Positions 1-64,000 of a stretch of 64,000 bases of DNA are shown in pieces. Numbering within the stretch: position 1 is the first letter of the stretch; each line of letters starts with the position of its first letter. The DNA comes from Gemmatimonadaceae bacterium (GTDB taxonomy: Bacteria > Gemmatimonadota > Gemmatimonadetes > Gemmatimonadales > Gemmatimonadaceae). The stretch is taken from the NCBI GenBank assembly GCA_036504815.1, contig DASXUN010000012.1:1-64000 (forward strand). Reading direction: 5' to 3'. A program made the position numbers and the translations under genes. Under the pieces are notes generated by a model. That model was not told the DNA's origin. It worked only from the letters and a program-made list of their open reading frames with translations, and searched no databases.

Positions 1-10
1 CCGACCGCGG

Positions 11-39
11 GGCGGCGCGCCCCCCCGGGGCGCGCCGCC
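11..39 (-). terminator. GC-rich hairpin downstream of mazG
   Basis: A perfect 13-bp stem (11-23 with 27-39) closes a 3-nt loop, 26 bases beyond the mazG stop on the minus strand. There is no clear T-run, so it may be a weak or bidirectional terminator. The gene to the left is outside the window. Confidence 0.55.
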
Positions 40-65
40 GCTCAGTGCATGGCCGCAGTGCGGAC

Positions 66-908
66 CTACTCGCCGCGCTTCACCTCGTCCCACATGGCGT
101 CGAGCACGGAGAGCCCCGCGGTGCGCACGTCGATACCGCGCGCGGCCGCGAGCACCTCGATCGCCTCAAAACGGCGCTGGAACTTGGCATTGGCGCTGTC
201 GAGCGCGAGGGCCGGGTGCACGCCGCATTTCCGGCACAGGTTCACCACGGCAAAGAGCAGGTCGCCCAGTTCGCCCTCGAGCGCCGCGTGCCGAGGGTCG
301 CCGCTCGGCACGCCATGCGTCGGGAACTCGTGGCCCTCCCGCTCGATCAGTTCCGCCACCTCCTGCAGCTCCTCGCGCACCTTGTCCGACGGTCCCTTCG
401 CATCAGGCCAGTCGAACCCGACGCCGGCCGCCCGCTCCTGCAGGCGATGCGCACGATGCAGGCTGGGCAGTCCCTGCGGCAGCCCCTCCGCCAGCGACTT
501 GCGCCCCCGCGCCTTCATCTGCTCCCACGGTTCGCGCTTCGAGTCGTCCGCGAGGTCCCTGTTGTCTCTCTGTTGTCTCTCTGTTGTCTCTCTGTTGTCT
601 CTCTGCCCGTACAGCCACGGATGCCGCTTCACCATCTTCGCCACTAAAGAGCCCGCGACGTCGCCCACGTCAAACGCGCCCCGCTCCTCGGCGATGATCG
701 AGTGGAAGAGCACCTGCAGCAGCACGTCGCCCAGTTCGCTGCACGTCGCCGCGTCGTCGCCGGCCATCAGCGCGTCGTCGAGTTCGTGCATCTCCTCGTT
801 GAGGTAAGGGCGCAGCGAGGCGTGCGTCTGCGCCCGGTCCCAGGCGTCGCGGGTGCGCAGGTCCCGCATGATGGCCAGCGCGTCGTCGAGCGTCTTCTTT
901 TCTTGCAT
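66..908 (-). CDS. mazG: MazG nucleoside triphosphate pyrophosphohydrolase with a repeat-encoded insertion
   Basis: MazG hydrolyses NTPs to NMP and pyrophosphate, a house-cleaning role. Two tandem MazG units are visible: the first has NEEMHE (residues 37-42) and ELGDVL (58-63); the second has REELQEV and LEGELGDLLF near residues 175-220. I chose the ATG at 908 because GAGGG lies just upstream and the MQEKKTLDDAL segment aligns with family N-termini. A longer TTG start at 944 would overlap alr. At about 280 aa it is slightly longer than typical. Residues 102-116 are encoded by four copies of an 11-bp repeat (561-604) and sit in the loop between the helical core and the conserved PWEQMKA segment. 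alr diverges 35 bp away. Confidence 0.93.
   Translation of the reverse strand: MQEKKTLDDALAIMRDLRTRDAWDRAQTHASLRPYLNEEMHELDDALMAGDDAATCSELGDVLLQVLFHSIIAEERGAFDVGDVAGSLVAKMVKRHPWLYGQRDNRETTERQQRDNRDLADDSKREPWEQMKARGRKSLAEGLPQGLPSLHRAHRLQERAAGVGFDWPDAKGPSDKVREELQEVAELIEREGHEFPTHGVPSGDPRHAALEGELGDLLFAVVNLCRKCGVHPALALDSANAKFQRRFEAIEVLAAARGIDVRTAGLSVLDAMWDEVKRGE
561..604 (-). repeat. Family A array: four 11-bp units inside mazG
   Basis: Four exact tandem copies of GTTGTCTCTCT on the plus strand, starting at 561, 572, 583 and 594. On the mazG strand the unit is AGAGAGACAAC. Because 11 is not a multiple of 3, successive copies are read in different frames, giving the peptide QRDNRETTERQQRDN. The same four-unit design recurs at 21184, 48009, 59197 and 59300. 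Confidence 0.95.
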
Positions 909-943
909 CGCCACCCTCACGGCCGCTAACTTTTCAGGTTCCA

Positions 944-2044
944 ATGAACACGCAATCTACAGCGGCGGAAACGACGCGCGCCTGGGTCGACGTCGACCTC
1001 GGGGCGCTGGTGCGCAACGGGACCGCATTGCAGCGGCATGCCGGCGTCCCGCTCGTCCCCATGGTAAAAGCGGACGCCTACGGCCTCGGCGCCGTGGCCT
1101 GCGCCCGGGCCCTCGAGCGCCTCGACCCCCACGGGTTCGGCGTGGCGACCGTGCGCGAGGTCGAGGAGCTGCGCGACGCCGGGATTGACCGCCCGATCTA
1201 CGTCTTCTCGCCCTTGCTGCCGTCGGACTTCGCGGCGGCGCGCGCCGCGCGGGCCACCGTCACGCTGGGTGATCCCGCGGCGATCTCCGCCTGGGTGGAG
1301 AGCGGCGGCGGGACGTGGCACCTGGCCATCGAGACCGGCATGCACCGCGCCGGCATTCGCTGGGACCAGGTGGGCCAGGTGACGGATCTCGTCCGGGCGC
1401 ATCCGCCCGCCGGCGCCTTCACGCATTTCCATTCGGCCGAGCGGAATGACGGATCGTGGGAGCGCCAGGAGGCGCGATTCCGCGAGGCGCTCGCCGCGCT
1501 CCCGGCACCGCCAGCGCTGCTGCACGCACAGAACAGCGCCGGTATCGTGCGCCGCGGCACGTCACCCTGGTCGTTCGCGCGCCCGGGGGTCTTCCTGTAC
1601 GGCGTCGGATCGGGTGACGGCGCGCCACTCTATCCCGAACCCGTGGCGCACGTGCGCGCCCGCGTCCTCGAGACGCACGACCTGCAGGATGGCGATACGG
1701 TGAGCTATCTCGCGACCTGGCGGTCCGTCGGACCTCGCCGCGTGGCGACGCTCGGCATCGGGTACGCCGACGGCTATCGGCGGGCGCTGGGGAACAAGGG
1801 ACCGGCGCTCCTCAACGGCGCGCGCACCTGCATTGCCGGCGTCGTGACGATGGACATGACCATGATTGACGTCAGCGACATCGCGTGCCGAACCGGTGAC
1901 ATCGTCACGCTCGTCGGCCGGGACGGTGACGACGTCATCACGGTGGAGCAGGTGGCCGAGTTCGCCGATTTCATGTCGCCCTACGAGGTGCTGACCGGAC
2001 TGCGGCAGCGCCTGCCGCGCCGCTATCACGAGCAGGTGCCGTGA
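944..2044 (+). CDS. alr: Alanine racemase
   Basis: Interconverts L- and D-alanine with PLP, supplying D-alanine for peptidoglycan in the cytoplasm. The PLP lysine is K42 in MVKADAYGLGA. The second catalytic base is Y255 in VSYLATW, followed by the conserved GIGYADGY segment near residue 275. Length (366 aa) is normal. The ATG at 944 follows a weak ribosome-binding region. Its stop overlaps the GTG start of deoB, so alr-deoB-cdd is read as one unit. Confidence 0.95.
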   Translation: MNTQSTAAETTRAWVDVDLGALVRNGTALQRHAGVPLVPMVKADAYGLGAVACARALERLDPHGFGVATVREVEELRDAGIDRPIYVFSPLLPSDFAAARAARATVTLGDPAAISAWVESGGGTWHLAIETGMHRAGIRWDQVGQVTDLVRAHPPAGAFTHFHSAERNDGSWERQEARFREALAALPAPPALLHAQNSAGIVRRGTSPWSFARPGVFLYGVGSGDGAPLYPEPVAHVRARVLETHDLQDGDTVSYLATWRSVGPRRVATLGIGYADGYRRALGNKGPALLNGARTCIAGVVTMDMTMIDVSDIACRTGDIVTLVGRDGDDVITVEQVAEFADFMSPYEVLTGLRQRLPRRYHEQVP

Positions 2045-3204
2045 GCCGCCGCGCCTGCATTCTCGTGCTGGACGGTGTCGGCATCGGCGAGGCGGCCGAT
2101 GCCGATGAGTATGGAGACGAGGGATCGCATACCCTCGCCAACACCGCGCGCGCCGTGGGCGGGTTCGACCTGCCGAACCTCGAGCGCGCGGGGCTTGGCA
2201 ACCTCGCCCCGATTGCCGGGCTGTCGGTCGTTGCCGCGCCCACTGCGGCGCACGGCGTTCTGTGCCCGATGTCCAAGGGCAAGGACAGCACCACCGGACA
2301 CTGGGAGCTGGCGGGGGTGCATCTGGCCAGGCCGTTTCCCACGTACCCGCAAGGCTTCCCGCAGGACGTCATCGACGAGTTCTCGCGGCGCACCGGCCGC
2401 CCCTGCCTCGGAAATGTCGTGGGCAGCGGAACGGCCATGCTCGACCAGTTTGGCGCCGAACATGTGCGCACCGGGGCCTGGATCGTCTACACTTCCGCCG
2501 ACTCCGTCTTCCAGGTGGCGGCGCACGAGCACATCGTGCCGCTCGCGGAGTTGCACGAGGCCTGTGCCCGCGCCCGGGCCATGCTGGTCCCGCCACATAA
2601 CGTGTCGCGGGTGATCGCGCGCCCCTTTGTCGGCCGGGACGGCGCCTGGGAGCGCACCAGGAACCGGCGCGACTTCTCCGTGGAGTCGCCCGACCCCACG
2701 CTCCTCGATGCCCTGGCCGTCGCCGGCATTTCGCGCACCGGGGTCGGGAAGGTGGACGATCTCTTCGCCCGGCGGGGGCTGGAGGGGGGGCATACGGCCT
2801 CCAATGCCGAGGGCATCCGGCGGATTCTCGACTGGTTGGGCCATAGCGATGGGTTCTGCTTCGCCAACCTAGTAGATTTCGACCAGTCCTTCGGGCACCG
2901 AAACGACGCTCCGGGGTTCTATGGAGCGTTGCGGGAATTTGATGCCGCCTTGCCCGACTTGACGCACGCCCTTCGTGAGGATGACCTGCTGTTCATAACC
3001 GCTGACCATGGCAACGATCCGACGACTCCGTCGACCGACCATGCCCGGGAGAATGTTCCCGTGCTGGTGTTCGGTCCGCGGGTGCGTCCCGTCGCGCTCG
3101 GCTTGCGACCGACCTTCTCCGACCTCGGCGCGACGGTGGCCGACTGGATGGGTCTTGAATTCCGCGGGCGCGGCACGTCGTTCCTTCCGGTGATGCTCGG
3201 CTGA
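2041..3204 (+). CDS. deoB: Phosphopentomutase
   Basis: Converts (deoxy)ribose 1-phosphate to the 5-phosphate in nucleoside salvage. It belongs to the alkaline-phosphatase superfamily. The metal-binding Asp is D11 in LVLDGVGIGEA, the phospho-acceptor Thr is in KDSTTGHWE (T85), and the C-terminal metal site is TADHGNDPT. Length of 387 aa matches the family. The GTG start overlaps the alr stop by 4 bases, and its own stop overlaps the cdd start. Pairing with cytidine deaminase is typical of a nucleoside-salvage operon. Confidence 0.94.
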   Translation: MSRRACILVLDGVGIGEAADADEYGDEGSHTLANTARAVGGFDLPNLERAGLGNLAPIAGLSVVAAPTAAHGVLCPMSKGKDSTTGHWELAGVHLARPFPTYPQGFPQDVIDEFSRRTGRPCLGNVVGSGTAMLDQFGAEHVRTGAWIVYTSADSVFQVAAHEHIVPLAELHEACARARAMLVPPHNVSRVIARPFVGRDGAWERTRNRRDFSVESPDPTLLDALAVAGISRTGVGKVDDLFARRGLEGGHTASNAEGIRRILDWLGHSDGFCFANLVDFDQSFGHRNDAPGFYGALREFDAALPDLTHALREDDLLFITADHGNDPTTPSTDHARENVPVLVFGPRVRPVALGLRPTFSDLGATVADWMGLEFRGRGTSFLPVMLG

Positions 3205-3614
3205 TGCCAGACGCCCGCACGCTCGCCGCGCTGCGCGCGGCTGCCCTGGCCGCCATGGAGCAGGCGTACGCGCCGTACTCGAAGTTCCGGGTCGGGGCCG
3301 CGCTGCTCACGCCGGAGGGCGACATCATCGTCGGGTGCAACGTCGAGAACGCGTCGTACCCGGCCGGCACCTGCGCCGAGCGCGCGGCGATCGGCGCTGC
3401 GGTGGTGCGCGGGGTGCGCGCATTCACGCACGTCGTGGTGGCCACCGAGGCGAGCACGCCCACGCCGCCGTGCGGGATCTGCCGCCAGGTGTTGCATGAA
3501 TTCGCGCCGACCTGCCAGGTCATCAGCGTGACCCGCGGCGGCGCCGAGGCCGAATGGCCCCTGGCGGATCTGCTGCCGTATGCCTTTGAGTCTTCGTCGC
3601 TGCGAGACGCATGA
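3204..3614 (+). CDS. cdd: Cytidine deaminase
   Basis: Deaminates cytidine and deoxycytidine to uridine and deoxyuridine. Zinc ligands and catalytic Glu are visible: CAE at C57-E59 in YPAGTCAERA, and C90/C93 in PPCGICRQ. The substrate-binding NVENASY precedes them. Length of 136 aa is that of the homotetrameric short form. The ATG shares one base with the deoB stop, so the two are translationally coupled. Confidence 0.95.
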   Translation: MPDARTLAALRAAALAAMEQAYAPYSKFRVGAALLTPEGDIIVGCNVENASYPAGTCAERAAIGAAVVRGVRAFTHVVVATEASTPTPPCGICRQVLHEFAPTCQVISVTRGGAEAEWPLADLLPYAFESSSLRDA

Positions 3615-4903
3615 TCAGACTTTCCCCCCGTCGCGCGTTCCTGACGCTCGCCGCCGTGCTGTTCGCGGCGACGGCCGGCGCGTGCTCTGAACAACTCGAC
3701 GCCGGCAGCGCCTGTCCGTCGCTCTGTCCCGGATTGGCCGTGCCGCTCAAGGACACGGTGCTCTCGCCGGTGGTGGCGTACGACACGACGCTCGTCGGCT
3801 ATCCCTCCGTCGGCTCCGAGGAAGGGATCCCGCTGGCGTGGCGCGGCGACACCCTCGATGTGCGCGGCGTCCTGCGCTTCGACACGCTGGCGCAGCGCTA
3901 CACGCCGCCCAACGACACCTCGCGTCCGGTCACGCGCGTCGACACCGCGGTCCTGCGCATGCGGCTCAACCTGACGCAGAGCCGGTTGCCGTCCTGGGTG
4001 CGGTTCGAGGTGTACGACGTGGACGACACCACGGCCAGCGACAACGATACGCCGGCGCTGCTGGCGCTGTTCACGCCGGGCCGGCTGGTCACGTCGCGCA
4101 CGCTGACGCGCGCCGAGATCACCGACTCGCTGCGCTTCCCGCTGTCGGGGGCCTGGCTGCTGCAGAAGATGCACAGCTTCTCCCGCGTGCGCTTCGGGCT
4201 GCGACTCGTGGCGTCGGGGCCGGTCTCGCTGCGCGTGCACACGGTCGAGACGGGACTCCCCGCCGAGATCCGCTACTACGTGTCGCCGGACACCGCCGTG
4301 CATCAGGTGGTGACCGCGCTGTATTCCAAGACGCCGCCCGAGCCGGCTTCACTGGCGTCGGACTATCGGGATTACAGCGTGGTGGCGCGCAACGCGCTGC
4401 CCGGCTGGGGGCCGCTGGCGCTTTCCACCGGTGGGGTGCCGGCGCGGCGCTCGTATCTGCGGTTCGTCATTCCCAAGTGGCTGCTCGATTCCACGACCAT
4501 CGTGCGGGCGACGCTCGAGCTGACGCAGTCGCCGCAGCGGAACTTCGATCCGACCGACTCGGTGACGGTCTTCGGCCAGGCCGTGGCGGCCACCGGGCTC
4601 ATCACCGACGTGCGTCGTTCTACGCAGATCCTGATTCCGGCGGGCATGTTCGTCACCGACTCGATTCGTGTCGCGCCGGCCGACAGCGGCGTGCGCACGC
4701 TGGAGATGAATGGGCTCCTGCGGGTCTGGAAGTCGGCGACGGACACGTCGCGGACGGCGCCCCAGCGCGCGATCGTGCTCCTGCAGCGCGAAGAAGGGCT
4801 GCACGGCGGCGAGGTGCGCTTCTTCAACTCCCGCGCGTCCGCGGCGGTGCGTCCGCGCCTGCGCGTCAGCTACATCCCCCGCGTCGACTTCGGAGTGCCA
4901 TGA
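3611..4903 (+). CDS. Predicted lipoprotein, unknown function
   Basis: I do not recognise a family. The N-terminus (MIRLSPRRAFLTLAAVLF) is a signal sequence ending in ATAGAC, a plausible lipobox that puts the acylated Cys near residue 25. The mature protein is rich in beta-strand patterns and Thr/Asp/Val. Two internal stretches (around residues 115-145 and 290-320) share an LRMRL-LTQS / ATLELTQSP pattern, suggesting repeated beta-sandwich domains of the kind that bind surface ligands. It overlaps the cdd stop (ATGA) and the next barrel gene, so it is co-translated with an outer-membrane protein. Confidence 0.85.
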   Translation: MIRLSPRRAFLTLAAVLFAATAGACSEQLDAGSACPSLCPGLAVPLKDTVLSPVVAYDTTLVGYPSVGSEEGIPLAWRGDTLDVRGVLRFDTLAQRYTPPNDTSRPVTRVDTAVLRMRLNLTQSRLPSWVRFEVYDVDDTTASDNDTPALLALFTPGRLVTSRTLTRAEITDSLRFPLSGAWLLQKMHSFSRVRFGLRLVASGPVSLRVHTVETGLPAEIRYYVSPDTAVHQVVTALYSKTPPEPASLASDYRDYSVVARNALPGWGPLALSTGGVPARRSYLRFVIPKWLLDSTTIVRATLELTQSPQRNFDPTDSVTVFGQAVAATGLITDVRRSTQILIPAGMFVTDSIRVAPADSGVRTLEMNGLLRVWKSATDTSRTAPQRAIVLLQREEGLHGGEVRFFNSRASAAVRPRLRVSYIPRVDFGVP

Positions 4904-6030
4904 TGCGCCGCCTCTTCCTGACGGCATTCCTGGCCGCCGCCTGCTCGACGCCATTGCTGGCGCAGGGCGCGCTCAGCCTGCAAGGCTTCGGCTATCCGAC
5001 TGGTCAGCTCGGCACGCGCGCGGCCGGCATGGCGGGCGCCACTGCCGAAACCGATGCGACGTCGCCCATCAATCCAGGCGCCCTCCCCGGCGCCGGGCGC
5101 TCCAACTTCAGTTTCCAGATTGACCCCGAGTTCCGGCAGATCACGGTCGGCGGGCGGACGGTCAACACGAAGACGACGCGCTTCCCGGTGATCAGCATGG
5201 GGACGAAGGCCGGGACGCGCGGCTTCCTGGGCGTTTCGTTCTCGACGCTGCTGGATCGCACGTGGGACGCGTCGTATCGCGATACGGTGCTGGTGGCGGG
5301 CGATGCGGTGGGCTCGCGGGTGTCGACGACGGTGCGCGGCGCGATCAACGACGCCCGCGTCGCCTACGCCTGGCAGTTCAGCGAGCGGCTGCAGGCCGGC
5401 CTCGCGTTCAGCGCCTACACCGGCGCCAATCGCATGAGCCTCTCCCGCACGTTCGACGATACGTCGACCTTCGGCTCGCTCTCCCAGAACATGACGCTCT
5501 CGTACGGCGGATCGGCCGTCTCGGCCGGCCTGCTCTCGCGACCGGCCGCGCACGTCTACGTGGCGGCCTCGCTGCGCCTCGGCGGCGCGATGAAGACGCG
5601 CTCTGACGACTCGGTGGCGACGAAGGGGAACGCCCCCAACCGGTATGGCCTGTCCGTGACGTATGATGGCATTCCCGGCTCGCAGCTGGTGGCGCGCTTC
5701 AGTCACGAGGGGTGGTCGCGCATGCGGTCGCTGGGCAGTGCGGCGCTCGACGTCCGCGACGCCAACGACATCTCCTTCGGCGCCGAGGTGGCTGGGCCAA
5801 AGTGGCAGGGGATGCCCACGCAGGTGCGGCTCGGGGCGCGCACGCGCGGACTGCCCTTCGGATGGAACGGCCACGCCGTCTCGGAGCGCACCTTGGCGAT
5901 CGGCGGCGGCGCGACGTTTGCCCGCGGCTGGGCGTCGCTCGACGTCAGCCTCCAGCGCAACGACCGGAAGGCCGGCGGAATGACCGAGAAGGGGACGATT
6001 CTCAGCGTCGGGCTCACCGTCCGTCCGTAA
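4900..6030 (+). CDS. Predicted outer-membrane beta-barrel protein (FadL/PorV-like)
   Basis: A 22-residue signal peptide ending in LLAQ precedes GFGYPTGQLGTRAAGMAGA, a glycine-rich motif resembling the start of FadL/PorV-type barrels. The rest shows alternating amphipathic strands, and the protein ends in LSVGLTVRP, a plausible beta-barrel signal. The start overlaps the preceding lipoprotein stop (ATGA), so the two may form an envelope complex. Transport substrate is unknown. The family is inferred from motif and topology only. Confidence 0.8.
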   Translation: MMRRLFLTAFLAAACSTPLLAQGALSLQGFGYPTGQLGTRAAGMAGATAETDATSPINPGALPGAGRSNFSFQIDPEFRQITVGGRTVNTKTTRFPVISMGTKAGTRGFLGVSFSTLLDRTWDASYRDTVLVAGDAVGSRVSTTVRGAINDARVAYAWQFSERLQAGLAFSAYTGANRMSLSRTFDDTSTFGSLSQNMTLSYGGSAVSAGLLSRPAAHVYVAASLRLGGAMKTRSDDSVATKGNAPNRYGLSVTYDGIPGSQLVARFSHEGWSRMRSLGSAALDVRDANDISFGAEVAGPKWQGMPTQVRLGARTRGLPFGWNGHAVSERTLAIGGGATFARGWASLDVSLQRNDRKAGGMTEKGTILSVGLTVRP

Positions 6031-6034
6031 CGCG

Positions 6035-7198
6035 ATGCCGCCGGCCGGTGCGGAACTCCCCCCGCTCGTCCTCGTTGCCGACGATGTCGACGCCAACGTC
6101 GAACTGCTGGCCGACCAGCTGGCGGCCTTCGGGGTTCGCACGGTCGCCGCGCACGACGGACCGAGCGCGCTGGCGGCCTGCTTCGAGCAGTCGCCCGACC
6201 TGTGCATTCTCGACGTGTCGATGCCCGCCGGTGAACTCGGCGTGGACGATCGCGACACCGGCTTTGAAGTCTGCCGCCGCCTGAAGAAGGATCCGCGCAC
6301 GGCGCGAATCCCGGTCATCTTCGTCACCGCGCTGAACGACACCGCCGATCGCGTGAAGGCCATTGAGGCCGGCGGGGACGATTTCCTGCTGAAGCCGCAC
6401 AACCGACTCGTGCTCGGCGCGCGGGTGCGGTCCCTCCTCAAGCTCAAGAGCGCCACCGATGCGCTGGAGCAGAGCTATCGGACGCTGCGCGAGCTGGCCA
6501 AGGTGCGCGACGACCTGATGAAGATGATCGTGCACGACCTCAAGACGCCGCTCACGAGCGTGCTGGCCACCCTCGAGATGCTCCGTGAGGGCGACTACGG
6601 CCCGATGACCGAACGGCAGTACAAGGCCGTGTCGGAAGCCGAGGGCAAGGCTGAGGACCTACTGGGCCTCATCCAGGACCTGCTGGAAGTGTCACGCGTC
6701 GAGGAGACGCGCATTGCCGTGTCGCCGGAGCCCATCGCGCCGGCCGCCTTCCTGTCGGAACTGCTCATCGACTGGACGCCGCGCTTCACCGCCGAAGGGG
6801 CGACGATGGCCTACGAGGCGGCGGATGACGCGCCCGTCTTCAGTGCCGACAAGGCGCTGCTGCGCCGCGTCTTCGCCAACCTCGTGCAGAACGCGCTGTC
6901 GCACTCGGCCACGGCCGTGCACGTGGAGCTGGCCGCCGTGCGCGATCCGCAGGGGATTCTCTTCACCGTCACCGACAACGGCCCTGGCATCCCCGCCGAG
7001 TTCCAGGAAGTCATCTTCCGCAAGTTCGAGCAGGTGCGTGCGGCCAACGCGCCCAAGACCCGCAGCTCGGGACTCGGGCTCGCCTTCTGCCGCCTCGCCG
7101 TGGAGGCGCACGGCGGCCGCATCTGGGTGCGGTCGAAGGAGGCGGAGGGGAGCACGTTCTATATTCAGTTGCCGGTAGAGCCGAAGACGGCTGATTGA
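6035..7198 (+). CDS. Response-regulator receiver fused to histidine kinase
   Basis: A single-polypeptide signalling protein of 387 aa with no membrane segment. The receiver domain is N-terminal: acidic pair D16/D17, phospho-acceptor D60, conserved K120. After a coiled linker comes the HisKA helix with H167 in IVHDLKTPL. The ATPase follows: N box with NLVQNALSHS, G1 box DNGPGIP, G2 box SSGLGLAF. Receiver-before-kinase order suggests it is an intermediate in a phosphorelay driven by another sensor. Output is unknown. It starts 5 bases after the barrel gene. Confidence 0.93.
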   Translation: MPPAGAELPPLVLVADDVDANVELLADQLAAFGVRTVAAHDGPSALAACFEQSPDLCILDVSMPAGELGVDDRDTGFEVCRRLKKDPRTARIPVIFVTALNDTADRVKAIEAGGDDFLLKPHNRLVLGARVRSLLKLKSATDALEQSYRTLRELAKVRDDLMKMIVHDLKTPLTSVLATLEMLREGDYGPMTERQYKAVSEAEGKAEDLLGLIQDLLEVSRVEETRIAVSPEPIAPAAFLSELLIDWTPRFTAEGATMAYEAADDAPVFSADKALLRRVFANLVQNALSHSATAVHVELAAVRDPQGILFTVTDNGPGIPAEFQEVIFRKFEQVRAANAPKTRSSGLGLAFCRLAVEAHGGRIWVRSKEAEGSTFYIQLPVEPKTAD

Positions 7199-7361
7199 GG
7201 ATTGGGCATCCGGATCCGGAACTCGGATCGCGACCGAGGACGGCGACCCGCGATAGAAACCGCCCGGCGTCGTTGCGCCACACCCGCTCCAATCGCCAAT
7301 CGCTATCCTCCATCGCAGTCCACAATCCCGTTCCGAATTCCAAGTCCTAAGTCTCCCCTCC
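7199..7361 (+). repeat. Family B palindromic intergenic element (copy 1)
   Basis: The whole 163-bp spacer is occupied by an imperfect inverted repeat. The left arm reads TTGAGGATTGGGCATCCGGA (from 7196) and the right arm CGAATTCCAAGTCCTAAG (ends about 7353). Repeated AATCGC and CAATC words sit between them. The right arm ends nine bases before the miaB ATG. No gene is seen here. Confidence 0.8.
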
Positions 7362-8687
7362 ATGCCAAGCGTCTTCATCGAAACCTACGGCTGCCAGATG
7401 AACGTCAGCGATTCCGAGCTCATGCTCGGCAAGCTGGCGGCCGAAGGCTACGTGTCGGTGGCGGGTCCGGAGGGGGCGGATGTGGTGCTGCTGAACACCT
7501 GCGCCATCCGCGAGCATGCGGAGACGCGCGTCATCGGCCGGCTGACGGAACTGCGACGGTACCTCAAGCCCGATGCGGTGCTTGGCGTCACCGGATGCAT
7601 GGCCCAGCGCCTCGGGCCGCGCCTGCTCGAGACCGATTCGCGGGTCTCGCTGGTGATCGGCCCCGACGGGTATCGCGCGCTCCCCGCGCTCATCGAGGGC
7701 GCGCGCAAGGGCGAGCGGATGATCGCCACCGACTTCGACCTCGAGGAACATTACGAGGACGTGCAGGCCAGCCGGTTCGACGGGGTGAAGGCGTGGATTC
7801 CGGTGCAGCGCGGCTGCGACTACCGCTGCACCTACTGCATCGTCCCGTACACGCGCGGCAGCGAGCGCAGCCGGCAGCTCGAGGACGTGGTGCGCGAAAC
7901 GGAGGCGGTGGTGGCGCAGGGCCTCACCGAAGTGGTGCTGCTCGGGCAGACGGTGAACTCGTACCACGAGGACACCCGCGACTTCGCCGACCTGCTGCGC
8001 GCCGTGGGCGCCGTGCCGGGTCTCCGCCGCCTGCGCTTCACGAGCCCGCATCCCAACGACTTCAGCGATCGCGTGATCGCCGCGATGGCCGAGGTCGGCA
8101 CGGTGTGCGAGCACGTGCACCTGCCCATGCAGAGCGGCTCGAGCCGCACGCTCAAGCGGATGTTGCGCCGCTATTCCCGCGAGGAGTACCTGGACTGCGT
8201 GGCGCGCCTGCGGGCGGCCATCCCCGGGCTCGGGCTCACGACCGACATCATTGTCGGGTTCCCCGGCGAGACCGACGAGGATTTCCACGACACGCTGAGC
8301 GCCGTCCGCGCCGTCGGCTTCGATGACGCGTTCATGTTCAAGTTCTCGGCGCGCGAGGGGACGCCGGCGACGCGGCTGCCGGCCGAGATGACCGTGCCGG
8401 ACGAGGTGGTGGACGCGCGCTTCAACGAGCTGCTCACCACCGTGCGCGGCATCAGTCGCGACCGGAATTTCCGTCGCGTCGGCGAGCGGTGCGAAGTGCT
8501 CGTGGAGAAGGAAGCGCGCAAGGGCGAACTGCTGCAGGCGCGGTCGCGTGACTTCAAGACCGTGCTCATCCCGGGCGACCTGTCGATGATCGGCCAGTAC
8601 TTCCACGTCGAGCTCACCGGCACCACCGGGTCGACGTTCACCGGTCAGGTCGTGCGCGAGCGCTCGCCGCTGCCGACGGCGGGGTAG
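7362..8687 (+). CDS. miaB: tRNA-2-methylthio-N6-dimethylallyladenosine synthase
   Basis: Radical-SAM methylthiotransferase that adds a methylthio group to i6A37 of tRNAs. The auxiliary cluster ligands are C11 (TYGCQMN), C47 (NTCAIRE) and C79 (TGCMAQ). The radical-SAM CxxxCxxC is C152, C156 and C159 (RGCDYRCTYC). A TRAM domain occupies the last 60 or so residues. Length of 441 aa fits MiaB, and the NVSDSE segment favours MiaB over MtaB or RimO. It is preceded by a family B element and stands outside the overlapping gene runs. Confidence 0.94.
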   Translation: MPSVFIETYGCQMNVSDSELMLGKLAAEGYVSVAGPEGADVVLLNTCAIREHAETRVIGRLTELRRYLKPDAVLGVTGCMAQRLGPRLLETDSRVSLVIGPDGYRALPALIEGARKGERMIATDFDLEEHYEDVQASRFDGVKAWIPVQRGCDYRCTYCIVPYTRGSERSRQLEDVVRETEAVVAQGLTEVVLLGQTVNSYHEDTRDFADLLRAVGAVPGLRRLRFTSPHPNDFSDRVIAAMAEVGTVCEHVHLPMQSGSSRTLKRMLRRYSREEYLDCVARLRAAIPGLGLTTDIIVGFPGETDEDFHDTLSAVRAVGFDDAFMFKFSAREGTPATRLPAEMTVPDEVVDARFNELLTTVRGISRDRNFRRVGERCEVLVEKEARKGELLQARSRDFKTVLIPGDLSMIGQYFHVELTGTTGSTFTGQVVRERSPLPTAG

Positions 8688-8739
8688 GCGGCGCGGGACG
8701 CGCGGCGATGAACTGACCCCGCGCGCACTCCTTGGATGA

Positions 8740-8946
8740 CGTGCCGCGAGGCATCCGGCACGATGGTGGACGCCACCCACCCGAAGGTGCCGCGTTCCCC
8801 TCATCGCCTGGTCGGCGGCGGCGTATGCCGCCGGACTCATTACCGGCCTCTCCACCGGTGCGATCGCCGCCGCGGCCATTCTCGGCGGGCTTCTCGCGTT
8901 CGTCGCCACGGCCGCGCTGCTCACACGCCGCGCGGCGGCGGGGGCG
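8740..8946 (+). other. Out-of-reach 5' coding extension of comEC
   Basis: In the comEC frame this stretch encodes a hydrophobic helix-rich sequence beginning LIAWSAAAYAAGLITGL, typical of a ComEC N-terminus. The frame is closed by a TGA at 8737 and holds no ATG, GTG or TTG before 8947. An ATG at 8763 in the neighbouring frame gives MVDATHPKVPR; removing one C from the C-run at 8797-8800 would join it in frame. It may be a real 1-base insertion, a sequencing error or an unusual start. Confidence 0.6.
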
Positions 8947-10821
8947 GTGCTGCTCATCGCGGCCATTGGCCTGGGCGTGGGCGGCAATGCGGCGCGTGCG
9001 GACCGTGAATGCATGGCGCGCGAACGGCAGCCCTTCCGGTGTCGCGCGCGTTACGAGCCACCGAGCGCGCTGGCCCCGTGGCGCGCGCGCGCCGGCGAGT
9101 CGATCGACCGGTACTTCACGCGCGACGCGGGTCTCGTGCGGGCGCTGCTCATCGCGGACACCAAGGACCTCGACCCGCAGGTGCGCGATCGGTACGCCGA
9201 CGCGGGCATCGTCCACATGCTCTCGATCTCCGGCCTGCATGTCGCCATCGTCTCGGGCGCGATGCTCCTGATGCTTCAGGCGGCGCGCCTCCCTGCGGCC
9301 GCGGCGCGCTGGGCGGGGCTCTTCCTCGTCGGCCTCTATGTGTTGGTGATCGGCGCGCCGCCCCCCGCGGTGCGCAGCGCCGTGATGATCGGCGCCCAGG
9401 CGGTGTCCATGGCGCTGCAGCGCAACACCTCGCCGTGGGCCGCCCTCGCGTGGGGAGGCGGCGTGCCGCTCCTCTACCAGCCGCGCACCGCGGTGGACCT
9501 CGGCTGGCAATTGAGCGTCAGCGGCTTCGCCGCCCTCATCGCCGGGCGCGCGGTGGCCGAGCGGGTGCTCCCCGGCAGGCTCGAGGGCTGGCGTCGCAAG
9601 ATCGCGAGTGAGCTCGTGGTCAGCGTGGTGGCGTCGTTCGCCACGGCGCCGCTCGTCGCCTGGCATTTCGGGCGGGTCAGCCTGGTGGCGCCGTTCGCGA
9701 ACATCGCGGCGGGGCCGGTGATCGCGGTGCTGCAGCCGACGCTCTTTCTCGCGCTGGCGCTGGCGTGGTGGCCGGCGGCCGCGTCCCTGATCGCCGCCGC
9801 GTCGACGCCGATGATCCGTGCCTTTGATCTCGTGGCGTATGTCGGCGCCGCATTGCCGTGGGCCACGCTGCATGCGGCGCCATCGTTGCTCACCGCGGTT
9901 GCGCTTGGCGTGGCCTGCCTCGCCGTGCTGGCGGCCTGCGTCAGCCATTTCTGGGAGCGGTCAGCCATCGCCGCGCTGGCGGCCATCAGCGTCGCGGCCT
10001 TCGCGCCGGCGCCGACCACCGGCGCGCTCGAAGTGCACATGATCGACGTCGGACAGGGTGATGCGATCGCGGTGCGCACGCCGCGCGGACGATGGGTGCT
10101 GTTCGATGCGGGGCGCGGTGACGCCACGCGCGACGCCGGCCGGACCACCGTCGTTCCGTACCTGCGCGCGCGCGGCGGCGCGCTGGCCCTGTTGGTGGTC
10201 ACGCACCCGGATGCCGACCACGCGGGCGGGGCGGCGTCGGTGCTTGCCTCGATGCGCCCGGCCGCGATGCTCGAGCCGGGCTTTCCCAGCGGCACCGACA
10301 CGTACCGTCGGGCGCTCACCACCGCACGGACGATCGGCGTCGCGTGGCGCGTCCCCAGCGCCGGCGAGGTCATCGACATCGACGGCGTCACTTTCCGCGT
10401 GCTCGCCCCGGACTCCGCGTGGACCGCGGCGCAGCAGAATCCCAACACGGCCTGCGTCGTGGTGCGCGTGGAGTATGCCGGACGGACGATCCTCTTCACG
10501 GGGGACGCCGACGACGCGGAGGAGCATTGGATGCTGGCCCGCGCGCCCGATCTGCTGCGCGCCGACGTGCTCAAGGTCGCCCACCACGGGAGCCACACCG
10601 GCACCTCGGACGCGTTCCTCTCGGCGGTGCGCCCGCGACTGGCCATGGTTTCCGTGGCGGCCCGCAACGTGTACGGACACCCGGACCCGGCGGTGATGCG
10701 GCGGCTCACGGCGGCGGGGGCCACGGTGCTGCGCACCGATCAGCTCGGGCCGGTGGTGGCGCGGACCGACGGCGCCGGCTGGACCATCGAAGCCGCCGGG
10801 GTCCGCTGGCGCGTGCCGTGA
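8947..10821 (+). CDS. comEC: ComEC/Rec2-family DNA-uptake channel (5' end uncertain)
   Basis: ComEC forms the inner-membrane channel for single-stranded DNA during transformation. The first intact start in frame is the GTG at 8947, but coding clearly begins about 150 bases earlier. The Competence domain carries the hallmark HMLSISGLHVAI near residue 97, followed by many membrane helices. From about residue 364 there is a metallo-beta-lactamase-like domain with MIDVGQGD, THPDADHAGG and KVAHHGSHTG. Total length with the extension approaches 690 aa, normal for ComEC. Whether the gene is functional depends on the apparent one-base break upstream. Confidence 0.88.
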   Translation: MLLIAAIGLGVGGNAARADRECMARERQPFRCRARYEPPSALAPWRARAGESIDRYFTRDAGLVRALLIADTKDLDPQVRDRYADAGIVHMLSISGLHVAIVSGAMLLMLQAARLPAAAARWAGLFLVGLYVLVIGAPPPAVRSAVMIGAQAVSMALQRNTSPWAALAWGGGVPLLYQPRTAVDLGWQLSVSGFAALIAGRAVAERVLPGRLEGWRRKIASELVVSVVASFATAPLVAWHFGRVSLVAPFANIAAGPVIAVLQPTLFLALALAWWPAAASLIAAASTPMIRAFDLVAYVGAALPWATLHAAPSLLTAVALGVACLAVLAACVSHFWERSAIAALAAISVAAFAPAPTTGALEVHMIDVGQGDAIAVRTPRGRWVLFDAGRGDATRDAGRTTVVPYLRARGGALALLVVTHPDADHAGGAASVLASMRPAAMLEPGFPSGTDTYRRALTTARTIGVAWRVPSAGEVIDIDGVTFRVLAPDSAWTAAQQNPNTACVVVRVEYAGRTILFTGDADDAEEHWMLARAPDLLRADVLKVAHHGSHTGTSDAFLSAVRPRLAMVSVAARNVYGHPDPAVMRRLTAAGATVLRTDQLGPVVARTDGAGWTIEAAGVRWRVP

Positions 10822-10861
10822 GCGGGGGCGAGTTTACACCGTCACCTCTGCGGATGAGATC

Positions 10862-11878
10862 GTGATCCAGCATTCCGACACGTCGATCGTCACCATCGAC
10901 CGCTTCATCATCGAACAGGAAGGGCGGTTCCCCGAGGCCACGGGCGAGCTGTCGGGCATCCTGTACGACCTCGCGGTCGCCGCCAAGATGATCAGCAGCA
11001 AGGTGCGCCGCGCCGGGCTCATCGACATCCTGGGCGCCGCCGGCTCCGACAACGTGCAGGGCGAGCACCAGCAGAAGCTGGACGTGATCGCGAACGCGAT
11101 CATCAGCAAGGCCATGGACCACGGCGGCCGACTGTGCGCGATGGCGTCGGAGGAAGAGGAGGGGATCATCCCGATTCCCCCGCAGTTCAAGTGCGGCAAG
11201 TATGTACTGCTGTTCGACCCGCTCGACGGCTCGTCGAACATCGACGTGAACGTGCCGGTCGGGACCATCTTCTCCGTCATGCGCCGGGTGACGCCGGGCA
11301 CCGGCCCGGGGACGACGGCCGATATGTTGCAGCCCGGCGTGCAGCAGGTGGCCGCCGGTTACGTGATCTACGGGTCGAGCACGATGATGGTGTACACCAC
11401 GGGGCACGGGGCGCACGGTTTCACGCTCGATCCGTCCATCGGCGAGTTCCTGCTCTCGCATCCGAACATCCGGATTCCCGAGGTGGGCAAGTACCTGTCG
11501 GTCAACGACTCGTACGAGCGGTACTGGAGCGAGCCGGTGCGCGCGCTGATGCGGCGATATCGCGGTCTCGACACCCAGCGCGAGCCGATGAACGTCCGGT
11601 ACGTCGGTTCGCTCGTCGCCGACTTCCATCGCAACCTGCTCGGCGGCGGCGTCTTCGCGTATCCGGCGAACACCAGGAGTCCCTCCGGCAAGCTGCGCCT
11701 GCTCTACGAGTGCAATCCGCTGGCGTTCATCTGCGAACAGGCCGGGGGCGCCGCCACGAACGGCCGCCAGCGGCTCATGGACGTTGTCCCCACGGAGCTG
11801 CACCAGCGCGCGCCGCTGTATATCGGGAGCAAGCGCGATGTCGATTGCGCGACGAAGCTCCTGGAGGCGGAGCAGTAG
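10862..11878 (+). CDS. fbp: Fructose-1,6-bisphosphatase, class I
   Basis: Gluconeogenic enzyme that hydrolyses fructose 1,6-bisphosphate to fructose 6-phosphate. The metal-binding motif [13 protein letters not shown] lies at about residue 119, with EEEEG near residue 98. The C-terminal substrate site is in the [14 protein letters not shown] region. The 338-aa length fits class I. The GTG start follows a purine-rich GGATGAG. The stop overlaps the GTG of the mutase gene by one base, which suggests coupling. Confidence 0.95.
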
Positions 11879-13443
11879 TGGCGGACGCCCACTCGCCGTC
11901 CGGCATACCGGTCGCGACCGTTTACGGCGCGGCGGACGTGCCCGCCGGCACCGCCGAGGCGCTCGGCGCTCCGGGGGAGTTCCCGTTCACGCGCGGCATC
12001 CAGCCGACGATGTACCGGGGTCGTCTGTGGACGATGCGGCAATATGCCGGCTTCGGAACCGCCGCCGAGACCAATCGACGGTTCAAGCTGCTGCTTGATG
12101 CCGGCCAGACCGGATTGTCGGTCGCCTTCGACTTGCCGACCCAGATGGGAATCGACAGCGACAGTCCGCGCGCGCTTGGCGAGGTCGGCCGCGTGGGCGT
12201 GGCCATCGACACCGTGGAGGACATGCACCTCCTGCTCGCGGACCTGCCGCTGGACAAGGTCAGCACGTCGATGACCATCAACGCCACGGCGTCGACGCTG
12301 CTGGCGATGTACATCGTGGTCGCGGAGGAGCGGGGGATCGCGCGCCATCAGCTCGGCGGGACCATCCAGAACGACATCCTCAAGGAGTATGTGGCGCGCG
12401 GCACGTACGTGTATCCGCCGGCGCCGTCGCTCGCGCTCATCGCCGAGACGTTCCGGTTCTGCGCGGCGGAAGTGCCGCAGTGGAACCCGATTTCCATCTC
12501 GGGCTACCACATGCGCGAGGCGGGAGCGACCGCGGTGCAGGAGATCGCCTTCACCTTCGCCAATGCCCTGGCCTACGTGCGCGCCGCATTGGACGCCGGC
12601 CTCGCGGTGGACCAGTTCGCGCCGCGCCTGTCGTTCTTCTTCGCCTGCCACAACGACCTGTTCGAGGAAGTGGCCAAGTTCCGCGCGGCGCGCCGGCTCT
12701 GGGCGCGCCTCATGCGGGAGCGGTACGCCGCGGATGACGCGAGTTGCCGCATGCGCTTCCACACCCAGACCGGCGGCGTGACGCTCACCGCGCAGCAGCC
12801 CCTGAACAACGTGGTCCGCGTGGCGGTGCAGACACTGGCGGCGACGCTTGGCGGCACGCAGTCGCTGCACACCAACGGCTACGACGAGGCGCTGGCGCTT
12901 CCCACGGCGGCGGCGGCCACGCTCGCGCTGCGCACGCAGCAGATCGTCGCCCACGAGAGCGGCGTCGCGCAGACCGTGGACCCGCTGGCGGGATCGTACT
13001 ACGTGGAATCGCTGACGAACGAACTCGAGACGCGCGCCCTTGCGCTCCTCGACCAGGTCGAGTCGCTCGGCGGGGCGGCGAGCGCCATCGAGGCCGGCTT
13101 CATGCAGGACGAGATCGGCAAGAGCGCGTACGCCTTCCAGCTGGGCGTCGAATCGGGACAGACGGTGGTTGTCGGCGTGAACCGGTTCAGCGACGGCACC
13201 GCGCCTCCGGTGATTCCGGCCCCGGACTTCACGCAGCTGGCCGCGGAACAGACGGCGCGACTGGCGTCGGTGAAGCAGTCGCGGGACGGCGGCGCCGTGG
13301 CGCGGTGCCTGCAGTCCCTCGAGACCACCGTGCGCGCCGGCGAGCGGCGGCTGATGCCGCTGATCATCGATGCGGTGCGCGCCCGCGCCAGCGTCGGCGA
13401 GATCAGCGATGCACTGGAACGCGTGTGGGGGCGGTACAGGTAA
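11878..13443 (+). CDS. Methylmalonyl-CoA-mutase-family catalytic subunit (B12-dependent acyl-CoA mutase)
   Basis: The 521-aa product matches only the catalytic TIM-barrel part of methylmalonyl-CoA mutase: [16 protein letters not shown] near residue 42, [23 protein letters not shown] and [13 protein letters not shown]. It has no C-terminal B12-binding domain with DxHxxG, so it is the split type that pairs with a separate small subunit not seen in this window. The substrate may be methylmalonyl-CoA or a related branched acyl-CoA; sequence by eye cannot decide. The GTG start overlaps the fbp stop. The B12 it needs could be imported by the btu genes at 34004-38675. Confidence 0.9.
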
Positions 13444-13652
13444 GATTGAGGACCTGGATTCCGGATTTCGATCGAGGATCGAGAATTCGGAATCCGATCG
13501 GCGATGACTGCAACGGCGTGCTGGCGCCGGCGTGCTTATGCCGGCGGGCGTGCGCCGGTGGGCTTGCGCCGGCGCGCCTGCGCCTCAATCGCCATTCGCT
13601 GTCCTCAGTCGCAATCCTCGATCGCAGTCCGAATTCCAAATCCAAAATCGTC
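13444..13652 (+). repeat. Family B palindromic element (copy 2) with a 14-bp tandem core
   Basis: The 209-bp spacer begins with ATTGAGGACCTGGATTCCGG and ends with GAATTCCAAATCCAAAATCG, the family B arms, the right one running into the GTG start of the next gene. The centre (13516-13585) holds five degenerate 14-bp units of the type GCGTGCTTGCGCCG. No coding potential is apparent. Confidence 0.8.
13516..13585 (+). repeat. Five tandem 14-bp GC-rich units
   Basis: Units start at 13516, 13530, 13544, 13558 and 13572; all keep a G-rich start and (except the last, partial one) end in GCCG. They lie in the centre of a family B element and are not shared with its other copies in this window. Confidence 0.75.
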
Positions 13653-14741
13653 GTGTACTCAGCTTGCCTCTTCTGCCACGCCGATCTCGGTCGCAACGAA
13701 GTCGTGGAGCACTTTCCGGTCGGCCGCCGCCTCGCCTACGACCTGGCCAATGGTCGGCTCTGGGTGATCTGCGCGGCGTGCAAGCGCTGGAACCTCACGC
13801 CGGTCGAGGAACGCTGGGAGGCGATCGAGGAGTGCGAGCGGCTTTTCGAGGGGACGCGCCTGCGGATGAGCACCGACCACATCGGCCTGGCGCGCATCGC
13901 CGAAGGAACGGAGCTCGTGCGCGTCGGCGCGGCGCTGCGGCCCGAGATGGCGGCGTGGCGGTTCGGGGCGCAGCTGGCGGCGCGACGGCGGCAGTACCGG
14001 TGGCTGGTGGCCGGGAGCGTCGTCGCAATCGGGGGCGTCTACGCGGGCGCCGCCGCGGCAGGCCTCGGGGTGGGCGCGTTCCAGGGGCTGTGGCAGCTGG
14101 GCAAGCGGGCCTACGAGCGTGCCACGCGGCTGGTGCTGCCGCCGCCCGCTTCGAGCACCGAGAGTCCGGTCACCCCCGGCCGATGGCTGTCGAGGGGATC
14201 CGCCCGGCCACAGACCGCGGAGCAGATCGAGCGCGCGGTGCGTCACCCGCGCGTCGAGACGGCGCACGTGCGCAAGGCGAGGCTCTGGGTCGACCCGGAG
14301 AGCGATCTGCTTGAGGTGAGGGTGCCGGTGATCGGTCGCCGTATCGCGGTCTACGCCGGCCAGGGGACCGACTCGGTGCTCCCGAAAATCGTCGCAAAGT
14401 TCAACCGATTTGGCGGGCGGGTGACCGACGAGCGCATGGCGGTCGAACTGCTGAACACCGTGGCGGGTGAGGGGGTGCCGGATCTCGCCACGGGGCTGCT
14501 CCGGCGATACATCGGCCGCGGGCTCGAGACGAAGAAGTTGAGCGAGTATGGCGCCGCGACCGCCCTCGCCCTCGAAATGGCCCTTCAGGAGCGGCGCGAG
14601 CGCGAACTGCTGGCTGGCGAGTTGCTCGATCTCGAATTCGCCTGGCGCGAAGCCGAGGAGCTCGCTCGCATCGCCGACACGCTGACCAGTTCAGCCATCG
14701 ACCAGGCCCTCGCGCGACTCAAGGGACGTTTGCAGGGCTGA
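13653..14741 (+). CDS. Membrane-anchored protein with N-terminal zinc ribbon, unknown function
   Basis: I do not recognise a named family. The N-terminus carries CLFC (C5, C8) and CAAC at about residues 41-44, a four-cysteine zinc-ribbon pattern. A hydrophobic helix follows at about residues 117-140 (WLVAGSVVAIGGVYAGAAAA). The C-terminal half is soluble, charged and predicted helical near its end (ALEMALQERRERELL). The GTG start at 13653 abuts the family B repeat; a longer reading would only translate repeat sequence. It stands alone between two repeat-filled spacers. Confidence 0.78.
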   Translation: MYSACLFCHADLGRNEVVEHFPVGRRLAYDLANGRLWVICAACKRWNLTPVEERWEAIEECERLFEGTRLRMSTDHIGLARIAEGTELVRVGAALRPEMAAWRFGAQLAARRRQYRWLVAGSVVAIGGVYAGAAAAGLGVGAFQGLWQLGKRAYERATRLVLPPPASSTESPVTPGRWLSRGSARPQTAEQIERAVRHPRVETAHVRKARLWVDPESDLLEVRVPVIGRRIAVYAGQGTDSVLPKIVAKFNRFGGRVTDERMAVELLNTVAGEGVPDLATGLLRRYIGRGLETKKLSEYGAATALALEMALQERRERELLAGELLDLEFAWREAEELARIADTLTSSAIDQALARLKGRLQG

Positions 14742-14940
14742 TCGAGCGCCCCAGTTCGCGCTGGACGGCGCGACGGCAATCGCAAGCGTCGAACGCCATC
14801 GCCGAGCGCCATCTCCGAGCTCCATTGTCGCCGTCATCCTGCGGCGCAATCACGAATCGTAGTCGCCAATCGCAATCATAAATCGCAATCCCAAATCCCA
14901 ATCCGGATTCCAAATCCTCAATCGTAGTGCTAAACTAAAT
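14742..14940 (+). repeat. Family B element (copy 3)
   Basis: This spacer between the zinc-ribbon gene and the FmdB-like gene ends with the best family B right arm, TCCGGATTCCAAATCCTCAA, preceded by multiple AATCGCAATC words. The left part instead carries CGCCATC words like family C. About 30 bases of less repetitive, A+T-richer sequence follow before the start at 14971 and could hold a promoter; I see no convincing -35/-10 pair. Confidence 0.75.
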
Positions 14941-14970
14941 GTCTGTCGCATCTTAGCCCCCTCGAGCACC

Positions 14971-15321
14971 ATGCCCACGTACGAGTATCGCTGCGCTAAT
15001 GGCCACGACTTCGAGGATTTCGTCCTGAAGATCAGCGCCGCCAAGCCTGAACTGCCTTGTCCCACCTGTGGTGTGCCTGCCGAACGGCGCGTCTCGGCGG
15101 GTGGCGGCCTGCTGTTCAAGGGGTCGGGGTTCTACATCACCGATTACGGCAAGGACGGCAAGAAGGCAGCGAAGCCGGCGACGGCGGGGACGTCGAAGGA
15201 GGGCGGCGATGCGGCGTCTTCGGCGGGCGCGAAGTCTGACGCGCCGAAGCCGGACTCCGCGAAGGCCGACGCCAAGCCGGCCGCCGCGCCGGCCGCCACG
15301 CCCGCGAAGGGCGGCGAATGA
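14971..15321 (+). CDS. FmdB-family zinc-ribbon protein
   Basis: Starts MPTYEYRCANGHDFE, the FmdB/CxxC zinc-ribbon signature, with the second knuckle CPTC near residue 30 and the conserved SGFYITDYG segment. The last 50 or so residues are a low-complexity Ala/Lys/Pro tail. Members are proposed regulators or zinc-binding adaptors, but no firm role is known. Its stop overlaps the argS ATG (ATGA), so it is co-translated with arginyl-tRNA synthetase. Confidence 0.9.
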   Translation: MPTYEYRCANGHDFEDFVLKISAAKPELPCPTCGVPAERRVSAGGGLLFKGSGFYITDYGKDGKKAAKPATAGTSKEGGDAASSAGAKSDAPKPDSAKADAKPAAAPAATPAKGGE

Positions 15322-17015
15322 CGCCTGAACAGCTGCTGCGAGACGAGCTCACCCGTGCGGCGGTCGCCATTGGCGCGCCGGCCGGTGTGATGCCCGTGCT
15401 CGAGCGTCCGCGCGACCCGGCGCACGGCGATTGGGCCACCAATCTGGCGATGACGCTCGCCAAGCCGCTCGGCAAGAAGCCGCGCGACATCGCCGAATTG
15501 CTGGTCGCCAAGCTCGACCTTGCCGCGGCGGGCGTGTCAGCCACCGAGATCGCCGGCCCCGGCTTCATCAACTTCCGCCTCGGCGCCGGCGCCAACGCGC
15601 GCGGAATCGCCGATATCCTCGCGTTGGGGACGGCATTTGGCCGCAACGACACGGGGCAGGGACGGCCGGTCAACGTCGAATTCGTCTCGGCCAACCCGAC
15701 GGGACCGCTGCACGTCGGTCACGGACGCCAGGCCGCGCTGGGTGACGCCATCTCCGCGCTGCTCGAAGGGGCAGGGTACCGGGTGACTCGTGAGTTCTAC
15801 TACAACGACGCGGGCGTGCAGATCGAGAACCTCGCCAAGTCGCTGTGGGTGCGCGTAGCGCAGGCGGCGGGAATTGACGCCGCCATTCCCGAGGGCGGAT
15901 ACAACGGCGAGTACATCAGGGAAATTGCTGAACGGTACCTGTCCGAACACGAGGCACCCCCGCACCCCGTACTCCTCTCCGGCGCGCAAGCCATCCTGGG
16001 TGGCGCGCGCCCCGACGACGCGACGCTCTTCGACGCGATGCGCCGCTTCGCCGTGGCGGCGCTGCGCGCCGAGCAGGATCTCGACCTGAAGGCCTTTGGC
16101 GTGAAGTTCGACGTCTACTTCCTCGAGTCGTCGCTCTACACCGACGGACTCGTCGAGGAGACGGTCGGACTCCTGCAGCAGGGCGGGCACACGTTCGAGG
16201 ACGACGGCGCGCTGTGGCTGCGCACCACCGACTTCGGCGATGACAAGGATCGCGTGATGCGCAAGCGCGACGGCACATACACCTATTTCGTGCCGGACGT
16301 TGCGTATCACGTCACGAAGTGGCGTCGCGGCTTCACGCGGGCGATCAACGTGCAGGGGTCTGACCACCACGGCACGACGGCGCGCGTGCGCGCCGGCCTG
16401 CAGGCGCTCGAGGTGGGGGTACCGAAGGGCTATCCCGAGTATGTGCTCCACCAGATGGTGACCGTGACGCGCGGCGGCGAGGAGGTGAAGATCTCCAAGC
16501 GGGCCGGCAGCTACGTGACCGTGCGCGACCTCATTGACGACGTGGGGCGCGACGCCGTGCGGTATTTTCTCCTCATGCGCAAGGGCGACAGCCAGCTGGT
16601 CTTCGACGTCGACCTCGCGCGGTCGCAGTCGGAGGAGAACCCGGTCTACTACATCCAGATGGCGCACGCGCGACTCAGCGGGATCTTCCGCGTCGGCGAA
16701 ATCGATCCGGCGACGATCACCGCGGACGGCGTGCACTGGGAGGCGCTGAACGAGGATGCCGAGCGCGAGCTGGTGAAGTCGCTGCTCGACTACCCGCGAC
16801 TCGTGGCTGGCGCCGCCGACGCGCTCGAGCCGCATCGCGTGGCCGCCTACCTGCTGGAGACGGCGCGTCAGGTCCACCTCTGGTATCACAAGCATCACGT
16901 GCTTGGGGAACCTGAGCAGATCCTGCGCGCGCGTCTCGTGCTGGCCAAGGCCGCGCGCCAGGTGCTGGCGAACGGCCTCGCGCTGCTGGGTATCACGGCC
17001 CCCGAGCGCATGTAG
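15318..17015 (+). CDS. argS: Arginyl-tRNA synthetase
   Basis: Charges tRNA-Arg. The class I HIGH motif appears as HVGHG near residue 134 within ANPTGPLHVGHG. The KMSKS-type loop is KISKRAG near residue 392. An N-terminal Arg-S additional domain (about residues 1-85) and a C-terminal DALR anticodon-binding domain (DALEPHRVAAYLLE) are both present. Length of 565 aa is normal. The start is the ATG overlapping the FmdB-like gene. Confidence 0.96.
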   Translation: MTPEQLLRDELTRAAVAIGAPAGVMPVLERPRDPAHGDWATNLAMTLAKPLGKKPRDIAELLVAKLDLAAAGVSATEIAGPGFINFRLGAGANARGIADILALGTAFGRNDTGQGRPVNVEFVSANPTGPLHVGHGRQAALGDAISALLEGAGYRVTREFYYNDAGVQIENLAKSLWVRVAQAAGIDAAIPEGGYNGEYIREIAERYLSEHEAPPHPVLLSGAQAILGGARPDDATLFDAMRRFAVAALRAEQDLDLKAFGVKFDVYFLESSLYTDGLVEETVGLLQQGGHTFEDDGALWLRTTDFGDDKDRVMRKRDGTYTYFVPDVAYHVTKWRRGFTRAINVQGSDHHGTTARVRAGLQALEVGVPKGYPEYVLHQMVTVTRGGEEVKISKRAGSYVTVRDLIDDVGRDAVRYFLLMRKGDSQLVFDVDLARSQSEENPVYYIQMAHARLSGIFRVGEIDPATITADGVHWEALNEDAERELVKSLLDYPRLVAGAADALEPHRVAAYLLETARQVHLWYHKHHVLGEPEQILRARLVLAKAARQVLANGLALLGITAPERM

Positions 17016-17023
17016 CGCTCTCG

Positions 17024-17079
17024 CCCCCGTTCCTGCACTCGTTCCCCGTCCCTTCGCCTCCATCTCCTCCCCGTTCCGA
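17024..17079 (+). repeat. Family E 56-bp pyrimidine-rich block (copy 1)
   Basis: A block beginning CCCCCGTTCCTGCACTCG and ending CCCGTTCCGA immediately in front of the PfkB kinase. The final A is the A of its ATG. A copy matching at about 51 of 56 positions lies at 43040-43095 upstream of clpB. No ribosome-binding sequence is visible inside it. Confidence 0.85.
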
Positions 17080-17996
17080 TGTCACTCCTAGTCGTAGGCT
17101 CCGTCGCGCTGGACTCGGTCGAAACGCCGTTTGGCAAGGCCGACGAAGTGCTCGGCGGTTCCGCCACCTACTTCTCCGCCGCGGCCAGCCACCAGTGCCC
17201 CGTGCAGATGGTAGGCGTCGTCGGCGACGACTACCCGGTCGAGCGCCTCGAAGCGCTGCGCGAGCGGGGCATCGATCTCACGGGCCTCGAGCAGGCGGAG
17301 GGCGAGTCGTTCCGCTGGCGCGGACGCTACCGGCACGACCTCAACTCGGCCGAGACACTCGAGACGCGCCTCGGCGTCTTCTCGCATTTCCGCCCCAAGC
17401 TTCCCGAGCAGTTCAAGTCGGCGCAGTACGTCTTCCTCGCCAACATCGATCCGCGCCTGCAACTGCAGGTGCTCGAGCAGGTGGAGAAGCCCAAGTTCGT
17501 CGCCTGCGACACGATGAACTTCTGGATCGAGTCGCGGCGCGGCGACCTGCTCGACCTGCTCAAGCGCGTGGATCTCATCACGCTGAACGACGGCGAGGCG
17601 CGCCAGCTGACCGAGCAGGCGAATCTCGTGCAGGCGGCGCGGTGGATCCTCGCGCGTGGCCCCAAGACGGTGCTCATCAAGAAGGGCGAGCATGGCGCGT
17701 TCATGTTCACGCCCGAGTCCATCTTCTACGCGCCGGCGTTCCCGCTCGAGGCGGTCTTCGATCCCACGGGCGCGGGCGATTCGTTCGCCGGCGGCTTCAT
17801 GGGCTACCTCGCGCGCACCAACGACCTCAGCGAGGCCAACCTGCGTCGCGCCGTCGTCATCGGCTCGGCCATGGGTTCGTTCGTGGTCGAGGCATTCTCG
17901 ATCACCCGCCTGCTATCGGTCACGCGCAACGACATCGATCGCCGCGTCGCCGAGTTCCACCGCCTCGTCTCCTTCGACCAGGACATGCCGTCGTGA
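17079..17996 (+). CDS. PfkB-family carbohydrate/nucleoside kinase
   Basis: Ribokinase-fold kinase of 305 aa. The N-terminal glycine motif is LGGSATYFSAAA (from about residue 25). The C-terminal anion-hole/catalytic motif DPTGAGDSFAGGF lies at about residue 228, with the catalytic Asp in GAGD. Substrate is not determined by eye; adenosine-kinase-like and sugar-kinase roles are both possible. Its stop overlaps the purM GTG, so it may act with purine synthesis. It opens the long overlapping plus-strand run. Confidence 0.92.
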   Translation: MSLLVVGSVALDSVETPFGKADEVLGGSATYFSAAASHQCPVQMVGVVGDDYPVERLEALRERGIDLTGLEQAEGESFRWRGRYRHDLNSAETLETRLGVFSHFRPKLPEQFKSAQYVFLANIDPRLQLQVLEQVEKPKFVACDTMNFWIESRRGDLLDLLKRVDLITLNDGEARQLTEQANLVQAARWILARGPKTVLIKKGEHGAFMFTPESIFYAPAFPLEAVFDPTGAGDSFAGGFMGYLARTNDLSEANLRRAVVIGSAMGSFVVEAFSITRLLSVTRNDIDRRVAEFHRLVSFDQDMPS

Positions 17997-19021
17997 GTGA
18001 CTCCGCGCTGACGTACGCCGGCGCCGGCGTCGACATCGCCGCCGCCGAGTCGTCCAAGCATCGCATCAAGGCGCTCGTCGAGAGCACCTTCACCGCCGGG
18101 GCGCGCGGCGCCTTTGGCGGATTTGGCGGGATGTTCCGCGTGCCGGCGGGGGCCAAGGCGCCCCTGCTCGTGTCGAGCGCCGACGGCGTGGGGACCAAGA
18201 TCAAGGTCGCCATCGAGGCCGGCCGGCACGACACCATCGGCCACTGCCTTGTGAACCACTGCGTCAACGACATCCTGGTGCAGGGGGCGGAGCCGCTCTT
18301 CTTCCTGGACTATGTGGCGTTCGGCAAGCTCGTGCCGCAGGTGGTCGAGCAAGTCGTGGCCGGCGTCGCCGCCGGGTGCCGCGAGAACGGCTGTTCGCTC
18401 GTCGGTGGGGAGACCGCCGAGATGCCGGGTCTCTACACGCCGCCCGACTACGATCTGGCGGGGTTCATCGTCGGATGGGTCGAGGAGGAGCAGGTCATCA
18501 CGCGCGACCGCGTGCGTGCAGGCGACGTGCTCGTCGCGCTGGCCTCGAGCGGGCTGCACACCAACGGCTATTCGCTGGCTCGGCGCATCGTGGACGAGCG
18601 GCTGAAGCTGAAAGCCGACGACGTTTTTCCTGGCGACACACGCTCGACGGCCGATGTGCTGCTCGCGGTGCATCGCTCGTACCTCAGGGCGCTCGCTCCC
18701 GTGCGCGGCGCCATCCACGCGATGGCGCACATCACGGGGGGCGGGCTGCCAGGGAATCTCGACCGTTCGCTGCCCCAAGATCTCGACGCGGAAGTCGACA
18801 CGGCATCGTGGGAGGTGCCGAACGTCTTCCGGGTGCTCGGTGAGGCCGGCGGCGTGGCCCGCGACGAAATGTTCCGCGCCTTCAACATGGGCGTGGGGAT
18901 GGTGGTCATTACCGACGAGGCGGGGGCGGCGACGGTGCGCGCGAGCGCGACGGCCGCCGGGGTAGACAATTGGATGCTGGGTCGCGTCATTCGCGGCACC
19001 GGCCGCGTCATTCTCAAGTGA
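17993..19021 (+). CDS. purM: Phosphoribosylformylglycinamidine cyclo-ligase (AIR synthetase)
   Basis: Closes the imidazole ring in purine synthesis using ATP. The family motifs SSADGVGTKIKVAIE (near residue 62), the HCVNDILVQGAEPLFFLDY block and the GGGLPGNLDR segment are visible. Length of 342 aa is typical. The GTG start overlaps the kinase stop by 4 bases, and the TGA is followed by AGG serving the next gene. No other purine gene is in the window. Confidence 0.95.
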   Translation: MSDSALTYAGAGVDIAAAESSKHRIKALVESTFTAGARGAFGGFGGMFRVPAGAKAPLLVSSADGVGTKIKVAIEAGRHDTIGHCLVNHCVNDILVQGAEPLFFLDYVAFGKLVPQVVEQVVAGVAAGCRENGCSLVGGETAEMPGLYTPPDYDLAGFIVGWVEEEQVITRDRVRAGDVLVALASSGLHTNGYSLARRIVDERLKLKADDVFPGDTRSTADVLLAVHRSYLRALAPVRGAIHAMAHITGGGLPGNLDRSLPQDLDAEVDTASWEVPNVFRVLGEAGGVARDEMFRAFNMGVGMVVITDEAGAATVRASATAAGVDNWMLGRVIRGTGRVILK

Positions 19022-19026
19022 GGACA

Positions 19027-20031
19027 ATGGCAATGCGAATCCGGCATGCGATGCTCGTGGCAGGCGCGGCGATGGTTGTCGGTGTTTCGCCGGTGCAGGC
19101 GCAGTGCGCCTCGGGGAACACTCAGGACGCCTGCCAGAAGGCCGTCGACCTGTTCCACTTCCTCACGCCGCAGATTTCCACGGCGCTTGCCGGTGGCGCG
19201 GCGACGATCGGGCAGGGCGGGGTGCTGGGTGGGTTTCCGCACTGGGCGATCGCGCTGCGCGCCAGCGCCGTCAACGGCGCCTTCCCGAAGATGGACAATG
19301 TCGGATTCAAGACGACGGGACAATTCAAGTCGGACTTTGCGGTCGACAAGCAGTTCATTCCGATGGCCACCATCGACGGATCGGTTGGCATCTTCAAGGG
19401 CATTCCCGTTGGCGTGACGAGAGTCGGCGGCATCGACGCGATCCTCACGGCGACGTATATCCCGTCGGCGCCCGAGGGTGGCGACGTCACCGTGTCGCTG
19501 CCCGGAGGCTCGACCAAATTCGGCGGCGGCGTACGCGTGGGACTGCTGCAGGAATCGATCCTCGTGCCGGGCGTCGCGTTCTCCTACGTGCAACGCGCGC
19601 TGCCGACCATCAACGTGATGGCGCAGAGCACCGTGACCGAAAGCGGGACCACGGTGCCGGGGACCATCGCCATCGACGACCTGTCACTGAAGACGAAGGG
19701 ATGGCGCCTGAGCGCGTCCAAGTCGTTCATGGCCTTTGGCCTGCAGGCCGGGGTGGGACAGGACAAGTACGACAACTCCGCGATCTACGCCGTCGCCGTG
19801 GGCGCCGTCCAGCCGGCCATGACCCCAACGACGCATGCGGTCAGCAACAGCATGACGCGCACGAACATCTACGCCGGCCTCAGTTTCAACTTCATCATCG
19901 GACGCCTGGTGGCCGAAGTGGGACAGGCCAGCGGCGGTTCGATGGGCGCGTTGTACAACACGTTTGGCGGAAGCGCCGACGCGGCAAAGAGCCGCAGCTA
20001 CTTCTCGCTGGGCCTGCGCACGGGCTTCTGA
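19027..20031 (+). CDS. Predicted secreted/outer-membrane protein, unknown function
   Basis: A signal peptide (MAMRIRHAMLVAGAAMVVG, cleavage after VQA near residue 24) leads into a 310-residue mature protein with alternating hydrophobic strands. The pattern includes GGGVRVGLLQES, KSFMAFGLQAGVGQ and a C-terminal SYFSLGLRTGF ending in Phe, as in outer-membrane barrels. No enzymatic motif is recognised. ATG 19027 is preceded by GAGG; the in-frame ATG at 19033 is an alternative. It is inserted between purM and ribD and overlaps ribD by one base. Confidence 0.8.
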   Translation: MAMRIRHAMLVAGAAMVVGVSPVQAQCASGNTQDACQKAVDLFHFLTPQISTALAGGAATIGQGGVLGGFPHWAIALRASAVNGAFPKMDNVGFKTTGQFKSDFAVDKQFIPMATIDGSVGIFKGIPVGVTRVGGIDAILTATYIPSAPEGGDVTVSLPGGSTKFGGGVRVGLLQESILVPGVAFSYVQRALPTINVMAQSTVTESGTTVPGTIAIDDLSLKTKGWRLSASKSFMAFGLQAGVGQDKYDNSAIYAVAVGAVQPAMTPTTHAVSNSMTRTNIYAGLSFNFIIGRLVAEVGQASGGSMGALYNTFGGSADAAKSRSYFSLGLRTGF

Positions 20032-21128
20032 TGACCGGTCCGGCCGCGGCGTGGGGCAGCCGGGAGCGCGCGTGGATGCGGCGCGCGCTCGCGCTGGCGG
20101 CGCGCGGCTGGGGGCAGACGGCGCCGAACCCGATGGTTGGCGCCGTCATCGTCCGCGACGGCGCCATCGTTGGCGCCGGACATCACGCGCGCTTCGGCGA
20201 ACGGCACGCCGAGGTCGTCGCGCTGGCGCAGGCCGGTGATCTTGCCCGCGGCGCCGATGTCTACTGCACGCTCGAGCCGTGCAATGCGCACGGCAAGCAG
20301 CCGCCGTGTAGCCAGGCCCTCATTGCCGCCGGTGTGCGGCGCGTGGTCTGCGCCGTCGCGGACCCGAATCCGGCCAAGGCCCACGGTGCCGACGCGCTGC
20401 GGGCCGCCGGCATTGCCGTCGAGTTTGGCCTCGAGGCCGACGCAGCGCGTGAACTCAGCGCGCCGTTTCTGCACTGGGCCAGCGGCGCGTCGCGTCCGTG
20501 GATCACGCTGAAGCTCGCGGTCTCGCTCGACGGCGCCATCGCGGCCGCCGATCGCCAGCGCGGCTGGCTCACGGGGGAAGCGGCGCGAAGGCAGGTGCAC
20601 CGCCTGCGCGCGAGCGCCGATGCCATCGCGGTGGGGATCGGCACGGCCTTGGCCGATGACCCGGCCCTCACGGTGCGCGGCGTCAGGAAGCCGCGGGTGG
20701 CGCCATTGCGCGTCGTGTTCGATCGCCACGCCCGGTTGCCGCTCGACGGCCAATTGGCGCGCACGGCAAAGCGGCTCGCCACGGTCATCCTGACCGAGGA
20801 GCCGGCGGCGCCAGCGGCGGCCGCCCTGCAGCGCAAGGGCGTGGAACCAATCGAAGCACACGACCTGCCTTCGGCCCTCCACGCCCTGCACGCGCGCGGC
20901 GTACAACACCTGCTTGTCGAGGGTGGAGCCACCCTCGCTGGCGCGCTGTTGGCCAGCAATCTCGTCGACCGGATGGTTATCTTTCAGGCGCCGGTAGTGC
21001 TTGGCGCAGGTTCCCTGGGCGCCTTCTCGGCGGTCCCCGCCGTCGCGACGAGTGCGTTCGCCCGCTGGCGGGTTATCGAGCGAAGGCCGTTCGACGATGA
21101 CCTTATGACCGTACTTGCCCCACCGTAG
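20031..21128 (+). CDS. ribD: Bifunctional riboflavin deaminase/reductase
   Basis: Catalyses the second and third steps of riboflavin synthesis. The N-terminal deaminase has H59 and E61 (HAEV) and the zinc cysteines C84 and C93 (LEPCNAHGKQPPC). The C-terminal reductase starts near residue 158 (PWITLKLAVSLDGAIA) and includes GTALADDPALTVR and LLVEGGATLAGALL. Length of 365 aa is normal. Its final codons are echoed by a second, out-of-frame copy just downstream (21130-21180). No FMN riboswitch is visible upstream because the start overlaps the previous gene. Confidence 0.95.
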   Translation: MTGPAAAWGSRERAWMRRALALAARGWGQTAPNPMVGAVIVRDGAIVGAGHHARFGERHAEVVALAQAGDLARGADVYCTLEPCNAHGKQPPCSQALIAAGVRRVVCAVADPNPAKAHGADALRAAGIAVEFGLEADAARELSAPFLHWASGASRPWITLKLAVSLDGAIAAADRQRGWLTGEAARRQVHRLRASADAIAVGIGTALADDPALTVRGVRKPRVAPLRVVFDRHARLPLDGQLARTAKRLATVILTEEPAAPAAAALQRKGVEPIEAHDLPSALHALHARGVQHLLVEGGATLAGALLASNLVDRMVIFQAPVVLGAGSLGAFSAVPAVATSAFARWRVIERRPFDDDLMTVLAPP

Positions 21129-21180
21129 TCGAAGGCCGTATGACGATGATCTGATGATCCTCCTCGCCCCTCCGTTGTAG
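21081..21180 (+). repeat. Tandem duplication of the ribD 3' end
   Basis: The last 16 codons of ribD (21081-21128, RRPFDDDLMTVLAPP then TAG) are followed one base later by a 51-bp near-copy (21130-21180) that would translate as RRPYDDDLMILLAPPL then TAG. The copy is in a different frame from ribD. Both copies end in a stop codon, so the second looks like a coding remnant. Confidence 0.85.
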
Positions 21181-21183
21181 TCT

Positions 21184-21227
21184 GTTGTCTCTCTGTTGTT
21201 TCTCTGTTTTCTCTCTGTTGTCTCTCT
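21184..21227 (+). repeat. Family A array abutting the ribE start codon
   Basis: Four 11-bp units: GTTGTCTCTCT, GTTGTTTCTCT, GTTTTCTCTCT and GTTGTCTCTCT. The last base is immediately followed by the ATG of ribE at 21228, so the array fills the ribosome-binding region and no Shine-Dalgarno sequence is present. Confidence 0.95.
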
Positions 21228-21845
21228 ATGTTCACCGGCATCATCTCCGACATCGGCACTATCGTCCGCGCCATTCCCACGCCCGCGGGCCGGGAGTTCG
21301 TCGTGCGCACGGCCTACGAGGGGATCACCGATGGCGAGAGCATTGCCTGTGACGGCGTCTGCCTCACGGTGCGCGAGGCGGCGGCGGGGACGTTCACCGT
21401 GGCGGCGGTCGTCACCACGCTCGAGCGCACGACGCTCGCCGGCTGGGCCGAGGGGCGCCGCATCAACACCGAGCGAGCGATGGCGCTGGGCGATCGCCTG
21501 GGCGGCCATCTCGTCTCCGGGCATGTGGACACCGTCGCGGATGTCGCCGGCGTCACCACCAGGGGTGATGCGTTGCTCGTCGACCTGGTGATCGAACCGG
21601 AGTGGATGCCGCTGATGGTTCCGCATGGATCCATCGCCGTGAACGGCACCAGCCTCACCGTCAACGAGCTGCTCCCCGACGGGGTGCAGATCTCGCTGAT
21701 CGAGTACACCCTGCGACACACCGTGCTCGGCGCGCTCTCCCGCGGCGACCGTGTGAACGTCGAGGCGGACATGATCGGCAAGTTCGTCCAGCAACTCGCC
21801 GCCCCGCATCTGCCATCGGCCCTCCGCCATCTGCCATCCCTCTGA
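21228..21845 (+). CDS. ribE: Riboflavin synthase, alpha chain
   Basis: Dismutates two 6,7-dimethyl-8-ribityllumazine molecules to riboflavin. Two lumazine-binding repeats are visible: the first begins MFTGIISDIGTI; the second near residue 96 contains HLVSGHVDTVADV. The linker sequence IAVNGTSLTVNEL marks the second active-site strand. Length is 205 aa; the last 12 or so residues (PHLPSALRHLPSL) are encoded by family C heptads (21804-21840) rather than conserved sequence. The stop overlaps ribBA. Translation must start without a usual ribosome-binding site. Confidence 0.95.
   Translation: MFTGIISDIGTIVRAIPTPAGREFVVRTAYEGITDGESIACDGVCLTVREAAAGTFTVAAVVTTLERTTLAGWAEGRRINTERAMALGDRLGGHLVSGHVDTVADVAGVTTRGDALLVDLVIEPEWMPLMVPHGSIAVNGTSLTVNELLPDGVQISLIEYTLRHTVLGALSRGDRVNVEADMIGKFVQQLAAPHLPSALRHLPSL
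21804..21840 (+). repeat. Family C CCGCCAT heptads forming the ribE C-terminus
   Basis: CATCTGCCATCGGCCCTCCG and the following CCATCTGCCATC match, almost base for base, the intergenic copy at 62705-62732. Here the repeat is translated as the last residues of ribE before the TGA. Confidence 0.8.
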
Positions 21846-23047
21846 TGCCCTTTGCAACCATAGACCAGGCGCTCCACGACCTCCGCACCGGCAAGTTCAT
21901 CGTGGTTGCCGACGACGAGGATCGCGAGAACGAGGGCGATCTCATCCTGGCGGCCGAGTTCGTGACGCCGGAGAAGGTGAACTTCCTCATGCAGGCCAAG
22001 GGGATGATCTGCGTGGCGCTCAGCCACGAGCGGGTCGCCCAGCTCGAGCTGCCAATGATGGGGAGCGAGAACACCGACGCCCTGCGCACGGCGTACACCG
22101 TGACGGTCGACGCGGTGCCGCGCTACGGGGTCACGACCGGCATCAGTGCGCGCGACCAGGCCGCGACGATTCGCCGCCTCGCCGACCCGCTCGCGGTGCC
22201 GTCGGAGCTTCGGCGCCCCGGGCACGTGCATCCGTTGCGGGCGCGCGAAGGCGGAGTGCTGGAGCGCGTGGGACACACCGAGGCCGCCGTGGACCTGATG
22301 CGGCTGGCGGGGCTGCAGCCGGCCGGGGTCATCTGCGAGATTCTCAACGAGGACGGATCGACCGCCAAGCGTCCGCACCTGGAGGAGTTCTGCGACCGGC
22401 ACGGCCTGACGTTCATCACCGTCGCGCAGCTCGTCGCGCATCGCCTGCAAACGGAGCGCCTGGTGCATCGCGTCGCCGAGGCGCGGCTCCCAACGGAGTT
22501 CGGCCAGTTCCGGGTCATCGGCTATCGCAATGACGTCGACGAGCATGAGCACGTGGCGCTCGTGATGGGGGAGGTGGAGGGTGGGGAGGATGTGCTGGTG
22601 CGCATGCACAGCAAGTGCCTCACCGGCGACACGTTCCACTCGCTCCGCTGCGACTGTCGCTGGCAGCTGCACGAGGCGATGCGCCTGGTCGCCGACGCGG
22701 GGCAAGGCGTCATCGTCTACCTCGACCAGGAAGGGCGGGGGATCGGCCTGCTGAACAAGCTCAAGGCGTACGAGTTGCAGGACATGGGGGCCGACACGGT
22801 CGAGGCGAACGAGCGGCTCGGCTTCGCCCCGGACCTGCGGAACTACGGCATCGGCGCGCAGATCCTCCTCGACCTGGGCCTGAAGTCGATTCGCCCGATC
22901 ACCAACAACCCGAAGAAGCTCGTTGGCCTCGAAGGGTACGGGCTTCGCCTCGGCGAGCGCGTTCCCGTCATCTCGCCGGCGACCAGCGAGAACGCAGCGT
23001 ACCTCGAAACCAAGGTGCGGAAGCTCGGGCACCTGCGGGCGCTCTGA
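21845..23047 (+). CDS. ribBA: 3,4-dihydroxy-2-butanone 4-phosphate synthase / GTP cyclohydrolase II
   Basis: Supplies both precursors of the lumazine. The N-terminal RibB half has DDEDRENEGDLILAAE near residue 21, and RPGHVHPLRAREGGVLERVG near residue 120. The C-terminal RibA half starts near residue 205 and has the zinc cysteines in SKCLTGDTFHSLRCDC, then DQEGRGIGL and the TNNPKK substrate segment. The 400-aa length fits the fused form. The start overlaps the ribE stop and its stop overlaps ribH. Confidence 0.96.
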   Translation: MPFATIDQALHDLRTGKFIVVADDEDRENEGDLILAAEFVTPEKVNFLMQAKGMICVALSHERVAQLELPMMGSENTDALRTAYTVTVDAVPRYGVTTGISARDQAATIRRLADPLAVPSELRRPGHVHPLRAREGGVLERVGHTEAAVDLMRLAGLQPAGVICEILNEDGSTAKRPHLEEFCDRHGLTFITVAQLVAHRLQTERLVHRVAEARLPTEFGQFRVIGYRNDVDEHEHVALVMGEVEGGEDVLVRMHSKCLTGDTFHSLRCDCRWQLHEAMRLVADAGQGVIVYLDQEGRGIGLLNKLKAYELQDMGADTVEANERLGFAPDLRNYGIGAQILLDLGLKSIRPITNNPKKLVGLEGYGLRLGERVPVISPATSENAAYLETKVRKLGHLRAL

Positions 23048-23538
23048 TGGCGGAGTTCGAAGGCACTCCCAATGGCGCCGGACGGCGGTTTGTCGTCGTC
23101 GGCAGCCGCTTCAATGAAATCATCACGCAGCCCCTGGTGGATGGCGCGCTCGACTGCCTGGTTCGCCACGGTGCGCGGGCCGATGACATCGACGTCGTCT
23201 GGGTGCCCGGCGCCTGGGAGCTGCCGGCGGCGGTTGCCCGCGTGCTGATGAGCGAACGGTACGATGCGGTCGTCGCGTGCGGCGCGGTCATTCGCGGCGA
23301 GACGCCGCATTTCGACTTCGTCGCGGGCGAGGCCTCGCGCGGGCTCTCGCTGTTGCAGGGCGAGTACGGCGTGCCCGTCGGCTTCGCCCTGCTCACCACC
23401 GATACGCTCGACCAGGCCAAGGCGCGCGCCGGCGGCGATCACGGCAACAAGGGCTGGGATGCGGCGCTCGCGGCGATGGCGATGGCCGACCTGTACAGCC
23501 AGCTGGATCTGGGCGAAGACGCTGAGGATGACGACTGA
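23047..23538 (+). CDS. ribH: 6,7-dimethyl-8-ribityllumazine synthase
   Basis: Penultimate enzyme of riboflavin synthesis; it forms icosahedral or pentameric capsids. Motifs include VVGSRFNEIIT (substrate site, near residue 18), WVPGAWELP and the catalytic-His region CGAVIRGETPHFDFVAGEA. The C-terminus GNKGWDAALAAMAMA is also typical. The 163-aa length fits, with a short acidic tail. It completes ribD-ribE-ribBA-ribH and overlaps nusB by one base. Confidence 0.95.
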   Translation: MAEFEGTPNGAGRRFVVVGSRFNEIITQPLVDGALDCLVRHGARADDIDVVWVPGAWELPAAVARVLMSERYDAVVACGAVIRGETPHFDFVAGEASRGLSLLQGEYGVPVGFALLTTDTLDQAKARAGGDHGNKGWDAALAAMAMADLYSQLDLGEDAEDDD

Positions 23539-23951
23539 TGGCGCGACTTGAGACGCGCGGCCGAGCGCGTGCGCTGCAGGCACTCTACGCCTGGGACCTG
23601 CGTGCCGGGCTGTCGCTGGACCGCGTGGCAACGCTGCTCTGGGACGATCTCCTCGTCGCCCCCGAGGAACGCGCTTTCGCCGACGCGCTCTTGCGCGTCA
23701 TCCAGGCGCAGGGGGCCGAGTTGGATGCGGACCTGGGCGAGGTCACGACCAACTGGCGGCTCGATCGCCTCGGCGCCATCGAGCGCTGCGTGCTGCGCCT
23801 TGCGGCGGCGGAGCTGGTGCAGGGCGTCACGCCGCCGCGCGTCGTCCTGCAGGAAGCGGTGCGCCTCGCCGAGCGCTTCGGGAGCGCGCAGAGCGCGCGC
23901 TTCGTGAACGGGGTGCTCGACGCGCTTGCCCGGCGCCTGGGGCGTCTCTAG
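23538..23951 (+). CDS. nusB: Transcription antitermination protein NusB
   Basis: Partner of NusE/S10 in rRNA antitermination complexes. The all-helical NusB fold is recognised from RGRARALQALYAWD at the N-terminus, VTTNWRLDRLGAIERCVLRLAAAEL in the middle and VVLQEAVRLAERFG followed by FVNGVLDALAR near the end. The 137-aa length is normal. Its place directly after ribH is a common arrangement. The TAG shares a base with the following GTG start. Confidence 0.95.
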   Translation: MARLETRGRARALQALYAWDLRAGLSLDRVATLLWDDLLVAPEERAFADALLRVIQAQGAELDADLGEVTTNWRLDRLGAIERCVLRLAAAELVQGVTPPRVVLQEAVRLAERFGSAQSARFVNGVLDALARRLGRL

Positions 23952-25057
23952 TGCGGCTCCTGGTGGTGAACTGGCAGGACCGTGAGAATCCGCTGGCGGG
24001 TGGGGCTGAAATCCACCTCCACGAGATCTTCGAGCGCCTGGCGGCCAAGGGGCACGAGGTCACGATGCTCTGCGGGGGCTGGCCCGGCTGTCCGCCGCGC
24101 GCGGTCCTCGGCGGCATCGAGGTGCATCGCACGGGCATTCGGCAGACCTTTGCGCTCAAGGCATGGGCCTACTATCGCCGGCACCTCGCCGGGCTCGGCT
24201 TCGATGTGCTGGTTGAGGACATCAACAAGATGCCCCTCTACACGCCGCTTTGGGGGGCGCGGCGCGTGGTCGCCTGCGTTCCGCACCTCTTTGGCGGCAC
24301 GGCGTTTCAGGAGCTGTCGGTGCCGCTCGCCTCGGCGGTCTGGCTGTCGGAGCGCCCCATTCCCGCGATCTACCGGCACACGCCGTTCGAGGCCATCAGC
24401 GAGAGCACGGCCGACGACCTCGTGGCGCGCGGCATCGCGCGGTCGCAGGTGCGTGTCATCTATCCGGGCGCGTCCTGCGAGTACTACACGCCCGATCCGG
24501 CCCAGCGATCGCCATCGCCGGTCTTTGCCTACCTCGGCCGGCTCAAGAAGTACAAGGGTGTGGACCTGGTGATCCGGGCCTTCGCGCGCGTGGCCGATCA
24601 GCGCTCCGTGCTGGAGATCGCGGGTGAAGGCGACTTCCGGCCGGCGCTCGAACGCCTGGTGGCCTCGCTTGACCTGGGCGCTCGCGTGCGGTTTCTTGGC
24701 TTTGTGAGCGAAGTCGAGAAGCTAGCCCTGCTGCGCCGCTCGTGGGCGACCGCCTTTGCCTCGCCCAAGGAAGGGTGGGGGCTCACCAATATCGAGGCCT
24801 CGGCGTGCGGCACGCCGGTGGTTGCGTCGAACTCCCCGGGCATTCGCGAATCGGTGCGCGATGGTGAGACGGGCTTCCTGGTGCCCCACGGCGACATCCA
24901 GGCCATGGCGGACGCGATGCAGCGACTGTGCGAGTCGGCACCCCTCGTGACGCGGCTCGGGGAGAACGGTCGGCGGTTTGCCGAGTCTTTCACGTGGGAG
25001 CGCGCCGCCGATCAGACGGCGGTGCATCTTCAGCAGGTGATCCAGACCGGAGGATAG
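23951..25057 (+). CDS. Glycosyltransferase, GT4 type
   Basis: A GT-B fold protein of 368 aa. The N-terminal domain begins LLVVNWQDRENPLAGGAEIH, typical of retaining GT4 enzymes. The C-terminal nucleotide-sugar half has YLGRLKKYKGVDLVI near residue 194 and the E-x7-E-type segment SPKEGWGLTNIEASACGTPV near residue 270. Donor and acceptor are unknown. It could act in cell-surface glycan synthesis; no other glycan genes adjoin it. The GTG start overlaps the nusB stop. Confidence 0.9.
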   Translation: MRLLVVNWQDRENPLAGGAEIHLHEIFERLAAKGHEVTMLCGGWPGCPPRAVLGGIEVHRTGIRQTFALKAWAYYRRHLAGLGFDVLVEDINKMPLYTPLWGARRVVACVPHLFGGTAFQELSVPLASAVWLSERPIPAIYRHTPFEAISESTADDLVARGIARSQVRVIYPGASCEYYTPDPAQRSPSPVFAYLGRLKKYKGVDLVIRAFARVADQRSVLEIAGEGDFRPALERLVASLDLGARVRFLGFVSEVEKLALLRRSWATAFASPKEGWGLTNIEASACGTPVVASNSPGIRESVRDGETGFLVPHGDIQAMADAMQRLCESAPLVTRLGENGRRFAESFTWERAADQTAVHLQQVIQTGG

Positions 25058-25060
25058 ATC

Positions 25061-25366
25061 GTGCAACTGGTCTTCAAGCACAGTGGCGTCGCGCTGACGC
25101 AGTCCATGCTCAAGAAAGCCGAACGCGCCGTCCTGAAGGCGGCGGAGCGCATTCCCCGGGCGACCGGGGCCACCGTTCGCTTTGACGAGGACGGCCCCGA
25201 GCGCCGCGTCGAGATCACCTTCGTGGCGCCGCGCGCGATGCGCCTCGTCGCGAGCGCGGCCGGGCGGTACTGGGGACCGGCGCTGAACGCGGCGCTCGTG
25301 AAGCTGGTGCGGCAGGCGTCCAAGGAGCGTCGCACGCCGGAGCGGCGCGCCGGCGCGAAGGACTGA
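25061..25366 (+). CDS. Divergent ribosome hibernation factor-like (HPF/RaiA) protein
   Basis: A 101-aa basic protein starting at GTG. The N-terminal QLVFKHSGVALTQSMLKKAE, a central strand ATVRFDEDGPERRVEITFV and the C-terminal YWGPALNAALVKLVRQASKE resemble the beta-alpha-beta-beta-beta-alpha fold and the YAAIDaavdKLerQ helix of HPF/RaiA proteins. Its place directly before hprK parallels the hpf-PTS neighbourhoods of other bacteria. The assignment is by pattern only; a stand-alone RNA-binding role is an alternative. Confidence 0.6.
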   Translation: MQLVFKHSGVALTQSMLKKAERAVLKAAERIPRATGATVRFDEDGPERRVEITFVAPRAMRLVASAAGRYWGPALNAALVKLVRQASKERRTPERRAGAKD

Positions 25367-25372
25367 GCCGGC

Positions 25373-26341
25373 ATGGCGCTGACTGTCCGCGGACTGGTGG
25401 AGCGCATGGGCGATGCCATGGCGCTCACCGTGCTGGGCAGCCCGGACGGGCTGTCGCGCGAGATCCCGACGTCGGATGCGTCGGGGCCCGGCCTCGTGCT
25501 GGCGGGTTACACCGGGCGGTTCGTGCACCGGCGCGTGCAGGTGCTCGGCGAGACCGAGATCACCTACCTCGCGTCGCTCGACGAGGACACCCGGCGGCGC
25601 AACCTGCGCACGTATTTCAGCTATCCGATTCCGTGCGTGATGGTCACCAAGGGGCAGTCGTTGCCCGACGGGATGGACGAGGAGGCGCGGCGCGCCGGCG
25701 TGGCGGTGCTCGTGTCCGGGCTCAACACCCGCGAGTTCTATCGCGTGATGACGCCCTTCCTCGAGAACGAGTTCTCCCCCTCCATCTCGCTGCACGGCTC
25801 GCTGGCCGACGTCTTCGGCGTCGGCCTGCTCTTCACCGGCGAGAGCGGCATCGGCAAGTCGGAGTGCGTGCTCGACCTGGTCGAACGCGGCCATCGCCTC
25901 GTCGCGGACGACCTGGTGCTCGCGCGGCGCAAGGGCGCGGACATCGTGATCGGCCGCGGGCACGAGCTGCAGCGCCATTTCATGGAGATCCGCGGCGTCG
26001 GGCTGATTGACGTCAGCGCGATCTTCGGCATCCACTCCGTGCGGCAGCAGAAGCGCATCGAGGTGGTCGTGGACCTGGTCGTCTGGGACAAGACGCTGCA
26101 GGTCGATCGCACCGGCCTCGACGGGCAGTCGGTGAACATCCTCGGGGTTGACCTGCCCAAGATCACGGTGCCGCTGAACCCCGGCAAGAACATCACCGTG
26201 ATCTCGGAAGTGATTGCGATGAACCACCTGCTGCGATACACCGGCGTGGACGCGGCGCATCAGTTCAACGAGCGCCTGAAGGCGAAGATGGTCCAGCGCA
26301 GCGGGGACGTGCGCAAGTACCTGCTCGACGACGATGAGTGA
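25373..26341 (+). CDS. hprK: HPr kinase/phosphorylase
   Basis: Phosphorylates and dephosphorylates HPr on Ser46, linking PTS flux to regulation. The Walker A is GESGIGKS at residues 156-163, preceded by SLHGSLADVFG containing the conserved His. The HprK signature EIRGVGLIDVSAIFG follows near residue 205. The N-terminal domain (1-125) is intact. Length of 322 aa is normal. It overlaps the EIIA gene by 8 bases, and its substrate HPr is encoded downstream in the same run. Confidence 0.96.
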   Translation: MALTVRGLVERMGDAMALTVLGSPDGLSREIPTSDASGPGLVLAGYTGRFVHRRVQVLGETEITYLASLDEDTRRRNLRTYFSYPIPCVMVTKGQSLPDGMDEEARRAGVAVLVSGLNTREFYRVMTPFLENEFSPSISLHGSLADVFGVGLLFTGESGIGKSECVLDLVERGHRLVADDLVLARRKGADIVIGRGHELQRHFMEIRGVGLIDVSAIFGIHSVRQQKRIEVVVDLVVWDKTLQVDRTGLDGQSVNILGVDLPKITVPLNPGKNITVISEVIAMNHLLRYTGVDAAHQFNERLKAKMVQRSGDVRKYLLDDDE

Positions 26342-26735
26342 CGCGCCGCGCGCCATCGTCGCCGCGCACGGCGACCTCGCCGAAGGGCTGGTGAGCGCCG
26401 TCTCGCGCGTGGCCGGCGCCGCGGCCGCGGCGCGCCTGCTGCCGTTCAGCAACGCGACCCTTGGGGGCGCCGAAATCGCGGACGCCCTGCGGCAGGCCAT
26501 CGCCTCGTCGGGCGCGCAGGTGGTCTTCACCGACCTTCCGGCCGGCAGCTGCACCATCGCCGCGCGGCGACTCGCGCGCGACGTCCCCGGATTGGCCGTC
26601 GTCTGCGGCGCCAACCTCCCGATGCTCCTGTCGTTCGTGATGGCGTCGTCGGCCGGCCCCGAGACGTGGCAGCTCGTCGCCGAGAAGGGCAAGGCCGGAA
26701 TCGTCGTGGCTGAGGAGGGCGGGCGTGGCAATTGA
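26334..26735 (+). CDS. PTS mannose-family EIIA component
   Basis: Cytoplasmic phosphocarrier of the mannose/fructose/sorbose class. The phospho-accepting histidine is H12 in IVAAHGDLAEG. The domain fills the 133-aa protein, with the fold-typical VVFTDLPAGSCTIAAR segment and GANLPMLLS. It is a stand-alone EIIA, not fused to EIIB as in E. coli ManX. The start overlaps hprK; its end overlaps EIIB by 11 bases. Confidence 0.9.
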   Translation: MSDAPRAIVAAHGDLAEGLVSAVSRVAGAAAAARLLPFSNATLGGAEIADALRQAIASSGAQVVFTDLPAGSCTIAARRLARDVPGLAVVCGANLPMLLSFVMASSAGPETWQLVAEKGKAGIVVAEEGGRGN

Positions 26736-27213
26736 GGTCTACCGCATCGACGACCGGCTCGTGCACGGGCAAGTCGTGGTGGGGTGGGGCCAGCCGCTGG
26801 CTCTCGGCTTCATCGTGCTCGTGGACGATCAGGTGGCCGAGAGCGACTGGGAGCAGGACCTGTATCGCATGGGCGTGCCGCCCGAGATGACCGTCCACTT
26901 CGAGTCGGTCGCGACGGCGCTGGCGCACCTTCCCGAGTATCGGGCGCTTCCCGAGCCCGGGCTCCTGCTCGCCGGCGGAACGGCGACGATGCGCGCCCTG
27001 GTCGAGGGCGATGCCGGCATTCGGCAGGTCAACGTGGGCGGGCTGCACCATCGGGCGGGGCGCTCACCGCGTTTGCGCTATGTCTTCCTCGACGAGTCCG
27101 AGGAGGCCGACCTGCGCGCCGTGGCGGCGCGCGGCGTCGAGGTTTCCGCGCAGGACGTCCCCGGCGCCGTGCCCGTTCCGCTCTCCGAATTGCTCGCGCG
27201 GAGCGGCGGATGA
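26725..27213 (+). CDS. PTS mannose-family EIIB component
   Basis: Receives phosphate from EIIA and passes it to the sugar. The phospho-histidine is H14 in RIDDRLVHGQV, the strict EIIB-man signature. The VNVGGLHHRAG segment is also typical. Length is 162 aa. It starts at GTG inside the end of the EIIA gene and overlaps the EIIC start. Sugar specificity cannot be read from the sequence. Confidence 0.92.
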   Translation: MAIEVYRIDDRLVHGQVVVGWGQPLALGFIVLVDDQVAESDWEQDLYRMGVPPEMTVHFESVATALAHLPEYRALPEPGLLLAGGTATMRALVEGDAGIRQVNVGGLHHRAGRSPRLRYVFLDESEEADLRAVAARGVEVSAQDVPGAVPVPLSELLARSGG

Positions 27214-27905
27214 TCGATCCCGGCACCCTCGTGCTGCTGACGATCGTCGGGGCCGTGGTCGGGCTCGACTTCGTGTCGTTCCCGCAGGCCATGCTCTCGC
27301 GACCGCTCGTCTCGGCCACGCTGGGCGGCTTCATCTGCGGCGACATTGCGAGCGGCCTCCTCGTCGGGGTGCTCCTGGAGTGCTTCGCCCTGGAGACGAT
27401 GCCGTTTGGTGCGTCGCGCTACCCTGAGTGGGGGCCGGCGTCGGTGGCCGCGGGGGCGATGGCGGTCGTTCCCGGCAATCCCGAGCTGGCCGCCCGCACG
27501 CTGCCGCTCGCCGTGCTCGCCGGCCTGTGCGCGGCCATGCTCGGCGGCCAGACGCTGGTCTGGCTGCGCCGGTTCAACCTGTCCGTGGCCGGCCGGTACC
27601 GTGACGAGGTCGCCGCCGGTGACGCCACGGCCCTGATCGCCGTGCACTGGACGGGACTCGTCCTCGACTTCGGTCGCGCCGGGGCCGTCACGGCCATCTT
27701 CGTCACGGCGCTGATTCCCCTGCGCAACCAGTTGCAGGACGCGCTGCACACGGTCAGCGGCGTCGACTCGGTGGCCGTGTCCGCGGTGATCGCCGTCGGC
27801 GTGGCGGGAGCCGCGGTGTGGAAGGTGGTGCACGGCGCCAAGGACTACGCGCGCTACGTGGTGGCCGGGCTGCTGGTCGGCCTGCTGGCGGCGGTGATGC
27901 GATGA
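27210..27905 (+). CDS. PTS mannose-family EIIC membrane component
   Basis: Membrane subunit that, with EIID, forms the sugar channel. The 231-aa protein is hydrophobic throughout, with about seven helices. It carries the conserved LLVGVLLECFALETMPFGAS segment near residue 52 and GPASVAAGAMA. The ATG start overlaps the EIIB stop; the stop overlaps EIID. Having both IIC and IID makes this a full transporter and not just a regulatory PTS remnant. Confidence 0.9.
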   Translation: MIDPGTLVLLTIVGAVVGLDFVSFPQAMLSRPLVSATLGGFICGDIASGLLVGVLLECFALETMPFGASRYPEWGPASVAAGAMAVVPGNPELAARTLPLAVLAGLCAAMLGGQTLVWLRRFNLSVAGRYRDEVAAGDATALIAVHWTGLVLDFGRAGAVTAIFVTALIPLRNQLQDALHTVSGVDSVAVSAVIAVGVAGAAVWKVVHGAKDYARYVVAGLLVGLLAAVMR

Positions 27906-28660
27906 AAGCCGCGTCGTCGCTGCCGATGGTCACGTGGCTGCGCGTTTTCGTGCGGCTGTTTGCCGTGCAGGGGAGCTACAACTACGAGGCGATGATCGGC
28001 AACGGCATCGCCTTTGCGGCCGAGCCGGCCTTTCGGCTGCTGCCGGGAGGACGCGACGGCGACGCGTATCGCGCCGCAATGGCCCGCCACAGTCGCTACT
28101 TCAACGCGCACCCGTATCTCGCGGCCCTGGCGGTCGGCGCGCTCGTGCGCGCCGAGCTGGACGGGGAAGACCCGGATCGCGTCGAGCGCTTCCGCACGGC
28201 GTGCTGTGGGCCGCTGGGAGCCGCCGGCGACCGGCTGGTCTGGGCGGGGTGGCTGCCGTTCTGCTCCGCGCTCGCGCTGCTGGCGTATGGCCTCGGGGCC
28301 ACCGCGGCTGGCGTGCTTCTCGTGTTTGTGGGAACTTACAACGTCGGTCACGTCTCCCTGCGGGCCTGGGGGTTGCGTGCGGGGTACCGAGAGGGGCTCA
28401 AGGTCGCTGCGGCGCTCGGGAGCCCCGTGTTGCGCAAGGGGCCTTTGTACGTGGCGCGGGCGCTGGCCGCCGTCGCCGGCGTGGCCCTGCCGCTCGTGCT
28501 CCTGCGGGCCCACCGCGTGCCGGTCCCGTCCTTCGGATTGGCGCTGGGTGTCGCGGCCCTGCTGGGCGTTGCCCTCGCCCGGTGGCAGGCTCGCATCGAT
28601 GGATGGCGGGTCGGCGTGGCCCTCTTGCTGCTATTCTTCATCTACACGGTGGTGCGCTGA
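27902..28660 (+). CDS. PTS mannose-family EIID membrane component
   Basis: EIID partner of the mannose-class transporter. The N-terminal block has VQGSYNYEAMIGNGIAFA near residue 22. RYFNAHPYLAALAVGA follows, the conserved EIID motif. A C-terminal hydrophobic tail (VALLLLFFIYTVVR) is the membrane anchor. At 252 aa it is slightly short for EIID. Start and stop overlap EIIC and HPr by 4 and 1 bases respectively. Confidence 0.9.
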   Translation: MKAASSLPMVTWLRVFVRLFAVQGSYNYEAMIGNGIAFAAEPAFRLLPGGRDGDAYRAAMARHSRYFNAHPYLAALAVGALVRAELDGEDPDRVERFRTACCGPLGAAGDRLVWAGWLPFCSALALLAYGLGATAAGVLLVFVGTYNVGHVSLRAWGLRAGYREGLKVAAALGSPVLRKGPLYVARALAAVAGVALPLVLLRAHRVPVPSFGLALGVAALLGVALARWQARIDGWRVGVALLLLFFIYTVVR

Positions 28661-28926
28661 TGGTTGAACGCTCGGTCGAGGTGCAGAACAGCCACGGCAT
28701 CCACGCGCGCCCCGCGGCGGAGATCGTGAAGGTCGCCGCGCGCTTCCGCTCGTCGATCACGATCATCCGCGATGACCTCGAGGTGAACGGCAAGAGCATC
28801 ATGGGCGTGATGATGCTGGCGGCGGAGTGCGGCGCGACGATCGTGATTCGCGCGATTGGCGATGATGAAGCAGCGGCCGCGGAGGCGCTGGTGGCGGTCG
28901 TCAACTCCAAGTTCGGTGAGGCCTGA
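28660..28926 (+). CDS. ptsH: Phosphocarrier protein HPr
   Basis: Small PTS phosphocarrier of 88 aa. H15 in SHGIHARPA is the site phosphorylated by EI. S46 in NGKSIMGVMML is the regulatory site for HprK. Both are present, which fits the hprK gene in the same run. The start overlaps the EIID stop and ptsI begins one base after the stop. Confidence 0.95.
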   Translation: MVERSVEVQNSHGIHARPAAEIVKVAARFRSSITIIRDDLEVNGKSIMGVMMLAAECGATIVIRAIGDDEAAAAEALVAVVNSKFGEA

Positions 28927-30735
28927 GTGAGCATCACGCTCGTCGGCGTACCCGCGTCCCCGGGCATCATCATCGGTCCGGTGCACCTCCTCCGCTGGGA
29001 GGTACCCGAAGTGCCGGCGCGCACGGTGGAGCCGGCTAACGCCGAGCGGGAAGTGACCCGCCTGCACGAGGCCTGCGACCTCGCCATCGTGCGGCTGCGG
29101 AAGGTGCGTGACCGCGTCGAGCAGCACGCCGGCCCCGAGGAGGCGGCCATCTTCGACGTGCAGATCTCCATCTGCGACGATGCCGACCTGCGCGCGAGCG
29201 CCGAGACGCTCATTCGCCAGGGCTTCTCGGCGGAGAAGGCCTTCGACCTGGTGCTGCTCGAGTGGCGCGAGCACTTCGGGCGTTCCACCAACGCCCTCAT
29301 GCGCGAGCGCGTGAGCGACCTGCTCGACGTGCAGATCCGGGTGCTCTCGCTCCTTCTCGACCTCCCCGACCGCGATCCGGTGGATCTCCCCAAGGGGAGC
29401 AACGCCATCCTCATCACGCACGACCTGACGCCGTCGCTCACCGTGCAGTTCGACCGCGAGGCGATCAGCGCGATCGCGACCGACGCCGGCACCGGCACGT
29501 CGCACGTCGCCATCCTCGCCCGCTCGCTCGGGCTGCCGGCCGTGGTCGGCCTGCGCGACGCGACCGCCAAGCTGACGTCCGGCATGACGGCGGTGGTGGA
29601 TGGCACGCACGGCCTGCTCGTGCTCGATCCGACGCCGGAACGCATTGCCGACTACCGAGAGCGCGCCCGCATCGAGCAGGAAGAGACGCGCGAACTCCAG
29701 CAGTACGCCCGCGCCGAGGCAGTGACCGTCGATGGCGTGCGCATCACGCTGCGGGCCAACGTCGACATGCCCGACGAGGCGGCGGCGGGGGCGAACAGCG
29801 GCGCCGAGGGCGTGGGGCTGATGCGCACCGAGTTCCTCGTCGTCGGGCGCGCCGCGATGCCCGACGAGGACGAGCAGTACGAGGCGTACAGCCGCGTCCT
29901 GCGCGCCTTCGCGCCGCATCCGGTCGTCATCCGCACCTACGACATCGGCGGCGACAAGCTGCCGGTGGGCGGCTTCCCGCACGAGGCCAATCCGTTCCTC
30001 GGCTGGCGCGCCATCCGCATGTGCCTCGACGAGCCGGAGCTGTTCAAGGTGCAGTTGCGCGCGCTGCTGCGGGCGGCGGAGCACGGTGACCTGCGCATCA
30101 TGCTGCCGCTCATCGTCTCGGTGGCCGAAGTGCGGCAGGCCCGCGTCCTGCTGGCCGAGGCCTCCGCCGAACTCGACGCGCGCGGCGTGCCGCATCGCAA
30201 GGACGTGCCCCTCGGCGTGATGATCGAGACGCCGGCCGCCGTCATCACGGCCGACGCCCTCGCCAGGGAAACCGCGTTCTTCTCGATCGGCACCAACGAC
30301 CTGGTGCAGTACACCCTGGCGGTTGACCGCGGCAACATCCAGCTGGTCGATCGCTTCACGGCGCTGCATCCGGCGGTGCTGCGGCTCATCGCGCGCACGC
30401 AGTCCGAAGGGACGCGGGCCGGCATCGAGGTGTCGGTGTGCGGCGAGATGGCCTCGCAGCCGCTGATGGCCTTTGCGCTGCTCGGCCTCGGCATCCGCAC
30501 GCTGAGTGTCGCGCCCCGGTCGGTCGCGGCGGTCAAGCACCTGGTCCGCTGCATTCGCGTCTCGGCGGCGGCCGAGGCGATGGCCGTGGCGGTCGACGCG
30601 GGCACGGCGCAGGCCGTCGAAGGGACGCTGCGTGAGCGCCTGCTGGCGGAACTCGCGTTGCGGGGTGATGCGGCCGACGGGTTGCTCGCCCTTGTCGACA
30701 CCCATATTCTTACTGACAAAGCGGACATTCACTAG
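28927..30735 (+). CDS. ptsI: PTS enzyme I (phosphoenolpyruvate-protein phosphotransferase)
   Basis: Transfers phosphate from PEP to HPr. The phospho-histidine is H193 in GTGTSHVAILARSLGLPA. The PEP-binding barrel shows EGVGLMRTEFL, DIGGDKLP, the GVMIETPAAV strand and VSVCGEMASQPL with the catalytic Cys. Length of 602 aa is slightly longer than the usual 575. It starts at GTG directly after HPr and ends the long run; a hairpin terminator follows at once. Confidence 0.95.
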   Translation: MSITLVGVPASPGIIIGPVHLLRWEVPEVPARTVEPANAEREVTRLHEACDLAIVRLRKVRDRVEQHAGPEEAAIFDVQISICDDADLRASAETLIRQGFSAEKAFDLVLLEWREHFGRSTNALMRERVSDLLDVQIRVLSLLLDLPDRDPVDLPKGSNAILITHDLTPSLTVQFDREAISAIATDAGTGTSHVAILARSLGLPAVVGLRDATAKLTSGMTAVVDGTHGLLVLDPTPERIADYRERARIEQEETRELQQYARAEAVTVDGVRITLRANVDMPDEAAAGANSGAEGVGLMRTEFLVVGRAAMPDEDEQYEAYSRVLRAFAPHPVVIRTYDIGGDKLPVGGFPHEANPFLGWRAIRMCLDEPELFKVQLRALLRAAEHGDLRIMLPLIVSVAEVRQARVLLAEASAELDARGVPHRKDVPLGVMIETPAAVITADALARETAFFSIGTNDLVQYTLAVDRGNIQLVDRFTALHPAVLRLIARTQSEGTRAGIEVSVCGEMASQPLMAFALLGLGIRTLSVAPRSVAAVKHLVRCIRVSAAAEAMAVAVDAGTAQAVEGTLRERLLAELALRGDAADGLLALVDTHILTDKADIH

Positions 30736-30760
30736 AGCGGCCGGCTTTCTGCCGGCCGCT
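30736..30760 (+). terminator. Hairpin terminator after the PTS operon
   Basis: A perfect 10-bp stem (AGCGGCCGGC at 30736-30745 with its complement at 30751-30760) closes a TTTCT loop. It begins directly after the ptsI TAG. There is no T-run, but the position, closing a 13-kb overlapping run 23 bases before metK, supports a terminator role. Confidence 0.7.
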
Positions 30761-30783
30761 CGTGCCTTCAACGGAACGATCCC

Positions 30784-31962
<1,179 letters not shown>

Positions 31963-31983
31963 CGCGCTCGGCGGGGAGGACCC

Positions 31984-32481
31984 GTGATCCCGGTGAAGGT
32001 GGCCAAGCTCGGCCTCGACAGCGTGTCCAACGCGTATGTCGTGGTGCTGCAGGAGGAGAATGGCGACCGGGTCCTCCCCATCTGGATCGGGCGGCCGGAG
32101 GCGGAGTCCATCGCGATGCAGATGAACGGCGTGAAGCGCGAGCGTCCCCTCACGCACGATCTCTGCCACGCCCTCATCAACGGGCTGGGCGCCACGCTGC
32201 GCCGCGTCCAGGTGACGCGCCTCGAGAACTCGACGTTCTTCGCGGAACTGCATCTCGCCCGTGGCGGCGCGCCGGTCATCGTCGATGCGCGGCCGAGCGA
32301 TGCGATTGCCATCGCCCTCCGCCTCGACGCCCCGATCTACGTGGCCGAGGTCCTGTTCGCGGGTGACGGCGAATCCGAGTCCGCGCCGGCGGGGCGCGAT
32401 GACGACGCCATGTCGGCCGAGGAGCTGCAGCGTCACCTCGAACACATGCGGCCCGAGGACTTCGGCCGCTTCTCGTTCTAG
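31984..32481 (+). CDS. DUF151/bifunctional-nuclease-domain protein
   Basis: The first 125 residues match the BFN/DUF151 domain: VVLQEENGDRVLPIWIG near residue 20, GVKRERPLTHDL, and VDARPSDAIAIALR near residue 101. The C-terminal tail is acidic and helical. Family members have been reported with nuclease activity, but the cellular role is unsettled. The GTG start is preceded by GGGGAGGA, one of the better ribosome-binding sites in the window. The next gene's ATG directly follows its TAG. Confidence 0.9.
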   Translation: MIPVKVAKLGLDSVSNAYVVVLQEENGDRVLPIWIGRPEAESIAMQMNGVKRERPLTHDLCHALINGLGATLRRVQVTRLENSTFFAELHLARGGAPVIVDARPSDAIAIALRLDAPIYVAEVLFAGDGESESAPAGRDDDAMSAEELQRHLEHMRPEDFGRFSF

Positions 32482-33741
32482 ATGCGCCGTCGAGCGCCGG
32501 GCAGTCGCGATGACTCGGTAGTTCGCGGGTGCGCCCGGCGCGCGGCGGCGCTCGCGCTGTCGATCACCGCAATCGCGGCTGGCGGCACACCGTCCACCGC
32601 GCGCGCGCAGGGTGCCACATCGCAACCGCCGGTGCTCGGCCGGCCGCATGGAGTGACGAGCGGCGAGGCCCGGTCGGTGAACGGTCGCGTGGTCCTCGGC
32701 TCGCGGACCGCGATGAAGCCGCTCGTTGGGGCCTGGGTCGTGTTGCACCGCGTGGGGACTGATCGCGCCGCGCCGCTCGACTCGGTGCGAACCGACGGCG
32801 ACGGACGATATACCTTCCGCTACCATACATCGGGTGAACCGAACGCCGTCTACTTCGTGTCGAACCTGTACGGTGGCGTCGCCTACTTCACGTCGCCGCT
32901 GACCGCGCGGGCCGTGAGCGGGGACGACGCGCGCTTGGTGGTGCACGACACCACGAGCGCGCCGATTCCCATTCTCGTGCGCGGCCGGCACATCGTCTTC
33001 GCGACGCCGGGCGAACACCAGCGGCGCACCGTGCTCGAGGTCTACGAACTGTCCAATGATTCCACGCTGACCCGCGTGGCGGGCGGCGCCGGGGGAATGG
33101 TCTGGCAGGCGCGGCTGCTCGACCGGGCGGACAGTGGGCGCGTGGCGCAGTCGGACTTTTCCGACGGGGCCGCGCGCTTCGAGGCGGGACGTGTGCGCCT
33201 GGCCGCGCCCTTCGCGCCGGGGCTCAAGCAGTTCTCCTTCTCGTACGACGTCCCCACGCAAACCGAGTATTCGCTGGTCGTCGAGGAGCCGGCTGACGTG
33301 CTCGAAGTCCTGGTGGAGGATGCGCTGGCGCGCGCCGAGGGCGGCGGCCTGGCGTCGATGGGCGCCACCACGACCGGCGGTCGGACGTTCGCCCGGTTCC
33401 TCGCGCAGGATGTGCCGACCGGCGCCGTGATTCGCGTCAGCGCGCCCGGAACCAGCGCCATGTCGGGTAATCAACTGCGCGTCCTGGCGCTGATGGCGGC
33501 GCTTGGCGCGGTCTTGCTGGTGGGCCTCGCCCGCGCGATGTATCGACGGCAGCGCGCGGGCGGTGGACACGCCGGCGACGCGAGCGCCGCGACGTGGCGC
33601 GCGCAGATCGCCGCGCTCGACGACGCGTTCGCGAAAATCGAGCGGCCCACCGAGGCGCAGCGCGCGGATCACTGGCAGGCGCGCGCGCACCTCGACAAGC
33701 AGCTCAGCGACGCGGTTGCGCGTGAACAGGGCCTGACATAG
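32482..33741 (+). CDS. Secreted, C-terminally anchored protein with carboxypeptidase-regulatory-like domain
   Basis: A signal peptide (ALALSITAIAAGG region, cleavage near ARAQ at residue 43) precedes a beta-sandwich resembling carboxypeptidase regulatory-like domains (VNGRVVLGSRTAMKPLVGAW, then DGDGRYTFRY). A transmembrane helix lies at about residues 332-350 (LRVLALMAALGAVLLVGLA), followed by a basic then helical cytoplasmic tail. It is therefore probably a periplasmic protein anchored in the inner membrane. Function is unknown. It directly follows the DUF151 gene and precedes the cobalamin riboswitch. Confidence 0.8.
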   Translation: MRRRAPGSRDDSVVRGCARRAAALALSITAIAAGGTPSTARAQGATSQPPVLGRPHGVTSGEARSVNGRVVLGSRTAMKPLVGAWVVLHRVGTDRAAPLDSVRTDGDGRYTFRYHTSGEPNAVYFVSNLYGGVAYFTSPLTARAVSGDDARLVVHDTTSAPIPILVRGRHIVFATPGEHQRRTVLEVYELSNDSTLTRVAGGAGGMVWQARLLDRADSGRVAQSDFSDGAARFEAGRVRLAAPFAPGLKQFSFSYDVPTQTEYSLVVEEPADVLEVLVEDALARAEGGGLASMGATTTGGRTFARFLAQDVPTGAVIRVSAPGTSAMSGNQLRVLALMAALGAVLLVGLARAMYRRQRAGGGHAGDASAATWRAQIAALDDAFAKIERPTEAQRADHWQARAHLDKQLSDAVAREQGLT

Positions 33742-33930
33742 GTTCACCGACACAATCGATTCAACAACGGATGCGGGTCACGGAAGCCGGTGCAAGTCCG
33801 GCGCGGCCCCGCCACTGTAACGGGCGCAGTTCGCCCCGCTCGACAACCACTGGCCGGAAGGCTGGGAAGGGGAGCGGGGGCCCGGAGCCAGGAGACGCCC
33901 TGCGTCCGTGCCACATCAGATGCCTCGGGG
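33742..33930 (+). ncRNA. Cobalamin riboswitch
   Basis: The conserved class I core is visible: GGAAGCCGGTGCAAGTCCGG at 33782-33801, the B12-box GCCACTGTAA at 33811-33820, then GCCGGAAG and GGAGCCAGGAGACGCCC at about 33884-33900. It lies between an unrelated gene and btuF-btuC-btuD-btuB, so adenosyl- or methylcobalamin should repress import. There is no T-tract terminator, so control may be translational, through the GC-rich CCTCGGGGGAGG hairpin near 33923-33934. The outer boundaries are approximate. Confidence 0.92.
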
Positions 33931-34003
33931 GAGGCCGCGTGGCGACGGGCGCTTGAGTGCGTCCGCCGTTGTGGGCTCGCTCCCGGGGTGGAGCGAGCCC
34001 TTC

Positions 34004-34927
34004 GTGCATTCGGTCGATCGTCGTCCGCGTTTCCATCGCTTGGCGTGCCTCACCGCGCTGGTGGTGAGTGCCTGCGCCGCTCCGGCCGATCGGGCCGCGC
34101 CGGGACGCGCTGCCATCGCACCACTCGTGGATGACTTTGGCGACACGCTGCGGCTCGCCCGCGCCGCCACGCGCGTGGTCTCGCTCAATCCCGTCGTTTC
34201 CGAAGCGATCTTCGCTCTCGGGGCGCAGGCGCGGCTCGTGGGCCGCACGCGATGGGACGACTCGCCGCCCGGCATGCGGCAGGTCCCCGACCTGGGTGAT
34301 GGCCTCCAGCCGAATGTCGAGGCGGTGATCGCGGCGCGCCCCGATCTCGTGGTGCTCTACGCGACGGATGCGAATCGCGCCGCCGCCAGCGCCTTCCGCC
34401 GCGCGGGGGTCGCCACGCTTGCGCTGCGCACCGACCGTATCGCCGACTTCGCGCGCATCGTGCGCGCCCTCGGCGTTGCGCTCGACGACTCGGTCGCGGC
34501 GCGCCAGGTGTCGGACTCGGTGGCGCGTTCCATCCAGTTGGTGGCCGCGCTGCCGGCGTTTCAGCCGCCTGTTTCGGTCTTCTGGCATGCGTGGGACGCG
34601 CCGCTCATCACGATTGGCGCCGGAAGTTACCTCGGCGAGCTCGTCACGATTGCCGGTGCGCGCAACGTATTCGCGGACCTGCCGCAACCGTCGCCGCAGG
34701 TGACGCTCGAAAGCGTCGCGGCGCGCCGGCCCGACTTCGTGCTCGCCGGCCCGCGCGCCGCCGAACGGCTGCGCGCGAATCCTCGTTGGCAGGCAGTCGA
34801 GGCGGTGCGCGCGGGGCGCGTGCTGGTGGTCGACACGGCGCTCATCGGGCGTCCGGGCGTGCGCATGGGCGAGGCGGCGCGATCATTGCGTGCGCTGCTC
34901 GACTCTGCACGGCGCGCGCAGCCATGA
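34004..34927 (+). CDS. btuF: Cobalamin-binding lipoprotein/periplasmic protein BtuF
   Basis: Solute-binding protein of the B12 ABC importer. Start chosen at GTG 34004: GGAG lies 10 bases upstream and it yields a proper lipoprotein signal, RRPRFHR then a hydrophobic stretch ending VVSAC. A longer reading from 33908 would translate riboswitch sequence. The mature domain shows VVSLNPVVSEAIFALGAQAR, LVGRTRWDDSP and DLGDGLQPNVEAVIAARPD, typical of BtuF. About 307 aa. The stop overlaps btuC (ATGA). It is controlled by the riboswitch directly upstream. Confidence 0.9.
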   Translation: MHSVDRRPRFHRLACLTALVVSACAAPADRAAPGRAAIAPLVDDFGDTLRLARAATRVVSLNPVVSEAIFALGAQARLVGRTRWDDSPPGMRQVPDLGDGLQPNVEAVIAARPDLVVLYATDANRAAASAFRRAGVATLALRTDRIADFARIVRALGVALDDSVAARQVSDSVARSIQLVAALPAFQPPVSVFWHAWDAPLITIGAGSYLGELVTIAGARNVFADLPQPSPQVTLESVAARRPDFVLAGPRAAERLRANPRWQAVEAVRAGRVLVVDTALIGRPGVRMGEAARSLRALLDSARRAQP

Positions 34928-35898
34928 CCCCCACGCGCTGGGTGCTGCTGTTCATCGCGCTCGCGGCGGCGTGTGCGGGCGGGCTTGCCATCGGACCGGT
35001 CCCGCTGACGCTCGTGGATGTGGCGCGTGCGGTCGCCGGACAGGGTGATCCGCAGTCTGTGGCGATCGTCCGCGACCTGCGCCTCGCGCGCGTCTGCCTC
35101 GCGATGATCGCCGGTGCCGGGCTCGGCATGAGCGGCGCCGCCCTGCAGGGGACGCTGCGCAACGCGCTCGCCGAGCCGTACCTGCTCGGCGTCTCCGGTG
35201 GCGCGGCCGTGGGCGCAGTGCTCGCCGTCGTCGCGGGATTGACCGCCGCCGTGACGCTGCCGGTCGCCGCCTTTGCGGGGGCGGCGGTCGCCGTCGCACT
35301 CGTGCTCCTAGTCGCGCGCGCCGCGAGTGGCCGCGCCGACCCGCGTGTCCTGCTGATGGCCGGCGTCGTGGTCGGCGCCTTCGCCAACGCTGCGATCATG
35401 ATTCTCCTGGCGGGCGCCGGCGAAGGAGCGGTGCGCAACGCCCTCTGGTGGATGATGGGTTCCGTCGCGGGCGCCGAATGGTCGGCCGTGCGCTGGCTCG
35501 CGCTCTACGCCGCGATCGCGGGCGTGACGCTCGTCGCCGTCGCGCGCGACATCGACTTGCTCGCGCTGGGCGAGGACGCGGCGGCGGGGCTCGGCGTGCA
35601 GGTCGCTCGCGCGACGCGGCGCATCTTCCTGCTCGCGGCGCTGCTGGCCGCCATTACCGTGGCCGGCGCCGGTCTCATCGGGTTCGTGGGGCTCGTCGTG
35701 CCCGCGATGGCGCGCGCGCTCGGTATGCGACGCGCGCGCGAGGTGCTTCTTGCCTCCGCCGTGCTCGGCGCCACGCTGCTCGTCGCCGCCGACGTGGTCG
35801 CGCGCACGGTGCGGTCGCCGGCCGAACTTCCCCTCGGGGCGGTGACGGCCCTCGTTGGCGTGCCATTCTTCCTCGTGCGACTGCGGAGGGCCACATGA
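34924..35898 (+). CDS. btuC: Cobalamin ABC transporter permease
   Basis: FecCD/BtuC-family inner-membrane permease of 324 aa with about ten helices. Family markers are LRLARVCLAMIAGAGLGMSG near residue 49, LAEPYLLGVSGGAAVGA near residue 85 and the cytoplasmic loop GLIGFVGLVVPAMAR near residue 252 that contacts the ATPase. Start and stop overlap btuF and btuD by 4 bases each. Specificity for cobalamin rests on the riboswitch and the adjacent BtuB-like receptor. Confidence 0.92.
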   Translation: MTPTRWVLLFIALAAACAGGLAIGPVPLTLVDVARAVAGQGDPQSVAIVRDLRLARVCLAMIAGAGLGMSGAALQGTLRNALAEPYLLGVSGGAAVGAVLAVVAGLTAAVTLPVAAFAGAAVAVALVLLVARAASGRADPRVLLMAGVVVGAFANAAIMILLAGAGEGAVRNALWWMMGSVAGAEWSAVRWLALYAAIAGVTLVAVARDIDLLALGEDAAAGLGVQVARATRRIFLLAALLAAITVAGAGLIGFVGLVVPAMARALGMRRAREVLLASAVLGATLLVAADVVARTVRSPAELPLGAVTALVGVPFFLVRLRRAT

Positions 35899-36674
35899 TC
35901 CGCGTGCAGGACGCGGTCGTGCGCTATCCCGGCGCGCGGGTGAACGCGCTCGACGGCGCGACGTTCGAGGCGCCGCCCGGACGGGTGACGGCCGTGGTGG
36001 GTCCGAACGGCAGCGGCAAGAGCACCGTCGTGCGCGCGCTCATCGGGCAAGTTCCGTTGACGTCGGGCAGCTTGCAGGTCGGCCACCTCGACGCGGCGAC
36101 CGCCGACCGGCGCGCCCTCGCTCGCCTGATGGCGGTGGTGACCCAGCGTGAAGAACCGGCCTTCCCGCTACCGGTGCGCGACTACGTGATGCTGGGACGT
36201 TATCCGCACCACGGCGCCTGGACGGCGCTCGGCCCCGGCGACGTCGCGGCGTCGGTAGCTGCGGCGGCCCGCGCGGGCGCCGCCGAGTTGATGAGTCGCC
36301 GCACCGACGAGTTGTCGGGCGGCGAGTGGCAGCGGGTGCGCCTCGCCCGCGCGCTCGCGCAGGGCGGGGAAGTGCTCGTCCTCGACGAACCCGGCACCTT
36401 CCTCGACGTCGGCCACGAGATGGGGGCCTTCGAATTGCTCGATGCACTCGCGCGCGAAGGGCGCACGGTCCTGCTCGTCAGCCACCAGCTGAACCTGGTC
36501 GCCCGATTCGCGGCGCACATCGTCGTGCTCCACCGCGGCCGGGTGGTCGCCGCCGGTACGCCGTCGGAGGTGATGCGCGGTGAGGTGCTCGAGCCCGTCT
36601 ACGACTGGCCACTCGTCGTCGCGCGCGACCCCGCCGTCGGCGCCCCCGTGCTCATTCCCCTGCGCAAGCGCTGA
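35895..36674 (+). CDS. btuD: Cobalamin ABC transporter ATP-binding protein
   Basis: Cytoplasmic ATPase, 259 aa. Walker A is GPNGSGKST near residue 36, the signature is LSGGEWQRVRLARAL near residue 140, Walker B is VLVLDEPGT, and the H-loop is LLVSHQLN. The order matches FepC/BtuD-type importers. It overlaps btuC (ATGA). A spacer of family C repeats separates it from the receptor gene. Confidence 0.93.
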   Translation: MIRVQDAVVRYPGARVNALDGATFEAPPGRVTAVVGPNGSGKSTVVRALIGQVPLTSGSLQVGHLDAATADRRALARLMAVVTQREEPAFPLPVRDYVMLGRYPHHGAWTALGPGDVAASVAAAARAGAAELMSRRTDELSGGEWQRVRLARALAQGGEVLVLDEPGTFLDVGHEMGAFELLDALAREGRTVLLVSHQLNLVARFAAHIVVLHRGRVVAAGTPSEVMRGEVLEPVYDWPLVVARDPAVGAPVLIPLRKR

Positions 36675-36684
36675 AGCAGCCTCG

Positions 36685-36714
36685 TCCGCCATCCGCCATC
36701 CGCCATCCGCCATC
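36685..36714 (+). repeat. Family C CCGCCAT heptads between btuD and btuB
   Basis: Four consecutive copies of the 7-mer TCCGCCA followed by TCAC. They fill most of the 75-bp spacer and end about 35 bases before the btuB start. Related heptads occur at 21804-21840 and 62705-62732. Confidence 0.85.
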
Positions 36715-36749
36715 ACCCGTCGCCCACACCAATCCATCCCTCGCACAGC

Positions 36750-38675
36750 ATGCGCCCACTCCTCCTGCTCGCGCTCCCCGTCGCTCTCGGCGCGCAAGGC
36801 TCCAATACATCGCTCGCTCCCGTCGTCGTCACCGCAACGCGCATCGAGACCAGTGTGCGCGCCCCGGCGACGGTCGCCGTGCTGAGCGGCGATTCACTCC
36901 GCGCCCGCGGCATCACCCATCTGCGCGACGCGCTCGGCCTCATCCCCGGCGTCACCGTCGTGCAGAGTTCGTCGTTCGGCTCGCAGGCGTCGCTTTTCGT
37001 GCGCGGCGGCCAGGGCAACTACGTGCGCGTGCTCCTCGATGGGGTCCCACTCAATGAGCCGGGAGGTGCCGTCGATCTGGGCGCGCTGACCCTCGACAAC
37101 ATCGAGCGCGTGGAGGTGGTGCGCGGTCCGGCCAGCGTGCTCTATGGCGCCGACGCGGTCACCGGGGTGATCCAGCTCGTGTCACGCACGGGAGCCGGTG
37201 GATCGCGCGCCGCGCTCGCGCTGGACGGCGGGTCATTCGGCCAGCGCGATGCCGCCCTCTCCGCCGCCCGGGCGCTCGGGCGCGCGTCGTTGAGCGCCAG
37301 CGTTGCCGACCGTTCCGCGCAGGGGATTCTGCCGTTCAACAACGATTATCGGAACCAGTCGGCCAATGCCACGCTGCGCTGGGCGCCCGACGTGCGCACC
37401 GAGGCGACGATCGCCGCGCGCTGGCTGGCGTCCGTGTATCACTATCCCAACGAGTCGGATGGCTCGATCGGCGATCGCAATGCGGAGAGCACGTCGCACC
37501 GGCTTGCCCTGGCGTTCTCGGGGCATCGCGCCGTGGGGTCGCGCGTCGTCACCGCGTGGACCCTCACCTCCAGCGAGTACGCGCCGCGCAACAACGACGG
37601 GCCCGATTCCGCCGCGGACACCCTTGGGTTCTACGGGTTCTACTCCCGCGGCACCGTGACGCGACGGTCGGCGGACGTGCGTGTCACGGCACGCGTCGGC
37701 GCCGCCCAATCGCTGACGGTTGGCGCCGAGGCGTCGCGCGATCACGAACGCTCGTCGTCGCTGTCGCTCAGCCAGTACGGCCGCGACACCGGCACCTTCG
37801 TGGCCGCGCGCAATGATCGGTCGCTGTATGTCCAGGCGATCGGCGCGCGCGGGCGCGCCAGCTATCAGCTGGGCGGTCGGCTCGACGATAACAGCGCCTT
37901 CGGCACCTTCCGCACGGCCCGTCTTGGCGCCGCCTGGCAGCTGGCGCGAGGGTGGCGCGTGCGCGCGGCGGCGGGTTCCGCCTTTCGCGCGCCGAGCTTC
38001 TTCGAGAACTTCGCCACGGGCTACGTGCGCGGGAATCCGGCGCTCGCGCCGGAGCGCACGCACAGTCGCGAAGTGGCGCTGGAAGGCGCCGTCGGCCGCG
38101 TCACGCTTGGCGTGACCGGGTATCAGCAGCGCTTCCGCGACCTGATTCAGTACAATGCGCGCACCCTGAGCCCGCTCGCCCCGAACTATGTGAACGTGGC
38201 CGGCGCCAACGCCGACGGCGTCGAGGGGGAAGCGGCGTTCGCGCTCGGCGCGGCCCTGCGGGCGCGGCTGACGTATGCCTACTCGCACACGCGGGTCACG
38301 AATGCGGGGTTTGATTCAGGCGCGGGGGCGACCTTCGTGCTGGGCCAGCCGCTGGTGCGGCGTCCCGCGCGGACGGCGCGCGTGGAGCTGTCGCGCCCGC
38401 TGGCGAGGCGCGGCGACGTCGCGCTGGGCGCGGCATACACCGGCGCAACGCCGGACCGCGACTTCTCCGGCTGGCCCGCCAAGCCGGTCATGCTCCCTGC
38501 GCGCACGCTGGTGGATCTGTCGGCCAACGTGCGGCTGTCAGGGGCGCGCGCGCCGGTCCCGGTCTTCGCGCGCCTGCGGGGCGACAACCTGACGGGCGTG
38601 GATTATCAGGCGATCTTCGGTTACCGCGCCCCGGGACGCTCGCTGCGCCTCGGCGTGACCGTCGGCCACCCGTAG
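36750..38675 (+). CDS. btuB: TonB-dependent outer-membrane receptor, BtuB-like
   Basis: Energised outer-membrane receptor, 641 aa. A short signal peptide (MRPLLLLALPVALGAQG) precedes a TonB-box-like PVVVTATRIET. The plug domain contains GVTVVQSSSFGSQASLFVRG and IERVEVVRGPASVLYGADAV near residue 110. The 22-strand barrel ends in GRSLRLGVTVGHP without the usual terminal aromatic. Its place at the end of the riboswitch-led btu genes supports vitamin B12 as the ligand. The start codon follows a pyrimidine-rich spacer with no clear ribosome-binding site. Confidence 0.92.
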   Translation: MRPLLLLALPVALGAQGSNTSLAPVVVTATRIETSVRAPATVAVLSGDSLRARGITHLRDALGLIPGVTVVQSSSFGSQASLFVRGGQGNYVRVLLDGVPLNEPGGAVDLGALTLDNIERVEVVRGPASVLYGADAVTGVIQLVSRTGAGGSRAALALDGGSFGQRDAALSAARALGRASLSASVADRSAQGILPFNNDYRNQSANATLRWAPDVRTEATIAARWLASVYHYPNESDGSIGDRNAESTSHRLALAFSGHRAVGSRVVTAWTLTSSEYAPRNNDGPDSAADTLGFYGFYSRGTVTRRSADVRVTARVGAAQSLTVGAEASRDHERSSSLSLSQYGRDTGTFVAARNDRSLYVQAIGARGRASYQLGGRLDDNSAFGTFRTARLGAAWQLARGWRVRAAAGSAFRAPSFFENFATGYVRGNPALAPERTHSREVALEGAVGRVTLGVTGYQQRFRDLIQYNARTLSPLAPNYVNVAGANADGVEGEAAFALGAALRARLTYAYSHTRVTNAGFDSGAGATFVLGQPLVRRPARTARVELSRPLARRGDVALGAAYTGATPDRDFSGWPAKPVMLPARTLVDLSANVRLSGARAPVPVFARLRGDNLTGVDYQAIFGYRAPGRSLRLGVTVGHP

Positions 38676-38704
38676 CGCGCGGTATCTTAGGAGATGGAAT
38701 GCGT

Positions 38705-38727
38705 GGCGGCAGCCGCCAGCTGCCGCC
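38705..38727 (+). terminator. Hairpin after btuB
   Basis: A perfect 9-bp stem (GGCGGCAGC at 38705-38713 with 38719-38727) and CGCCA loop, about 30 bases after the btuB stop. There is no T-run. It also forms the centre of a family B element, so its role could be either. Confidence 0.45.
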
Positions 38728-38814
38728 CGCCTTGGCGCCGCAATGATCGCGAATCGCCGTCGCGAATCGCAATCGAAAATCGCAATCCGAATTCCATATC
38801 CTCAATCTCCCGCG
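38728..38814 (+). repeat. Family B element (copy 4) upstream of recO
   Basis: Contains repeated CGCGAATCGC and AATCGCAATC words and ends with CCGAATTCCATATCCTCAAT, the family B right arm, nine bases before the recO ATG. If read through, it adds the spurious peptide MIANRRRESQSKIAIRIPYP to recO. Confidence 0.8.
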
Positions 38815-39576
38815 ATGTCGCTCATAACGACACAAGCCATCGTCCTCCACGCCTTCGACTATCGCGAGACGTCGCGCATCGTGCGGCTGATCACGCGGGA
38901 GCTGGGGATCGTGTCGGCGATCGCGCGCGGGGCGCGGCGGCCGCGCAACAAGTACGGGGCGGCGCTCGATCTGTACGCCGGCGGGGAAGCGCAGCTGATG
39001 ACGACCATGGGGCGTGACCTCCACACGCTGACCGCCTTCGAGGCGACGCAGTCGCGCCCGCTGCTGGCCGCTTCGCTCGACCGTTTCGCCGCCGCCGCGG
39101 CCATCGCCGAGTTGCTGCTGCGATTTGCGCCCGAGCAGGAAGACCCGGGGCTGCTCGACGCGATGACCGACGCACTCGACGCGCTCGAGGCGGCACCCCC
39201 CGGCGGCGCGGCGCCGGTGGCGCTCGGCGGGGCCTGGAGCCTGGTGGCGGAGCTGGGCTTTGCGCCGTCGCTCGATGAATGTGTGTCGTGCCATGCGCCA
39301 ATCGATGCCGACGCGTCGGTGTCGTTCAATCACCGCGCGGGCGGCGCCGTCTGCGCCAACTGCACCCGGCACACGCCCGGGGCGCGCACGCTCCCGCCCG
39401 AGGCGCGCGCCGCCATTCGCTCGTGGCTGGGCCGCCTGCCGTCGCCGTCGCTCGACGAACCCAGCATTCGCGCCCATCAGCGCCTGCTGCGTGAGTTTCT
39501 CGAGGAGCATCTCACCGACGGCGGCCGTCCGCTGCGCGCGCTGCTCGCGTGGGAGCGTCACGAGGTGGACGCGTGA
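38815..39576 (+). CDS. recO: DNA repair protein RecO
   Basis: Recombination mediator that loads RecA with RecR. The N-terminal OB fold begins [20 protein letters not shown]. The zinc knuckles are CVSC near residue 158 and CANC near residue 180, followed by a helical C-terminus ([13 protein letters not shown]). Length of 253 aa fits. I use the ATG at 38815 since the upstream in-frame ATG at 38743 lies in a repeat. The stop overlaps the selB GTG by 4 bases. Confidence 0.93.
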
Positions 39577-41474
39577 TCCTCGGCACCGCGGGGCACATCG
39601 ACCACGGCAAGACGGCGCTCGTGCACGCCCTGACCGGCGTGGACACCGACCGTCTCCCCGAGGAGAAGCGCCGTGGCATCACCATCGACCTCGGCTTCGC
39701 GCCCCTCGAACTCGAGGGGGTCGGCACGATTGGCGTCGTCGACGTGCCGGGCCATGAGGCGTTCGTGCGCACGATGCTCGCCGGGGCCGCGGGCATCGAT
39801 CTCGCCCTGCTGGTCGTCGCGGCGGACGAGGGCGTCATGCCCCAGACGCGCGAACACCTCGCCATCCTCGGCGCGCTTGGCATTCGCGGAGGCGTGGTGG
39901 CGCTCACCAAGGCGGACCTCGTGGACGACGAAATGCGCGCACTCGCGGCGGACGACGTCACGGCCGCACTGCGGGGCTCGCCGCTCGAGGGCGCCGCGGT
40001 CATCACGGTTTCTGCGCGCACGGGCGAAGGACTCGACGCGCTGCGTCGTGCCCTGGTGCAGGCCGCGGCCGCGGTGCCGGCGCGCGACGCGGGCGACCTG
40101 TTCCGGATGCCGGTGGACCGCGCCTTCACGGTGAAGGGCACCGGCACCGTCGTCACCGGCACCGTCTGGAGCGGCCGCGTCGGGCGCGACGATGCGCTTC
40201 GCGCCTTTCCCGGTGGCGTCGCGCTGCGGGTGCGCGGCGTCGAGACGCACGGGCACGCGGTCGCGGCTGGCCAGGCGGGCCAGCGCGCGGCGCTCGCCCT
40301 CGCCGGCGCGGAGCGCGACGCGTTGGCCCGCGGTGGCGTACTGGTGGCTGCTGGCGACGCGTGGGTAGAACGCGATCGTCTCCGGGCGGACGTGGCGCTG
40401 TTCGACGACGCGGGAATTACGCTGACGGCGCGGACGCGCGTGCGCCTCCACCTGGGCACGACCGAAGTCGGCGCGCGGGTCGTGGCGCGTGGTGGCCCCG
40501 TGCAGCCGGGCGCGACGGTCGCCGTGCGCCTGGTGCTCGATCATCCGGTCGTGGCACGTGGCGGTGATCGATTCGTCCTGCGCGCCGCGTCGCCCGCGGC
40601 GACCATCGGTGGCGGGGTCATCACCGATCCGGCGCCGCCGTTCCGGCGAACGCCGCCCTTCGCCGGGGCGGGGGCCTCTCCCGCGCAGCGCTTGACGTGG
40701 ATGCTGGACGAAGAGCGTCACCGCGGAATCGCCGCCAACTCGCTCCCCTTGCGCCTCGGACTGACCCGGCAGGAAAGCGATCGCCTCGTGGCCAGCCTGG
40801 CGGGCGACCTGGTTCGCGTCGGCGATCGGATCACGCGGCGCGCGGTGCTCGACGGCGCGCAGGCTGCGTTGCTCGAAGCCATTGACGCCGCACACGCGGC
40901 GCGGCCCCTTGATCGCGGCGCGCCGCTGCAGTCGCTGCGCGCCAAGCTCGCACTCGGGCCCGAACTGTGCGACGAGGTGGTGCGCGCGGCCGTGCAGCAG
41001 GGGCTCGTCGTGATCACCGAGGGGCTTGTCGCACGGGCGGGATGGCAGCCCAGGCTGTCCGCGGCGGACCGCGCCGCCATCGATGCCATCGAACAGGTGC
41101 TGGCGGCGGCCGGCCGTGAGCCGCCGACGATCGACGAGATCGGCAGCAAGGTTGGCGCACGCGCTCCGGCGCTGCTGCGATTGCTCGAGCGCGAGGGGCG
41201 GGTGGTGGCGGTCGGGGAGCAGCGCTTCCTCAGCCCGGCCGCCTGGCGCGCCGCGTTGCGCGATCTTCGCCACGGTACCCGCGAGGCCCGCGTCTACTCG
41301 GCCGGTGAGATTCGGGAAATCTTCGGTATCAGCCGCAAGTACTCCATCCCGCTGATCGAAGGGTGCGATCGTCTCGGCATCAGCTCTCGGGTCGAGGATG
41401 GACGGCGGTTCCACTGGGACCACCTGAACCCAGCCGTTGCCTCGTTCCTTGACAGTGCCGAAAACGGCCCCTAG
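39573..41474 (+). CDS. selB: Selenocysteine-specific translation elongation factor
   Basis: Delivers Sec-tRNA to UGA codons bearing a SECIS. The GTPase domain starts at the N-terminus: [10 protein letters not shown] (G1), [13 protein letters not shown] (G3), TKAD (G4). Two beta-barrel domains follow, then about 250 residues of winged-helix repeats that bind the SECIS, ending in [20 protein letters not shown]. Length of 633 aa is that of SelB, longer than EF-Tu. No selA, selD, tRNA-Sec or obvious selenoprotein is in the window. Confidence 0.95.
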
Positions 41475-41481
41475 TTTGGCT

Positions 41482-41491
41482 ATTGGCCAAT
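41482..41491. promoter_or_regulatory. Palindrome ATTGGCCAAT upstream of the small secreted protein
   Basis: A perfect 10-bp palindrome lies 66 bases upstream of the ATG at 41558, in an A+T-rich leader that differs from the rest of the window. It could be an operator, but no promoter elements are clear enough to call. Confidence 0.35.
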
Positions 41492-41557
41492 CACATCCAC
41501 ACTCATTCCTAGAGGAGACACACCAACCGAACCTGCATTGTCAGAAAAGGAGTTACG

Positions 41558-41998
41558 ATGAGGTATCGTTGGGCAGCACTCCTAGCGGTGCTGACCCTCG
41601 CCCTCACGCCACAGCTTGGGACGGCTCAGACGGGATCGAGCCAGGCTAAGCGACCCGTAGTAACGCTGAAGCAGAACTACCCGAACCCGTTCAATCCGCA
41701 GACTTGGATTCCGTTCGAGATCGGCTGTGATGAGAATCCGAGTCATCAGTTCAAGGTGTCGGTCCGCGTCTACAACCTGCTCGCGCAGTTTGTCGCGGTG
41801 CCGGTGCTGCAGGGCGGAACGGGAAATGTGGCAGGGGGTCAACCGCTGGAGAACGTATTGCTGACGTGCGGCCAGTACACGGCGTACTGGAATGGCAACT
41901 ACCGCAATACGAGCAACGAAGTGGCCTCGGGCATCTACATGTATGTCATCGAGGTGGACGGTCAGCGAACCGTCAAGAAGATGTTGATTACCAAGTAG
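41558..41998 (+). CDS. Secreted stand-alone FlgD/T9SS-sorting-like domain protein
   Basis: The 146-aa product has a signal peptide (MRYRWAALLAVLTLALTP, cleavage after TAQ) and then a single beta-sandwich domain of the kind normally found at the C-terminus of large secreted proteins. The markers are NYPNPFNPQTWIPFEI, VRVYNLLAQFVAVPVL, YTAYWNGNYRNTSNEVASGI and a final KKMLITK. Two cysteines (near residues 66 and 108) could form a disulphide. It has its own strong Shine-Dalgarno AAAAGGAG (41545-41552, 5-base spacing) and its own terminator, so it is an independent, probably well-expressed gene. Function is unknown. Confidence 0.87.
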   Translation: MRYRWAALLAVLTLALTPQLGTAQTGSSQAKRPVVTLKQNYPNPFNPQTWIPFEIGCDENPSHQFKVSVRVYNLLAQFVAVPVLQGGTGNVAGGQPLENVLLTCGQYTAYWNGNYRNTSNEVASGIYMYVIEVDGQRTVKKMLITK

Positions 41999-42008
41999 CG
42001 AATACCGG

Positions 42009-42046
42009 CCGCGCTCGAGACCATCCACCTCGAGCGCGGTCTTTTT
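42009..42046 (+). terminator. Rho-independent terminator
   Basis: A perfect 11-bp stem (CCGCGCTCGAG at 42009-42019 with 42029-42039), a 9-base loop and a TCTTTTT tail at 42040-42046. It lies 11 bases after the stop of the small secreted protein. It is the most classical terminator in the window. Confidence 0.93.
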
Positions 42047-42115
42047 GCGCCCCTCCCACATTGCCGCGGCCCGGCGCGACCTGCACCTTCATCGCGACCT
42101 CTTCGCGCGGGGCTG

Positions 42116-42934
42116 ATGCTTACGGACAGGGTGGTCTTCATCACGGGGGTCGGCTCGGGCATCGGCCGCGCGCTGTCGCTGGGCGCCGCTGCGCGCCGTG
42201 CTCGCGTCTGGGTGACCGACATCGACGGCGCGGCGGCGGAGGTTGTGGCAGAGGCGTGCCGCGCGGCGGGTGGACGCGCCCAGGCACGCACGCTGGATGT
42301 CACCGATGCGTCGGCGGTGGAGCGCGCGATCGCCGAGATGGTTGCCGCCGAGGGTCGCCTCGACGTCTGCTTCAACAACGCAGGCATCGGCTTCGCCGGC
42401 GAGTTTCGCGACTCCACCATCGAGCACTGGCACCGGGTGCTGGACGTGAATCTCTTTGGTGTCATCAACGTGGCGCACGCGGCCTACCGCCAGATGGTCG
42501 CGCAGCGCAGCGGTCACCTCGTCAACACGGCCTCGCTCGCTGGACTCATTCCGACGCCCGGATTGAGCGCCTACGGGGCGGGGAAGTGGGCCGTGGTCAG
42601 TCTCACGCACGCGCTGCGGCTCGAGGGGCGCGGGCTCGGCGTGAGGGTGAGCGCCATCTGTCCCGGATTCATCGAGAGCAACATCTACAGCCGCACACTG
42701 GTTGCCGGCCTGAAGGCCGATGCGATGCGCACGATGGCGCCGTTCCCCATCGTGCCGGTGGAGGGGCTCGTCGAGCGCGTCTTCGCCGGACTCGCGCGCA
42801 ACGAGGCGCTGATCGTCTATCCGGGGTATGCCCGTCTGCTGTGGTGGCTCTGGCGCCTCGTGCCGTGGGCCACGACCTGGAAGGGCCTGGCCCAGGTGGA
42901 GAAAATTCGCGCCGAATTCCGTATTGTGAGGTAG
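42116..42934 (+). CDS. Short-chain dehydrogenase/reductase
   Basis: Classical SDR of 272 aa. The NAD(P)-binding motif is TGVGSGIGR (residues 10-18), with NNAGIGF near residue 86. The catalytic Ser lies in VNTASLAGL and the YxxxK is SAYGAGK near residue 155. Asp in VTDIDGAA at the end of strand 2 suggests NAD preference. The C-terminus is hydrophobic (LLWWLWRLVPWA) and may associate with membrane. Substrate is unknown. It is a single gene between a terminator and a family E repeat. Confidence 0.9.
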   Translation: MLTDRVVFITGVGSGIGRALSLGAAARRARVWVTDIDGAAAEVVAEACRAAGGRAQARTLDVTDASAVERAIAEMVAAEGRLDVCFNNAGIGFAGEFRDSTIEHWHRVLDVNLFGVINVAHAAYRQMVAQRSGHLVNTASLAGLIPTPGLSAYGAGKWAVVSLTHALRLEGRGLGVRVSAICPGFIESNIYSRTLVAGLKADAMRTMAPFPIVPVEGLVERVFAGLARNEALIVYPGYARLLWWLWRLVPWATTWKGLAQVEKIRAEFRIVR

Positions 42935-43039
42935 GGGACTGCCGCCGCGGCGCACCCGTCGTGCGTTGCGGCCGGACGCGATGCCGGAACGGCGGAGAAT
43001 ACGCGGCACCGCGGTTGCACCACCGTGTCGCAGTCTCGT

Positions 43040-43095
43040 CCCCCGTTCCTGCACCCGTCCCCCGTCCCTTCGCCTCAATCCCCTCCTCGTTCCGA
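43040..43095 (+). repeat. Family E 56-bp pyrimidine-rich block (copy 2)
   Basis: Begins CCCCCGTTCCTGCACCCG and ends CTCGTTCCGA, matching the block at 17024-17079 in about 51 of 56 positions by hand alignment. It ends 7 bases before the clpB ATG. A GTG at 43025 would translate this block into a proline-rich extension not found in ClpB. Confidence 0.85.
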
Positions 43096-43102
43096 CCGAA
43101 GC

Positions 43103-46245
<3,143 letters not shown>

Positions 46246-46272
46246 CCGAAAGCCGGGAGACGGAAGACAAGA
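46246..46272 (+). repeat. Family D arm, left
   Basis: CCGAAAGCCGGGAGACGGAA and following GACAAGAAG are the inverse of the CTTCCGTCTCCCGTCTTCC-type repeats at 46315-46363. Together they flank the 46273-46297 hairpin. Confidence 0.7.
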
Positions 46273-46297
46273 AGAGCCCGCGACTTTCGCGGGCTCT
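46273..46297. terminator. Bidirectional hairpin between tadA and namZ-like gene
   Basis: A perfect 10-bp stem (AGAGCCCGCG at 46273-46282 with 46288-46297) and ACTTT loop lies between the convergent stops at 46245 and 46364. It is followed by CCCGTTTCC on the plus strand. Confidence 0.8.
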
Positions 46298-46314
46298 CCC
46301 GTTTCCCCAGAGGA

Positions 46315-46363
46315 CTGAAGACTTCCGTCTTCCGGCTTCCGTCTCCCGTCTTCCGTCTGCCCT
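46315..46363 (+). repeat. Family D arm, right
   Basis: Tandem CTTCCGTCT-type words, such as CTTCCGTCTTCCGGCTTCCG, run up to the namZ-like stop codon and are inverted relative to 46246-46272. The two arms can extend the terminator into a long imperfect hairpin. Confidence 0.75.
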
Positions 46364-47584
46364 CTACTTATAAATCCAGAACTTCTTCGACTCCGTCAGG
46401 AATTTCTCGGACTCGGCCTGGAAGACCGGGAGCAGGGCTTCGATGCCGCCGTCCTTCTCCACCGCCTCACGCAGGCGCGCGCTGCCGGAGAGGCGGTCGA
46501 TCGAACCCTTGCGCCACTCCCATTTGTCCTTGTGGCGCACGTAGATCTCGCGCAGCATGTGCGCGCCGACGTTCACCGGCACCACGGCATCGCGGTCCGT
46601 CACGGTGGCGCGGACCATCGGAATGGTCTGCCCGCCGAACTCGTAGCCCGCTTCCACCGGCTTCAGCACGGAGTCGAACCAGACGCCCGGGATCTTCTTG
46701 TCGTTCAACGCCTTCACGATTGCGCCGGCGTCGGTCAGCCAGCTCGCGCCGGCCTGGGCGAACGGATTGTCAGTACCGCGCCCTTCACTGACGTTGACAC
46801 CCTCGAAGAAGACGGTGCCGGTGTAGAGGAGGTTCGCGTCGTTGTTGCGCAGGTTCGGCGACGGATTCACCCACGGCAGGCCCGTCTGCTCGTAGTACAT
46901 CGCGCGCTTGTACCCCTGCATCGGCACCACCTTGACGTCCGCTTTCACGCGGCCGCTTCCCACAAGCCAGCGCCCGAGTTCGCCGGGCGTGAAGCCGTAG
47001 CGCAGCGCCACCGGGTGCAGCCCGACGAGCGACGAGAAGGCCGTGTCGAGCATCCCGCCGTCCACCTTGTCGCCCCGAATGGGATTCGGGCGGTCGAGGA
47101 TGATGAAGGGGACGCCGGCCTTGCCGGCCGCCTCGAGCGCCAGCGCCATCGTCCACTGATAGGTATAGACGCGTGCGCCGACATCCTGGATGTCATAGAG
47201 GAGCACGTCAACCGTCTTCAGCATCTCGGGCGTTGGGGCGCGCACGTCGCCATAGAGCGAGTAGGCCGTAACGCCCGTCGCGGAATCGACCGCGGTGGCG
47301 ATCTTCTCGCCGGCCTTGGCCACGCCGCGAATGCCGTGTTCGGGGCCGAACAGCGCCGTGAGCTTGACGCCCGGCGCCCGGAAGAGCGCGTCCACCGTGC
47401 TCGTGCCGTCCGGCAGGCGGCCGCTGTGGTTGGTGAGCAGCCCCACGCGCTTGCCGGCGATGAGGTGGAGCGAGTCCTTGAGGAGCACCTCGACGCCCGT
47501 CTTGACCTTGGGCTGGGCGAGGGCAGGCGTGGCCGCCACGGCGACCGTGGCGGCGGCGATGACGAATCGGCGAAGAGTAATCAT
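46364..47584 (-). CDS. NamZ-like exo-beta-N-acetylmuramidase (DUF1343)
   Basis: The family includes NamZ enzymes that release N-acetylmuramic acid from the non-reducing end of peptidoglycan fragments (GH171). A signal peptide (MITLRRFVIAAATVAVAATP, ending LAQ) puts it in the periplasm or outside. Conserved blocks are GLLTNHSGRLPDG near residue 55, ALFGPEHGIRGVA, LLYDIQDVGARVYTYQWTMA and ILDRPNPIRGDKVDGG. I use the ATG at 47584; the longer frame to 47803 reads through a repeat. Length of 406 aa fits. It is transcribed toward tadA. Confidence 0.9.
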   Translation of the reverse strand: MITLRRFVIAAATVAVAATPALAQPKVKTGVEVLLKDSLHLIAGKRVGLLTNHSGRLPDGTSTVDALFRAPGVKLTALFGPEHGIRGVAKAGEKIATAVDSATGVTAYSLYGDVRAPTPEMLKTVDVLLYDIQDVGARVYTYQWTMALALEAAGKAGVPFIILDRPNPIRGDKVDGGMLDTAFSSLVGLHPVALRYGFTPGELGRWLVGSGRVKADVKVVPMQGYKRAMYYEQTGLPWVNPSPNLRNNDANLLYTGTVFFEGVNVSEGRGTDNPFAQAGASWLTDAGAIVKALNDKKIPGVWFDSVLKPVEAGYEFGGQTIPMVRATVTDRDAVVPVNVGAHMLREIYVRHKDKWEWRKGSIDRLSGSARLREAVEKDGGIEALLPVFQAESEKFLTESKKFWIYK

Positions 47585-47635
47585 GGCGAAAAAATGGCAC
47601 CGGGTGGACGGCGCGGCAACAGATGCCGGGAAAGA

Positions 47636-47805
47636 CGACTGAGGATTGGGAATTCGGAGCGGGATCACGGAATTTCGAATGTGGACGTCGACCGGCGACC
47701 CCTCGCCGGACCAGTATTCGTTGGTCGTTGTCCTGAATCGCGATCCTCTATTCCGTTCCGGATTCCCCATCCTCAATCGTCGTCCGGTCCAACTTTCCAG
47801 CACGA
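47636..47805. repeat. Family B element (copy 5), symmetrical
   Basis: Left arm CTGAGGATTGGGAATTCGGA and right arm TCCGGATTCCCCATCCTCAA are nearly inverse copies. The centre holds a perfect 7-bp hairpin, CCGGCGA with TCGCCGG. The element sits in a divergent gap, so one arm faces the namZ-like gene and the other the tRNA genes, about 50 bases away in each direction. Confidence 0.82.
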
Positions 47806-47852
47806 GCCCGTTGACCCACCGTCGTCGTTCGGATAATTTTCAAGACTCGTTT

Positions 47853-47939
47853 GGACAGGTGGCCGAGTGGTTGAAGGCACCGGTCTCGAAAACCGGCATA
47901 CCGGCAACGGTATCGTGAGTTCGAATCTCACCCTGTCCG
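47853..47939 (+). tRNA. tRNA-Ser (CGA)
   Basis: Class II tRNA with acceptor stem GGACAGG pairing with CCTGTCC (47932-47938) and discriminator G. The anticodon loop is CTCGAAA between CCGGT and ACCGG, giving CGA. A long variable arm (CATACCGGCAACGGTATC) and the TTCGAAT T-loop are visible. CCA is not encoded. Confidence 0.93.
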
Positions 47940-48008
47940 CTCCTGCGTGACGCCCAACGCGTCGGTGCCCGCACGCACCGGCGCGTTGTCGTTGGCGCTG
48001 CGGCGTCT

Positions 48009-48058
48009 GTTGTCTTTCTGTTGTTTCTCTGTTGTCTCTCTGTTGTTTTTCTGTTTCT
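48009..48058 (+). repeat. Family A array between the tRNA-Ser genes
   Basis: Four 11-bp units: GTTGTCTTTCT, GTTGTTTCTCT, GTTGTCTCTCT and GTTGTTTTTCT. A partial unit GTTTCTC then runs into the first bases of the second tRNA at 48060. It is the most T-rich of the five arrays. Confidence 0.92.
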
Positions 48059-48059
48059 C

Positions 48060-48147
48060 GGACAGGTGGCCGAGTGGTTTAAGGCGCACGCCTGGAAAGT
48101 GTGTGTACGTCAAAAGCGTACCGTGGGTTCGAATCCCACCCTGTCCG
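48060..48147 (+). tRNA. tRNA-Ser (GGA)
   Basis: The acceptor stem GGACAGG pairs with CCTGTCC (48140-48146), discriminator G. The anticodon loop is CTGGAAA between CACGC and GTGTG, giving GGA. It has a long variable arm and a TTCGAAT T-loop. The first 20 bases equal those of the neighbouring tRNA-Ser. No CCA is encoded. Confidence 0.93.
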
Positions 48148-48186
48148 TTTCGCAGTTTCTCTACCTCCTCCTCGTCCCCTCCTCGT

Positions 48187-48210
48187 CCCCGCGTCGCCAC
48201 CGACGCGGGG
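48187..48210 (+). terminator. Hairpin after the tRNA-Ser pair
   Basis: A perfect 10-bp stem (CCCCGCGTCG at 48187-48196 with 48201-48210) and CCAC loop, 39 bases after the second tRNA, followed by CTTCGTACTTT. It probably ends the tRNA transcript before the M14 peptidase gene. Confidence 0.75.
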
Positions 48211-48322
48211 CTTCGTACTTTCCGGACCCATTGGCGGAAATCGGCGCGCCGAAGGAAATTGCGTGGCCGGTCCACGACCTCGCTCGCGACCGCGCGCTGT
48301 CCCACCCGTCCGGGAGATCCGC

Positions 48323-50953
48323 ATGACCGCCGTCCGACGCGCCGCGAGGCTTCTGAGCAGCGTTCTCCTTGTCGGCCTGATGTCGCCCGTCGGCGCGGCG
48401 CGCGCGCAATCGCGGCCGGTCCCGACGCCAGAGTCCGCGCTTGGCTTCGCCGTCGGCGCCGACTTCAAGCTCGCCACGTACGACGAGTCCATCCGCTACT
48501 TCCGGCAGCTCGCGGCGGCCAGCGATCACATCAAGCTGCTGACCGTCGGCAAGACGTCGCAGGGCCGCGACTGGACGCTCGCGATCATCTCGTCGCCGGA
48601 GAACCTGGCCAATCTCGAGGCATTGCGTGCCATCGCCCAGAGGCTGGCGCATCCGGCCGGGCTCACCGATGCGCAGGCCCGCGCGCTGGCCAAGGACGGG
48701 AAGGCGTTCGTCGACATCAGCGGGGGGCTCCACGCCTCGGAGATCGCCGGCTCGCAGCACACCATCCAGCTGGCCTACGACCTGCTGTCGCGCAACGACG
48801 CGCGCACGAAGGCCATCCTCGACAACACCGTGCTGCTGCTCTGGCCGTCGCTCAACCCGGACGGGCAGGACATCGTCGTGAACTGGTACCGGCGGAATGT
48901 CGGCACGCCGTACGAGATCGCCCCGCTCGACGAGCTCTACCAGAAGTACATCGGCCACGACAACAACCGCGACGCGTACATGCTCAACGTCGTCGAGTCG
49001 CGCGTCGTGGCGCGCACGTGGCGTCACTGGGAGCCGCAGGTCATCTACGTGCAGCACCAGACCGCGCCGTTTCCCACGCGCATCTGGCTGCCGCCCTTCG
49101 CCGAGCCCATCGCGCCGCGCGTCGCGGGCCTGATGTCGCGCGAGGTGAACACCATCGGCATGACCATCGCGCAGGCGCTCGAAACCGAGGGCAAGGTGGG
49201 CGCCACGCACATGGGGCAGGGCTTCGACGCCTGGTATCCGGGCTACATCGACTACATGCCGATGCTCCAGAACATCGTCTCCTACTGGACGGAGACGGCG
49301 CTCTACAACTACGCGACGCCCAAGTTCTATACGGTCGACGACTTCCCGGCGGAGTATCGCGACCTGCGTCCGCAGTCGCTGTACGCGAGCCCGTGGCCGG
49401 GCGGCTGGTGGCGCCTGCGCGACGCCGTCGACTACATGGAAACCGCGTCCATCGCGACGCTCGACTACGCCGCCAAGTACCGCGAGGACCTCCTCTGGAA
49501 TCGCTATCAGGCGGGCCGCAACGCCATCGCGCGCTACGCGAAGGAGCCGCCGTACGCGTACCTCGTGCCGCAGGCGCAGCGTGACCCGGCCGCCGCCGCC
49601 GCGCTGCTCCGGCGCCTCGCCTTCCTTGGCGTGCGCGTCGGTGAACTGACGCGCGACGCCGCGCACGCCGGCGTGCGCTATGCGAAGGGAACCTGGGTCA
49701 TCGCCATGGACCAGGAGTACGCGGAACTGGTGCGGCAACTCTTCGACGTGCAGGTCTATCCCGACCTGCGCGAGAGCGAGGGCGGGGCTCCCGAGCCGCC
49801 ATACGACGCCGCGGGATGGACGCTGCCATTCCTCACCGATGTGCGGGTCGCCGAGGCGCGCGTCCCGCTCTCCGCGGAGTTCCGCGCGGCCCTGCAGCCG
49901 GTGCAGGGCAAGGCGGCCGACGCCGCGCTGGCCGACGCGCCGTTCACCACCAACGCGATGGCGGCGGGCATCGTGCCGCCGCCTGCCCGGATTACGGGCA
50001 CTGGCGCGGCGCTCGCGGTTGACCCCGCGCAGAACGATGCCTTCCGCCTCATCAATCGCGCGCTGGCCGATGGCGGCACCGTGCACGCGGAGGCGGGTCG
50101 CTACGTGATCGCCGGCGTAGCACCGGCGAAACTCGAATCGTGGGCCAACGAACTCTCGTTGCGCGCCGAGCGCCGCGCCGGTCCCACCGCGGCGGGCGCA
50201 CCGGTGCGCGGCCGCATCGCGCTCTACAAGTCGCTCGCGCCAAGCATGGACGAAGGGTGGACGGAGTGGCTGCTCGACCAGTTCGAGTTCAAGTACACCA
50301 TCATCGGCAACGCCGACGTCCAGGCCGGCGACCTCGGCCAGCGCTTCGACGTGATCCTCTTCGCGTCGGACCAGGGGCGGACGCTGCGCGATGGCTTCGG
50401 CAAGGGACGAGTGCCACCGAGCATCGAAGGCGGGCTCGGCGACCTGGGCGTCCGCGCGCTCGATGCCTTCGTGCGGGGCGGGGGCACCATGGTGGCCATC
50501 AACCAGAGCGCGCCGTTTGCCATCGACCAGCTGCACCTGCCCGTCAGGAACGTGGTGCAGGGCCTGTCATCCAAGGACTTCTTCGCGAGCGGCTCCATTC
50601 TCGAGGTCGTTGCCGACGCGGGTCAGCCCGTGATGGCGGGCATGCCCGAACGCGCCCGGATCTTCTTCGACCGGGGTCCTGCCTTTACGCCAACCGAAGG
50701 CTTCGACGGCGCGGTGCTCGCGCGCTACGCCAAGGAAGGATCGCCGCTGCTGTCCGGCTATCTGCTCGGCGCGAAGCACCTGTCGGGGGCGGCCGCCGCG
50801 CTCGATGTGAGGCATGAGCGCGGGCACGTGGTGCTGATCGGATTCCGGCCGCAGTGGCGTGGGCAGACCATCGGCACCTTCCGTGTGGTCTTCAACGCCG
50901 CGCTCTACGGGCGCGACGTGGCCGAGAGTGCCCGTCCGCCCAAGCGGCCCTAG
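48323..50953 (+). CDS. Secreted M14-family zinc carboxypeptidase
   Basis: An 876-aa exported peptidase. A signal peptide (MTAVRRAARLLSSVLLVGLM, cleavage after ARAQ) precedes the M14 domain. The zinc motif HxxE is H137-E140 in SGGLHASEIAGSQ, with WPSLNPDGQD and HDNNRDAYMLN downstream supplying substrate-binding Arg/Asn. The C-terminal 300 residues resemble a class I glutaminase-like fold (VAINQSAPFAIDQL) seen in long M14 proteins; that is inferred. ATG 48323 follows GGGAGA. Its stop overlaps the convergent SRAP gene by 3 bases. Confidence 0.88.
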   Translation: MTAVRRAARLLSSVLLVGLMSPVGAARAQSRPVPTPESALGFAVGADFKLATYDESIRYFRQLAAASDHIKLLTVGKTSQGRDWTLAIISSPENLANLEALRAIAQRLAHPAGLTDAQARALAKDGKAFVDISGGLHASEIAGSQHTIQLAYDLLSRNDARTKAILDNTVLLLWPSLNPDGQDIVVNWYRRNVGTPYEIAPLDELYQKYIGHDNNRDAYMLNVVESRVVARTWRHWEPQVIYVQHQTAPFPTRIWLPPFAEPIAPRVAGLMSREVNTIGMTIAQALETEGKVGATHMGQGFDAWYPGYIDYMPMLQNIVSYWTETALYNYATPKFYTVDDFPAEYRDLRPQSLYASPWPGGWWRLRDAVDYMETASIATLDYAAKYREDLLWNRYQAGRNAIARYAKEPPYAYLVPQAQRDPAAAAALLRRLAFLGVRVGELTRDAAHAGVRYAKGTWVIAMDQEYAELVRQLFDVQVYPDLRESEGGAPEPPYDAAGWTLPFLTDVRVAEARVPLSAEFRAALQPVQGKAADAALADAPFTTNAMAAGIVPPPARITGTGAALAVDPAQNDAFRLINRALADGGTVHAEAGRYVIAGVAPAKLESWANELSLRAERRAGPTAAGAPVRGRIALYKSLAPSMDEGWTEWLLDQFEFKYTIIGNADVQAGDLGQRFDVILFASDQGRTLRDGFGKGRVPPSIEGGLGDLGVRALDAFVRGGGTMVAINQSAPFAIDQLHLPVRNVVQGLSSKDFFASGSILEVVADAGQPVMAGMPERARIFFDRGPAFTPTEGFDGAVLARYAKEGSPLLSGYLLGAKHLSGAAAALDVRHERGHVVLIGFRPQWRGQTIGTFRVVFNAALYGRDVAESARPPKRP

Positions 50954-51666
50954 CGCGACGCACCGTCGCTCCCGAGCGGCGTGACGCACGCCGCGTCGTC
51001 GTTGGCGACGGCGTTCACGTGCATGCTCACGCGGTGCGCGATCCACGCCGCGGGATCCCACGCCGCCATCAACGCGCTGACCCGCGCCGACGGCGTGTTG
51101 GGCGCGAGCCATTCGGCGTAGTCCTCGGCGCCGATGATCACCGGCATGCGCGAGTGGATGGTTCGCAGTAACTCGTTCGGCTCGGTGGTGAGAACAGCGC
51201 AGGTCTCGAGGGCGGAGTCTGAGCCCGCGCCCGTGCCCGTGCCCGTGCCTTTAGCCGGGATCCACCGCTCCCAGAGCCCGGCCAGCGCAAACACGCGCTC
51301 GTCGGCGCGCCGCACGAACCACGGCTGCTTGCGCGTGCTGCCGGCCACCACTTGCCACTCGTAGAAGCCGTCGGCGAGGATCAGGCAGCGCCGCTGCCGG
51401 ACGGCGGCGCGAAATGCGGGCTTGTCGGCGACCGATTCGCTGCGCGCGTTGCTCAGCCGATTGCCGATGCTTGGATCCTTCGCCCAAAATGGCACAAGGC
51501 CCCAGCGCAGCATCGCGACCTCCGGACCGTTTCCGGCATCGCGCACCGCCGCAATCTCGCGTCCCGGCCCGAGGTTCCAGTGCGGCGGCAGCGCCGGCCC
51601 GCGGCGCACGCCGAACTGCGCCCAGTCAATGCGATCGCTCTTCGAGAGCGCGAAGCGGCCGCACAT
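50950..51666 (-). CDS. SOS-response-associated peptidase (SRAP/YedK family)
   Basis: SRAP proteins form a thiazolidine crosslink with abasic sites in single-stranded DNA through Cys2. Here C2 is exposed after Met removal (MCGRFALS). Other signature residues are present: RWGLVPFWAKD, NARSES, RRCLILADGFYEW with the catalytic Glu, and IHSRMPVII with the His. The 238-aa length fits. A run KGTGTGTGAGS near residues 144-154 is encoded by a hexanucleotide repeat (51223-51254). It is 3 bases from the hybrid kinase, likely in the same transcript. Confidence 0.93.
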   Translation of the reverse strand: MCGRFALSKSDRIDWAQFGVRRGPALPPHWNLGPGREIAAVRDAGNGPEVAMLRWGLVPFWAKDPSIGNRLSNARSESVADKPAFRAAVRQRRCLILADGFYEWQVVAGSTRKQPWFVRRADERVFALAGLWERWIPAKGTGTGTGAGSDSALETCAVLTTEPNELLRTIHSRMPVIIGAEDYAEWLAPNTPSARVSALMAAWDPAAWIAHRVSMHVNAVANDDAACVTPLGSDGASR

Positions 51667-51669
51667 GGT

Positions 51670-54177
51670 TCAGGCCTGGCTGGCCGCGCCGGCCGCGCCG
51701 GCCGGATGGCAGATCGCGTCCAGCTGATCGATGAGCGCGCGCAGGTCGAGCGGCTTGAGCAGCACATCGTGCACGCCGAGCATGCGGAGGCGCGCCATTT
51801 CGTCCTCGCGCACGAAGCCGGTGCAGAGCAGCACCGGCAGGGCGGCGTCGCGGGCGCGCAGGCGCTCGAGGGTCTCGACGCCGCTCACGGTGCCGGGGAG
51901 CTGCACGTCCAGCAGCACCACGCACACCCGCGCGCGGTGCGTCTCGTACAGGTCGAGCGCCTGTGAGCCGTCGGCCGCCTCGACCACCGTGTAGCCGGAA
52001 AGGTCGAGCACGATGCGCAGCATCTCGCGCAGCGTCGTCTCATCGTCCACCAGCAGCACCGTCGGCCGGTCGCCGTTCGCCGCCGGCCGGCGCCGCGTCG
52101 CGTCGCGCGAGAAGTCGGTCGCCGCGAGAAACGGTCGCGGTGGCGTGACGGGACGACGGTCGCGCTCGGCAAGGGCGGGGAGGAGCAGCTGCACGCGCGT
52201 CCCTTCGCCGAGCTGGCTCTGCACCGAGATGGCGCCGCCGAGTTGGCGCACCAGGCCGTAGGCGATGGGCAATCCGAGCCCGGTCCCCTTGCCGGGCTCC
52301 TTCGTCGTGAAGAACGGCTCGAAGATCCGCGACTTCACGTCCTCGGTCATCCCCGTCCCGGTGTCGCTCACGACGAGTTCCACATACGTGCCGGCCGTCA
52401 GCACGCCGGCCTCGGACATCTCGCCGACACCGATCACGCGACGGCGCACCGCGATCTCCAGTGTTCCGCCGCTCGGCATCGCATCGCGCGCGTTGATGCA
52501 CAGGTTGAGCAGGGCCTGTTCGATCTCGCCGGCATCGCCGAGCACCGGCGGCACGTCCGCGTCGGCCTTGACCTCGATCGCAATCTGTCGGTGGAAGGTG
52601 CGCGCGCAGATGGCCCGAACGGTCTCGGCGGCACGTCCGATCTCCACCGGCGCCACGCGCAACGGGTCGTGGCGGCTGAAGCTCAGCAGCTGCCGCGTGA
52701 GCTCGGCGGCGCGCGTGCCCGCGTGCTCGATGCCGTCGAGCGCCGCATGGGCGGGATGTCCGGCGGCGGTCAGTGCGCGCGCGGCGGTGATGCCGGTCAG
52801 CACGGCGCCCAACAGGTTGTTGAAGTCGTGCGCGATGCCGCCGGCCAGCAGTCCGACCGCCTCCATCTTCTGCGTGTGCGCGAGGGCCTCCCGTCCGGTG
52901 AGGTCGCGGTACGAGGCGAGCGTCCACGCGGCGCCGGGGAGCGCGATGTCTCGCAACGAGACGCTCCATGTTAGCGAGGCGCCGTCGGGGCGACGCCAGC
53001 GGACGACCTGCTGCCGGGCGCTCCCCGGCAGCAGGGCGGCGGGGAGCACGCGACCGAGCATCTCGGAAGCCGGCATTCCGGTGAGCATCGCCGTCGCCGG
53101 GTTGGCGTCGATCACCTGCAGCGTGTCCCGCGCGATGAGGAAGAGCGGATCGGGGTTCTGGTCGAAGACGTCGCGATACCGGCGCTGGAACTCCTCGAGC
53201 GCGCGCACGGTGTCGTTGAACGCGGCGCGCAGAACCTCCCACTCCTCGATGGGCAGGTCGAGGGAAAGTTCCTGCACCTGGCGGGAGTCGCGCATCGCCT
53301 CCACGTCGCGCACGGTCTGCGCCAACGGGTCGAGCAGCAGGCGACGCCCGTAGAACCAGACCGTCCACGACGTGAGCGCGCCGCCGGCCAGGACGAGCGC
53401 CAGCAGCACCAGGCCAAGCGTGAATCGGCGTTGCTCCGCCTGCCGGTCCACGGGCGCGCGCACGGTGGCCAGGGGTGCGCCCAGCACGTCCTGCAACGGG
53501 ACGAAGATGACCATCGAGTCGCCCGCGAGCCGCCGCGCCGGCGTCGGCGATTGCGGCGGCTCAAGCGACATCCGCATCGGCAGCGCGATGCTCGACAGCA
53601 GTCGGGTCAGGTAGGCCGTGTCCGCCGGCGCGCCGACCACCGCGTAGCCGAGCGGGACGGCGCCCCGGCTGGCGCGGAGTTGCGCGCCGCCAAGGCGATA
53701 GATCCCGGATCCCCAGCGCAGATAGCCGCCGAACGACGCGGAGTCGTCCATCCGCTGGATCAGCGCTGGGGTCAACGTCGAGGGCGGCGGCGCCACACCG
53801 GCGCGCGTCCAGCGGAACACCTCGCGGCCCGACCGATCGTAGATCACCAACAGCGAGTAGTCTCGGCGCTCGACCACTGCCACGTGTTCCACGTCGAACC
53901 GTCGCCGCGCCTCGGCCTCCGTTGGCCTGAGCGCGAGGGCGATCGCGGCTTCACTGTACGCGCGCCCCTCAGCCGTCGACCGGGCATCGCGCGACCGCTC
54001 CGCGAACGTCGAGCGCACCCAGACCGCGACGCGCTCCGCCAGGCTTTCTTCCAGGCTGCGGAACGTGTCGCGCACGACGAGCGCCCCCGCCAGGACGCTG
54101 CCGGCCAGCAGCACGAAGGCGAGAATCGAGACGCGGTCCAGCAGCGTCTTCAGTGAGCGGGGACGGATGGAGAGCAC
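51670..54177 (-). CDS. Membrane-bound hybrid sensor histidine kinase with PAS and receiver domains
   Basis: An 835-aa sensor. Two membrane helices (about residues 16-36 and 255-275) bracket a 215-residue periplasmic sensor region. A HAMP-like linker follows, then a PAS domain (about 335-440, DVFDQNPDPLFLIA). HisKA has GLLAGGIAHDFNNLLG near residue 455, and the ATPase has NLCINARDAM and GTGLGL. The C-terminal receiver has LLVDDE, phospho-Asp in LLDVQLPG near residue 762, and the conserved Lys in VLLKPLD. The start is GTG. Ligand and output are unknown. Confidence 0.92.
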   Translation of the reverse strand: MLSIRPRSLKTLLDRVSILAFVLLAGSVLAGALVVRDTFRSLEESLAERVAVWVRSTFAERSRDARSTAEGRAYSEAAIALALRPTEAEARRRFDVEHVAVVERRDYSLLVIYDRSGREVFRWTRAGVAPPPSTLTPALIQRMDDSASFGGYLRWGSGIYRLGGAQLRASRGAVPLGYAVVGAPADTAYLTRLLSSIALPMRMSLEPPQSPTPARRLAGDSMVIFVPLQDVLGAPLATVRAPVDRQAEQRRFTLGLVLLALVLAGGALTSWTVWFYGRRLLLDPLAQTVRDVEAMRDSRQVQELSLDLPIEEWEVLRAAFNDTVRALEEFQRRYRDVFDQNPDPLFLIARDTLQVIDANPATAMLTGMPASEMLGRVLPAALLPGSARQQVVRWRRPDGASLTWSVSLRDIALPGAAWTLASYRDLTGREALAHTQKMEAVGLLAGGIAHDFNNLLGAVLTGITAARALTAAGHPAHAALDGIEHAGTRAAELTRQLLSFSRHDPLRVAPVEIGRAAETVRAICARTFHRQIAIEVKADADVPPVLGDAGEIEQALLNLCINARDAMPSGGTLEIAVRRRVIGVGEMSEAGVLTAGTYVELVVSDTGTGMTEDVKSRIFEPFFTTKEPGKGTGLGLPIAYGLVRQLGGAISVQSQLGEGTRVQLLLPALAERDRRPVTPPRPFLAATDFSRDATRRRPAANGDRPTVLLVDDETTLREMLRIVLDLSGYTVVEAADGSQALDLYETHRARVCVVLLDVQLPGTVSGVETLERLRARDAALPVLLCTGFVREDEMARLRMLGVHDVLLKPLDLRALIDQLDAICHPAGAAGAASQA

Positions 54178-54310
54178 GGGAGGGTCGGATGGTACCGGCG
54201 CGGTACCCGCACGTTACCGCCGCGTGACGCCGACGGCAAACCTTTTCCTCATGCTGAGTGTCAGAGAAAGTGACCCCCCTCCGGTGGCGACGTGCCGGCC
54301 GGACCGCCTG

Positions 54311-54511
54311 ATGGAGGACCCCCCAGTGGAAGCCAGAATGCTGATGACAACCGGCGGTTCCTATCTCTGCCTGTGCGATGACCGGGGCACGATCATCGGG
54401 TGGATTCCGTTTCCGCTCCGTCGTGATGCCGTAGGGCCGGGGCGCGAGAAGGTCTATCTCGCCCGTCCGGAGTCCTCGCGCCTCCCGGCCTCCCCGCGTC
54501 GCGCCGCCTGA
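54311..54511 (+). CDS. Small hypothetical protein
   Basis: A possible 66-aa protein whose middle, GGSYLCLCDDRGTIIGWIPF, looks like folded sequence, while the basic C-terminus does not. I recognise no family. ATG 54311 and the in-frame ATG at 54338 are both possible; neither has a clear ribosome-binding site. The 133-base gap to the divergent kinase gene could hold promoters. Support is weak: codon bias and the T-run hairpin downstream only. Confidence 0.4.
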   Translation: MEDPPVEARMLMTTGGSYLCLCDDRGTIIGWIPFPLRRDAVGPGREKVYLARPESSRLPASPRRAA

Positions 54512-54534
54512 CGCGCCGACCAGAGGCCGCCCCG

Positions 54535-54560
54535 CCCCCTGCAACTTGCGGGGGGTTTTT
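54535..54560 (+). terminator. Terminator-like hairpin in the pyr leader
   Basis: CCCCCTGC pairs with GCGGGGGG around an AACTT loop (one unpaired T) and is followed by TTTTT (54556-54560). It lies 51 bases upstream of pyrR, so it may end the small gene or serve as a PyrR-controlled attenuator. Just before it is CCAGAGGCC, reminiscent of but shorter than the PyrR-binding consensus. Confidence 0.75.
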
Positions 54561-54611
54561 CGTTGGCGCCGGTTGTCCAACGCCCCGTCCCGGTCGCATA
54601 TTACCGGGCGA

Positions 54612-55163
54612 ATGGCCACCGCTCCCACGACCGTCCTCAACGCCCGTGCGCTCGAGCGCACCGTGGCGCGCATGGCGGACGAAATTGTCGAGCGGGCGGA
54701 CGGCACCGATTCCCTGGTGCTGGTCGGCATCCAGCGCCGCGGCGTCCAGCTGGCGGACCGCGTGGCGCGGGTGATCGCGGAGCGCGAGGGGGCGAGCGTG
54801 CCGCGCGGCGCCCTCGACATCACGCTCTACCGCGATGACCTGCAGACGGTCGGGCCGCGCCCGATCGTCGGCAAGACGGAAATCCCGTGTGACATCGACG
54901 GCATGACGGTCTGCATCGTGGACGACGTGCTGTACACCGGGCGCACCATTCGCGCCGCGCTCGACGAGCTCGCCGACTTCGGCCGCCCCGCGCGCATCAT
55001 GCTCGCCGTGCTCGTGGATCGTGGCGGGCGCGAGCTCCCCATCCACGCCGACGTGGTGGGCCGCGTCATCGACGTCCCCCGCGGCGGCCGGGTCGACGTC
55101 TGCGTCACGGAGCTCGACGGCCGCGACGAAGTCACCATGGTCATCGCCGGGGAGGGAACATGA
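54612..55163 (+). CDS. pyrR: Pyrimidine operon regulator / uracil phosphoribosyltransferase
   Basis: PyrR binds pyr-leader RNA in a UMP-dependent way and has weak uracil phosphoribosyltransferase activity. The PRPP-binding motif is [19 protein letters not shown] near residue 97. [10 protein letters not shown] and the [11 protein letters not shown]-terminal block match PyrR. Length of 183 aa is normal. It heads pyrR-pyrB-pyrC, overlapping pyrB by 4 bases. The terminator-like hairpin upstream is consistent with autoregulation by attenuation. Confidence 0.95.
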
Positions 55164-56119
55164 GCACTCCGCTCGGCAAGGACCTGCTCGGGCTCGAGCA
55201 TTTGTCCGCCGAGCAGATCACGCTCATTCTGGACACCGCCGAACCGCTTCGCGAAATCAGCGAGCGCGCCATCAAGAAGGTGCCGACGCTGCGCGGCGCC
55301 ACGGTGGTGAACCTGTTCTTCGAGGCGTCCACCCGCACGCGCATCTCGTTCGAGTTCGCCGAGAAGCGCCTGTCGGCCGACACGGTGAATGTCGCCACCG
55401 CCGCCAGTTCGGTGACCAAGGGCGAGACGCTCGTGGACACCGCCAAGAACCTCGAGGCGATGAAGATCGACATGGTGGTCATTCGCCATGCGTCCTCGGG
55501 CGCGGCGCAGTTCCTGGCCGAGCGCATCGAGAGCAATGTCATCAACGCCGGCGACGGCATGCACGAGCACCCCACGCAGGGGCTGCTCGACCTGCTCACG
55601 CTCCGCCGTCGCTTCGGCTCGCTGAAGGGGCGGCGCGTCTGCATCGTGGGCGACGTGCTGCACTCGCGGGTCGCCCGCTCCAACATCTGGGGGCTCACGA
55701 AGCTCGGGGCGGAGGTCGCGGTCTGCGGCCCGCGCTCGCTGCTCCCCCCGGCGATCGGCGAGTTCGGCGTGCAGGTCTTCGATCGCGTCGAACAGGCCAT
55801 CGAATGGGCCGACGCGCTCAACGTGCTGCGCCTTCAGCTCGAGCGGATGACGGCGGGCTACATTCCGTCGCTGCGCGAGTACAACCGCGTCTTCGGCATC
55901 TCGCGCGAACGGCTGGACCGCGCGCCGCGCGAAATCGTGATCATGCATCCGGGGCCGATCAACCGCGGCGTGGAGCTCGACAGCGAGGTGGCGGACGGTC
56001 CGCACTCCGTGATTCTCGACCAGGTAACCAACGGCGTGGCCGTGCGCATGGCCGTGCTCTATCTCCTTGCCGGCAACGCGCCGGCGCTAGCCGAGGCCGC
56101 CAAGGGCGGCGATCGCTGA
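55160..56119 (+). CDS. pyrB: Aspartate carbamoyltransferase, catalytic chain
   Basis: Condenses carbamoyl phosphate and aspartate, the first committed step of pyrimidine synthesis. The carbamoyl-phosphate site is [11 protein letters not shown] near residue 55, and the [12 protein letters not shown] block lies near residue 136. The aspartate-site loop is in LRLQLERM. The C-terminus has [11 protein letters not shown]. The 319-aa length fits. No regulatory pyrI is present. It is coupled at both ends to pyrR and pyrC. Confidence 0.96.
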
Positions 56120-57414
56120 TGACCGAACTTCGTGACGTACTGCTCAGGGGCGGGCGACTCCTCGACCCGTCGTGCCAGCTGGATGGCGTCGGCGACCTCC
56201 TCATCCGTGACGGCAAGGTGGAGGTCTTCGGCGGCACCATCGGCGTCCCCGACGGCGCCGAGGTGATCGACTGCGCCGGGCAGGTGGTCTCGCCGGGCTT
56301 CATCGACGTGCACTGCCACCTGCGCGAGCCGGGGCGGGAAGACGTCGAGACCATTCTCACGGGGGCGCGCGCCGCCGCGGCCGGCGGCTTCACCGCCGTC
56401 TGCGCGATGCCGAACACCGATCCCGTGACCGACAACCAGGCGGCCGTCGGCTTCGTGCTCAAGCAGGGACGCGCGGCCGGCGCGGCGCGCGTCTACCCGA
56501 TCGGCGCGATCTCCATCGGCCAGCAGGGCGAGCGCCTGGCCGAGTTCGGCGAGATGGTGCACGCCGGCGCCGTCGCCGTCAGCGATGACGGCAAGCCGGT
56601 GGTCAGCGCCCAGCTGATGCGCACGGCGCTCGAGTATGCGCGCACCTTCGGCATCCCGGTGGCCGATCACTGCGAAGAGCCGACGCTCGCTGCGGGCGGC
56701 GCGATGCACGAGGGCTTCGTCTCGGCCCGGCTCGGGCTCAAGGGAATTCCCGCGGAGGCCGAGGAGATCATGGCCATCCGCGACATCCTGCTGGCGCGGC
56801 TCACCGGCGGGCACGTGCACCTGTGCCACATGAGCACCAAGGGCTCGGTGGAGTTGATCCGCTGGGGCAAGGAGCGGGGGATCTCGGTGACCGCCGAGGC
56901 CTGCCCGCACCACCTGTCGCTCACCGACGCGATGGTGGAGAACTACAACACGAACGCCAAGATGAACCCGCCGCTGCGCACGGCCGCCGACGTGGAGGCG
57001 GTGCAGCAGGCGGTGAAGGACGGCACCATCGACGTCATCGCGACGGATCACGCGCCGCACCACAACGACGACAAGCAGCGCGAGTTCAGCGACGCCCCCA
57101 ACGGCATCATCGGGCTCGAGACCGCGCTCGCCGTCAACGTGACGTGGCTCGTGAAGTCGAAGATCATCTCGCTGGCCACGCTCATCGAGCGCATGTCCTG
57201 CGCCCCGGCCCGGCTTTTCAACCTCCCCGGCGGGTCACTCCGCCGCGGCTCGGCCGCCGACATCACCGTCTTCGATCCCGACCAGGCCTGGACCGTTGAT
57301 CCCGCCGCCTTCCTCACCAAGGGGCGCAACACCCCGTACGGCGGGCGGATCCTCCACGGCCGCGTCGGATGTACCCTCGTGGGCGGTCAAATCGTCCATA
57401 ACAGGATGGGGTAG
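56119..57414 (+). CDS. pyrC: Dihydroorotase
   Basis: Class I dihydroorotase of 431 aa, an amidohydrolase barrel. Metal ligands are in DVHCHLREPG near residue 63, VADHCEEPTL near residue 180, CHMSTKGS and the catalytic Asp in VIATDHAPHH near residue 311. The start shares a base with the pyrB stop. It ends about 30 bases before the aldolase gene. Confidence 0.95.
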   Translation: MTELRDVLLRGGRLLDPSCQLDGVGDLLIRDGKVEVFGGTIGVPDGAEVIDCAGQVVSPGFIDVHCHLREPGREDVETILTGARAAAAGGFTAVCAMPNTDPVTDNQAAVGFVLKQGRAAGAARVYPIGAISIGQQGERLAEFGEMVHAGAVAVSDDGKPVVSAQLMRTALEYARTFGIPVADHCEEPTLAAGGAMHEGFVSARLGLKGIPAEAEEIMAIRDILLARLTGGHVHLCHMSTKGSVELIRWGKERGISVTAEACPHHLSLTDAMVENYNTNAKMNPPLRTAADVEAVQQAVKDGTIDVIATDHAPHHNDDKQREFSDAPNGIIGLETALAVNVTWLVKSKIISLATLIERMSCAPARLFNLPGGSLRRGSAADITVFDPDQAWTVDPAAFLTKGRNTPYGGRILHGRVGCTLVGGQIVHNRMG

Positions 57415-57446
57415 TCACCACGCACCGGACCGAGGAGGTCCGGCAG

Positions 57447-58070
57447 ATGATTTGCACCGTCTGCCGCCGCCTCTACGAACGCGGACTCATCGCGGGCCAG
57501 GACGGGAATGTCTCCGTCCGGGTTGGCGATGATTCAGTGTTGGTGACGCCGGCGGGGCTCTCGAAAGTGGACCTTTGCCCGGAGGATCTCGTGGAACTCG
57601 GCCTGGACGGCACCGTGCGCCACGGCGCCCGGCGCCCGACTTCCGAGTTGGCCGTGCATCTGCGCGCCTACGCGCGGCGCGCCGACGTGCGCGCCGTCGT
57701 CCACGCCCATCCGCCCATGGCCACCGCCTTCACGCTGGCGGGCGAGTCCATCGACACGAGTTCGCTCGCCGAGGTTCGTTACGGGGTAGGGCCGGTGGCC
57801 CTCGTTCCCTACGGAACGCCGAGCACCGAGGCGGCCGCCGATGTCTTCGATCCGTTCTGGACGTCACACGACGCGTTCCTGATGGCGCATCACGGGGCGC
57901 TGACGGTGGCTCCCACATTGACGCAGGCGCACCAGCGCATGGAAAGCCTGGAAAATGGCGCCCGCATCCTGTGGGCCGCCCGCGCCCTCGGCCCGGTGCG
58001 GTCCCTGCCGGACGACGCGCTCGCCGCGCTCGATGCTTTGCGCATGGCGTCACGCCACGATATGAGGTAA
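57447..58070 (+). CDS. Class II aldolase/adducin-family protein
   Basis: A 207-aa zinc aldolase-type domain, closest in pattern to L-fuculose-phosphate aldolase. The signature YERGLIAGQDGNVSVR begins near residue 10. Zinc ligands are the paired His in VVHAHPPMAT near residue 89 and a further His in MAHHGALTV near residue 149; the catalytic Glu is in SELAVHL. ATG 57447 has a good ribosome-binding site GAGGAGG at 57432-57438. Substrate is unknown; methylthioribulose-phosphate dehydratase or sugar-phosphate aldolase are both possible. Confidence 0.87.
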   Translation: MICTVCRRLYERGLIAGQDGNVSVRVGDDSVLVTPAGLSKVDLCPEDLVELGLDGTVRHGARRPTSELAVHLRAYARRADVRAVVHAHPPMATAFTLAGESIDTSSLAEVRYGVGPVALVPYGTPSTEAAADVFDPFWTSHDAFLMAHHGALTVAPTLTQAHQRMESLENGARILWAARALGPVRSLPDDALAALDALRMASRHDMR

Positions 58071-58075
58071 CCCGG

Positions 58076-59197
58076 ATGAGCACCCCTGATCGCGACACGG
58101 TGGAGACGGTCACCAAGCTGCTGGCCGAGCGACGCAAGGTCACGGACTGGCTGTCCGCGCTGGTGGCGCGTCGTGACAGCACGCCGCCTGCCGTCTTCCA
58201 GAAGGTGCACGACGACTACACGGCCAAGCTCGACAAGGTGCAGGCCAAGCTGGTGGCCGCCTCCGACTCGGTACAGGCGGCGGCGGCGGACGTCGCCGCG
58301 CGTCTCACGGACAAGGAAGAAGTGCTCGCCCGCAAGCAGGACGAACGGGCCGAAGCCGAACTGCGCTTCTCGGTGGGCGAATACGGCGAGCGCGAGTGGG
58401 AAAAGCGGCGCGCGAGGCTGGACGATGACCTGAACGCCGCAACCGCGGAGCGTGACACCCTGCGCGACGAGTTGCACAAGTTGCGCGACGTCCTAGATGA
58501 CGTGAGCGGCGTGCGCACGGCGGCGACCGCCATGGACGAGGAGCCCGCGTCCGCCGAACCGTCCGCGGAATTGACGGATGCGGCCGCCGCGCCGGAGTTC
58601 GAGCCGGACGCACCGATGTCGGCGCCGGGCGCGCAGTCGGGCGTCGAACCCGAGCTGCCAGCCGCGCCGTCCATCCCCATTCACGAGCAGGCGGTCACGG
58701 CACCCAGTGCGCCAGCGAGCATCGCGCCGGTCGAGCCGACGCAGCCACTCGCGCCCAGTTTCGACGAGTTGGCCTTCCTGAAGGCGGTGGTCGGGCGCCC
58801 GACGCCGGCGGGGGCACGTCACCCCGCCGAACCGGCGCTGGTGAGCAAGCGGCCGACGCCAGAGTCCAAGCGGCCGATCCCAGAACCCAAGCGGCCGACG
58901 CCCGCCCCGAAGCGTGACGAACCGGAACCATCGGCGCCGGCTGGTCGCGCGGCGGCGCCGACGCCCCCCGAGCCCAATCCTTACGCACTACCCGAACCGC
59001 CGACGCCATTTCCGGATCCCGTTCCGGAACCGCGGGTGAGCCAGGAGATGACGCCGCCGCGCGAGAGCTTCTTCGGTCGTCCGACGCCGCGAACCAGCGA
59101 GGCGGTCAAGTCGCTGCGCTGCCAGGAGTGCGGCACGCTCAACTATCCCACCGAGTGGTACTGCGAGCGGTGCGGGGGGGAGTTAGCGGCCTTCTGA
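58076..59197 (+). CDS. Coiled-coil, proline-rich protein with C-terminal zinc ribbon
   Basis: No family recognised. Residues 1-145 are strongly helical and heptad-like (KLLAERRKVTDWLSALV, KLDKVQAKLVAASDSV, AERDTLRDELHKLRDVL). A long Ala/Pro/Glu-rich region follows, with repeats of the type KRPTPESKRPIPEPKRPTP near residue 260. The C-terminus is a four-cysteine ribbon CQEC-x11-CERC. It could be an adaptor or scaffold. The TGA overlaps the first base of a family A array. Confidence 0.8.
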   Translation: MSTPDRDTVETVTKLLAERRKVTDWLSALVARRDSTPPAVFQKVHDDYTAKLDKVQAKLVAASDSVQAAAADVAARLTDKEEVLARKQDERAEAELRFSVGEYGEREWEKRRARLDDDLNAATAERDTLRDELHKLRDVLDDVSGVRTAATAMDEEPASAEPSAELTDAAAAPEFEPDAPMSAPGAQSGVEPELPAAPSIPIHEQAVTAPSAPASIAPVEPTQPLAPSFDELAFLKAVVGRPTPAGARHPAEPALVSKRPTPESKRPIPEPKRPTPAPKRDEPEPSAPAGRAAAPTPPEPNPYALPEPPTPFPDPVPEPRVSQEMTPPRESFFGRPTPRTSEAVKSLRCQECGTLNYPTEWYCERCGGELAAF

Positions 59198-59240
59198 GAG
59201 AAACAACAGAGAGACAACAGAGAGACAACAGAGAAACAAC
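59197..59240 (+). repeat. Family A array, inverted partner 1
   Basis: Four units in AGAGAAACAAC orientation: AGAGAAACAAC, AGAGAGACAAC, AGAGAGACAAC and AGAGAAACAAC. The first base is the last base of the upstream stop codon. A reverse-oriented array lies 59 bases further on. Confidence 0.95.
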
Positions 59241-59272
59241 AGACAGACCTTCGTGGGATAGGGGAACGGCCG

Positions 59273-59297
59273 AGGGGGCGACAATTCGTCGCCCCCT
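59273..59297. terminator. Bidirectional hairpin between convergent genes
   Basis: A perfect 10-bp stem (AGGGGGCGAC at 59273-59282 with 59288-59297) and AATTC loop. It is nested within the inverted family A arrays, so the whole 59197-59343 segment can fold into a long cruciform or RNA stem separating the plus-strand zinc-ribbon gene from rpsT. Confidence 0.8.
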
Positions 59298-59299
59298 CT

Positions 59300-59343
59300 G
59301 TTGTTTCTCTGTTGCTTCTCTGTTGTCTCTCTGTTGTCTCTCT
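59300..59343 (+). repeat. Family A array, inverted partner 2
   Basis: Four units: GTTGTTTCTCT, GTTGCTTCTCT, GTTGTCTCTCT and GTTGTCTCTCT. It is inverted relative to 59197-59240 and ends 8 bases before the rpsT stop codon. Confidence 0.95.
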
Positions 59344-59351
59344 GAAGAACG

Positions 59352-59585
59352 CTACGCTTTCTTCGCAATCTGACTCTTATGCCGCGCGGCCGCGTTCTTG
59401 TGCACGAGGCCCTTGCGGGCGGCGCGGTCGACGAGCTGGACGGCGGCCTTCTTCTCGGCGGGCGTGGCGGCGGCCGTCTTGGCCTTCTTCAGGGCAGTCC
59501 GCAGGGCGGCACGCTGCGCACGGTTGCGCACGGTAGCCGCGCGGGCCTTGCGCATGTTCTTCTTGGCGGACGCGATTCTTGGCAC
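59352..59585 (-). CDS. rpsT: 30S ribosomal protein S20
   Basis: Small basic ribosomal protein that binds 16S rRNA. IASAKKNMRKARAATVRNRA at the N-terminus and GLVHKNAAARHKSQI at the C-terminus are diagnostic. I chose the GTG at 59585: it gives VPRIASAKK, equivalent to the usual MANIKSAKK, and has GGAGAG upstream. A longer ATG frame to 59630 adds a non-conserved segment. The 77-aa length is a little short for S20 (about 87). It is monocistronic and converges on a repeat-rich terminator. Confidence 0.93.
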   Translation of the reverse strand: MPRIASAKKNMRKARAATVRNRAQRAALRTALKKAKTAAATPAEKKAAVQLVDRAARKGLVHKNAAARHKSQIAKKA

Positions 59586-59695
59586 TCTTGGGACTCTCCG
59601 TAATGGTTCAGGGCGCGACATTTGCGCCAAGCATAGAAAAATGGACGCTCAGGAGTGCCAAGTCAAGGTGCAACAGGAAGTTGACAGCAAGTTAG

Positions 59696-59850
59696 GATGA
59701 AGAATCCGGAGTTGGAACGCGGACTGCGAGAGGGGACGACGACTCGCGATTCGCCCGGCCCGCACGATGCCATCGCGAATCGCGGTCCTGAATCGGAATC
59801 CTTAATCCAAATCCGGATTCCCTATCCTCAATCGTCTCCCGTCATCTACC
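59696..59850 (+). repeat. Family B element (copy 6)
   Basis: Left end GATGAAGAATCCGGAGTTGG, then CGCGAATCGC words, then right arm AAATCCGGATTCCCTATCCT and CAATCG. It lies in the 340-bp divergent gap between rpsT and the M50 protease gene. The remaining 59586-59695 probably holds the rpsT promoter; no clean -35/-10 pair can be called. Confidence 0.8.
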
Positions 59851-59925
59851 GTCCCTCGCTCCGCCCCAATACTTTAGAGTCCGACTGCCCGCGATGGGCC
59901 TCTTCTTCCCCCCGGCGACGACCGC

Positions 59926-60612
59926 GTGACCCCCAAGGCCATTCAGCTCCTCCTCGGTGCGCCGGTGTTGCTCTTCGCGATGGTCGCGCATGAGTACGCG
60001 CATGGGTACGCCGCCCACAAGCAGGGGGACGACACCGCGAAGCTGCTGGGCCGCCTGAGCTGGAACCCGCTGCGGCACATCGATCCCTGGATGACGGTCA
60101 TCCTTCCCGCGGTCATGTTCTACACCACCGGCATGGCGCTCGGCGGCGCCAAGCCCGTGCCGGTCGATCCGCGCAACTACCGCAACTATCGCAGCGGGGA
60201 CATCATCGTCTCGCTGGCCGGCATCGTCACGAATCTCGCCATCGCGCTGCTGCTGGTGCCGGCCATCATCGGGCTCGGCCTGCTCGGGCGCGCCGTGCCG
60301 GTGGCGAGCGACACGCTGTCGCTCGTGCAGGTGATGTTCCGGCTGGGGATCTTCATCAACCTGCTGCTCGCCGTCTTCAACCTGATGCCGCTCCCGCCGC
60401 TCGACGGGTCGCATGTCGTCAAGCACTTCCTGCCGCTGCGCTGGGCGTGGCACTATCAGCGCGTGGCGCGTTTCGGTTTTCTCATCCTGATGCTGCTCCT
60501 GATGTTCGGCGGCCCGGTGCTGCGCGCCTGGATGGCGCCGGCCCTCTGGCTGGACCGGCTCGCCGTGGACGCGGTGACTCCTTACATCCTGCTGACCCCA
60601 TGGACGACGTGA
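59926..60612 (+). CDS. Site-2 protease (M50) family membrane metalloprotease
   Basis: A 228-aa polytopic protein. The zinc motif HExxH is H22-E23-H26 in MVAHEYAHGY, and the second ligand is in NLMPLPPLDG near residue 155. Short forms without PDZ domains such as this often have unknown substrates; they can cleave transmembrane regulators. The GTG start follows a spacer with a family B element. It overlaps scpA by 13 bases, an arrangement seen in other bacteria. Confidence 0.9.
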   Translation: MTPKAIQLLLGAPVLLFAMVAHEYAHGYAAHKQGDDTAKLLGRLSWNPLRHIDPWMTVILPAVMFYTTGMALGGAKPVPVDPRNYRNYRSGDIIVSLAGIVTNLAIALLLVPAIIGLGLLGRAVPVASDTLSLVQVMFRLGIFINLLLAVFNLMPLPPLDGSHVVKHFLPLRWAWHYQRVARFGFLILMLLLMFGGPVLRAWMAPALWLDRLAVDAVTPYILLTPWTT

Positions 60613-61382
60613 CGTCCGATTCCTCCGCACTCCCGATGTCCGGCCCCGCGCACGCGCCGCCGGCCGCGAGCGAGACGGGCTTCGTCGTGGACCTCCCGCA
60701 TTACAGCGGTCCGCTCGACCTCCTGCTCTCGCTCATTCGCGACGAGAAGGTGGACATCTACGACATTCCCGTGGCGCGCATCTGCCAGCAGTTCATCGTG
60801 CGCATGCATTCGCTGAAGCTCGACGAGGCGGCCGACTACCTCGAGATGGCGGCACGGCTGCTGCGCATCAAGGCGCAGATGCTGCTGCCGCGCCCCGACG
60901 GCGAGGAGGCGTGGGAGGATCCGCGCGCCGAGCTGGTGCGGCGCCTGCTCGAGTACCAGCAGATGCGGGAAGTGGTGGACGTGCTCGAGCGCCTCGGGGA
61001 GGACCGGCGGAACCGTTTTGCGCGATCGTACGTTCCCTCAACGCTCTCGCCCGTCGTGCAGGCCCCGCTGTCGCTCTCGCTGGGCGAGCTGCTCGCGGCG
61101 GTGGATCGGGTGCTGCGCCACGCGCAGCAGCCGGACGTGCACGATGTCATTTCGCGCCCCATCGATGTGGACGGCTTCATCGCCGTCGTCCGTGCGGTCA
61201 TTGCGCTGCGGGCGGTTGCCCGCTTCCGCGACGTGGTGCCGCCGGGGGCCGAGCCGTGGGAGGTGCTCTCGGGCCTGCTGGCCCTGCTGGAGCTCGCCCG
61301 GCGCGGTGAACTGCGCCTGAACCAGCCCCGACCTTTTGCCTCCGTGGAGATCCGCCGTGAATTCGCTGGCGAAGCTGCTTGA
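60600..61382 (+). CDS. scpA: Segregation and condensation protein A
   Basis: Kleisin subunit of the bacterial SMC condensin. After a variable 27-residue start, the conserved VDLPHYSGPLDLLLSLIRDE begins near residue 30, followed by VDIYDIPVARICQQF and ADYLEMAARLLRIKAQMLLP. The C-terminal winged helix (LSGLLALLELARRGELRL) binds SMC. Length is 260 aa. It overlaps the M50 gene and scpB, which starts within its last codons. Confidence 0.94.
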   Translation: MDDVTSDSSALPMSGPAHAPPAASETGFVVDLPHYSGPLDLLLSLIRDEKVDIYDIPVARICQQFIVRMHSLKLDEAADYLEMAARLLRIKAQMLLPRPDGEEAWEDPRAELVRRLLEYQQMREVVDVLERLGEDRRNRFARSYVPSTLSPVVQAPLSLSLGELLAAVDRVLRHAQQPDVHDVISRPIDVDGFIAVVRAVIALRAVARFRDVVPPGAEPWEVLSGLLALLELARRGELRLNQPRPFASVEIRREFAGEAA

Positions 61383-61932
61383 GGCCGCGCTCTTCGCGAG
61401 CCCGCGCCCCATACCCACCGAAGAGTTGGCCGCGCTCGACGCCGAGGCGTCGCCGGCGGCCGTGCAGGCCGCGCTCGACGAACTGCGCGAGCACTACGAC
61501 GTGGACGGGCATGCCGTGGAACTGGTGGACGCCGGCGGTGGCTGGCAGATCCTGACCCGGCCGGAATACACCGAGGCCATCGAGCGCGCGCAGATGGCCC
61601 TGCGTCCGCGGCGGCTCTCGCCGGCGGCGCTCGAGACGCTCGCCATCGTCGCCTACCGGCAGCCCATCGGTCGCGCCGAGATCGAGGAGATCCGCGGCGT
61701 CGACGTGGGGAGTGTGCTCAAGTCGCTGCACGAGCGCGGCCTCATCGATGTCGTCGGCCGTTCGGAGGCCCTGGGACGCCCGCTGATGTACGGCACCACC
61801 GACGCCTTCCTGGAACAGTTCGCGCTCCGTCACCTCGAGGAGCTGCCGCGCACCGACGAGCTGGCCGTCGCCCTGCGCGCGCGCGAGCCCGAGACGCTCG
61901 AACAGGTCATCCATCACCAAGAGGTCTCGTGA
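61357..61932 (+). CDS. scpB: Segregation and condensation protein B
   Basis: Accessory protein of the SMC-ScpA complex, with two winged-helix domains. The signature is LSPAALETLAIVAYRQPIGR near residue 87, then IEEIRGVDVGSVLKSLHERG. I chose GTG 61357 (VNSLAKLLEAALFASP) because GGAGA precedes it and it aligns with family N-termini; an in-frame ATG 21 bases upstream is possible. Length is 191 aa. It overlaps scpA and the pseudouridine synthase gene. Confidence 0.93.
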   Translation: MNSLAKLLEAALFASPRPIPTEELAALDAEASPAAVQAALDELREHYDVDGHAVELVDAGGGWQILTRPEYTEAIERAQMALRPRRLSPAALETLAIVAYRQPIGRAEIEEIRGVDVGSVLKSLHERGLIDVVGRSEALGRPLMYGTTDAFLEQFALRHLEELPRTDELAVALRAREPETLEQVIHHQEVS

Positions 61933-62669
61933 CCGACGGCGCGATGCGCATTCATCGGGCGCTCGCCCGCGCCGGAATCGCGTCGCGCCGCAAGGCGGAA
62001 GAGCTCGTCGCGGCCGGCCGCGTGCGGGTGAACGGCGCGGTGGCCCGCACCGGACAGAGCGTCGACCCCGCACAGGATGTCATCACCGTCGACGGGAAGA
62101 CGCTCGCCCGGCCCGAGCGTCCCACCTGGCTCGTGCTGCACAAGCCGGCCGGGGTGCTCACCTCGCGCCCCGATGGCACGGACCGCCGCACCGTCTTTGA
62201 ATTGGTGCCGGACGTTCCGGGCCTCACCTACGTGGGCCGGCTCGATTACCTCACCGAGGGCGTGCTCCTCCTGACCACCGATGGCGAGGCGGCGCATCGC
62301 CTGACGCATCCGTCGAGCGAGATCGAGCGCACGTACCTGGTCACCGTGCGCGGCGACGTCGCCACGGCCGTGCGCGAGGCGCGCCGCGGCGTGACGCTCG
62401 ACGACGGCTTCGTGCGCCCGGTGGCGGTCGAGGCCATGCAGGGTCCCGACGGCCAGTGGCAGATCGCGCTCACCATTCGCGAGGGGCGCAATCGCGAAGT
62501 GCGACGTCTCTGCGAAGCGCTCGCGCTCGAGGTGCGGCGCCTGGTGCGCACGCAGTTCGGTCCGGTCAAGCTGGGCTCGCTCCCGCCGGGGGCCTCGCGT
62601 GCGCTGACCGCCCGGGAACTCGGCGTCATCGCGACGCTGGGACAGACCCACGACGCGCCTGCGGGGTAA
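61929..62669 (+). CDS. rRNA pseudouridine synthase, RluB/RsuA family
   Basis: Isomerises a uridine in rRNA. An S4 RNA-binding domain (residues 5-55, RIHRALARAGIASRRKAEEL) precedes the catalytic domain. The catalytic Asp is D106 in YVGRLDYLTEGVLLLT. RNREVRRLCEALALEVRRLV near residue 190 is the family's C-terminal block. Placement after scpA-scpB favours the RluB type (23S U2605), but RsuA cannot be excluded. The GTG start overlaps scpB by 4 bases. Confidence 0.93.
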   Translation: MTDGAMRIHRALARAGIASRRKAEELVAAGRVRVNGAVARTGQSVDPAQDVITVDGKTLARPERPTWLVLHKPAGVLTSRPDGTDRRTVFELVPDVPGLTYVGRLDYLTEGVLLLTTDGEAAHRLTHPSSEIERTYLVTVRGDVATAVREARRGVTLDDGFVRPVAVEAMQGPDGQWQIALTIREGRNREVRRLCEALALEVRRLVRTQFGPVKLGSLPPGASRALTARELGVIATLGQTHDAPAG

Positions 62670-62704
62670 TACGACGCTGGCCGCGCGCCGTCGCTGCGCG
62701 CCCC

Positions 62705-62732
62705 GCCATCTGCCATCCGCCCTCCGCCATCG
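62705..62732 (+). repeat. Family C heptads upstream of the MoxR gene
   Basis: GCCATCTGCCATCCGCCCTC followed by CGCCATCG. It matches the coding copy at the end of ribE almost exactly and lies 25 bases before the GTG at 62757. Confidence 0.85.
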
Positions 62733-62756
62733 CTCTCACCCCACTCTGAGCCTTCC

Positions 62757-63707
62757 GTGCCATCTTCTCTTGCCCGCGCCATTTCCACCGAAGTCGCCAA
62801 GCGCGTCGTCGGTCAGGACGCGATGATCGACCGGTTGCTCATCGCGATCCTCACCGGCGGACATGTCCTGCTCGAGGGCGTCCCCGGGCTCGCCAAGACG
62901 CTCACGGTGCGCACGCTGGCCGAAGCCATCAGCACGACGTTCAGCCGCATCCAGTTCACCCCCGACCTGCTCCCGGCCGATGTCGTCGGCACGCAGGTCT
63001 TCGACCAGGGCACCTCCACGTTCTCGGTGAAGCCGGGTCCGATCTTCGCCAACATCGTGCTCGCCGACGAGATCAACCGCGCCCCGGCCAAGGTGCAGGC
63101 GGCGCTGCTGGAGGCGATGCAGGAGAAGCAGGTGACCATCGGCGGGCAGTCGTTCCTGCTCGAGGAGCCGTTCCTCGTGCTCGCCACCCAGAACCCGATC
63201 GAGCAGGAAGGGACCTATCCGCTCCCCGAGGCGCAGGTGGACCGCTTCATGCTCAAGCTGCGCGTCGACTACCCCACGCGCGACGAGGAGAAGGAGATCA
63301 TGCGGCGCATGGCGTCGGGCGACGCCATTCCGGTGAACGACGTGGCCACGCCGGCGCAGATCCTCGCCACCCGGCACGAGATCGCCAGCCTCCGCCTCGA
63401 CGAACGGCTGGTGGACTACATCGTCGACCTCGTGCACGCCACGCGGGTGCCGGCCGACGCCGGCCTCGCGGCGCTGCAGCCGCTGATCGAATTCGGTGCC
63501 TCACCGCGCGCCACCATCGCGCTCGCGCAGGCGTCGCGCGCCCACGCCTACCTGCGCGGCCGCGACTACGTCTCGCCGGACGACGTGAAGGCGCTTGCCC
63601 CGGACGTGCTGCGGCACCGCGTGCTGCTCACGTACGAGGCCGAGGCGGAGAGCGTGGCCCCGGACGAGGTGATCGCCCGCATCCTCGACGCCGTTCCCGC
63701 GCCGTGA
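62757..63707 (+). CDS. MoxR-family AAA+ ATPase
   Basis: A 316-aa ATPase. Walker A is GVPGLAKT (residues 41-48), Walker B is LADEINRAP near residue 103, and TQNPIEQEGTYPLPEAQVDRF carries sensor 1 and the arginine finger. MoxR proteins act as chaperones for partners with von Willebrand A domains; the adjacent DUF58 gene is the usual companion. The GTG start has no clear ribosome-binding site, and its stop overlaps the DUF58 GTG. Confidence 0.93.
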   Translation: MPSSLARAISTEVAKRVVGQDAMIDRLLIAILTGGHVLLEGVPGLAKTLTVRTLAEAISTTFSRIQFTPDLLPADVVGTQVFDQGTSTFSVKPGPIFANIVLADEINRAPAKVQAALLEAMQEKQVTIGGQSFLLEEPFLVLATQNPIEQEGTYPLPEAQVDRFMLKLRVDYPTRDEEKEIMRRMASGDAIPVNDVATPAQILATRHEIASLRLDERLVDYIVDLVHATRVPADAGLAALQPLIEFGASPRATIALAQASRAHAYLRGRDYVSPDDVKALAPDVLRHRVLLTYEAEAESVAPDEVIARILDAVPAP

Positions 63708-64000
63708 CCGCCGCCGTGCCCGCCCGGGCGACCGCGCACGGGACGGACGACGGCACCCTGAGCGTCCCGCCCGAGATCCTGCGCCAGGTGAAGCGCATCG
63801 AGCTCCGCACGCGCGGGCTCGTGAACTCGCATTTCGCCGGCGAATACCACTCGGTGTTCAAGGGGCAGGGGATGGAGTTCGCCGAGGTGCGCGAGTACCA
63901 GACCGGCGACGAGGTGCGGACCATCGACTGGAATGTCTCGGCGCGCATGCGCCGCCTCTTCGTGAAGCGCTACGTCGAGGAACGCGAGCTCACCGTGCTG
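63704..64000 (+). CDS. DUF58-family protein (partial, cut by window end)
   Basis: The first 99 codons of a DUF58 protein are present. The diagnostic GEYHSVFKGQGMEFAEVREY and GDEVRTIDWNVSARM lie near residues 45-82. The full protein usually has about 290-330 aa and works with the preceding MoxR ATPase. The GTG start overlaps the MoxR stop by 4 bases. The gene runs off the right edge. Confidence 0.93.
   Translation, partial: MTAAVPARATAHGTDDGTLSVPPEILRQVKRIELRTRGLVNSHFAGEYHSVFKGQGMEFAEVREYQTGDEVRTIDWNVSARMRRLFVKRYVEERELTVL

Follow-up and report, generated by a model that had tools for sequence, protein, structure and literature searches.

Gene layout and expression signals

The window, as we call the whole analysed stretch of 64,000 nucleotides, carries a short gene on its forward strand at 41558 to 41998. 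The gene and the features read around it are:

41449 to 41477, forward strand: predicted sigma-70-type promoter, with TTGACA (41449-41454), a 17-nt spacer and TAGTTT (41472-41477), by direct reading
41485 to 41498, forward strand: genus-conserved leader element GGCCAATCACATCC, with its core in 10/10 same-genus loci
41511 to 41517, forward strand: upstream Shine-Dalgarno-like element AGAGGAG (in the family often CAGGAG), from the leader alignment
41538 to 41544, forward strand: leader motif T(C/T)GT(C/T)AG just before the Shine-Dalgarno sequence, found in 24/47 family f1 loci
41545 to 41552, forward strand: Shine-Dalgarno sequence AAAAGGAG, duplex energy -9.1 kcal/mol
41558 to 41998, forward strand: coding sequence of a stand-alone T9SS type-A CTD protein of 146 aa, from the ORF reading and orthologues
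41558 to 41626, forward strand: putative signal peptide, residues 1-23, read by eye with cleavage assumed between A and Q
41627 to 41665, forward strand: variable linker, residues 24-36, from alignment A1
41666 to 41995, forward strand: T9SS type-A CTD, residues 37-146, an Ig-like beta-sandwich with the terminal motif KKMLITK, from alignment, model, profile and structure matches
42007 to 42046, forward strand: predicted intrinsic terminator, a 13-bp hairpin (42007-42041) followed by TTTTT, -25.4 kcal/mol

The predicted promoter runs over the last bases of selB, stop codon included. We examined the same region in 73 loci, chosen among those with listed coordinates. TTGAC occurs within 160 nt upstream of the gene in 67 of them, against about 8.5 expected from mononucleotide shuffles, and in 64 it is followed 15-20 nt later by TA. 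The predicted -10 element, TAGTTT, agrees with the consensus at three of six bases, and a simple promoter scanner listed no promoter at the lone gene. On the 3′ side, a hairpin with a T-rich tail is found in 50 of the 73 loci; the simple terminator scanner listed none at the gene described here, probably because its loop has 9 nt and the scanner's limit is 8. The preliminary description of this DNA, made from the sequence, had proposed a textbook terminator and separately controlled expression, and both proposals are supported by the recurring promoter-like motif and hairpin.

The leader is richer in A+T than the window, as had also been described, with a GC fraction of 0.47 versus 0.70, which places it at the 0.3rd percentile of 83-nt windows. 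The element GGCCAATCACATCC lies just after the predicted -10 element, and the transcript therefore probably starts close by. Positions 41482-41484 and GGCCAATCACATCC together form the palindrome ATTGGCCAAT, which occurs once in the window. This palindrome, pointed out earlier, is indeed present, but its symmetry is kept in only 4 of 10 same-genus loci, whereas the asymmetric GGCCAATCACATCC is kept in all 10, and we therefore rejected the palindrome as an operator. Further along the leader, AGGAG lies 25-65 nt before the start codon in 34 of the 47 loci of the family f1 leader alignment; no conserved short upstream ORF after this first AGGAG was seen by eye in the 47 leaders, and no Rfam element was found in 41250-42150 up to E of 1. 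The Shine-Dalgarno sequence AAAAGGAG is strong, but the claim that no other in the window is stronger was not borne out; it ranks eighth (tied) of 51 window ORFs in a rough anti-Shine-Dalgarno ranking that allows alternative starts and uses duplex energies computed with an assumed 16S tail. Promoter, Shine-Dalgarno sequence and leader, as read from the DNA, suggest high expression.

The encoded protein and the T9SS of its host

The protein begins with a putative Sec-type signal peptide (MRYRW...GTA/Q, the slash marking the assumed cleavage site) and has, by eye, no lipobox cysteine. Q24 is invariant across 24 aligned orthologues (alignment A1, comprising 24 of 30 extracted orthologue loci). 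About 13 residues separate the signal peptide from the domain YPNPFNP...YWNG...SGIYMY...VKKMLITK, which resembles T9SS type-A CTDs in its YPNPFNP, VYNxLxQ, WxG, SGxYxY and KKMxxxK motifs, in its Ig-like sandwich, in its C-terminal position and in its occurrence in a host with SprA and PorV-family barrels (see below). Both models of T9SS tails score the protein just below their curated cut-offs (PF18962, 24.1 versus 27 bits; TIGR04183, 20.8 versus 23 bits), so the CTD label rests on fold and motifs and not on these models.

Alignment A2 sets the window protein beside 36 tails from named genomes (36 of 80 loci, themselves the best of 537 confirmed stretches in the named-genome scan); it spans the whole CTD with the full motif set and has nine invariant columns. 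The A2 profile matched, in the PDB, the CTD region of PorU (6za2, E 3.4e-5) and the short CTD chains 8glj_D (E 0.0046) and 8glk_D (E 0.029), which we take to be from translocon structures. A predicted model of the lone CTD protein, built from the A2 alignment, has a pLDDT of 84.3 and a pTM of 0.71. With this model, VIA-align ranked the PorU CTD (6za2) first, with Z 10.3 and 2.3 Å over 95 residues, and also gave the PorZ CTD (5m11, Z 8.6). The sandwich match taken alone is weak, because Z values of 8-10, close to that of PorU, are also reached by many unrelated Ig-like domains. The CTDs of RgpB and HBP35 were absent among the 50 VIA-align matches listed; a PDB search with the single lone-protein sequence gave no match up to E of 1, and Foldseek with the model gave none at E≤0.001, its top matches being generic Ig-like folds only.

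The 146-aa protein has the fold and motifs of a T9SS type-A CTD and no passenger, the ORF being 146 aa long and its orthologues likewise short. ORF, motifs, alignment and fold thus agree with the earlier suggestion of a lone, exported-type T9SS-tail domain close behind a signal peptide. Apart from the missing passenger and the scores below cut-off, the protein differs from T9SS type-A CTDs in usually occurring once per genome, in carrying extra residues inserted ahead of the WNG strand and, in the lone proteins of family f1, in having at least two cysteines.

The same suggestion had also given the domain a FlgD identity, which does not hold. The FlgD_ig model matches three other places in the genome and skips the lone ORF, and hmmscan of the protein gives no FlgD family; an assignment to FlgD Ig-like (PF13860) was therefore rejected. 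The middle strands are partly similar (3osv, E 2.7e-6 with the A2 profile), but this match is without the YPNPFNP and KKM ends.

The host genome encodes a SprA of 2092 aa (TIGR04189, 799.7 bits versus a cut-off of 200). The PorV/PorQ family is matched at three places, two of them above cut-off; a barrel of this family scores 126.5 bits with NF033709 (cut-off 90), and the specific PorV model NF033710 gives 41 bits, far below its cut-off of 250. The PorU model NF033707 had no match in the genome, in a search where no control genome scored above the cut-off. Of the T9SS genes by which the preliminary description had proposed to check its reading, SprA and PorV-family barrels are thus present, but the PorU model finds nothing.

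A generic tail model run in six frames over the genome gave six places at E≤1 including the lone gene, one of them at the cut-off; the lone gene was third with 16.4 bits, below 23.0 and 18.3. The tail of a zinc carboxypeptidase (M14) is around the cut-off, with 23.0 bits in the six-frame scan and 18.1 by hmmscan, and in the whole-protein scan the lone gene, with 20.8 bits, exceeds this carboxypeptidase. The ends of three other C-terminal candidates (at loci L132, L135 and L136) were read, and none has the terminal lysine. Judged by its motifs, the lone protein is the most canonical CTD seen in the genome.

A genome that has SprA yet few canonical tails, with other candidates that lack the terminal lysine, would fit a CTD-only protein that acts in trans, binding CTD-less partners and piloting them through SprA. 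No partner was found, however, the conserved neighbours seen are housekeeping genes, and the gene persists without SprA (see below), and we consider such trans sorting improbable. The shortage of competing canonical tails speaks against the decoy sorting signal put forward in the preliminary description, a titrating signal that would limit the export of other CTD proteins. A cargo-less CTD could compete for PorV, and its promoter and Shine-Dalgarno sequence are strong, but there is little in the genome for it to compete with, and lineages without SprA keep the gene. The results lend a decoy no support, and we regard it as very improbable.

Conservation and the tie to SprA

Orthologues of the lone gene were matched in 78 of 99 relatives (own genome counted), one in each, and a profile search matched 229 of 298 genomes of the phylum. 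Outside family f11, exactly one match was found in 197 of the 223 matching genomes. In the 73-locus set, in which six neighbour genes were sought, the nearest of these upstream is selB or recO in 72 loci; the sole exception is cut by a contig end. On the other side, 58 of the 73 loci have clpB on the same strand, either immediately after the gene or with one gene between; none of the nine family f5 loci has it there. Across 18 orthologue pairs dN/dS was 0.08-0.42, indicating purifying selection. The lone CTD gene is therefore real, conserved, usually single-copy and syntenic, which answers the search for stand-alone ORFs in relatives that the preliminary description had proposed, and its retention as a stand-alone gene at the same chromosomal spot suggests that the tag has a job of its own.

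In named genomes the domain otherwise ends a larger protein, as it would if the gene were a pseudogene or a frameshift-split fragment. Among the frames read for 45 of the best 80 named-genome loci, 43 of the 45 domains end a frame that is at least 300 aa or cut by a contig end, the two exceptions being a frame of 106 aa (L062) and, in a Gemmatimonadales genome, another short stand-alone gene, preceded by recO and selB (L046). In two loci labelled Gemmatimonadetes/Gemmatimonadota (L082 and L122), the domain is the tail of frames of 542 and 995 aa. The short ORF, however, has its own start in all 73 loci, with the promoter-like motif and the hairpin at the frequencies given above, evolves under purifying selection, and has selB or recO, not a passenger, upstream. 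Orthologues in the 78 relatives, together with synteny, rule out a split gene; we give a fragment or pseudogene a negligible probability, and the earlier claim of a gene in its own right survives.

Both flanks of the gene in the window show local arrangements. On the upstream side selB (39549-41474) adjoins it, and selB was not found at that place in several relatives, for example at L150, L153 and L154. Downstream, a short-chain dehydrogenase gene (42116-42934) lies between the lone gene and clpB, as it does at L186, the sole other same-genus locus of the 73-locus set; at the other 71 loci it was not found there.

The six genomes of f11, from another class (G099, G100, G101, G103, G104 and G105), have 14-23 CTD matches each and weaker SprA matches to the local profile. 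This looks like a seemingly ordinary multi-cargo state of T9SS, with the CTD as a common cargo tail.

SprA was found in 71 of the 99 relatives; a profile of eight SprA proteins from the phylum detected none in the other 28, in a search that had no positive control. Phylum-wide, the same profile matched 215 of 298 genomes. In 292 of these genomes (the 298 minus the six of f11), 189 have both the lone gene and SprA, 34 the lone gene only, 20 SprA only and 49 neither, giving an odds ratio of 13.6 and a Fisher p of 8e-18 in a test that ignores genome relatedness. The 99 relatives show the same tie, with both in 63, the lone gene only in 15, SprA only in 8 and neither in 13 (p = 2.8e-4). In genus g23, 12 genomes are without the lone gene (for example G032, G057 and G132) and none of them is SprA-positive, an apparent loss of both.

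The end of the protein tracks SprA presence as well. The comparison covered 147 loci and took in 16 of the 37 genomes that carry the gene without a SprA match. Of 131 genomes with SprA, 118 retain the terminal lysine, versus 3 of 16 without; SGxY is kept in 116 of 131 versus 5 of 16, and YPNPFNP in 101 of 131 versus 4 of 16. The 13 SprA-positive exceptions to the terminal lysine end in R or N or have a C-terminal extension. In most SprA-negative rows an arginine replaces the terminal lysine, with the KKM residues largely retained. To contrast SprA-negative lineages with their nearest SprA-positive relatives we used a clpB+recO tree with 54 genomes (54 of the 64 non-f5 loci, those with both clpB and recO); the lysine is rarer without SprA in seven of nine contrasts and in none is the direction reversed, with two ties (sign test, p = 0.016, with the G026 contrast set against a broad 29-genome group overlapping other contrasts). 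According to the relevant section of a review, the last 13 residues of type-A CTDs and the lysines of motif E are required for efficient secretion (PMC10202324). Part of a translocon structure paper likewise describes a near-C-terminal lysine as almost invariant and functionally important (PMC10994853), although this residue may differ from the terminal lysine of the lone protein.

Persistence without SprA

The lone gene is nevertheless present without a SprA match in 34 of the 292 genomes, from 20 genera. The 99 relatives include 15 such genomes, of which 10 lack a PorV-family match as well. In four SprA-negative pairs dN/dS was 0.12-0.27, inside the range of 12 SprA-positive pairs (0.08-0.38), and two mixed pairs gave 0.10 and 0.42. 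Faster evolution after SprA loss was not found, the rate relative to clpB+recO having a median of 1.55 (n = 10) versus 1.43 (n = 30; p = 0.44). Given purifying selection and an unchanged rate, the gene seems to be functional without SprA; either it has a second function, or SprA was missed in those genomes.

Such persistence would be accounted for if the CTD had been exapted for work outside T9SS, as an Ig-like protein of the periplasm or outer surface; its association with SprA would then be a by-product of shared ancestry or genome content. Under this reading the gene would stay at the same place, under purifying selection and at the same rate, in genomes without SprA, as observed, and the cysteines behave in the same manner: at least two are found in the mature part at all 47 family f1 loci whatever their SprA status (family f5 has none at 9 of 9 loci). 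Exaptation fits less well, however, with the co-occurrence of gene and SprA, and with changes at the terminal lysine, SGxY and YPNPFNP that are concentrated in genomes without SprA. We therefore treat it as a serious alternative that is on balance doubtful.

Possible roles of a cargo-less CTD

We tentatively favour, while stopping a little short of calling it probable, a reading of the lone gene as a dedicated, uncleaved, CTD-only client of T9SS that docks like the CTDs of PorU and PorZ. Sec would export the protein, leaving a cargo-free mature part made of the short linker and one type-A CTD, which SprA and a PorV-family barrel would then recognise. Once folded, it would stay docked and uncleaved on the PorV-family barrel or the cell surface, since the genome gave no match to PorU, the cleaving sortase, and the CTD has no passenger to set free. 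The protein would thus partner the translocon or an attachment complex, as a structural or anchoring element, and would not be an address label for cargo; we infer its export, docking and lack of cleavage from these combined analyses.

The nearest known parallel is the attachment complex of Porphyromonas (P. gingivalis). PorU is the best structural match of the lone protein and PorZ is among the matches listed, and, in the passages of the review that concern them, both retain their CTDs, uncleaved, as docking parts bound to PorV and PorQ (PMC10202324). The CTDs of PorU and PorZ, however, belong to large proteins whereas the lone protein carries nothing else, and its genome gave no PorU match. 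The Plug protein of the F. johnsoniae T9SS, as outlined in the same part of that review (PMC10202324), is a SprA-closing partner and exemplifies the kind of role imagined here; the likeness drawn is one of role.

A bolder version would make the T9SS signal a separate, conserved machine part in Gemmatimonadota. The protein might belong permanently to the SprA/PorV translocon, as a subunit that always fills the CTD pocket, or it might supply the export signal in trans for CTD-less proteins; where SprA was lost, it would have persisted with an altered C-terminus and a second role. We think this rather unlikely.

Descriptions of T9SS treat CTDs mainly as address labels that are removed. A conserved, cargo-less CTD whose end tracks the translocon would mean that the signal itself can be a working part. 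At about 120 residues, the protein offers a natural minimal substrate for structural work on SprA, and the SprA losses form a natural series for reading which signal residues the machine needs.

The lone gene also points to T9SS-like machinery across the phylum. Sections of a 2016 survey place T9SS in Bacteroidetes only (PMC4793230), and T9SS may be present in the phylum according to a passage in another paper (PMC11285876). A description of a lone CTD gene was not found in the open-access literature searched on Gemmatimonadota T9SS and small CTD proteins.

The host genome also contains a four-gene run (G000:C12 419920-428793; L132:3921-12794) that encodes a 1904-aa protein, a PorV/PorQ-family barrel, an OMP_b-brl protein and a 435-aa protein. 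The 1904-aa protein matches no Pfam or NCBIfam family and has a CTD-like end by eye, with a weak match of 12.2 bits; the barrel gene lies directly 3′ of its gene. The 1904-aa protein may be a T9SS substrate served by a shuttle of its own.
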